A stretch of 41,318 nucleotides of DNA from Gryganskiella cystojenkinii (Eukaryota; Mortierellomycota; Mortierellomycetes; Mortierellales; Mortierellaceae). The notes beneath the pieces were generated by a model that was given only the letters and a program-made list of their open reading frames with translations, made no database searches and was not told the origin of the DNA. How positions within the stretch are numbered: the first letter of the stretch is position 1; each line of letters opens with the position of its first letter. The stretch is from assembly GCA_015852425.1 (NCBI GenBank), contig JAAAIG010000180.1:1-41318 (forward strand), written 5' to 3'. A program made the translations under genes and the position numbers. Shown here piece by piece: positions 1-41,318 of this stretch.

Positions 1-161
1 CGTTGAGAGTAAAGGGCTGAGATCGGCCCACTTCGCATGTTTGGAGTCCAGTCTTGCAGAGGAGTAAGAAGACCATGTGAAGGCATACCAAAGCGCCACT
101 GTCTGTCAACCTCCTGCACTGTTTTAGCTACAGGAATTAGCTGGCGAGGCTGAACAGTTGG

Positions 162-440
162 CTGCTGCTGCTGCTGCTGCTGCTGCTGCGGTTGCTGTTG
201 TAGTTGGTGTTGCTGTTGTTGCTGTTCGCCCTGATGTCCTATTCCGTCAGCTTGGGTGTGACTGATAGCTCTCTGTTGCTGCTGTTGCTGTTGCTGATGA
301 CTGATGCCTTGAGCACTAAGCGCCTGCAGATGTTGGGCAATCTGGAGGAGTGCATTATTGCTTTGGGTCTGGTACCGTTGAAGCTGTTCCTGTTGTTGCT
401 GGAGTTGCTGCTGGAGTTGCTGTTGAAGATGACTCATTTG
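162..440. repeat. CTG/CAG-rich trinucleotide tract encoding polyglutamine
   Basis: Nine uninterrupted CTG units occupy 162-188, followed by interrupted CTG/TTG runs to about 440. Read on the minus strand in the Crypton 1 frame these are CAG/CAA glutamine codons. They form a Q-rich linker between the recombinase domain and the GCR1_C-like domain. Confidence 0.85.
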
Positions 441-1029
441 CTCCTGTAGGAGTCGAACCATGCCAGAGGAGGATGATCCATCATTGTCCGCTTCACCGAT
501 GAAATTGATGTGCTTGTATGCTGCTCGATCTTCAGAGTATTGGTCTTCAAATGACTCTTCACGAGCGGAGATCTCATCCATTAAGTAGTTCTCAATGGCC
601 TCGCGCTCTGCCCCATTTGACCAACCGCCCCACCACTTGCAAGCCTTGAGAGACCATTTGGGTTTTTTGAACATGAAGCAATGTTTTGCTCCTCCGCGAC
701 GGAAACAGTGGGTGGTATAGCGGGACCTAGAGGTATCCTTGATCAAGCCTGCTTCATTGGTGAAGAGGTCAAGGTATCGTTGGATGGTATCGGGCGAGAC
801 TTTTTGATAAAGTCTGACATCACCTCGGGCACCAAGGGTTGGAAACACATAGTCCTCGTTCCTGAGTGGGTATCCGAGCTGTCTTAAATAATTAAGCCAG
901 TTAAGCAGTCTAGTATAGCAGCATGTCAACGGGTTGTCTGGCTGCGGATGGACTTGGTAAATATTGTCTATCAGAGTGAAAGCAACAGGTCAGACGAAGA
1001 GATTGAGAAATAAAGATGAATAAACAAGA

Positions 1030-1125
1030 TTATGAAAAAACAGAGAATACGAAAGAGAGAACAAGAGAGAAAGCGAGAGACAGAAAGCGAGAGGAGAGAG
1101 AGAGCGACAACGAGTGTCAGTCAGA
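1030..1125. repeat. GA-rich low-complexity tract in Crypton 1 intron 2
   Basis: Purine-rich degenerate GAGA repeats on the plus strand, which form a pyrimidine-rich tract on the coding strand. The tract lies in the intron between 1139 and 968. Confidence 0.7.
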
Positions 1126-2255
1126 TTAGTGGTACTTACAATTGGAAGAATCGCCTTGGTTGGTTTTTCGAAACGTCAGCTTAATCTTGAAGTAATGCTT
1201 GCTGCTTTTCTGCGTCTTGAACGCTGTATCATCACTATCAAAGCCTAAACCTTCAATCATATGACCCTGAAGCCTATGTAGCTCATCATTTCTTTTTCAG
1301 AAATAAGACCAAGGACATGAATAAAAGAACAACATAAATATTAAAAAGAGAAAGATAAGGTAAAACATAATGCATAGTAAAAAAAATGAATGCAGAGAAG
1401 TGAGTAGGCAAGACAAAGAAGGAGTATCGGTTAATTGATATACCTTGTCCAAAGAAAGAACCCCGTCGTAGCATATGCTTGGAAAAATAGACATTTGGCG
1501 GCACCGTGCTTCTCGCGAACATCAGGGCGATCCAGATATGACATCAACTTCTCCATGGATTGGAGAGTGATGGCAATACTGCGTCTGGTTATCCTTTCAC
1601 GATTGTGTTGCTTTCGGAGTGTCTGAATATACTGAGTAAGATCTATGTCGTCTACTGGATTCCCAATACACTTGCCGTCCTCCTCTATCCTCCAACCATC
1701 CTGGACCTTAAACGTTCGCCTGTAGAAGAGCTTCCAAGCAGCTCTGATCGACTCGGCAGTACTGAGAGACTTTGGTTGAGAGTCCTCTTTCTTGCTCTTG
1801 TTCTTGCTCTTGTTCTTGTTCTTGATCTGGTTCGTATCGTCAATATCACCAACGTCCAATAACCCGACTTCTCGTTCAGCCTCCTGGTCAACTTCTCGCT
1901 CCTCTTGTTCTATCCATCCGCACTTGGATGCAATATAGGCTGTAAGAACCAGTGGCGTATCCTTGGTAATTGTATCCAAAGCACCTGGCTTGCCAATGGA
2001 TTCACAATATTTACGACCCCCTCGGAGATAGATCTCGTAGGTCCTTGTGGTGTTTTTAGCGTGAAGGAGGTCCTTGGATGTCTTTGTAGCGGCTGCAAGG
2101 TGCGTTTCAAATACCCTCTCTTCAACGTCTAGATCGGCAGTAGCATTAAGAGACTCCTCGTCATTATCCATAATAGAGTCCTCAAAATCATGATCGACGA
2201 TGACTGTGGGCGTAACCACAGATGTGTCGAACTTGTGGGTCTCGCTCGAGGCCAT

Positions 2256-2719
2256 CCTGATGTCTGCTGGAAAGGTGAAAAGCACGAAAGGTTTCCCGCG
2301 TGCGCGCAGAAATCTGCGGTAATAATTTTCGGTGACGTTTCAAATCCATCCATCCGATCCGGCAGATCTCCGCCTGATTCGCCCAGAAGAGAGCGAAATG
2401 TCCGAAGTTTGGTCTATGGATGCGGTGAGATGAAAAGCGCGGAGCGTCAGATTTCAATCCGCTCGTTTTATCCATCACTTTCCGCTCGCATTTCTTCATT
2501 CTCGGACTTTAGTTCATTTTGTTCCACACCTCTGCTTCCGTGTGCCTGTTCGATTCCAGTCACTCTCCTCTCCTCGGAAACTTTTTTTTGTCATCTCTCA
2601 GGCACTGAAAAGAAAAAAAACGCGCTTCTCGGACTACATTCTCCATTCTCGGCTTTCTCTCCACTCTCCATCCTTCCATCCATCACCTTTATACCTTCAT
2701 ACATATATTCATACACACA
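2256..2719. other. Divergent intergenic region between Crypton 1 and NDUFS1
   Basis: 464 bases hold both 5' flanks. The NDUFS1 side (about 2480-2715) is strongly C/T-rich on the plus strand, as in many fungal leaders. I see no TATA box, RNA gene or extra coding exon. Confidence 0.6.
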
Positions 2720-5432
2720 ATGCTGCGCGCAATCTCTTCTAAGACTGCCGGTCGCATCGCCCGTCAGACTGGAGGTAAGGCAAAGACCGACAAACACCTC
2801 GACCTGATCTCGGCCATTCTCTCTTTTTCGGACCAGTGGCTTCGAACCCTTCAAGTAGAAACCATCAGTCCAGTCCTAACCGCAATGTCGACTATGCGAC
2901 CACTGGGACTCGAACTCAAAAAAGAGAGAAAAGGCCGACCTACAATGAATTGGACTGGACGATTGCTACCTTACTTACAAGCAGTTATTGTCTAATTGAC
3001 ACCTCTCTTTTATGGACTCTAGCACGCCGTCACTTCCGCACATCCGCCGTTGCCAAGAACGAAGTCGAGGTCTTTGTCGATGGCAAGTCTGTCAAGGTGG
3101 AGGCTGGATCGGCTGTCATTCAAGCATGCGAGAAGGCAGGCGTTCATATTCCCCGTTTCTGTTACCACGAACGTCTGTCTGTGGCCGGAAACTGCAGAAT
3201 GTGTCTAGTCGAGGTAGAAAAATCACCCAAGCCCGTGGCTTCATGTGCTTTCCCTGTCATGCCCGGAATGAAGATCAAGACCGATACCAAGCTCGTCAAA
3301 AAGGCCCGCGAGGGTGTCATGGAGTTCTTGTTGGCGAACCACCCTCTCGACTGCCCCATCTGTGATCAAGGAGGAGAGTGCGATCTTCAAGATCAGTCTG
3401 TTCGTTATGGATCCGATCGTGGTCGTTTCACAGAGGTCGTTGGAAAGCGCGCGGTTGAGGACAAGGATCTCGGACCTTTGATCAAGACGACCATGACCCG
3501 CTGTATTCATTGCACCCGTTGTGTCCGTTTCGCGAACGAGGTCGCTGGATTCCAGGATCTCGGAACATCTGGACGTGGAAACGACATGCAAATTGGAACT
3601 TATATCGAAAAGACCATGAACTCTGAGGTAACGGATCATTTATTGCGCTCCGCTCTTGTTTTTTGATGCAACCTTTACTTACGTCTTTGAATGACGTGCT
3701 AACCCTGGTTCCACCATTCTCTTTATTATATTCAATCCTTCAACGACAAACATTTTTCTCATTACAATCGGATCACGGAATGACAACGTCAATGGACATT
3801 GGATGCAACAGCTCTCTGGAAACCTGGCAGATGTCTGTCCCGTTGGTGCCCTTCTCTCCAAACCCTATACCTTCAATGCCCGTCCTTGGGAGCTCAAGAA
3901 CACAGAGTCTGTTGATGTCTTGGACGCCCTCGGATCCAACATTCGCGTCGACTCTCGTGGTGTCGAAGTCATGCGTATTCTTCCCCGCTTGAACGAGGAG
4001 ATCAACGAGGAGTGGATCTCGGACAGAACTCGCTCAGCCTATGATGGTCTCAAGACTCAACGTTTGACGACTCCTATGGTCCGCAAGGGCGACACCTTTG
4101 TCAACGTCAACTGGGCCGAGGCTTTGAACAAGGTCGCATCGGAGATGAAGGCTGCTGGAACTGGTATCAAGGCCATTGCTGGACAATTGGCCGATGCCGA
4201 GTCTCTTGTTTCACTTAAGGATCTCGTCAACAGACTCGGATCCGAGAACGTCACCGTCGATAACAAGCGTCAGGATACCCCCGCTCACGGCGCCGACTTC
4301 CGCTCCAACTATCTTTTGAACTCGACTATTGCCGGTATTGAACAGGCTGATGCCCTTCTTTTGATCGGCACCAACCCCCGTCACGAGGCTGCCGTCATGA
4401 ACGCTCGTATCCGCAAGTCCTTTGTCTACAACGGATTGAACGTTGGCCTCGTTGGCGCGCCCGTTCCTCTGACGTATGACTATGACCACATTGGCGCTGA
4501 CACCTCTTCCCTCGAGGCCTTAGTCTCTGGCAAACATGCATTCTCTGCTCAGTTGGCAGCTGCCAAGAACCCTATGATCATTGTCGGTAGCGGTGTCAAC
4601 GACTTGTCCGATAGCGAGTATGTCTTCTCAGCCGTCTCCAAGATTGTTGGTCAACACAAGGACAAGTTCTTCCAGGAGAACTGGAATGGTTACAACGTCC
4701 TCCAGCGCGTAGGTTTATTTTTCCGTTGTTCTACTACGACAATTTATTTTGTGTCCGCATGCTAATTTGTGATTTATGATATGAATATGCGAACTATAGG
4801 CCGCCAGTAGAGCCGCTGCTTATGATATCGGATTTGTGCCCCAGACACAGGAGACCGAGAAGACCAAGTTTGTCTACTTGCTCGAGGCCGATGAGATCTC
4901 TGCCAGCGATATCCCCAAGGATGCCTTTGTCGTCTACCAGGGTCACCACGGAGATGTTGGAGCACAGTACGCTGATGTGATCTTGCCAGGAGCAACCTAT
5001 ACCGAGAAGAGCGCCACATACGTAAACACGGAAGGACGCCCCCAGATGACCCGTGCTGCCGTTCCACCGCCCGGAGCTGCTCGTGAGGACTGGAAGATTA
5101 TCCGCGCTCTCTCTGAGGTTGCTGGAGCGACCCTTCCCTATGACGATGTCCACCAGGTTCGCGACCGTCTTCGTGATATCGCGCCTTCTTTCGCGCATTA
5201 TAACGTTGTCGAGCCAAGTTCTGTCGCCGTTGCCTCTTTGGGTCTTTCTACGTTGAACAAGTCTGGAGTCAAGTCTTCCAAGTCGTTGTTGACGCCGGTT
5301 ATCTCGGACTACTACATGACAGACTCTATTACCCGTGCATCCTCAACAATGGCCAAATGCTCGGTAGCGTTCTCAAACGGTTTGCACAGCCAAGAAGAAA
5401 ACGAGTTCAAGCTGGAGGAGGCAACCAATTAG
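2720..5432 (+). CDS. NDUFS1: NADH:ubiquinone oxidoreductase 75 kDa subunit (complex I), mitochondrial
   Basis: Iron-sulfur subunit of the peripheral arm of respiratory complex I, passing electrons from NADH/FMN towards quinone in the mitochondrial matrix. Exons 2720-2774, 3023-3627, 3812-4708 and 4800-5432 join in phase to 729 residues, the usual family length. The N-terminus ([15 protein letters not shown], then RRHFRTSA) is a basic, hydroxylated import presequence. [2Fe-2S] ligands: C65, C76, C79, C93. First [4Fe-4S] cluster: H125, C129, C132, C138. Second: C179, C182, C185, C229 (the last in DVCPVGAL, just after the exon 2/3 junction). The rest is the molybdopterin-oxidoreductase-like domain. 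All ligands are present, so it should be functional. It starts 464 bases from the divergent Crypton 1 gene; no co-regulation can be inferred. Confidence 0.97.
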
Positions 5433-6153
5433 AAGAAAAGAATAGACCTCTTTTTCGTTACCACTATTAAATATAGCCTCATGCAGGCAGGACAGCATTC
5501 GTACTCTTTTTGCAGTCTTGGTGGGTAATGGAGTGGCAGTGATGTGCCGATGGCAAGGAATTCATGGCATAGCAGACAACAAGTGGTCGAATATTTTTAT
5601 TTTTGTGTTTTTTCATCCCACAACCCAATCGCCAACAGACTCGCATTTGTGGCCGTGTGGGAAGAGAGCAAGGTCAACAAGGGCGCAGCAGGACATTGGT
5701 GCAAAAGCAGCGGCTCTTATTTTTTGGACCCCATCCGCATCTCGACGAGAAAAGACTTTGTTTTCCTTTCATCATCATTTACTCATTCCCTCACATCTCC
5801 ACACCCTCGACAATTTAAGCTGCATCCCCTCTTTTTCAGGGACAGCGAGTCGATAAACGGGACACCCACCACCTCTCGTTCTTTTCTCCGCGCCGAAACA
5901 GAAGCAACCAACCGTTTCCTTGTCTGTTTTCGCTGTAACAGATATATTAGTTCCTTTTTTTAGTGAAAAACAAGGAGACTGATCTTCGACAACGGAACCT
6001 CCCGCAGCCTCGTAACTGAACAAGGCGAAAGACAGATCAACCCAGTAACGGCTCCTTCCAGGGTCCTCGAAAAACGTTGCCCTTGGTCACTAGGCAGCCT
6101 TCCCTTATATATACCCTTTTTTGTACATACCCCTCTGTGCTGAAACTAAAGCC
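5433..6153. other. Intergenic region, NDUFS1 3' end and S41 peptidase 5' flank
   Basis: 721 bases. The left part is AT-rich 3' flank. From about 5750 to 6150 it becomes C/T-rich and ends in a TATA-like box 40 bases before the next start codon. Open frames here have no recognisable protein character. Confidence 0.6.
6106..6113 (+). promoter_or_regulatory. TATA-like box of the S41 peptidase gene
   Basis: TATATATA lies about 41 bases before the ATG at 6154. This spacing would give a very short leader, and suits a strongly or conditionally expressed secreted enzyme. Motif only; no transcript start is known. Confidence 0.4.
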
Positions 6154-8561
6154 ATGGCAAAGCTCGGAGCCAGACGTTGCCTCAGGAGAGTCGTGGCTCT
6201 CACCGTAACTATGTCCCTCCTGGCGGGGGTCTCTCTTCACTCTATCCACGATCGGCCTTCACTCTTCTTCACCTCGGCTGCACCCACAAGCGACCTGTCA
6301 CTAGGCAGAGAGCCAGAAACAGCAAACTTGTCCAAGCGACAAGTAACTCCCATTCCATCACCACCTCCACTCGACCCTGGAACGGACTACTGCACAGTTC
6401 TTGGTAGTATGGAAGAACCCGAGATCTTTTGGCAAGACGTCCAACGATGTTACAACATTATCCCCCACAACGCAACAGAGGCTGACATTGTCCTCCAGAC
6501 GCTCTATACCTACTACCGCGACTACTACATCTTTATCGACAGTGCCATGTTAGAGAACCAACAAAAACCGTTCACGAATCCACCAGTCGATATCCTCCAA
6601 GGGTTGGATGAGATTTCCCAGAAGAAATACACGAAGGACTTTGAGTTCCACGGCGATATTGAACTGTTGATTAACCGTTTGAATGATGCTCATGCGAACT
6701 ACATGCGTAAGTTTGTGGTGTTGTGTTTCCTTTTTTTTTTTGAAAGTGGTCAAAATGGCATAGAGGTTGACATCGAGTGTTGACGCTTGCTTTAACATTT
6801 TATTTGCATTGCTCATCCATAGCATCATGCTATCGACATTATCTTTTCCAACAACCATTCTCTCTGTATGCTCCTGTCATTGATGGCGTCCAGGTAACCA
6901 GACGAGACTAGACGAACACTGCACCTGCACTGTTCACAAGTGTAGAAATTAACCTTTCTGGCACCTTTCCCTTGCTCCTCCATCGATAGTCAATACGAAT
7001 TTTGGACGACAGGACAGGCAGGGGACTGGATGACTGTGAGATCCAAAAGATTAACGACAAGGATGCGCTCGAGGCTGTTCAACACTGGGCCGATTTACAC
7101 ACGGGCATCTCCAAGGATGCAGGAGTCCGACTCAACAAGGCTCTGTCACAACTCGTCTACAGCTCTAACGACAAGGCATGGGGTATGGACATGGGACAAT
7201 ATCTCTCTCGAGTTACGCTGCCAGAATCCCCGGCTTTGGTTTATCAGATACAGTGTCCTGCAAGTCCAGAATACCCAGAGGGACAACACGAGGTTCTCAA
7301 AGTTGATTGGGAGGTCTATCGGTTACGGTCTTGGCAAGAGTTTGATTCCAAAGAACAGTTCCAGCAGCGCTGTTACAAGGAACCAACAAGTAACGAACCC
7401 CTGCTACAACGGAGAGCCGGCAAGACCAAACAAGACTTTGGCCACCAAGCCTCAGTCGTGACCTCACGCCATGTCCTCAACGAACAGGCTATGATCTCGC
7501 GACAGCAGCAACAAAAACTGTGGGAACCTTCCTTAGTCAAACGACAAGCTCAGGATATCAAAGTCGCCACATTGGTCTTTAACGGTACCACGACGGCGTT
7601 CTTTCAACTCATCAAGCGACCTACTATCGGTGTCGTCATCATCCCCACGCACTCTGTGAACCAAACAGCCGAGGTCCAGGTCTTGATCGACGGATTTCAA
7701 AAGTTATTTGATATCGGCGTTCGCAACGTAATCTTGGACATGTCCAACAACGGTGGCGGGTATGTTAACTTTGCGTACGACCTTGTCGACTGGATGTTCC
7801 CCGACCACACTACGACTTCTGTTTACCGTTCGGACCTGAGATCATCTATGAGTGTCAAGGCCTTGGCTCGAGAGGATCTGAAGCGAGAGGACTACAACGG
7901 CTACTTCAATCCGGATTCTTTCTCGGACCCGGATACAGAAGAGGTCCACGAAACTAATTTCTTTATTCAGGATCGGATCCAACGACGTGCCAAGAGACCA
8001 ACGGATTATACCCGCCAGGTGTTTATGAACCACAACCTCGGATCATTCGAGATGGGGATGCCCTGGCAACATGACGCGGAAAGGATTGTGGTTTTGACGG
8101 ATGGTGCCTGTGGATCTGCTTGCGGTATGACTTTGAACCGACTCAAGAACCGTCATAACGTAAAGACCTATGCATTCGGAGGTCGTCAGGGAGAGGACCT
8201 GAGCATGTTTTCCTTTGCCGGTGCTTCCGTATACCCTCTGGATTCGTTGATGGAGGATTTCGAGGCTCTGGGAGTCGATTCCCCGATGCAGGAGATGAGA
8301 TACCAGGGAACCGTCCGAGTGCCCGTAATGGAGTTTTTCCAAGAAGACGATCCGCTGCCTATCGAATATAACCCAAAGCTATACAAGGCAGACTTTCATT
8401 TGGATTATACGCCAATCACAGCCAGGAACCACGAACTGTTGTGGGAGATAATTGCAAACAATCATTGGAAGGAAGAATCTCAGGGTCCCGGCGCTGGCGA
8501 TGATCCCTCAATCGAGAAACCAAACACTCGACCGACGAAAAGGAACACATCATTAAACTAG
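6154..8561 (+). CDS. Secreted peptidase S41 family protein (tail-specific/CPAF-like serine protease)
   Basis: Likely extracellular serine protease of clan SK, family S41. Exons 6154-6706, 6823-6893 and 6990-8561 join in phase to 731 residues. Residues 1-30 (two-arginine N-terminus, then VVALTVTMSLLAGVS) form a signal peptide. Exon 2, only 71 bases, completes the segment DAHANYMPSCY followed by LYAPVIDGVQ, typical of the region before the PDZ-like part in CPAF-like fungal proteins. The catalytic domain starts near residue 400: DMSNNGGGYVNF matches the conserved glycine-rich segment and DGACGSACG carries the probable nucleophile S584. A catalytic serine context within GSA is expected in this family; general base and oxyanion partners cannot be assigned by eye. 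The start is the ATG giving a clean signal peptide. Substrate unknown. Neighbours are unrelated. Confidence 0.85.
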
Positions 8562-9065
8562 AGTTTTTTAATTGCATTTTAACGGTGTATGTAATGCCAC
8601 GCCTTGAGTATTGTTCATTGTGAACGGTGCATGTAATGCTACGAGTTGATTATTACTTATTGTTATTGTCTTTAGAATATGTGCCCTTACCTTGTCACGC
8701 TTGGCTGATGTTCTTGTGCGCTTCGGAATCATGCCCTATGAGTTGTCCCAAGGCCAGATATTTTTTTTTTTTTGCCGCGTCATCAATAGTCTCTGGGAAT
8801 GAGGATCGCATCGAAGGAGACAAAGAGAAGTTGACGACGACTCTTTATATGTTTGTAATAGGAAGTGTGTTGGACCTGTTGTCTTGTGAGCAAACTGGTT
8901 ACGAGAATGCGACAGTGGCGAGAGAACGCGATTCGATGTTACGCGAGATTTTTTTGAGTCCATTGTGCATTTTTCTTCTTCCCATTCATTAATTCATTCA
9001 TTCATTCTCATTAACCCTATTTCGAGCTCATTCATACTTCCCCACAGACCAAGTGTTAAAAAAAC
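8562..9065 (+). other. Intergenic region between S41 peptidase and GST relic
   Basis: 504 bases. It holds a short T run (8761-8774) and an ATTCATTCATTC tetranucleotide tract at about 8984-9009 just before the next gene. No coding potential or RNA gene is recognised. Confidence 0.6.
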
Positions 9066-10301
9066 ATGGTTATTGTCTACCCTCCTACCTCCAACAACGC
9101 CAACACCGCAGCCCTGGCTGCTGTCCTGGACGATCCTGAGGCGACCTACTCATTCCTGTATTTTGATACTGAGGGCCCTGTTGCCTCGATCCGCAATCTT
9201 TTTGCACTTCAAGGCGCCACTTGGAAGCAGCTGTACCCTCAGGTAAATCAGTTGTTGATATTTTCTTTTCTCCTTGTGGTCCTGAAAGCGACGAAAAGGT
9301 CACCGCGAACATTGAGTTTCGCTCTCTTTCTCTCCCTTTCCGCACTATCAATCTGCTGTGCGCTCTACAGCCTAATTTTGATCTCTGCCTGTTCTTGCGG
9401 CTAAACTTGGCTGCGCAATTTATGTTCTAGGATTGGAAAAACGAAGATGGGCTGGACAAGGCTTCGACCCCTTTCGGAGTCATGCCCGTGCTCTACGTTC
9501 ACTCTCGCGATGGATCTGAGGTAGGAACCCTCCCCCCTCCATAATGAATCGGTCCGGAAGCACAAACCATTTCGCTTTCTTCTTTTGTTGAAATGACAAG
9601 CGATCTTTTTGCAACTCGGCCTGTCCTCCAAAATAGACCGTGCCAATTGCAGAGTCCAAAAACATTGAATTCTACCTTGCCCAAAAGTTTGGTCGACTGG
9701 GCAAGAACTCATATGAACGTCATCTCGTCAGTGCGTTCGTGTCCTCGACTTCAGCAGTCTGGGATGATTTCATCTCGACCACGGCCAAGTTGAACTCCAA
9801 GAACCCAACAGAGAAACAGGAACAGACGGTTCTCTGTGACTGAAAAGATCCCAAGTGGATCCAAGTCCATGAACAACACTTGGCCGCCAATGGTTTGAAT
9901 GGTCACTATGTCGGTGACGAGGCAAATCCCTCCCACTGCATCTATAGGTCTTCGTGTTCTCCTGGGACCTGACTATTCTTTCGACGTGATGCCGAACACC
10001 GCTTTAAAAAAAATATAAAAAAAAATAGATTTCCTTGGCTGATCTCCGTGCGGCCGCGCTAGTGACCTTGATTTTGAGATTCCCTCAGGGACAAGGACTC
10101 TTCACACCCGAGAAAAGCCCTGGTCTCCTCAAGGTGAAGGAATCTGTCGATCAGCATCTCAGGATCCAACAATGGCGCGCCTCTGAGCTGTACAAGAGTC
10201 AACGACCCGCTCATTCTTTCCCCGCCCATCCAGCTCCGGCGTGTGTCGTCTTAAATGATCGTAATGGCAACAAGATCGCCCCTGCAAAGACCGTCGCTTG
10301 A
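9066..10301 (+). pseudogene. Sigma-like glutathione S-transferase with in-frame stop and weakened splice site
   Basis: Intact relatives conjugate glutathione to electrophiles. Exons 9066-9242, 9431-9520 and 9637-9921, plus 10029-10301, keep one frame throughout. The thioredoxin-like half shows YFDTEGPVASIRNLF (catalytic Tyr context), PFGVMPVL and AESKNIEFYLAQKFG (glutathione gamma-Glu site). The helical half shows HEQHLAANGLNGHYVGDE and SLADLRAA. A TGA at 9841-9843 interrupts the frame after about 157 residues, while similarity continues on both sides. The last intron would start GC instead of GT (9922) and end at an A-rich acceptor without a pyrimidine tract. The last ~35 residues after ELYKSQ look unlike a GST end. 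Two independent defects favour a recent pseudogene; a sequencing error at the TGA combined with a legitimate GC-AG intron is the alternative. Confidence 0.75.
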
Positions 10302-10356
10302 GCCAAGCCTGCCCACGGGTTGTTTCTTTCGTGAACCTTTCTTTGTCAATATTTAA

Positions 10357-10362
10357 AATAAA
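10357..10362 (+). promoter_or_regulatory. AATAAA polyadenylation signal after GST relic
   Basis: Canonical AATAAA about 56 bases after the terminal stop codon of the GST frame, in the expected orientation. Confidence 0.45.
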
Positions 10363-11230
10363 CCATCCATCCTTTCTTTGTGGTCATAACTAGCTACATC
10401 ATGGTAATCTACTCCTCGTCGCCCATCGACCTCTTCACACATTAGTGTTCGAGTCAGTAAATCCTGCTATAAAACTTTGGCTCCTGTATTCTACCCTTCG
10501 GAGCTCGCCGACTAAACACTCGAAATCAACAGTAGGATCTTTATATTCCAAGTTCCTGTCCAGAAACCGTATCTGACCAAAGAAAGCGTGAAGGCCAATG
10601 GGGTTATGATTCGTCATATGTTCCAGTCGTTCGCTACTTAAACCGTCCATATCCGATCCTAGATTCCCTGGAGATGATATTCGGATGCTAAAGCAGGTAG
10701 CTTAATAAAGAATGTCGATTAGTATTTCCGCAACCGTATATTTTTTTTTCTCGAGAAAAGTATGGTCGTCCCCTGACTTTCGCGCTTGAGAGCTCTAAAC
10801 GAAGCAATTGATGGAAGACGAAAATTTGGTGACACGAATGCACTTTGCGATAACAAAACAGGTTCTGTGGAAAACGACCTGCATGCTCGTGCAGGGAGGC
10901 AAATTACCTGCAGTACCCTTGTTTTTGAAATGGATAACATAAACAAAGGGTCCAATGTATTGTTCTTTTACCTTGCCCCAGCTCCCCTTTGCTTTGGTAG
11001 TGTTTTTTTTTGTTTTTGCGCGTTATCTTCCTGCGACAAAGAACGAAAGTGGGAAATGGCTACAAAAAAGAAAGGATTTGGGTTTAGGATTTTTATAAAA
11101 ATGTAAGAAACACACCCCCTCCCTACTGACTAAAACTTGCGAGCACCTTTCTACTGAGTACTTTGCACGTCGAGGAAATCCTGTGGTATAAAAAATTGCA
11201 AAAAGTCTATATTAAACGATTTGCTCTCTT

Positions 11231-11236
11231 TTTATT
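11231..11236 (-). promoter_or_regulatory. Polyadenylation signal of the terpene synthase gene
   Basis: TTTATT on the plus strand reads AATAAA on the minus strand, 28 bases past the stop codon at 11264. Confidence 0.5.
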
Positions 11237-11263
11237 TTATTTTCTGTGGTCTTCTTTTACCCT

Positions 11264-12366
11264 TTACTGCTCAGCGTAGAACTTTTCGTATCGGTCGGAG
11301 GCCAAGTGCACAAAGACCGTGTTCTTGCAAAGGCGTTTAAACTCCAAGGACACCATGAGGTTGCAACCGCCTTCCTTATCGAACTTGTCCATGGTCGCAA
11401 AGATCTGCTGAGAGCAGTACTCGGCGATGCGTGAGAAATCCGCCGTGCCGAACAATTTATCGACCGAGGTCAACTCTCCAACGCTCTGCTCTCGGAGACA
11501 GGACGCCAACTCGTTGATATAGAACATAAACATCTCGAACGTCGTTTGCATGGTCCTGTACTCGAGGTACGTGCAGTTGATGTCGCGGAGCATAAACATC
11601 AGGATCAGAGTCAGGTACGACGCATGACACTTGAGCTTGAAGATGAAGTACTCGTTCTGGTTGAACTTGACCTGCATCTGCTGGTTGACTGCGGTCGTCC
11701 AGGTGATGGCCTCGGTCCTTAGGAGCGTGAACTTGCTTCCGAAATCTTGTTTCCAGTAATGCATAAAGAGCGTCAACATCTCTTGCACCAATACCGGGAG
11801 GCTGTTCTCCCTGTTCTCGAGAGCCTTGATGAGTTCGATATAATCGAGTCCTCGGAAGACCAAGAGATCATCAAAGACAAATGCGAAATAGTAATAGGCC
11901 TGGATTCCGGCGGACTTGTGAGAATCCGGCATGAGCGATGCGTTCAATCTCAGATCGCTCAACTTGATGTCGAGCTTGTACTCGTCAATCACCCTCTGGG
12001 AGACGTTCTCGAGGTCCTCAAAGTGGTTGATGGGCACGGTGACATTCTCGCTGAGATTGAAGTAGTTCATGATCTTCAAGATCGTGTCACTCTCGTTAAG
12101 AGATCGGTCAAAGACAAAGGTCTTGATGACCCTCTCAAAGTTGTTTTTGCCGCTAAACACCTACATCGATCAACACGAAAATAATAAGAAAACAAGGAAG
12201 GCATTTGTCAGCCATGATGAAAAATGATTTATCAAAGACGTCAGCTGAGCAGAAAAGGAAAGCAAGATCATGTTTAGAAGCAATTTACCTTGCCATGGGC
12301 GACAGTCTCCGACGGAGGGGTCACTTGGCCGCTCTCGACGTGGTGGGGCACAGGACTAGACAGCAT
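11264..12366 (-). CDS. Class I terpene synthase, trichodiene-synthase-like
   Basis: Probable sesquiterpene cyclase, acting on farnesyl diphosphate in the cytosol. Exons 12366-12289 and 12160-11264 join in phase (128-base intron) to 324 residues, close to the usual fungal length. Family marks, all read from the sequence: an aspartate-rich motif FVFDDLL at D123-D124 at the end of a helix; an NSE-type metal site INELASCLRE with N242, S246 and E250 in the correct i, i+4, i+8 spacing; and an RY pair (R316-Y317, HLASDRY) eight residues from the C-terminus. The spacing between the motifs and the FMFYIN context are most like the trichodiene synthase family (PF06330). The second NSE position is E rather than D, and DDxx lacks the usual following acid. 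No tailoring genes (P450, transporter) are adjacent, so trichothecene production should not be inferred. Product unknown. Confidence 0.72.
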
Positions 12367-13461
12367 GTTGTGAGCGTGGAAAAGATAAGGTGAGATTAGG
12401 TAGGAGCAAGCACTCGATGTACTAGGGGAGGAATTGGCAATGTGTGAGAGAACAAAGGGAATTGAAGTTACAAAGCGGCCTCGTTTATATACTAACGACC
12501 AGAAAGGAGGGCCAGTAACGGCGAAACACCATTTCTCGTCGTCAGGTAGTCTTTGGGAGAGGTATTATACATACTTAAAATTGAGAGCCTTGTGGTCAAG
12601 GGAATAATAATACGACTATGGAATGGGGTTGTTGGCGAAAAGATGAACTGGATTCAGATCCCGACGCGCTCGACTATGCCAAAACTCCTCATTTCTTTGA
12701 CACTGGTACGGTAAGACAAGGAGGGGTCGTTTTCAAGTAGTAAACGGGATAGTGATAAGGAATCCTTATCTAGGCTCCTGTTGCGTTATATAGAAACAAA
12801 AAGAGGAGATGGTTCATTTTCCACATGTGGCGGGTTCTCTTGCCAAAGACGGGGAAGTAAAGTAGTAGATCACAATGGACGGATCACATGTGACGCGCCG
12901 TTCGTTTTCGGCGGCGGTTACTATTAGCACGATTAGCCTCGGTGAAAGTTGTCTGCCTACTTTCCATAATTGACTGCTCCAAAAGACCGGTACACAAAGT
13001 CGTGGGAAACACAAAACAGCTCTCATTTGTACACAAGTTTTTTACAGTTAGGGAGAAAATTCCTCTGTCCCTGCAGATTTTTTTTTTTTTTTTCATGAGC
13101 AGCAACAGTTTGACATCGCCATTGGCCAACTACAAAGTTCTTCCAGTCCTCTTGCTCAAAATTTTCGCGGCAAAGGTCAGGCCCCTGATCCATCTTTGAG
13201 CTGTTAGAATAAGAGAAGTCGAACAATATTTTATCGAAAAGTTGTGCTTGACCAATGGCAATGTCAATTTCGAGCCATGGGGCGGTGGCGGGTTCGATCG
13301 GTGACGGGGGGTCAAACAGACCTTCTTGGGACAAACAACCCCCAGAGGTCTAGAATCGAAGCCAGCGGGGCTCAACTTGCGGATGCCTTGCCCATTCAAA
13401 GCAGTTATTCATGTAAATAAATTAGCGCTCTGGGTCTGAGTATATTTTTTCACTTTTCAGG
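12367..13461. other. Intergenic region upstream of terpene synthase gene
   Basis: About 1.1 kb. The first 200 bases are the 5' flank of the minus-strand terpene synthase gene. The remainder is AT-rich with a T run at 13079-13093. Two overlapping minus-strand frames near 13023-13399 have no recognisable domain. B-box-like strings (GGTTCGATC near 13290) do not fold into a tRNA. Confidence 0.5.
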
Positions 13462-13804
13462 ACCCAGTCCAGCCAGGCCTGGCCCCGGTCTAATGCAGCA
13501 TTCAAGTACATCATCGATCGCATTTACAGGGATGAGCCTCAAAATCATGTTTGAATGGAGATTTTATTGACAGGATCACTACTGGGGCCGAGGGCAACGA
13601 TGGCGGCGCTTCGAGGCCAAAGAACGAGACAGTATGTACGCTGCTCTTACCCCGTTTAATGATACCCACATTGTCGTGGAGCAGAAGACTGCTGCTGACA
13701 CAGGCAGGGGCTGCCATGTTGGCCTGTACCCCACTCCGTTCATCATCAAGAGGGGTCACCAGAGCTTGGTTGAACTTTCAATGAATCAGGAAAGCGATCT
13801 TTAG
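13462..13804 (+). pseudogene. Possible coding relic, unknown family
   Basis: After an acceptor-like TTTTCAG at 13455-13461, a frame reads SNAAFKYIIDRIYRDEPQNH and then hits TGA. A second frame opens after TTATTGACAG (13564-13573) and reads DHYWGRGQRWRRFEAKERD, then NDTHIVVEQKTAADTG and FIIKRGHQSLVELS, to a stop at 13802-13804. The composition is protein-like, but the gap between the two pieces (about 25 bases) is too short for a normal intron, no start was found, and I recognise no family. It may be a degraded gene 3' end, disrupted near the Crypton 2 insertion. Confidence 0.3.
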
Positions 13805-13942
13805 AGTTCGTCGTTCGCCAGGCGCAACTGTTCTATTGTTCTACACTATTATTTCTTTAGTATTATTACAGCTCGCACCTCCAATTATCTCTAAGTATAT
13901 TCTATGCGTCTATGCGTCTCTACATCTCCCTCTACTTCTTCT

Positions 13943-16411
13943 CTACAATTTTACGCGTTTTGAGCGTCTGGGCGAATTAGATGGTTTTTGCGAGGATGCC
14001 TGGCGTCTTCTAGTGGAGGATGTCCTCGTCTTATTTTCCTTTTCTCTCCCCTCTTCATTTTCTCTCGCCTGTTCGGTCTCCTCTTCTTCCATTCCAGTGT
14101 CATACTGTTCCTTAGTACGACCACGGATCAACGGTGGCTCATCATCCTCTTCTTCTTGTTCGAGGGCAACTGCAGGTTGTTGTATGACCTTGGGGACATG
14201 AGCAACAGTGGGGACTTGAGTGACCGCGGGGATGAGGAAATCAGTATCCGAGTTGATAGTAGCCACAACTGACACCTCCTTTTGCTTCTGTTTTTTTCCT
14301 TGTTCCTTGTCTTCTTGTTCGTTTGTTTCCCGCGCCTTGGCTTTCTTGCGGATAGATATCATGAGAGCCTTGATTGTCCGCAATGCACTCCCATGTTCAG
14401 ACTCCATGCTTTTCTCACTGTAGTTGAGACGCTGGAACTCGTCTGCGATGAGTTTTCGATTAGAGTACATAGCTGGGGCCGTTTTTCTCATTGCCGGGTT
14501 CCAGTCAGCCAGCGGAACGTTAAGATTCTTGTCTGGGTCTCCATACCTCCACTGATTCACACAGTCAACCCAATCTTTTGCATCTGGGATCTTTGGTGCC
14601 ACAGGCCGCTCATGAGGGAATACAGAATCTGAGGAGACCGCAGCAGTAGGAGGAATGATGATTGCGTGCTCAGGATGGCATTGCTCTCCTTGATCACACA
14701 GTTCATGTCGCGGACCCAGTGGTTGATCTGACGTACAGACTGTTGTCGTGGATCTGGACCCAAGATTACCAATCATTTCAGCAGTGAACTGCTTAGTAAT
14801 GACGGTGCCGACTCTGCTGACAATTTGTTGTCCCTGGTGAGTGAGCTCAAGTTTCAGCAGCGCCAATTTGTGATCCAAAGCGTCCATGATGGCGTTTTTG
14901 ATTGAAGTTAACTCGGCCTCCAGGGACCTCGGTGTATCGACTTGGCCACTAGATTCTCTTTCGCCCATGAAGAGTGCATGTCTGCTGTCATCCCTGTCTG
15001 GTGCAAGCATATCGCTGTATCCAGTTACATATCGTACAGACTCATCCAGCAAGTACCTCATAATCGTGCCTGTCCTCTCGTCAGCTGACCATCCTCCCCA
15101 CCACTTAATGGCCTTCAGAGACCACTTCTCCCGGGCAAACATGAATCGATGTTGGGCACCACCTCGACGAAAGCAGTGTGTCGTGAATTTGCCTTTTCGA
15201 GCTCCAGCAGTACTCTTGGTGAATGTGTCAAGGAACCCCTGGACGCGAGGTTGTGTTAGCTCCTCCAACACCTTAGGAACACCTTTGCCATCGACATTGG
15301 GGAAGATGAAGTCATCCGACTGAAGATTCCGGGTCTTGAGCTCGAGCAACGCCTTCCATGCCAACAATTTTGTGTAGCAGCAGGTGTCAGGCTCATGGGG
15401 CGTAGGATAGATGTGGTAGGCATTGCCTAAAAAAGAGAGTAACAAGAAGGAGGTGTTATCACGGGTTATCGAGCCAATACAAGAACCCAATAATCGACTA
15501 TCAAAAAACAAGAAAACTGAAAAAGTTCTTACCTTCATCTGTCTGGTTCGTTTTCCGATATGTCAAGGTGATGATGAAGTAAGGTCGCCCAGTCTCGGAG
15601 ACTTGATCCCATACGACGTCCGCACCCCTTAGCTTTACAAGCTCGTCGATCCTAGAGAATAATGGGTCATTAATCTTCCATTCTGCCAGTCCTTTTGTAC
15701 AAGGTGCACAAATCAAATGCTAATAATAATGCTACAGTAATAATAATACCTGGTCCAAATAGTAAATGCCGTAGCCGCAAATGCTTCAAACATGATGCAG
15801 AGATCCCCATACTTGCTACGAGTCTCTGGGTGTTGGAGATTTGCCATGAGTAGGGACATGTCACTGTAAGACATGGCAAGACTTTGGCTACGGGGGTTTC
15901 GGGGGTTACGGGTACCTTCTCGCTCCTCCTTGTTCTTGAGAGACTTGATGTACTGGCTAAACTCAAGGTCAAAAACAGGGTTGCCTTCGTAGCCCCCTTT
16001 GCCATTCTCTCGCCAATAATTGCCTTGACAACCTAGCTTTTGGAAATGATCCTTGAACGCACTGCGAATACCTTCAGCCGAGGAATACCTGTAGTCCCTC
16101 TTGCTCATGTAGTTCACAAGGAACTGAAGGAGAGCAACTGGAGAAGCCTCGATGGGCTTGCTGAATGCCTTGTCATACTCAGGAGGCTCAACTGGGAGTA
16201 AATTGTTTTTCGCCAGATTCTTCAGGAAGTCCTCTCCTCGTTGGACATAACTACTGTACAGGTTGGTCGTTTTCTTGGCATGCAGGAAAGAGTGCGTGGT
16301 CGTGGATGCCACGGCTGTTGTCTCTCCCAGGTCCAGCACTTGTCCCTGAGCTCCAGAACCTTGACGGCGTGAAGTATCAGTTTTGCGTCCGCGTCCTTTT
16401 TCTGTCGACAT
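13943..16411 (-). mobile_element. Crypton-type element 2: complete tyrosine recombinase with GCR1_C-like DNA-binding domain
   Basis: Transposase of a Crypton-like element. Exons 16411-15750, 15651-15533 and 15426-13943 join in phase to 754 residues with no disruption. The N-terminal SAM-like part spans about 60-215. Catalytic residues: R221 in IWTRIDEL (split by intron 1), K254 in TYRKTNQ, H344 and R347 in HCFRRGG, W372 in WWGGW, Y385 in MRYLLDE. A GCR1_C-like domain lies at about 540-605 (WVDCVNQWRYGDP, then ADWNPAMRK, MYSNRKLIADEF), followed by an acidic then basic tail ending RRSKRVKL, a likely nuclear signal. A start at 16411 (MSTEKGRGRK) is the first ATG. Domain order and both intron positions match element 1, but the sequences are well diverged, so these are separate old copies of one family. 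Apparently intact, hence possibly active or co-opted. Confidence 0.88.
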
Positions 16412-16730
16412 TGTGATGTTGAAGAGATTGGAGGACAAGATTGATCTTGAAATGGGAAGGACTGAAGTAAAGTTTAGTCGACGTTGAAGGATGAATGGAC
16501 AAGGAATGAGGAAGGAACGAGTCTTAGAGTCTTTGAAAGAAGGAGTGAAGAAAAAGCGACAAGAAAAGGGGTTTTAAGCACCGAATCAATTTTTTTTGTC
16601 CCCTTAAATCCAAAAGCCACCGAAAACTGGTTATGCCCTGTCCTACATGGGCTGAGAACGCCCTGCCGACTCCCTTCACATTGGGTCCTGCTGATGTCGT
16701 TTAAACCAATTTTATATGCCAAGTTTTGAT
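16412..16730. other. Short intergenic region between Crypton 2 and lipid kinase 3' end
   Basis: 319 bases containing the 5' flank of Crypton 2 and the 3' flank of the kinase gene. No inverted repeat or target-site duplication is visible by eye. Confidence 0.5.
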
Positions 16731-17861
16731 CTACGCATATACACCAAAAATTTGGATATTGGGATCCTGAACGATGTCGAATCGAACTTTGCCTCTGGGT
16801 CCACCCTGGATGTTCAAGAACTCGCCATCGATACACAGTCGACCTGGCTCTGGCATCTCCAACTCCAAAACCTTGGTCTTGAAATAATCAACCTGATCTT
16901 GTTGAACATGTTCGCCAGTGGCGGTCGCGCCAAACATTTGCATGATCCCTGCTTGATCCACGTTCTGGACCGCGAGGACATCCATCCATTCGTCCGAGGT
17001 ACTCGCGAATGGTGTCGGTGTAAACCCAGGCTCCAACGAGGCTTGCTTTGTGATCATGAAGTAGGTGAACGGACCAGACAACGTCACAGTCGCAGCCGCG
17101 TTTGTTGTATTGGATGTGGCTGTAAGTGCCTTTGATGATCGATCGTAGGTCTGGACGGGGCCTCGGAGAGTTACTGTGGCTGGGTATTGCTTCAGGTTCT
17201 CGACATTCTTCATAGCCGCCTTCCTGAACCGTTCGTTGCCCAGGTCACGGAACTCTTCAGCGTCATAGACGGTTGCACAATGCAATCCAAAGCTGTTGAC
17301 GACCAATGTATAGACATGAACCTTCCACGAGGACAAGTCGTCGAGGGTTGAGACGCTCATCAATTGCAAAGGAACTGCTTGTCCCTTGATAAACCGATTC
17401 ACTGCGTCCTGGACAGACTTTACTCCAAGACTGGTCGAGATAGCGTTCCCAGTGCCAGTGGGGATGATCGAGAACTCGACTCTAGGTCGGAACTCGTCCG
17501 AGATGAACTGGGTGCCCTCGACACCTCTCAGGATCCCGTTAACGATCTCGTGGACTGTGCCGTCGCCTCCGAGGACCATGACCTGTAAGGTAGCTGTGTT
17601 AGGTCGAGGGATGGACTCTCCATCCTCCGCGATGGAGGAGAGGGACTGGACGAGGTCGGTGAGGATCGGTTTGATGTTATCAAAGAAATAGGACTGAGCA
17701 TGCCCCTGAGCCAAGGATTCGATCAGCTTGAAAGGTTTGTTAGCTTGGGCGAGGGCGGGCTTGACGACGGTGTTAAAAACCTCGAGCCCTTGTTTGAGTC
17801 CTGAATGGGGGTTGAGGACGACGAGTAATGGGAATTGATCAGATGTTGGAAGGATTCCCAT
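16731..17861 (-). CDS. Lipid kinase with diacylglycerol kinase catalytic domain (sphingoid/diacylglycerol kinase-like)
   Basis: Predicted to phosphorylate a lipid (sphingoid base or diacylglycerol) with ATP. Single exon of 376 residues. The DAGK catalytic fold shows LVVLNPHSG (13-21), the nucleotide loop VLGGDGTVHEIVNG (96-109), IPTGTGNAIS (133-142), and the C-terminal lobe motif LCIDGEF expected to close the metal/ATP site. Start chosen at 17861 (MGILPTS) because the fold begins at once. The frame stays open upstream to an ATG at 18113, but that stretch is arginine/serine/phenylalanine-rich and runs over a poly-T tract, so it looks like leader sequence. No C1 domain, transmembrane span or PH domain is present, so it is a short, soluble, YegS/sphingosine-kinase-like form. 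Substrate cannot be fixed from sequence. Confidence 0.88.
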   Translation of the reverse strand: MGILPTSDQFPLLVVLNPHSGLKQGLEVFNTVVKPALAQANKPFKLIESLAQGHAQSYFFDNIKPILTDLVQSLSSIAEDGESIPRPNTATLQVMVLGGDGTVHEIVNGILRGVEGTQFISDEFRPRVEFSIIPTGTGNAISTSLGVKSVQDAVNRFIKGQAVPLQLMSVSTLDDLSSWKVHVYTLVVNSFGLHCATVYDAEEFRDLGNERFRKAAMKNVENLKQYPATVTLRGPVQTYDRSSKALTATSNTTNAAATVTLSGPFTYFMITKQASLEPGFTPTPFASTSDEWMDVLAVQNVDQAGIMQMFGATATGEHVQQDQVDYFKTKVLELEMPEPGRLCIDGEFLNIQGGPRGKVRFDIVQDPNIQIFGVYA

Positions 17862-18333
17862 GATTGTAATTGCTTTTGTTTTTAAAAAAAAAAAATGGAA
17901 GCGAGAAGAATGGAAATAAAGAAACTTAGTCCAAAAAGAGAGAGCGAGAGATGAGAAAGAAGCTACTGGTGATGAAATGAATCGACGAGGAAAACGAAAG
18001 AAAGAATGCAAAGGAGCGACGAACTGCGCTGTGAAATATGAGGTCCCTGACCGTTGTCGGTTCCTGCGCAATTGAGCCCGATTCAAACGCCATCCCTTTT
18101 TGAGCATCGCCATTTTGACAGGACCGCGCGTTCAGCGCGTTATCTTTTTCTTTTTCGTCCGTCTTCATATGAAATCAAAAGAACTTTTTAATGATGTTGC
18201 ACAGTTAACAAAAAAAATGGGGAAAAATAAAAATACAATGATGTGAGTAATGTGAGTGAGGGGAATCGTTATGGCTCTTCTAAATCTGAGTGTATGTCTG
18301 TTCTTTTCTCAAACAATTTTTTTGTTTTCTTCT
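17862..18333 (-). other. Intergenic region, lipid kinase 5' flank and histidine kinase 3' flank
   Basis: 472 bases between two minus-strand genes, with A-rich runs at 17881-17894 and 18210-18236. No extra gene is supported. Confidence 0.5.
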
Positions 18334-21300
18334 TCATCCACGAATGGTCCTAATACTCGACGTGTCCGACATGGAGATGATACTGCTCCTCTGGCTGTTG
18401 TTGCTACTGCTGTTCGGATGCGTGTTCGCGGTATGGAAGGAATCCGTTTCCGTGGTCGTGGTCTGGAACGTGTCCATGGTATGGAATGTATCTACGGTCG
18501 TATTCGAGGACACTCTGTCCAATTTAATACCCTCAGGGTACATCACTGTTGTCCTCCTTCTCCTCCTCTGCTGGGCATCTTGACCATCGTCTTCACTGTC
18601 CGATTCCTCCTCTTCTTCAGATTCAGAGTCACCAGCGCTGAGAATCAAGTTGGCGTCGACCATGGGGATCTGGCCTGCGGTTGGGTCTTGCAGAGTTATA
18701 GATCCACCTCGACTGCGCGCACCGTCCTTTTTCCGGGCCTTGCTCTTCTCCCGAGCCACCCTGCACTCTTCGGTTCGAACAGCAACCATCTTGAGTCCAC
18801 CACCACCTCCGTCACGACAACCTTGAAGCGTTGCATCTGCATCATCCATCAACAACGGATCGTTACTCATCCGCGCATTCCGTCTCCGGGTCGCCTCAGA
18901 GCTTCCATTCTTCTCGCTGTCCAAGAGTCCAAGACCGATCCCGGTCTGGCCATTCTCTGTGATCGCGATCTGATCCGCACCGGTTTCGCCGTGCTCATCT
19001 TCGTCATCGTCATCATCCTCCTCTTCTTCCTCATCCATGACGATAGCACGTTCGAGTGGTGGAATCTCAGTTGTGGTCCTGGGTCCAGTCAGAATCGCCA
19101 GGCTACGCTTCTGAAGCATCTCCCGTTTCTTCTTTTGGATCAATTTCCTTTGGTTTAACAACTTGAGCTCCTTTTCAGCCTTGGCTCGATCGTCCAACCA
19201 TCTTTCGAGGATCACAACGAGTTCTTCTTTTCGAATCGGCTTGGACAGGTACTGGTTCATACCACTTGCAATACACTTTTCACGATCCCCGGGCATCACA
19301 CAGGCAGTCATCGCGACAATAAAAGGTTCTTCCGCGGTCACGCCTTGGACCGTGGATCGGATTTCGGTCGTGGCTTGATGTCCCGACATGACCGGCATCC
19401 AGATATCCATAAAAATGATATCGTACTGCTTGACCTTGGGATCCGGTTCCGAATCATCACCGCGGGCAGCGGCCGCCTCGCGAGCCTTGGCCACAGCCTC
19501 CGCACGAGCACGACAGAGCGCCACGGCCTCTTGGCCGTTATTCGCCAGTTCAGGGACAATACCCATACGACTCAACATCTTGGAGATGACCTTTTGATTC
19601 ACAGGGTTGTCATCGACCAACAGGCACTCGAGTGATTCGAGTTGTCGTTTCCGTTCATCCGCACGACGGTCGTGGTCTGGTACGGCACAAGAGGCCAAGG
19701 GCCAAGAACCTGTCATGATACCATGGAACATGGGCAAGAGTTTCGATTGCTTGACGGGCTTGATCAGATGACCGACGGAGGCATCGGCATCCGAGACCGT
19801 ATTAGAGTGGAAGTGAGGTGCAGTAGTCGTAGGTGAAGAACACTTGTTACCGCTGCTGCTGGCGCTCGAGATACTTGAGGAACGATCGGAACGACAAGCC
19901 CAGGGTTGAGCAACCAACATACCACTGTTCATGGTGTTGGGAGTGCACTTGGATTGTCCAAAGGAGGAGGCTGAAGATTCTGTTTTTGAGGTCTTTGTGT
20001 TGCCGGTCGGAGGGTCTAGAGTACTGACCTCGTTCAGATGCGAAGACCCAGTGGACTTGACATCCTTGATGGACAAAGCCGCGGTAGGTGACATGGGGCT
20101 GACTGGTGATACACTTCCACAGCTGCTAGTCGCATAAGGTGACAAGTTTGCAGACGTGGAAGAAGAAGATGACGACGACGACGCATCTGCATGTTGAAGG
20201 AGTTGATGATGAATATGATGGTTCCTGCGGTGGTACGAGACCAGGACACAAGGCACAGCCTTGTTAGCGCTTCGGGTCACACCGATATTCCTGTCATTCT
20301 CATCAAACTGAATGCTTTGGATCTGTTCCAGAACCGCCAATCCGGGGTTGACCTTGGCCTGAGGCTTATCGATATCGATCATGATCATGTCCAAAAGGTT
20401 GGGGTTATTGCGGATATAATCCATGCCCTTCTGTACACTGAGGACGATAGTCTTTTGGAAACCCCAAGTGGAAGACTGGTATTGCCAAGAGGTTCGGGTC
20501 ACACGGCGGTCATCTAGGATCAAAAGAGTCTTGTCCCGGAAAAAGGCCAGGTTCAGCTGTTGGGCAACAGTTGGGCTCGAGTTTGGAGAGTTGAGCAAAG
20601 TCGAAAAGTAAAAGGTCGAACCGACACCTTCTTCGGATTCTGCCCACTAATTATGCATAGGGAAAAAAAAATAAAAAAATAAACAAAGAAAAGGATAATT
20701 GTTAGAAAATGAAAAGGCTCATAAAATAACACGTTGCAAAAATACATGATTTTCAGTCTGTAAATTGTGTCATCTTACCATTTCACCCTCCATTAGCTCA
20801 ACAAGTTTCTTGGAGATGGCAAGACCGAGTCCCGTGCCTCCAAAGTTCCTGGTCACGGAATCGTCTGCCTGAGAGAAGGTCTTGAACAACCTGTTCATCT
20901 TGGCGGCAGGGATACCGACGCCCGTGTCCGCGACAGACCACAAAAGATCAACATGGTGGGTATCGGGGAACTCATCGCGCTCCTTATCATGATGGCTACG
21001 AACGGATCGCCAACTTTCGACTGCCGTCGAGGATCCAGAAGAAGAAAAGTTGCCTAAATTACCAGCATCGGCGACACGACTTGCACTTGGACCACGAGCA
21101 TGACGGCGCGGCGGCGACTCTTCCAACGATGATTCGGAAGATCCCTTGTCCGCATGGAGCATTAACTGAGACGATTCCTGAATCGACGAATGACGATCAT
21201 CCGCATCGTCATCATCATCCTCATATGTTCTCGCGCCACCAGACAGTTTGGGCTTGGGTTCCAACTTGACGACAATGTTTCCCTTGTCCGTAAACTTGAT

Positions 21301-24300
21301 CGCGTTACTCAGCAGGTTCAAAAGAATCTGACGAATGCGGACCAAATCTCCCAGGACCTGGACAGGCGTATCCGGATGAACCACAAACGTCAATCCAAGA
21401 CCTTTGGTCGCGGCCTGAACAGAGACCAAGTTACAAACGGATTCCAACAGCCAGGGCAAATCCAGTGCCTCGGGCATGAGCTTGAGTTTTCCAGACTCAA
21501 TCTTGCTGAAATCCAAAATGTCGTCAATGACAGCCATGAGTTGGTTACCACTTGACTCGATCGTCTCTGCACAATCCATCAAATCGGGCGCAAGATCGGA
21601 CTCTAGCAGGATTCGGGACATACCGATAACGGCATTCATGGGGGTTCTATTCAGAGAGAAAAGAAAAAAGAATGATATTAGCATAAATTTCAAAAAGAAA
21701 AAACTGTGTCAAAAAAATAAGAACAAGTTATTTTCATACCTGATCTCGTGAGACATGTTGGCCAAAAAGTTGGATTTCGCAAGTGCAGCGGCCTCGGCAT
21801 GGTTTTTGGCCAATTTCAAATCGACCAAGAGTGCATCTGTCCTCAATCTCTCTTCCTCCAGCTCGGCGGTACGGGTCTGCAAGTGTGTCGTTCGGGTCCT
21901 GACCAGCTCCTCCATATCATTTGCATACTTTTCCAGCAGCGCGGCCATCCCACCAATCATATCACCATCGGGACTGATCTGTCTCAACCGATGCAAGATA
22001 TTCGAAAATGATGGTCTCAACAGCGCCTCAGGCTGCAAACACAACCGGATCAAATGGTTCACAGCCCCAATAGATTCATCCGAGGCGTCATCCAGCAAGA
22101 AATCCGGTCGCAGGTTATCAAACTTGATCCGGTCCAACAAATCTGCAGGGTCCATCTCCTGAAGTTGAGCCGCATAGGGTGAGGTCCTCGTCATGATCTC
22201 GTTAAAGACAATACCGGCACTGTAAATATCACCCGATCGACTGGCCTTCTTGTGGAAAACATTGCCACGGTGGACCAAATTCTCAGGTGCGATCCAGAGT
22301 CCATCCAAGATCTCCTTGCCGGTCCTGGCGACATGGAAGGGGGCATCGTACATCTCGTGAGTCTCAGTGTGCTGTTCTGACGTTGGCGACGAGGGTATCG
22401 AGGTAGAGTGGAAGGAGCCTACGGGTCCGAGACTTTCGATACTGGAACGGAAGTTCGGAATCCTGGGTCCGCTCGTGTTGGGTCCTGTGATTCCGGCGCT
22501 ACTTCCATTGGGAGCCGTGATCGTCAACGCAGGCGTATTCTGAGGGACTGCCGAGTTAGAGCGACCGTAAACATTGCGCTGTGTCTCATGAAGACCCGTC
22601 AATCCGTACCCACCGACCTTGACCTCCCACCGACTCGTGATCAGACAGTTACTGGACCGAAGATCACCATGGAACATGATCTTGGATTCATGCAAAAACT
22701 CCATTCCGCGAGAGATATCGCTCATGAATGACAACTTGAAGAGCCAGTTGAAATTCAAATCCGGGTTGGCGAGAACTTCGTTCAATGTGCCCTTGGAGCA
22801 ATGCTCATAGACGAGACAGATATCTGGGGGTTGAAGACAGACACCAACGAGTTCAACCAGTTTCGGGTGACGCAAATCCATGACATCCATGATTTCGACC
22901 CGAAGCTTTCTTGTCAGGTTGACCTTGGCTCCTCCAATACGACGGACAAAGACTGGGAGGTTACGGTAAACTCCAATTGCGTTCCCGGATTCATTCATGG
23001 GCTGGATACCATACGCACCTCCAACAAACGTGGAGTGACTCCGGTTGAACCGCCCTGTAGGCCGGCCTTTCTTGGACTTGGACACCCGTCTGGCGACCAA
23101 ACCCTTCTCAAGGTTCGAAGCCTGTTCATCAACATCCTCGTTCCGGGGATCCAAGCCGGGTCCCGAATCGTCCTGATATTCGCCCATAAGTCTTTTGTAA
23201 TCCAGCTGCCAAGAGTCATCATAAAGCCTGCGATGACGATTCCGGGTCTTGAGGTAATACATGACCAAAGCGGCAATCAACGTTACCAGGATGACCAGAC
23301 CGATCGGTAAAAAGATTGCCAATGTGTTGTTGGTAGACTTTTGCTTTTGCAAGAAATAATCCTGGCAGGCGCCATTGTTGTTAGGGTAATCGTCACAGTT
23401 GAGACAACTTATGGAACCAGTCTGGTTCGTGAACTTTCCGAACGGGCAATCCTTACACTCTTGACTGTTGTACGTGTCACTGTAGGTATGAAGCTTACAG
23501 GGTTGACAATAAGGACGACCGACATGGTACCCACTCGGCAATTCACAATACAACGAGGCTCGATCCCTGTCCATGGAAAACTTTTGGCCGCGATCACAGA
23601 CATAATCGACTTGTGAGGGTCCTGTGGCGATGAAATCCCAGGTCTTGTCCTGCAAAACTGTGGAGAACGCGAGCTCAAAGACAGACATGAACCCGTTCAA
23701 ATACGACTGTTGCGACCAGACCTTTTTGACTTTGCCGTTCACATAGTCCGCTAATGCCGTCGGAGACCTTCCAGTCGTCGTAATGAGCGTGTCGTCATCG
23801 AAGATGTCCAAGGAAGCGACATACTTGACAGCCTCGAATAAAATGGTCGAAGTCGAGTGGATACTATCGAACTTATACGTGGCCTTGAGATCGCTCAGGG
23901 TTCTGCTCAACGATGAGAAGTCCCCATTGTTGAGTCTGACACAGACTGTATCGAAAGCGGGCAACGATCCAGCGCCACGAAGCATCTGCATCCGATCGTA
24001 CAGTCCTCGGCACATCAACATTTGTTCCTCTGGTTCATCTATCTGGACGACACAGATGGGGTGTTGATAACCCGAGGACAAGATCGTATCCGCATACTGG
24101 GTTCCAGCCTCGTATCCGTTCTCGCCCACCCAGGAGAGGTGTTGATAATAAGTCCAATTATAAGTCGAACCTATCCCGACGATCGGCAATGGTAGGACCT
24201 TATCCGTTGTGTGGTTCCAGGGCGGGAGTTCATGACAGTTATAAGTCAAGGCCGGGTTCCTGTGAGTCTCGTCACATCCGAGCTGCTGAGTCAGATTTTG

Positions 24301-26409
24301 GGCCGCTGTTCGAGCCGCGACATCGACCAGGGTCCGGTTAAGCGCGTAGTTGATCTGGGAAGCATGCGTGTTACTCATGATCAGACCTTGGGTCATGGTA
24401 TCATTCAACGCCAGGTCGACACTGTACTCAACCACGTCCAGACGAGGATTCGTGTAACGGTACTCGGTCATAGTCCAGTTGAGAAATGAAGCTGCATCTC
24501 GAGCTCCAGTCGCCATAGCGTCCCAGTGGCTGTTGGTAGGGGTGCTGTCAACGTCAGAAATACAATATAAAAAAAAGTTGGTGTTAGTGAACATAGTTCA
24601 ATATATTGTAGCGCATAAGAGTATCGATCTTCAAAAAAAAATCCTTTAAGATACAATACCTTCCAGTGATGATACTGAATTTTTGTGAATAATCCAAGAA
24701 ATCCGCCGCGTTCCATGTCTCCTGTGCAAGCATGTCCTGGGCATTCTGCGCCGTCACGAGCTTGGGGCCTGTCAGGATTTGGTTCTGGTTTACACGCTCA
24801 CCCAAGTTCAACTGAACATAGAGCAACAGAATAGGGATCAAGGTTTGCAAATACGGCAAACTCGAGATCGCATAATTCAGGCTTCCGGACTCGATAGCCC
24901 TCATCATGGGTTGACAGAAATCAAAGGCCGCGTATTTGAATTGTCGACTGTCGTTCAGCGCCAAGGAAATCTGGGCATGATTCTCCATGAAGGCCGGTGA
25001 GGTCAAGTAGACGACACCGGTCACACTCTTCATGTCTTTAATGATGTCGACGACGGATTGTGAGAAAGCTGGTTGGGTCGTATTGCGTGGTCGATCCGTA
25101 TAGATGACTCGCTGTGTGATGTTGCTGGGGATCGAGATGCCAGCGTCCAAAAACGCCTGCAAGACACCACGACAACGGTCCAAGAGAGTTGGGATCCTGA
25201 CGATGCCGTTGATACAAATAAAATCCTTGACACCTAAGACATTCCAATTAAAAAGTAAAATCGACTGTTGTTAGAAAAAGAACAAAAGTGCTTGTAAAAG
25301 TCCCAGACCCTGAAATTTCTCAATGAACAAAGATAAAAAAAATTGAAACTCACCATCATGAATGAATTGTTGACCAATAAGCCGACCAGACTCGAACTCA
25401 TCTGCCATGACAGCCAGGATACCCAGTTCCTTGGCAGCCTCGAGCCCTGTGTAAACAGCAATGACGGGGATCCCACTGTCTCGAGCTAATATCAGAGGTT
25501 CCCTCAAGGCTTCGAAATCAGGAATGGAGACGATGATGGCATCGACCGGGTATTTGATAGCGTTATAGAGAGAAGAGCTCATCCGTGCAGCATCGTAGTC
25601 GATTCCTGCAAGTTCGTCGGTAATGGAGACGTAACGAGGCAGGAACGATTTTGCGTCCAGTCGACTGACTTCGCCGGTTGAGGATGTGGCTATGTTGTTG
25701 TTGATATTGTTTGTTTGTTAAGATGAAAAGATGAGGAGGGAAACATTATTGTAATGGTTAGTCCAACGGATCGACAGAAAAAAAAACAAAGGGATCGACC
25801 GTTAAAAAAAAAAAGAAAAAAAGGAAATAGCGGAAAAGGAGGTGAAGAGAAGAGTGATGATCGATATTGTCGGGGTGGTGTGAGCTGGTCTGTGTTGCAA
25901 AAAAAGAGGGCTCTCGGGATACATGATGTTTTGTTCATTTCTTTTTTTATCGCTCCTTCCCACAGCTTACAATGTGTAACCACGGAAATGCGGAATTGTC
26001 GTTGATCCTCTGCGCACGCTGGCCATCCATAGGGGTTATCGGTAGCGTTGGTAAGCCCGGGGTTGACTGGAACTACCGGTGGTTGAGTCGAGGTCGGATT
26101 TGGTGGATTTATAGCAGAGGGTGTTGGAGGGAGGGGAGGAGGGGGGATATAGGCGGTTGTGGTCCCAGAACTAGAATGGATGATTTGGATCAGAGGTTGA
26201 TCCTGGGTTGGACCACTCCACTGGGCCTGAGCCCGCAAGATCATCCTCGGTTGCAAGTCGATGAGGCACAGAAAGAGGGAGAGGAAGAGGAGGAGGGCAG
26301 GGGCTTTGGAGAGGTTGCTCAGTCGTCGAAACAGTTTCGTAGGATGAGCTGCTACCCTTGGGAGGCGGGGCAGCTGAGCAACTGTGGATGCAAAGCCGAT
26401 GCCCCTCAT
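18334..26409 (-). CDS. Receptor hybrid histidine kinase with guanylyl-cyclase-receptor-like ectodomain and pseudokinase
   Basis: Membrane sensor kinase of 2,444 residues. Exons 26409-25971, 25689-25354, 25233-24660, 24544-21740, 21646-20779 and 20646-18334 join in phase. Order: signal peptide (about 36-60); P/T-rich linker; first periplasmic-binding-protein-like domain (about 135-440; DAIIVSIPD, GIPVIAVYTG, FESGRLIGQQF); second such domain (about 452-760); cysteine-rich stalk (about 765-848); membrane span 857-880; protein-kinase-like domain (about 970-1300) with HGDLRSSN at 1075-1082 but GGYG where DFG is expected and no clear VAIK lysine; coiled coil (about 1310-1370); HisKA with H1382 in NMSHEIRTP; HATPase_c with N1499, then DTGVGIP and GGTGLGLAIS; a degenerate receiver (D1765); a canonical receiver (D2088, KP loop present); acidic low-complexity tail (about 2150-2444). 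Expected to autophosphorylate H1382 and pass phosphate to D2088. The ligand is probably a small molecule such as a sugar. Pseudokinase plus coiled coil resembles receptor guanylyl cyclases. Confidence 0.9.
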
Positions 26410-28634
26410 TCTCAGAGTGGCGGCGTCAATATGTCGGGAAGTAGTTGATATGATGTTGGTTGGGTTGTTGTTGGTGTTTGTTCAAAGGAAAAGAGAATAT
26501 AAATCTCTGGGCTGACAAATGCAATCAAAAGTGGGTGTAAAAAAGAATGCGCTAATTCTTTTGCTAGTGTGTGTCTGAAATGCAAAGAATGCGGGCGGGT
26601 GTGGTAATCGAGAGCGGATTGACTTTTGGTTGATGGAGAATGAGTCGAATGAGTCGATGCAGGTGCAGAAGGAGAAATGGTTGAATGCAATGTGTTTGAG
26701 GTATTATGATTTTCACATGTAAATGAATTTGGATGCAAACAAAAGGGGAAAACAAAGAGTGGCTCTCTAGTCAGAGCTCTCTCTGTCTCCGTCACACTGC
26801 TTTCTTTTTCACCAGGCACACCAGGCACAAATAAGAAGCTTAGTTTTTCCTCTAGTGTGTGGCACTCTGTTTTGGGTCAATGACGAGAATAGACCGACGC
26901 CCATCGAACCTCGTTGGCCAGAGATGGAAGGGGTGGGACAGGGGAGAAACCTGGTCAATAATAGCGCCGGTATGACGATTGCCCAGGAGAGGAGAGAGAG
27001 GACTTTAAAGCTGAAGAAGAGCAAAAAAAATGGAAAAGGGGAGTCGATGGAACATGGCCAGAGGAGAGACACACCATGGTTTCTCCTTTCTTGTTTGTGA
27101 TTTTTTTTTTCTCTTGCGATCGTCGTCAACTTTTCGGTTGTGTTCTTTTGTTACATTCAGATTGGAGTCACCCCACCTGACTTACTGAGTGAGGCCTTAT
27201 TTTTTATGCAGTGTCGTTGTTTGATAGTCTGGTCCACACCAAAAAGACTAGGACGAAACACGTCGCGCTTCTTGCTCGGAATGTTGTTGTTTATTTGTGC
27301 CTGAGATGTAAGATCTACTGCAACAGATATTGTGCACCGAGCTTCGCCACCAATGGTTCAATTGACCTTCGAAAAAAGAGAGTAGCCCTTTTGACGGTCG
27401 TCTGACAAGACTGTTCCTCCAGGTGTTCCATTTCATAACTCTTCCTGTGAAGGCCCCCGCCAAAAAAAATATTCCATTAATTCAATCCTTCTCGTCAGTG
27501 ATGGGCTCTCAACTGTAAAAAAACAGAGTGCAAATATACCTTTCTTTCACGCCTTGCGCTTGCCTTGGAGTTCCGTTCCTAGCTCTATTTATTGCATTTC
27601 TGTTAAGGACACGATTGTGCACGATGCGATCATTGTTCTTAATAATCATTGGAAGTAGCCGTAGGGTGTGGTCGCGCACCCGCCAAAAAAAAAAACCCGA
27701 ATTTCACATTGCTCTCTCTCTCTCTCCCATAAGCCCCAAACGGACACTATCGCACTCGCTCTTTCCTTGTCCAACCAACCCGCGCTAAAAGCCATTGCCA
27801 TTTCTGCCACTCGAGACTTCTCTCTCAAAATCAAAAACAACCACAGGCCTTTCCTCACAGATAATAGATCATGCTGCTGCAACTGCTGTTGTTGTTGTTA
27901 TTTTCTCAACCCTCTATCTCCACTTTCTAGTTCACTTTTGAGAGCGTTTTGTCTCGAAATCCGGGGGTTGTTACGAAATAGGATGGCCTAGCAAAACAAG
28001 ATTTCTCTTGTCTCCAGTGGCACGCTGACATCGCTTTCCGGTGCTGGTGCGAGCGCGTGCACCCAGGTCAAAAAGAAATTCAACACACACAAAAATACGA
28101 TCGCAAAAATATTACCAGGTAATTGACTAGCAGGTCTTTGACCACATAAGTAGACCACAAGCTCAGCTATCTTCTCTATCAACCAAGAGTCCCGAGAGAC
28201 AAATTCTGTCTTTCGGTCTAGGTCTTCCCCTTCCTCTTTCCCCTTATTAAATTGAAGACCTCTAAAATTGGTACTATGGAAGCATTCTGACCGTTCTCTT
28301 CTTGGTCTTCAACGCCACACCTAACTTGACCCCTGGAGGCCGACGCAGGTCAAGACGTTCATATAAAAAGACTTTTACTGCTCTCTCTTTCGTTTTTTCT
28401 TTTTTTCTTTTTCCTTGTCCCGCTCTCACCAAATACTATTTTTTGTCGAAGCTCACCCCTTTGTCATCCATCTTATCCCCCTTCCTGTCGCATTTTCATG
28501 CGTTAAACCCTCTTTCCTACCCTTTATCACCAACACTCGCATCTCTTCATCACGACGAACGCACCCTCATCGTTACCCTCTTCTTCTTCCTCACGTCAAA
28601 AACACGTCTTCTTTTCTTCTAAACATCATCTACA
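26410..28634. other. Long divergent promoter region, histidine kinase and LPMO
   Basis: About 2.2 kb between divergently transcribed genes. 26412-26828 on the minus strand is an open S/T/H/P-rich frame that is probably the kinase leader. 27704-27726 is a CT run. 28370-28634 is the C/T-rich LPMO leader. Several short frames (for example 27988-28182 minus) have no recognisable domain. No RNA gene was found by eye; its length leaves room for regulatory sites. Confidence 0.5.
28361..28368 (+). promoter_or_regulatory. TATA-like box upstream of LPMO gene
   Basis: ATATAAAA about 270 bases before the LPMO ATG, followed by a long C/T-rich stretch. Plausible core promoter, motif evidence only. Confidence 0.3.
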
Positions 28635-29949
28635 ATGAAGTTCGCCGCTGCCTTTCTCGTCCTTGTCTCTTACATCGCCTTGGCCTCGGCTCATATGGCC
28701 ATGCTTAGACCTACTCCTCGTGGAGGTTATGGCACTAAGCAGTACAACGGTCGCATCCACGTATGGAACCCACCTTCCTCGTCGCCTGCTGTCCACTCGC
28801 TCATCGACCATGACGACAATGATTGACAACGATATTCACTACAAATAACAAAGCAATAACATGATCGACCTCTCTCTTTCTTTCTCTCTCTCTCTCTTTC
28901 TTCGGTACTCCTTTCAATCATAACAGACCTTTATCGGCTACAGAGATAATAAATGGAACATGAAGTTCCCCTGTGGCGGCTATGCCCCCGGCCCCGTCAC
29001 CAACATGCGTGCCGGTCAGACCGTCAATGTCCGTTTCTTCTCCTCGAGCATGAAGGATTCTCAGGTCAAGAACCAGCCCAGGCCTACATCCCCTAAAAAC
29101 CAGTTCTCTCAGGCTCGCCATGGCGGTGGAATGGTAAGCAATCTAAGCAAAACCATTGATCGAATACTCGTGTATTTCGATTCAATTTTTTTTTTTTTTA
29201 TTTGATTTCTTTTTTTTTTTTGTGGGGGAGGGTCGTCCCTGCACTTGAGTTGAACATCGATCAGTGGAACTCTGTTTTGCAAAAAAAAAATACAGAGCAC
29301 TTTGTGGTTTACCGAGAATTGTAACTCTTCGTCGAGAGGAACAGCAATCAGAGAAAAGCAAAAAAAGAAAAGAGAAAAAATTAGTTGAATGGAGAGTCTG
29401 GAACTGTGCACTGGACAACTTTAAAATAGCCATTCGCCACCACAAGCTCTCACTTTTTCTTCTTTATATAAGCACCTTTTTCTCTTTTTTTCTTGGTATT
29501 CTTGACTAACGGCGATTGCGCCTCCCCTCCCTCCCTCCCTTGCGATCTTTTTTCTTGTTCTTGTAATGATTTAGTGCGAGTTCTCGCTCTCGTACGATAA
29601 CGGCAAGTCGTTCCACTTGATCGGCAGATACACAAAGACCTGCCCCGATGCCTATTTCCAATGGCCCGTCAAGATTCCCGCCAACGTTCCCTCGTGCACC
29701 AAGAAGAACCAATGCTTGTTCGTCTGGTCCTGGACCGCCAACATCCTGCCCCAGTACTACATGAACTGTGCCGACATCCGTCTCACGTCCTCGGCCAAGA
29801 ACCCCAAGCGTCCCTCAAAGTCGATCCAGATTGTTGATTTCAAGCCCCGCAAGTTGCGTGTCACCGAGCCCGGTGATGGCAACAAGCATCGCTCCGGCCC
29901 TGGTCCTAACCGCAAGGAAATTAACAACAACATGAACGGCCGTTACTAA
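28635..29949 (+). CDS. Secreted lytic polysaccharide monooxygenase (AA11-like, chitin-type)
   Basis: Copper enzyme that oxidatively cleaves crystalline polysaccharide, probably chitin, outside the cell or in the wall. Exons 28635-28760, 28927-29133 and 29575-29949 join in phase to 235 residues. Residues 1-19 are a signal peptide ending ALASA; cleavage exposes H20 (HMAMLRPTPRGG), the first half of the histidine brace. The second histidine is probably H107 in QARHGGGMCEFS, across the intron 2 junction. FPCGGY, AGQTVNVRF, CPDAYFQWPVKIP and CLFVWSWTANILPQYYMNCADI are typical of the AA11/AA10-like fold and supply the disulfide cysteines. A basic 40-residue tail (KPRKLRVTEPGDG, then KEINNNMNGRY) lacks a chitin-binding module. 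The CAZy family assignment is inference from motif order; cellulose activity is not excluded. Confidence 0.85.
28863..28902. repeat. CT-rich microsatellite in LPMO intron 1
   Basis: TCTCTC/TTTC repeats inside the intron 28761-28926. They could act as part of the pyrimidine tract for the acceptor at 28926. Confidence 0.6.
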
Positions 29950-30539
29950 AAAAAAAAAATTGCTGTCAATCAAATAATTAAAGCCCCTGCGTTCTTGGGC
30001 TTGGGTTATTTGTTGCAATGGAAGCAATTTAGTGAATTTTTTACCGTTGAGACGGAGCAACAATGCTTGATCTCAAACGGCGAAAGCTGGGTCACATCAT
30101 TTTTGAAGGGGTATCGCAGTAGTATGTAGAGATAATAAAATGGTGAACACGTTTTCCCTCTCTGGCAGAGGAGACAATATTCACTTTTTTTTCTTCTCAA
30201 AGGAACAGCAATAACAAACATCAAGGTGAATGACGATCTCTTTTTTCAATCTTTGCTCGGACCAGGTACTTTCGGCTTCGTTGTTTAGTGCATTAACAAT
30301 TCGGTGCAGAAAGCCTGGTGCACAAGGTCGGCTCCCAGGCAAAAAACGTGCATAAGCATGGAATACGTCAATTACAAAAGGTCCAAGCATAGCATGAAAA
30401 AAAAAAATTGAAATGAATAAAAACTCTATTTTGATGGTTGGGCTGAGGTGGAGGAAGGGGGGTTGGGTCTAAATGCGAAAGGGTTTTGATTTGTGTGTGT
30501 TCTCTCTGTATGTGTTTCCTGGTCCCCCTGTCTGCTTAT
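29950..30539. other. Convergent intergenic region, LPMO and MRPL58 3' ends
   Basis: 590 bases of AT-rich 3' flanks. A minus-strand frame at 30181-30390 has no family match that I can see. Nothing else is recognised. Confidence 0.5.
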
Positions 30540-31732
30540 CTAGTCGTCCCGTCCGACACGTCTGCTGGACTTTTTTTGCGACTGAAACTGCTTGTTGACC
30601 TTTCTACGTTGGTTTCCTGCGCGCTTGCTATTGAAATTGGACATGAAAAAAGGGGAGGAGAGGTTTGAGATTAGTTCAAGTGATTCAAAATCACCGATGG
30701 AGGGGGGGACGAGCGGCGCCTCCCCGCTTTGAAGATAACGATTTCTCCGTCTCTCTCTCTCTCCTCTCTCGCGACAAACTGCAAAAAAAAAAAAAAAAAC
30801 TTACATTCTCTCCAGTCTGGCAAGGGTCTCAGCATCGGGCAATTTGGGCAACTCTCCCATCTGCAACAGGACCTCGTGTAACTTTTCCATACAATCCTCC
30901 AAATTCGCCATCTGAGTTCGTTTCCGATCCGAGGTCAAGACGTATTCTCCTTGTTTGTTGATCCTGTTCGATTCCTGTATGAAGGCGAATAAAGTCATAG
31001 TGTCAGTGCTTTGGTCATTCCGCCAATATATTTTTTTTCTCTTCAGAAATCAAAATACCAACAACAGGTTTTGCCTTACAAGAGTCTTGAGTCGATCTCG
31101 AACATATTCTGGCAACCAAAGCGCTTCATCCACGGCAAATCGCATATCGACCTTGGTGTTGACTAGGGAAATCCCATAGTTTGAGACGAAACCAAGAGAG
31201 ATCGTTAAGTGTCAACAGGCCATAAAATGGGCGCTCTATTACTTCATTTTCCCAGGTTCCTAGATAATTTACCCTTGTTGACGTTTTGTCCACCGGGTCC
31301 ACTTGCACGGACAAAATTCAGGGTCAGGAGACCCTTGGGGATCGAATCCTTTGTAAAGTTTTGGCACCATTTCTCAATCTTGGCACGGTCCTGCATCGTC
31401 ATCCCGTTATCGTCAACAAATTCTTCTTCTTCTGTGGCAGATTCGGCTTCATAGCCACTGTCCCTACGACTGCCAAACGTACGGACTTGCTGTCCCAGAC
31501 TTGAGAGTGTGGTGCTGCTGTTCTGTCGCCACGTTGCTAGTGTTGTTGTTGTTATGGCTGGAAGAGTGGTCCGATCCATGGTGTGAAAGGAACAACAACG
31601 AAGAGAACTGTTAGCGGCAAGACGATCAGTGGTGGTTCGCCATGAGTCTTGGACGAATGAATGTCCTCTGGGAGTGAATGCTCTTGTGGGTTGACATGTC
31701 CTTGTGCAAGCGCGAATGAATGCTGTCGCCAT
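30540..31732 (-). CDS. MRPL58: Mitochondrial peptidyl-tRNA hydrolase, ICT1/MRPL58 type
   Basis: Codon-independent release factor that frees peptide from stalled mitochondrial ribosomes. Exons 31732-31273, 31162-31080, 30974-30805 and 30627-30540 join in phase to 266 residues. The first ~60 residues (AFIRACTRTCQPTRAFTPRG) form a basic presequence. The catalytic loop GPGGQNVNKVN carries GGQ at 147-149 and crosses the first intron. Exon 4 is easy to miss: exon 3 ends AGAAT followed by GTAAGT, so reading through gives a false TAA. Splicing instead supplies the basic tail QRRKVNKQFQSQKKSSRR, the lysine/arginine-rich end that this family inserts into the ribosomal mRNA channel. No codon-recognition domain of RF1/RF2 type is present, which fits the ICT1 class. 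Confidence 0.9.
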
Positions 31733-32101
31733 TTTGGGGTCCGAGAGTTCCCTTGTTCTTGTTCGAATGGGTCAATGACGAGAAGAAAGGTGATCGCCTC
31801 CTTCGTTTTTTGAATAGCATGCAAAGAATCTCTTTCCGAGGCGTGTGCATGTGACTGCGATTTTGTTGATCACTGCCATCACTTCAACAGAACCCAGGGA
31901 AGCAAATAACTTTCTTTTTCTTTTGGGCGGATAAAAGTCTTTAACTCGTTCTTTTCTTTTGTGTAGTGGAAGGGTGTTGTTACATTGTAATAGCAAGTGA
32001 ATGATCTGGAAAAATGAATAAAACAAGGTTGCAAAGTAATTAAAAAAAAAAAATGATGAGCGTGTGCTTTCTCTGTCAGGCCTTGGTCCTGTCTTTCCAC
32101 C
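31733..32101 (-). other. Intergenic region between Doa10 3' end and MRPL58 start
   Basis: 369 bases forming the 5' flank of MRPL58 and the 3' flank of the ligase gene on the same strand, with an A run at 32040-32053. No gene is seen. Confidence 0.5.
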
Positions 32102-35100
32102 TTATGCTAACCGGTAATCGTCTTGACTGCCCCGGTTGGCCTGCAGCCGTTGACTTCTCCGGAATCGTGTCCGTCCCGCGATTTGATCCTCATCTGCTCC
32201 TCCAGCTCCTCCTACTACTCCTCCTCCGAGAGAACTGCTGCTGCCATTGCTGTTGCGAATACTGCCAATGCCACTGCTGCTTGAGCCACCAACGTCAATC
32301 TCTTTGCTATTACTGGCGCTCAGGGAATGACCCTCTCCAAAGAAGGCACCACCTTGCGTACTGCTCGTATTGCTGCTTCGATGGGTCTTGTCCAGTTTCC
32401 GACTTGACCATCTTTCCCGCATCCGATGTGCTTCATCCTCGGCATCAGAGATCAACAACGACGATGACTCAAAATCATCTTCCTCTGTACGTGACCAACG
32501 CGAACTTCTTCCGAACCGCGGTGCCTTCTCGAGTTCTTCTCCGTGTTGTACTGGCTCTTGATCATGCAAACTCGATGGTCCAATGCCATTAGCGACAGAA
32601 CCTGAGTAGATATGTTGCTGTCGTTGTTGTTCCGCTTGGCTATCAGACAAGTGCTGCTCCTCGCTGGCATTCGACTCTGACGTAGTTGTGGTAGGTACCG
32701 CGGTCGTGGTCGCAGTAATAGCCGGGCTTGGCGGCTCAGATTCATCCGCCATGTTATGAAGTTGACTTCCAACCAGGTACAACTGATCCCGGATTGAAAA
32801 CACCCAATGGTGCAACATCACCAGACTCTTTTCCGCCAACAACGTCGCCAACAGTACCGCCAAAGCCGCTGGATACGCCATCCTGAACAGGTTTGTTCTC
32901 CCAACACCATTCTCGGTCTTTGTCACAAATGCCAGGACGGAAGCCATCGCGGCTGGACCGACTAACCCGACCACTGAGATGGCGAAACCCGGCAACAGCA
33001 ACAATTTTGTCGCCGATCCTGCCTGCCAACCCGTCATATTGGTCCCAACAAAGACTCGGTTCAGGTTCAAGGCGATCCGGCTGGTGGGGAACGCTGTAGT
33101 GGTGACTCTGTAAAACATCATCATGTATAGGAATCCAGTCGCCCAGCTCTGTTCGAGAGAAGAACATCAACAGGAAACGGGACAATGAGTTAGATCCGAG
33201 ACACTTCCATGCAATCAACCACAAAAACAAAAAAAACAAAAAAACCCCTACCATTGGAAGAATAAGCGAATTATCAGCACCAAAAGCGGCCTTCAAAGGA
33301 ACAATCAAGAACAGGTCCGCGAGCAGACCCATGGTTAAGGGCGTGAGCACTCCGAGGAAAACCACAAAGTAAGCAATAGTCGCGACACTCTTGGCGAACA
33401 GCTTAGCATAAGCGAGAGCAGCTTGCTTCTCCACCACGAGCAATCCCTGAGTCGAGTACGTCTGAGATTGAGCAATAGCCCAGTCTTGAAGGTACCAGAG
33501 AGCGTTGATGACGTAAGCGCCAATGACAAACGAATAGACATCGTGAACAGGTTTCTCAGAGAAGAAGGTAAGCAGACTTCTTCCAAGAATAACTAATAAA
33601 AAAAACAGAATAAAAATAGCCGTGTGAGCTAACCCATCACCCATCTCATTGTAATCTTTGATGTACTCGAAATTGTGTCAATTCCAATCAATTACGAGGC
33701 GCGACAATGGAAAGGGCCAAGAATGCCAGGGTCGAGATCCAGATAATAAAGACAAACGAAATCAACCTCAGCTTGAATCGAGGGGGCGCATAGACAACGA
33801 CTGTGACTGTTTCATCTCGAGGGTCAACAAGCTGTATAGGTTCTCTTGATCTCGGCACCATCTCCATCAACGGATCAATCTCGGCAGGCATATCCTCCTT
33901 GGGATCCAAGGCTCGACCTTGCGCATCCACGGGGACGAGGACCCGACGGTTCTTCAGATGGACCACACGATGCGTGTTTGGGACTCTGTAAAGACCTCCA
34001 TCCTTGACAAAGATAGCGGGGGCATCGATATCCAATTCTTCGCCGCTCCCAACAGTTCCCTCGTCATCTCCCAGTCCTGGGATAGGGGGCTGATACCGCA
34101 AGAACCAAGCCTTCCAAGTTCGGTAGACTATATGACCTTCTTCCTCAGGATAACGTTCCCCTTCTTTGCCAAACATAAAAGAGCTAAGTCGAAGCCATTG
34201 AGAAAGCTTGCGCCACCAACCCTCGAACAAGGCTTTGAATCGCTTCGACGGGTCCAACCAGTTCAATGTCGATGGAACGATCAAGTAAAAAATGAGCATG
34301 TCCACAGGGAGATCAGAAAGAGGTTCCCTACAAAACAATAAAAACAAGTTAGGTCGGTTAGTACCGAATATATGATCCAAAACACACGATCCATTCGCTT
34401 CCCTGCAGAGTGAACCTACACAAGAGTCCAGCGAAGAGGCAAGACACCGAGCATCAAATAATAGATAACTTGGGTAATCATGCTGATGCCGACAAAGATC
34501 AGGGTCATGTACATCAAAGCACCAATGCCCAGCTTGCGGAGCTGCGTCAGGACAGGTCGCTCAATGATCTCTCGGACAGGATGGAACCCTTCATCATTGG
34601 GGTCACGAATGAGCCACATCACGCCAGGCCGGACGACACCTCTGCAGGTACTGACAAATAGCGCAAAGCTAAACATGAACCCAGTTCCAACGAGCCAGTG
34701 CATGAGGAGAGACCATTTGGGCGATTCCTGATAGAACGCCCAGCGGGAAGCCAGCGTTGCTCCTGGAAGGACAGGTAAAGTCGTCGAGCCAATCACAACG
34801 CCACAGAACAGAGGGAAAATGACCATCTCAATCGCCACAAAGAATGCAATCTATTGATAAAAATAGAACGGACAAATTAGTTGACTATTTTGTTCCAAGA
34901 ACATAGCTCAAATTTAAAAATTCGCATACTTTCTGTGCCTTTACATACCTTCATGATCAATCCCTGCTGGCGGAGGAAATCCTGGATAATACGACCCATC
35001 GTCCAAATATCCGTTCGTTGAGGTCTCTTGACATACCAGGACGCGATAGCAAAGAGCAACAGATATCCGACTGAAATCGCCAAGTATTTGTCAGTCGAGG

Positions 35101-38100
35101 AGGGTCCGTAGGCGACAACGTTCCACTTGGTCATAAAGTCTTGGTATGTAGCGCCGACAAAGGTAGCGTTGCTCATGAAAAGACTGGTGGGTGTCGTTTC
35201 CTTAACTGTAGCGTCTACAACAATCTCCGCGGCTTGCTCAGGTACAACGAGTGCTCCGCCAACGATGTCTTCCCAAAGAGGGAGCAAGTTTGCTTTGGCC
35301 CACTCTTGGACAGGCTGTAGTGTCTTACTTCCGACAAAGGTCTCGAAAGCCGGTCCAGTGGTCCGCTGGATTTGTGAGAACACCATCGTGAAGGGCTTGG
35401 AAACAAACGCGCCAATCAGGGGAAGAATTCGATCCACGACAAAATCAATAACAGGATCCGTGACAAAGTTCAGCACACGAATCGGGATACGAAGGACATT
35501 GAACGGGTTCATCAGCACGATCGTCTTGCCAATCGTATAGGGGCCACCGATACCGACGCCCAAACTGGCACAGATCAAGGCCGACATCAAGAGCGCGTTC
35601 TGGATCAACATTGCGTATGATCCACGCATACCAATCACCTCCAGGACGCCATCGAGCTCATCCACAACCATGTCGTCCTGATCATCCATCATATCCATCG
35701 CTGGTTCAAGGTCCGGCATTCCTGGTGGAATAATAGCCTCAGGAGCAGGCGCGGCGACGGGTGCGAGTGGTCGGGGCGCGACAACTGCAGGCATGGGTTC
35801 AGGAAAGGCTAGGTGAGGTGCTTGGGCGCGGGCGTGAGCCTCTGCTGCTGCAGCAACATCTCCGTTATTTGCCTCCTGAAGCGTTTGCAACAATTGCAGT
35901 CCTTCCTGGGATAGTTTTCTACTCATCAGCTCCGCACGTTGCTTCATCATGAAATCGGCGCCGCTTTCCATCCTTTGAAGATGTTGTAACTTGTCCTCAT
36001 CCGACATACCATCGCCTTCTTGGAGGACGTGATCCATATGGGCCTGGGCCGTATCCGCGCGCCATTCCAACAACTGGACGCCGTCCTTGAACGAGAGGTT
36101 TCGACCTCGACACAGAGATTCATATCTTTCAATCTTTTCGTCATAGTTCATCGGGGTTCCGTCGGGCTTCAGAAAGACGTTGTCATAGGTCAGGGGTATG
36201 CCGACCCTCCAGTACATTGGCAGACCATCTTTGTCCCGGATTTGATTATCACCACCGATAGGAGGGATTGGGAAAATATTGCTTGAGGGACCTGAACTAC
36301 TTCCTGCTGCTGTTACGGTTGCTACTGCCTTTGATGACGAAGAAGATGATGATGAGCCACTGATTTGAATGTCGCTCTGAGGAGTGTACCGTGACAAAGA
36401 CGATGAAGATGAGCCCTCCTGAACCCAAGGCGTATCACTATGTATATGATGAGGTGAATTCCAAAGGGTTAGTAACTCCCATTCTAGACATGCCACCCTT
36501 TGAAACAAAACAGTGTCCTTTTGCTTATATTGAAATCTTACGGGTGATAAGTCTGGCTTAGTGGATCATAGATATACCCAGATCTAGCCGCAGAGGATGT
36601 GGACGGTCCAGCGCTGGGGAAATCATCCTGATGTTGTAAACGGTAAGCGGTTTGGACAGCCTCTTCATCGGGCCGACGATGATCGCTTTGTTCGAATGCG
36701 TTCCTTGCATCCGCGACGGTGTTCCAACCATGGCCGAGGTTCGGGGGTTGAGGAGGCGGCAAGAAATTATCTGTGGGTGGTCGGGGGACTGGCTCCGTTG
36801 GTGGATCAAAGCGAACTCTCTCGAGAAAATGTCGACCTCCTGCTGCTGCTGCTGCTCCGACTCCTCCTGCGACGCCTCCGTGAACATTCCTTGGATGCTG
36901 CTGAGGGTGATTATGCCAACGCTCATTATGGGGAGCGTGGTTCTGCGGCTGAGGCTGGGGTTGAGGTTGTGGCTGAGGCGCGAGCTGTGGTTGAGCTTGC
37001 TCTTGCTGCTGCTGCTCCTGTTGCTGCTGTTCTTGTTGTTGTTGCTGAAGCTGCTGTTGAAATGCCTGAATCCGAGCAACCATCTCCTCGCGTTCACGTG
37101 GATTCAGTCGCTCGACCTCTGGAAGAACATCGCCCCCCATTCCGAGTCCACCATCATCATCCAGGTTTTGATTCTGAAGGACCCACTCTCGTAAGAGAAA
37201 CATGACAAGGAAGGCAACGACGACCAGCGAAGCGACAATATGACCCTCAAAGATATCGAAAATGAAGAGACTAAAAGAGAGATTGAAGAAGTAGAAATTC
37301 AAATTGTAGTTAGTAACAAATAAAAACAAAAAAAAATCAATCTTGAGGCGATAGGTGGTATCTCAACCTATGCTTTTTCCATGTTTAGTGAGCTAGACCA
37401 TTGGTCATTTACCTGAGCCATTTACGTTCTGGAGAGATAGAGCGAAGGACAAACTGCGACACAAAGTTCATTTGATCTAGATCTGGCAGTCTTGCTGCAA
37501 TAGCATCGGTAGCAGCGGCTCCATCTGTTGTGTTGGCAAGAGTCACATTGGTTATGGGTCCGTAAGGTGGGACCTCCAGACCATTGGCTCCGAAAGCGAA
37601 TCGATCACCGACCCAAAAGTATAACCGCCAGACCCAGATCGTGAGATAAGGTAGGAGGACGAGCCAGATGGTACAGACGATGATTGCCCTGAGAACGATC
37701 CTGATACCGACGCCTGCTGTACTCGCCATCCTTTTGACAAGAATCCATGTCGGGATTGACGCTGGCATGTCCTCGGCATAAACTAGGAGTGAAAAAAAGT
37801 TGACGACCGTTAAGAAAATAGAATTGCTGGTCGACTTTTTGTTTTTCGATAATTCCGTCTGTGCAGTGCAGCCCAGACCCTCTGATGAACATTCCCTTGC
37901 AGACTCTTACTTGGCGTGAATGCAAAATTGTGCTTGCAGAGTTCACAGTATCTATTTCCGAGAGAGAGATAGAGAAGAAAATATCGTTTGTTAAGATCAA
38001 AAAGGCTCCCTGTGTTGTCATTGCGCAATGCAAAATGGTGACATTACGAATAAACAAAAGATATTAGCGCAAGGCGGCCAGGGGGGCGTTGTGGTCATGC

Positions 38101-38607
38101 TGCGCCCACTTACTTTTTGTTGCTGTGCCGGAGCCATTCTTCAAGACTATTGATGGGCGAAAAAGATGAAAGAGGAAGGTACACGTAAGAGAGAGAAGGA
38201 GAGACGGCGAAAGAGGACAATCGATCGATCATCTTGGTAATTTGTCTGCTTTCCGGTTTGACAGCAAAAAAAACCACTTTTGGAGAGGCAGGTGATGCGG
38301 TGTGTCCTGTGTTTCCTGGTCTCCTGCAATGAAAAAAAGTGAAGGTACGTTACCATTCCTGATGCACATAGCGGATACTTCCTGAACATTTACATGGATG
38401 GAACAGCGGCTGCTCCGCTGTGCTCTCTGACCTGCACACTCTGCAGATCTCTATCGGAAATGTAGCATTTTATAAAATGGATCAAAATTAGAGGTGAGGT
38501 TCGATGACAAAGAGAGGGAAGATCTTTCTAGCGGTCAATGGTCGCTGGTAATAAAGAGTTCCATGGTCTCTCCTTGAATGCATGTAAGTACCTTCTTCCT
38601 TCTCCAT
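32102..38607 (-). CDS. SSM4: RING-CH E3 ubiquitin ligase, Doa10/MARCHF6 type (ERAD-C)
   Basis: Multi-spanning ER/inner-nuclear-membrane ligase that ubiquitinates misfolded or regulated membrane proteins for the proteasome. Eleven exons: 38607-38592, 38450-38354, 38146-38114, 37951-37911, 37782-37413, 37270-36542, 36437-34949, 34850-34420, 34327-33696, 33592-33252 and 33148-32102 join in phase to 1,741 residues. The RING-CH zinc ligands C8, C11, C25, C27, H35, C38, C51 and C54 are all present but spread over four tiny exons (16, 97, 33 and 41 bases). Then come [14 protein letters not shown] and many membrane spans, DIFEGHIV with LLREWVLQN, a cytosolic Q/P-rich loop, and the TEB4 core ([12 protein letters not shown]). 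Near the end [14 protein letters not shown] matches the conserved C-terminal element. About 217 S/G/E-rich residues follow it, an extension unusual for the family. One weak spot is the donor at 34419 (GTAGGT), chosen because it restores phase before [11 protein letters not shown]. Confidence 0.93.
36950..37069. repeat. Glutamine/proline-rich low-complexity tract in Doa10 exon 6
   Basis: On the minus strand CAG/CAA runs code for QQQ/QQEQ repeats followed by alternating PQPQ. The tract sits in a cytosolic loop of the ligase and is likely length-variable. Confidence 0.8.
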
Positions 38608-39473
38608 CGCGTGTGATTAAGAGACCTTGAAGAAAAGGTTCGAGATTATTCCCCTCTGCTGAAAAAAGAAAGAAAGTCGCGCACAAAAGGAGAGGGGAAA
38701 TGGTCGATAATGATGAAAAAGGGATTGAAATCCTGTCCGTGTCCTCTTTGTCGGTTTGCTGGACCAAGGAAGAAAAAGGTGCGATATCGGTTCCCGAGGT
38801 CGAAGAATGAAATGTAAAGAAAGGGGGAATGAAGGGAATCAAGGGAATGAAAGACAGCGACCAACCAGGAACAAAGCCAAGAACTTTTTCAAAAGTGTTA
38901 TGCTGTGAGCAATATATGATAGCAGAGGGCATTGCTGAAAAAAAGGATGTCATCTATGCCATATGCAATTAAAGAGGGCTCATTTGGCATTCAATTATAA
39001 AAAAGCGTGCAATATTTGGTGGCAAATATGATTTGTTCTCTTTTCCAGAACGAGTGAGAAAGGATGCAGCAGACTTGTAGCTGGGAAAGATCGAGGTCCA
39101 CCGGTCCAGTAGCCGGTCCGTAAGACTCAGTCTTTGCCTCAATTGTTACATATCTCTGAGAACGGTTATTGTTGATCAGCTTCCTAGAGACCAACTCCCC
39201 ACCTTTCCTCCGTTACTGTCACTTTCACGAGGACGGCAAGGGAGGAGGCCATCAAATAAAAACGCGTTCTTTCATTCCTTGTCACTTTGGGAGCACAAAC
39301 ACGACTTGCATCTCTTTTACATTCTTCATTCCCTTTTTGTTCGCATTCTCTCTTCATCCATCCCTCTCCTGCCTCTCATCACCCTATTGACCAACTCACA
39401 TTCCTTGCAACCCGCATTCGAACCCATCCTCCAGGGAGAAAGAGCGAGAGAAAGAGAAAAAAGACAATTCACC
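38608..39473. other. Divergent promoter region, Doa10 and acyl-CoA carboxylase
   Basis: 866 bases. The right part (39160-39470) is a C/T-rich fungal leader ending in a purine-rich GAGAAAGAG stretch just before the ATG at 39474. Several open frames have no domain character. Confidence 0.5.
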
Positions 39474-41318
39474 ATGGCCCTTAACCACGGCCACAACACC
39501 AAGCCGACAAAGTCAAAGGTGAACATAAAGTCACCCGAGTACCTTGCCAATTACAAAGAAATGCTCGGCTTGGTCGATCAACTCAACGAACGTCTCCAGG
39601 AAGCAACCTTTCAGGGATCGGATCGACTCTTGGCGCTGCACCACAAGCGCGGGTCCATCCTCGGTAAGATGTATCCCGAGCGACAAAGCATAATATTATT
39701 GTTGTTATTGGAAAGGAACCAGAAGAAATAATATAACGGCAAGTAGAATACTAAAATTGGTTCGTCATTTTTTTTCTAATAAAATATATTGTGAAATACT
39801 ATAGCTCGCGACCGTATCGAGCTGTTGCTCGATGATGACTCCCCATTCATGGAACTCTGTCCCCTGGCCGGTTACGGACAAGACGAGATGACCGTTGGAG
39901 GATCTCAGGTTGCTGGTATCGGTCTTGTCTGGTAAAGAGGAGAACCGTTACTGTGAAACAGCGCGCTGTCCTTTTTTCTTCTTTTTTTTTGTCACCACAC
40001 CCATGGGTTTCGCGACACTCTAAGCCAAACGATGCCATTTCTTTTTAATATTTCTGTACGCTACTTTAGCGGAGTCGAGTGCATGATCACGGCCAACATC
40101 CCAACCCTTCAAGGAGGCGCCTGGAATGCAATGACAATGGCTCGTGGACAACGGATCAGCGAGATAGCCTGGATCAATCGACTCCCTCATATTCAACTCG
40201 TTCAATCCGCCGGAGCCAACCTCGCTCAACAGAGTCGAGTGTTTCACCCCGGTGGAGCAGGATTCCGTCATTTGGCTGAGAGGTACCGTGCCACAGACTT
40301 ATCTGCCTCCTTTTTCCTTTTCTTTTTTTTAAAAAAAATTTACCTGCAAGGATCTCTAACCCACTGAACAAACATTCCTCATGACTGTTAGATCCAAGGC
40401 CGGTATTCCTTCTGCCGCGGTAGTGTTCGGAAACGCGACTGCAGGAGGCGCCTATATCCCCGCTATGAGCGACTATGTCGTCATGGTCAAGGAAAAGGCT
40501 TTCATGTTCCTCGGCGGTCCTCCCTTGGTCAAGATGGCGACAGGTGAGATCACAGATGCCGAGTCCTTGGGAGGAGCAGACATGCACAATCGTCGTTCAG
40601 GGGTATCGGATCAACTCGCCATGGATGATTACCATGCCATATCCATGGCCCGTGAATTCATCTCGGGTTTAAACTGGATCAAACAGGGCCAACTCCCCAT
40701 CCGTCATCTCAAGGGCCATTTCGATCAACCTCTTTACGATCCGGACGAGATCTTGGGCATCGTCAGTGCCAACATCCGGATCCCGTTTGATGCTGCCGAG
40801 GTCATTATCCGACTTGTGGACGGATCGAGGTTCACCCAGTTCAAACCTCTATACGGTCCCAACCTAATCTGTGGCTGGGCCACGATCCATGGCATCCCTG
40901 TGGGCATCCTTGCCAATAACAATGTCCTCTTTCCACCTGAAGCCAACAAGGCGACTCAATTCATTCAGCTTTGCAATATGCGCGATACTCCGATCCTGTA
41001 CCTCCACAATATTACTGGGTTTATGGTCGGTAAAAAATATGAAGAGGAGGGCATCATCAAAGCCGGATCCCGGTTCATCAACGCCGTTTCGAATTCTCAG
41101 GTCCCCTGTATCACGATCGTCATGGGCGCGAGTTATGGTGCGGGCAACTATGCGATGGCCGGACGAGCCTACAACCCGAGGTTTTTGTTCTCGTGGCCAA
41201 ATAGTAAATGCTCCGTCATGGGTGCGGAGCAACTGACGGGTGTCCTGGATATCGTCATGCGAGACTCGGCCAAAAAATCTGGAAAGGTCATTGATGAGGA
41301 GATGGCCAAGGCCTCGAT
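39474..41318 (+). CDS. Acyl-CoA carboxylase beta (carboxyltransferase) subunit, 3' end outside window
   Basis: Carboxyltransferase half of a biotin-dependent acyl-CoA carboxylase (methylcrotonyl- or propionyl-CoA type); it moves CO2 from carboxybiotin to the acyl-CoA. Exons 39474-39663, 39805-39931, 40070-40282 and 40392 onward join in phase, about 485 residues visible. Family marks: [33 protein letters not shown], the N-lobe oxyanion region [31 protein letters not shown] with [14 protein letters not shown], and the C-lobe [36 protein letters not shown] and [26 protein letters not shown] replaces the more usual VDSGGAxL loop, closer to certain bacterial acyl-CoA carboxylases than to mitochondrial MCCC2. 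No clear targeting presequence is seen ([17 protein letters not shown] is only mildly basic). Substrate preference cannot be decided; the partner biotin subunit is not in the window. Confidence 0.88.

Follow-up and report, generated by a model that had tools for sequence, protein, structure and literature searches.

Animal receptor guanylyl cyclases (RGCs), among them natriuretic peptide receptor 1 (NPR1, or GC-A) and guanylyl cyclase C (GC-C), combine an extracellular domain of the ANF_receptor type (PF01094) with one membrane span, a pseudokinase, a signalling helix and a cyclase. According to Anantharaman and colleagues (2006), the signalling helix occurs ahead of both cyclase and histidine kinase outputs, follows a kinase domain only in animal RGCs, and has fungal versions of the Sln1 type (PMC1592074). 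Kiss and colleagues (2019) describe fungi as lacking receptor-kinase-like architectures except for hybrid histidine kinases (PMC6733946). A sensor fused to a signalling output is known from an early-diverging fungus, in the Blastocladiella rhodopsin-guanylyl cyclase BeGC1; this protein is a rhodopsin plus a cyclase, unlike the receptor described here, and the words "kinase homology" are absent from the paper (PMC4046227).

We analysed a window of 41,318 nucleotides from Gryganskiella cystojenkinii (contig JAAAIG010000180.1). It encodes a protein that shares with animal RGCs an extracellular binding domain, one span, a pseudokinase with HGxLxSxxC and a signalling helix with LEKYAN/MEQYAN, RT and an LL..ML-like end. 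Unlike them, it carries tandem sugar-type (Peripla_BP_4) domains and a nine-cysteine linker in place of ANF_receptor, its helix is one heptad longer, and its output is HisKA-HATPase_c-receiver, with no cyclase. It has these three output domains in one chain, as do fungal hybrid histidine kinases (the Sln1 type and groups X and XVI), and, like Sln1 as described in PMC1592074, a signalling helix ahead of HisKA. It differs from these kinases in its large two-domain extracellular part, single span and RGC-type pseudokinase before the helix, and Pfam found no GAF or HAMP domain. In NCBIfam, the histidine kinase part is best matched by the bacterial hybrid kinases BarA and TorS, always far under the cut-off; these kinases have no counterpart of its sensor part and pseudokinase. 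Among open PMC papers, a search of titles and the beginnings of abstracts, with figures and supplements outside its scope, returned no earlier description of this layout. Kabbara and colleagues reportedly surveyed eukaryotic histidine kinases in 2019. The histidine kinases of Mortierella elongata are surveyed in a figure and supplement of PMC5285503, where this layout may already be described.

Gene structure, family and extracellular region

The gene lies on the minus strand at 18334..26409. We rebuilt its model from splice signals, holding introns 4 and 5 fixed and considering 12 combinations for introns 1-3. Only one combination gave an open frame, with six exons (26409-25971, 25689-25354, 25233-24660, 24544-21740, 21646-20779 and 20646-18334), five introns that are all GT..AG, and a protein of 2,444 residues, the same length as in the original prediction of a six-exon, in-phase gene. 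Residues 56-2444 are 100% identical to the public protein BGZ83_003169 of the same species (P0001; 2,389 aa). The public model begins at M56 and therefore lacks a probable signal peptide, suggested by hydropathy at residues 34-62 (26224..26310), with a hydrophobic core and an AxA-like site. By eye, the N-termini of P0022, P0050, P0055 and P0080 are hydrophobic too. Pfam recovered the domains in the predicted order: Peripla_BP_4 (2.9e-15), Ephrin_rec_like (1.4e-5), PK_Tyr_Ser-Thr (5.8e-28), HisKA (8.1e-20), HATPase_c (6.4e-24) and Response_reg (4e-20). The kinase-like region thus matches kinase profiles, a point on which the original prediction could have failed.

The kinase-like domain and HisKA occur together in 66 Mortierella-group proteins, including that of the window, and in ten of the 11 Mucorales proteins. 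By sequence, the receptor is present in Mortierella-like fungi and their Mucor-type relatives. A wider profile search, in which scoring was limited to the 8,000 candidates with the most words in common, gave 91 matches, mostly ordinary histidine kinases; the new ones were animal RGCs and Linnemannia fragments, and no further fungal phylum with the receptor appeared among these candidates. Some public records carry the name "RGC protein kinase".

Joining of two genes by an assembly or gene-prediction artefact was weighed as an explanation of the layout. Joins of neighbouring genes do occur in the annotation of this family (P0005 gains DAGK_cat and YegS_C domains), and six close matches, P0069-P0073 and P0079, list no HisKA. 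Against this, P0069-P0073 stop at the H-box, which is where an exon left unspliced would end, and P0079 ends abruptly within the kinase-like domain. Exon 4 alone encodes the second half of the ectodomain, the span, the kinase-like domain, the coiled coil and the H-box histidine H1382, with no break near the intron at 21647-21739, where two separate genes might have met. This open exon, the homologues with both domains (66/66 and 10/11) and a fixed spacing of 61 residues between coiled coil and H-box rule the artefact out for practical purposes.

The original prediction of a binding-protein-like ectodomain and a single span was borne out. The first Venus flytrap domain, of the sugar type, spans residues 136-449 (24662..26004, crossing introns 1 to 3), with the Peripla_BP_4 match at 177-401 and a PDB match to 4ru1 (1.3e-15); it matches a rhizopine-binding-protein model at 1.9e-33, but far under the cut-off of that model. 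The second domain (residues 450-760, 23614..24661) has no binding-protein match in Pfam and was recognised by profile-profile comparison with the first (probability 97.9, E 5.2e-13, 260 columns). A linker follows at residues 766-843 (23365..23598), overlapping Ephrin_rec_like at 795-833, and its nine cysteine columns are invariant in an alignment of 41 rows. Hydropathy indicates one strong membrane span, at about residues 857-880 (23254..23325). Judged from these profile matches, the ectodomain consists of tandem sugar-type binding domains and a nine-cysteine linker, and is other than that of RGCs. The ligand is perhaps sugar-like or polyol-like, as the weak similarity of one domain suggests.

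Kinase homology domain and signalling helix

The kinase homology domain occupies residues 974-1310 (21964..22974), with a serine-rich insert at about 1100-1197. Its best PDB sequence matches are NPR1 (126.8 bits) and GC-C (83.1 bits), compared with 60.2 bits for the next kinase, which is not an RGC. In the homologue search, four animal RGCs scored 134, 130, 120 and 84 bits and plant receptor kinases ≤52. The trees agree in placing the domain with RGCs: in the first, the RGC and fungal domains grouped apart from the control kinases with support of 99/96. These comparisons bear out the predicted kinship, and the domain, on its sequence, is of the animal RGC type. The fungal domains formed one clade in the first tree (96/90) and in the second (100/99), from which ten long-branched rows had been removed and in which five animal RGCs remained. 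Both trees carried warnings of long branches meeting, and both left out the animal RGCs P0092 and P0110 and any known group X or XVI kinase. The trees leave the relation of the fungal to the animal domains unsettled. The first tree nested the fungal domains among animal RGCs, which did not form one group there, and this arrangement was dropped after long-branch removal. In the second tree the five animal RGCs grouped together with low support (87/72), and a grouping of animal RGCs with P0067 was not rejected (p-AU 0.32). P0094 fell with the controls in the first tree and on the RGC side in the second, and P0118 and P0151 were long branches on the fungal side of the first.

The catalytic residues of a protein kinase are incomplete throughout the family. 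The window protein has R984 at the VAIK lysine, H1075-G-D1077 at HRD and G1095-Y-G at DFG. The residues at the VAIK lysine, HRD aspartate and DFG aspartate are mostly R/D/G in clade A, K/R/G in clade B and K/(C,S,N)/D in Mucorales, and in none of 77 members could all three be present together. The arginine of HRD is replaced by glycine in all 37 aligned rows. The domain, as its residues indicate, is most likely a pseudokinase without phosphotransfer of its own. An active Ser/Thr/Tyr kinase, which would make the protein a dual-output receptor, could draw on the good Pfam kinase matches, on the Mucorales proteins that keep the lysine (9/11) or the DFG aspartate (8/11), and on the 46 of 54 clade A members that retain HGD, since the kept aspartate leaves residual catalysis conceivable; we consider it highly improbable given the catalytic losses.

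The signalling helix, a predicted coiled coil at residues 1313-1371 (21781..21957), lies directly after the kinase homology domain, as in RGCs. Against RGCs it scored 54-82 (8/8). Against the segment that precedes the H-box in 36 histidine kinases (matches from the profile search, no designed sample), the median was 29 and the highest score 56; the top-scoring histidine kinases overlap the lowest RGC scores. The best of 200 shuffles scored 48. For residues 1341-1360, the matching place was the best site in the whole protein for all eight RGCs. A joint in mid-helix, RGC-like upstream and histidine-kinase-like downstream, was withdrawn because the downstream piece first compared had included the H-box. 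Without the H-box and ungapped, this piece showed no greater likeness to the 36 histidine kinases (median 8.5, range -2 to 32) than to the eight RGCs (8 to 29; -6 to -14 in register after the first RT). With a gap allowed, the RGC likeness picks up seven residues later, the extra residues being one heptad placed after V1331, and runs to about residue 1359, approximately where RGCs start their cyclase. The coiled-coil motif and the H-box are 61 residues apart in 74 of 76 proteins (66 Mortierella-group and ten Mucorales).

This spacing bears on whether the kinase-like domain serves chiefly for folding or scaffolding, for instance as an Hsp90-Cdc37 client or docking site, with the coiled coil controlling the histidine kinase directly. 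The GC-C pseudokinase structure was solved in complex with Hsp90-Cdc37 (PMC10400071), and clade A generally lacks the VAIK lysine and DFG aspartate, so that the control by nucleotide suggested for GC-A is improbable in that clade. A pure dock would, however, allow the spacing to drift, whereas its near-invariance and the insertion of exactly one heptad suit a mechanical link. We regard a mere scaffold as unlikely.

Histidine kinase output and phosphorelay genes

HisKA lies at residues 1372-1437 (21490..21780), split by the intron at 21739-21647, with the phospho-accepting H1382 at 21748-21750. HATPase_c follows at residues 1480-1689 (20602..21363), split by the intron at 20778-20647; it has the N, G1 and G2 motifs as well as an acidic/serine insert. 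A receiver interrupted by an insert lies at residues 2014-2154 (19207..19629), with D2019/D2020, the phospho-accepting D2088 and K2143. The original prediction of HisKA, HATPase_c and several receivers holds for the two kinase domains and this receiver; the further receiver-like stretch at residues 1711-1830 (20179..20538), seen by eye, is degenerate or no receiver, and taken alone had no Pfam receiver match at E up to 10. SHEIRTP is present in 66/66 Mortierella-group and 10/10 Mucorales proteins, the G1 and G2 motifs in 65/66 and 9/10, and the N-box in 9/10 Mucorales. With its H, N, G and D motifs in one chain, the protein has the make-up of a hybrid histidine kinase, and its histidine kinase motifs are, by alignment, intact.

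Hybrid histidine kinases of group X have an N-terminal kinase domain and a GAF domain; Pfam found no GAF in the window protein. Ser/Thr kinase domains are present in groups X and XVI (PMC8510515), and a member of either group might have gained an ectodomain; the missing GAF match, and the siding of the kinase-like domain with RGCs in trees without known group X or XVI rows, make this origin very doubtful. A shared H-box intron was rejected as proof of a fungal histidine kinase origin, the pattern being mixed over eight HisKA loci: the receptor-family loci L025 and L027 have it at one site, L028 and L029 one codon on, L026 lacks an intron at this place, and the pattern used did not find the H-box in L030-L032.

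Fungal hybrid histidine kinases hand phosphate on to Ypd1, and the genome contains two Hpt matches, together with 14 receiver matches. A class III guanylyl cyclase domain (PF00211) is absent from the window protein by Pfam, and the only genomic match lies on a different contig, adjoining LRR- and PP2C-like frames (by eye), as in the adenylyl cyclase Cyr1. A separate cyclase as signalling partner was set aside because this sole match sits in an adenylyl-cyclase-like gene.

Proposed relay and origin

We favour, with a probability of roughly 0.7, a single-pass receptor whose pseudokinase and coiled coil mechanically transmit ligand binding to a phosphorelay. The receptor would act at the cell surface, probably as a dimer, its tandem Venus flytrap domains binding a ligand outside the cell, perhaps a small molecule resembling a sugar or polyol. 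Closure of the flytraps would alter how the two chains are arranged within the membrane, and the RGC-type pseudokinase would convert this rearrangement into a twist or release of the fixed-length coiled coil that activates or silences the hybrid histidine kinase. Phosphate would pass from ATP to H1382, then to D2088, an Hpt carrier and response regulators. Dimerisation, ligand class, the sign of the switch and the relay itself are our inferences.

The original prediction also held that the cyclase had been replaced by a phosphorelay. RGC likeness that reaches approximately the cyclase start fits such a swap of outputs, but the ectodomain is Peripla_BP_4 and not ANF_receptor, so the protein differs from an RGC in more than an exchanged cyclase. 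We put at even odds an origin in which an RGC cassette of pseudokinase plus helix, either ancestral to opisthokonts or acquired from animals, was fused to a histidine kinase at the point where the cyclase had begun, the added heptad keeping the coiled coil in phase. The product would be a receptor class shared by Mortierellomycota and Mucoromycota. If this holds, the pseudokinase would be a general mechanical relay, independent of output. The family is a natural experiment on pseudokinase control, with one module set before two unrelated enzymes. It unites the RGC-style order of kinase then helix with a hybrid histidine kinase output; it is relevant to how RGCs arose and is a candidate nutrient or host sensor of soil fungi.

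Gene model and ectodomain

The receptor gene lies on the minus strand, and its six exons (26409-25971, 25689-25354, 25233-24660, 24544-21740, 21646-20779 and 20646-18334), rebuilt from splice signals and separated by five GT..AG introns, join into a frame of 2,444 residues. With introns 4 and 5 fixed, 12 combinations of choices for introns 1-3 were tried, and the single open one gave this frame. The public Gryganskiella cystojenkinii protein BGZ83_003169 (P0001) is identical letter for letter to residues 56-2444. We favor the upstream start because residues 34-62 resemble a signal peptide and because the homologous proteins P0022, P0050, P0055 and P0080 begin alike, with N-termini similar to ours by eye. 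The sole open splice combination, the identity with P0001 and the homologues bear out the original prediction of a six-exon, 2,444-residue gene with a receptor-to-histidine-kinase order. Exon 4 reads open from residue 451 to beyond the H-box histidine, and this single exon therefore takes the protein from halfway through the ectodomain across membrane span, kinase-like domain and coiled coil to H1382. Two separate genes, with a break near the intron at 21647-21739, are ruled out by this unbroken exon and by homologues carrying kinase and HisKA domains together.

Pfam places a Peripla_BP_4 match at residues 177-401, nearest to a CUT2 monosaccharide-binding protein; a rhizopine-binding model also matches this region, far under its cut-off. 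Residues 450-760 have no binding-domain match in Pfam, but profile comparison matches them to the first binding domain (97.9%, E 5.2e-13), and the binding domains are therefore in tandem. The stretch from these domains to the membrane holds nine cysteines, each an invariant column across 41 aligned rows. This ectodomain differs in type from that of animal receptor guanylyl cyclases (RGCs).

Distribution of the domain combination

Residues 130-1365 matched 68 proteins, 66 of which, including the window's own, come from genera of the Mortierella group (54 in clade A, 12 in clade B). Kinase, HisKA and HATPase_c domains are listed in all 66, and Peripla_BP_4 and a receiver in 61 each. A search with the kinase region gave 38 matches, including 11 Mucorales proteins (from Circinella, Radiomyces, Parasitella, Benjaminiella, Mucor, Halteromyces and Chlamydoabsidia). 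HisKA is listed in ten of these 11, and the eleventh (P0078) terminates inside the H-box; the Parasitella protein P0080 has the complete architecture. Six close matches have no listed HisKA: P0069-P0073 extend to the H-box at their end and P0079 is broken off inside the kinase-like domain. HisKA is listed in none of the 12 distant matches (four animal RGCs, four plant kinases and four others). The spacing from LEKYAN (or a variant) to SHEIRTP is 61 residues in 52 of 54 clade A, 12/12 clade B and 10/10 Mucorales proteins; one clade A exception has 75 and the other no LEKYAN-type motif. The homologue search suggested alongside the original prediction thus found the domain combination in 66 Mortierella-group and 10 Mucorales proteins.

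Pseudokinase, signalling helix and histidine kinase

The top PDB sequence matches of the kinase-like domain were three NPR1 sequences (126.8 bits) and GC-C (83.1), followed by CTR1 (60.2). In the kinase-region search, the four animal RGCs scored 134, 130, 120 and 84 bits, against a maximum of 52 for plant receptor kinases. Fungal and RGC domains grouped separately from control kinases (99/96) in a tree of 47 rows, hand-picked from the matches and the genome's own kinases, with known group X and XVI kinases not among the rows. The 21 fungal domains formed one clade (96/90) and the animal RGCs were not a single group; after removal of ten long-branched rows, the 37-row tree had a fungal clade (100/99) and an animal group (87/72). 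Judged by sequence, the kinase-like domain is of the RGC type.

Which catalytic residues it lacks varies from lineage to lineage. In clade A, the VAIK Lys is Arg in 53 (one unread), the HRD Asp is retained in 46 and altered in seven (one unread), and Gly in 45 or Ser in six takes the place of the DFG Asp (three unread). Clade B retains the VAIK Lys in 11 (one unread), with the HRD Asp replaced by Arg in all 12 and the DFG Asp by Gly in 11 and Glu in one. The Mucorales have the VAIK Lys in nine (two unread), Cys, Ser or Asn for the HRD Asp in ten (one unread), and the DFG Asp retained in eight and altered in three. Even with unread places taken as intact, all three residues together are possible in none of the 77 members, and the domain is a predicted pseudokinase. 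Such lineage-specific losses are expected if catalysis is dispensable but the fold is not.

SHEIRTP occurs in 66/66 Mortierella-group and 10/10 Mucorales proteins, and the G1 and G2 motifs in 65/66 and 9/10. The N-box was found in 64/66 and, in the Mucorales, in 0/10 by a first pattern and 9/10 by a wider one. Receiver patterns, a few of them strict and applied to proteins of which some are partial, were matched in 62 (acidic pair), 48 (phospho-acceptor) and 58 (Lys) of the 66. The motifs of the histidine kinase itself are intact.

The C-lobe and helix match NPR1 at 2.8e-11 (LEKYANDMEELVRTRT aligned with MEQYANNLEELVEERT). RGC likeness extends past the kinase end, resuming after a seven-residue piece (RTAELEEERLRTDALLVDL versus RTRELVVEKKKTDSLLYQM of P0109, from the annelid Capitella), and in 8/8 RGCs no other part of the protein matches it better. 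In gapped local alignment, helix 1313-1371 scored 54-82 against eight RGCs, whereas the pre-H-box stretches of 36 histidine kinases gave a median of 29 and a maximum of 56; the maximum of 200 shuffles was 48. The distance from RPxF to the helix is 27 in 47 of 53 clade A proteins (the pattern gave 58 in the other six), 29 in 12/12 of clade B, 31 in seven of ten Mucorales (two not found, one gave 8). Of the eight RGCs, six have 29; in the remaining two the pattern picked up an earlier RP motif. The likeness stops at about residue 1359, 13 residues ahead of HisKA and about where RGCs pass into the cyclase. A histidine-kinase-like second half of the helix was considered and dropped, the H-box having been inside the compared piece. 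On these alignments the helix is an RGC helix plus one heptad; an addition of that size, constant in length, would not put the coiled coil out of phase.

Signalling helices of this kind are described in PMC1592074 ahead of histidine kinases and RGC cyclases alike, and after a kinase domain in animal RGCs only. The simplest explanation is that the output was exchanged at the end of this shared helix; either partner may have been the recipient.

Genomic context and the receptor family

A second receptor of the family, in several exons, lies on another contig of the genome (C230:40848-44123, loci L011-L013, with L002 and L025) and carries the clade B motifs HGRLTSMNC, IKKIG and LEKYGN. The genome has two Hpt and 14 receiver matches, and a single class III cyclase match, whose gene looks by eye like the adenylyl cyclase Cyr1. 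At the sensitivity of these exon-by-exon searches, the RGC-type pseudokinase is therefore coupled in this genome only to a phosphorelay output. An intron falls at or one codon past SHE[IL]R in four of eight histidine kinase loci examined (window 21739-21647, L025, L028 and L029).

A lipid kinase gene with DAGK_cat and YegS_C (16734-18131, minus strand) adjoins the receptor gene downstream. The annotated receptor P0005 of Mortierella sp. GBA30 also lists both domains, suggesting that two genes were merged in annotation and that the neighborhood is conserved. Plus-strand neighbors are two housekeeping genes, for an NADH-ubiquinone oxidoreductase 75-kDa-like subunit (2779-4762) and a carboxyl transferase domain (40360-41316), and an open frame with a Peptidase_S41 match (6990-8558; 9.3e-9).

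Public record names already hint at an RGC and histidine kinase nature: 'RGC/RGC protein kinase' for a Podila verticillata family member, and elsewhere 'Receptor-type guanylate cyclase gcy-13', 'natriuretic peptide receptor B' and 'histidine kinase'. A search of open-access papers found no description of the receptor class. In a survey that covered Mortierella elongata, histidine kinases with membrane helices are termed unprecedented, in passages of text that do not name a kinase homology domain (PMC5285503).

Two compared proteins, P0067 and P0151, are listed with a kinase domain together with one for a class III cyclase; P0067 has a beta-helix domain as well. Both may be RGCs from outside the animals and, if so, would be useful for rooting the receptor family.

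The central inference of the original prediction, an RGC chassis with its cyclase swapped for a phosphorelay, was mostly right: the pseudokinase and helix are of RGC type and the output is a histidine kinase, but the ectodomain is a Peripla_BP_4 tandem. What stands is a conserved receptor family in which an RGC-type pseudokinase and helix are coupled to a hybrid histidine kinase under a different ectodomain, by a swap that may have gone in either direction.
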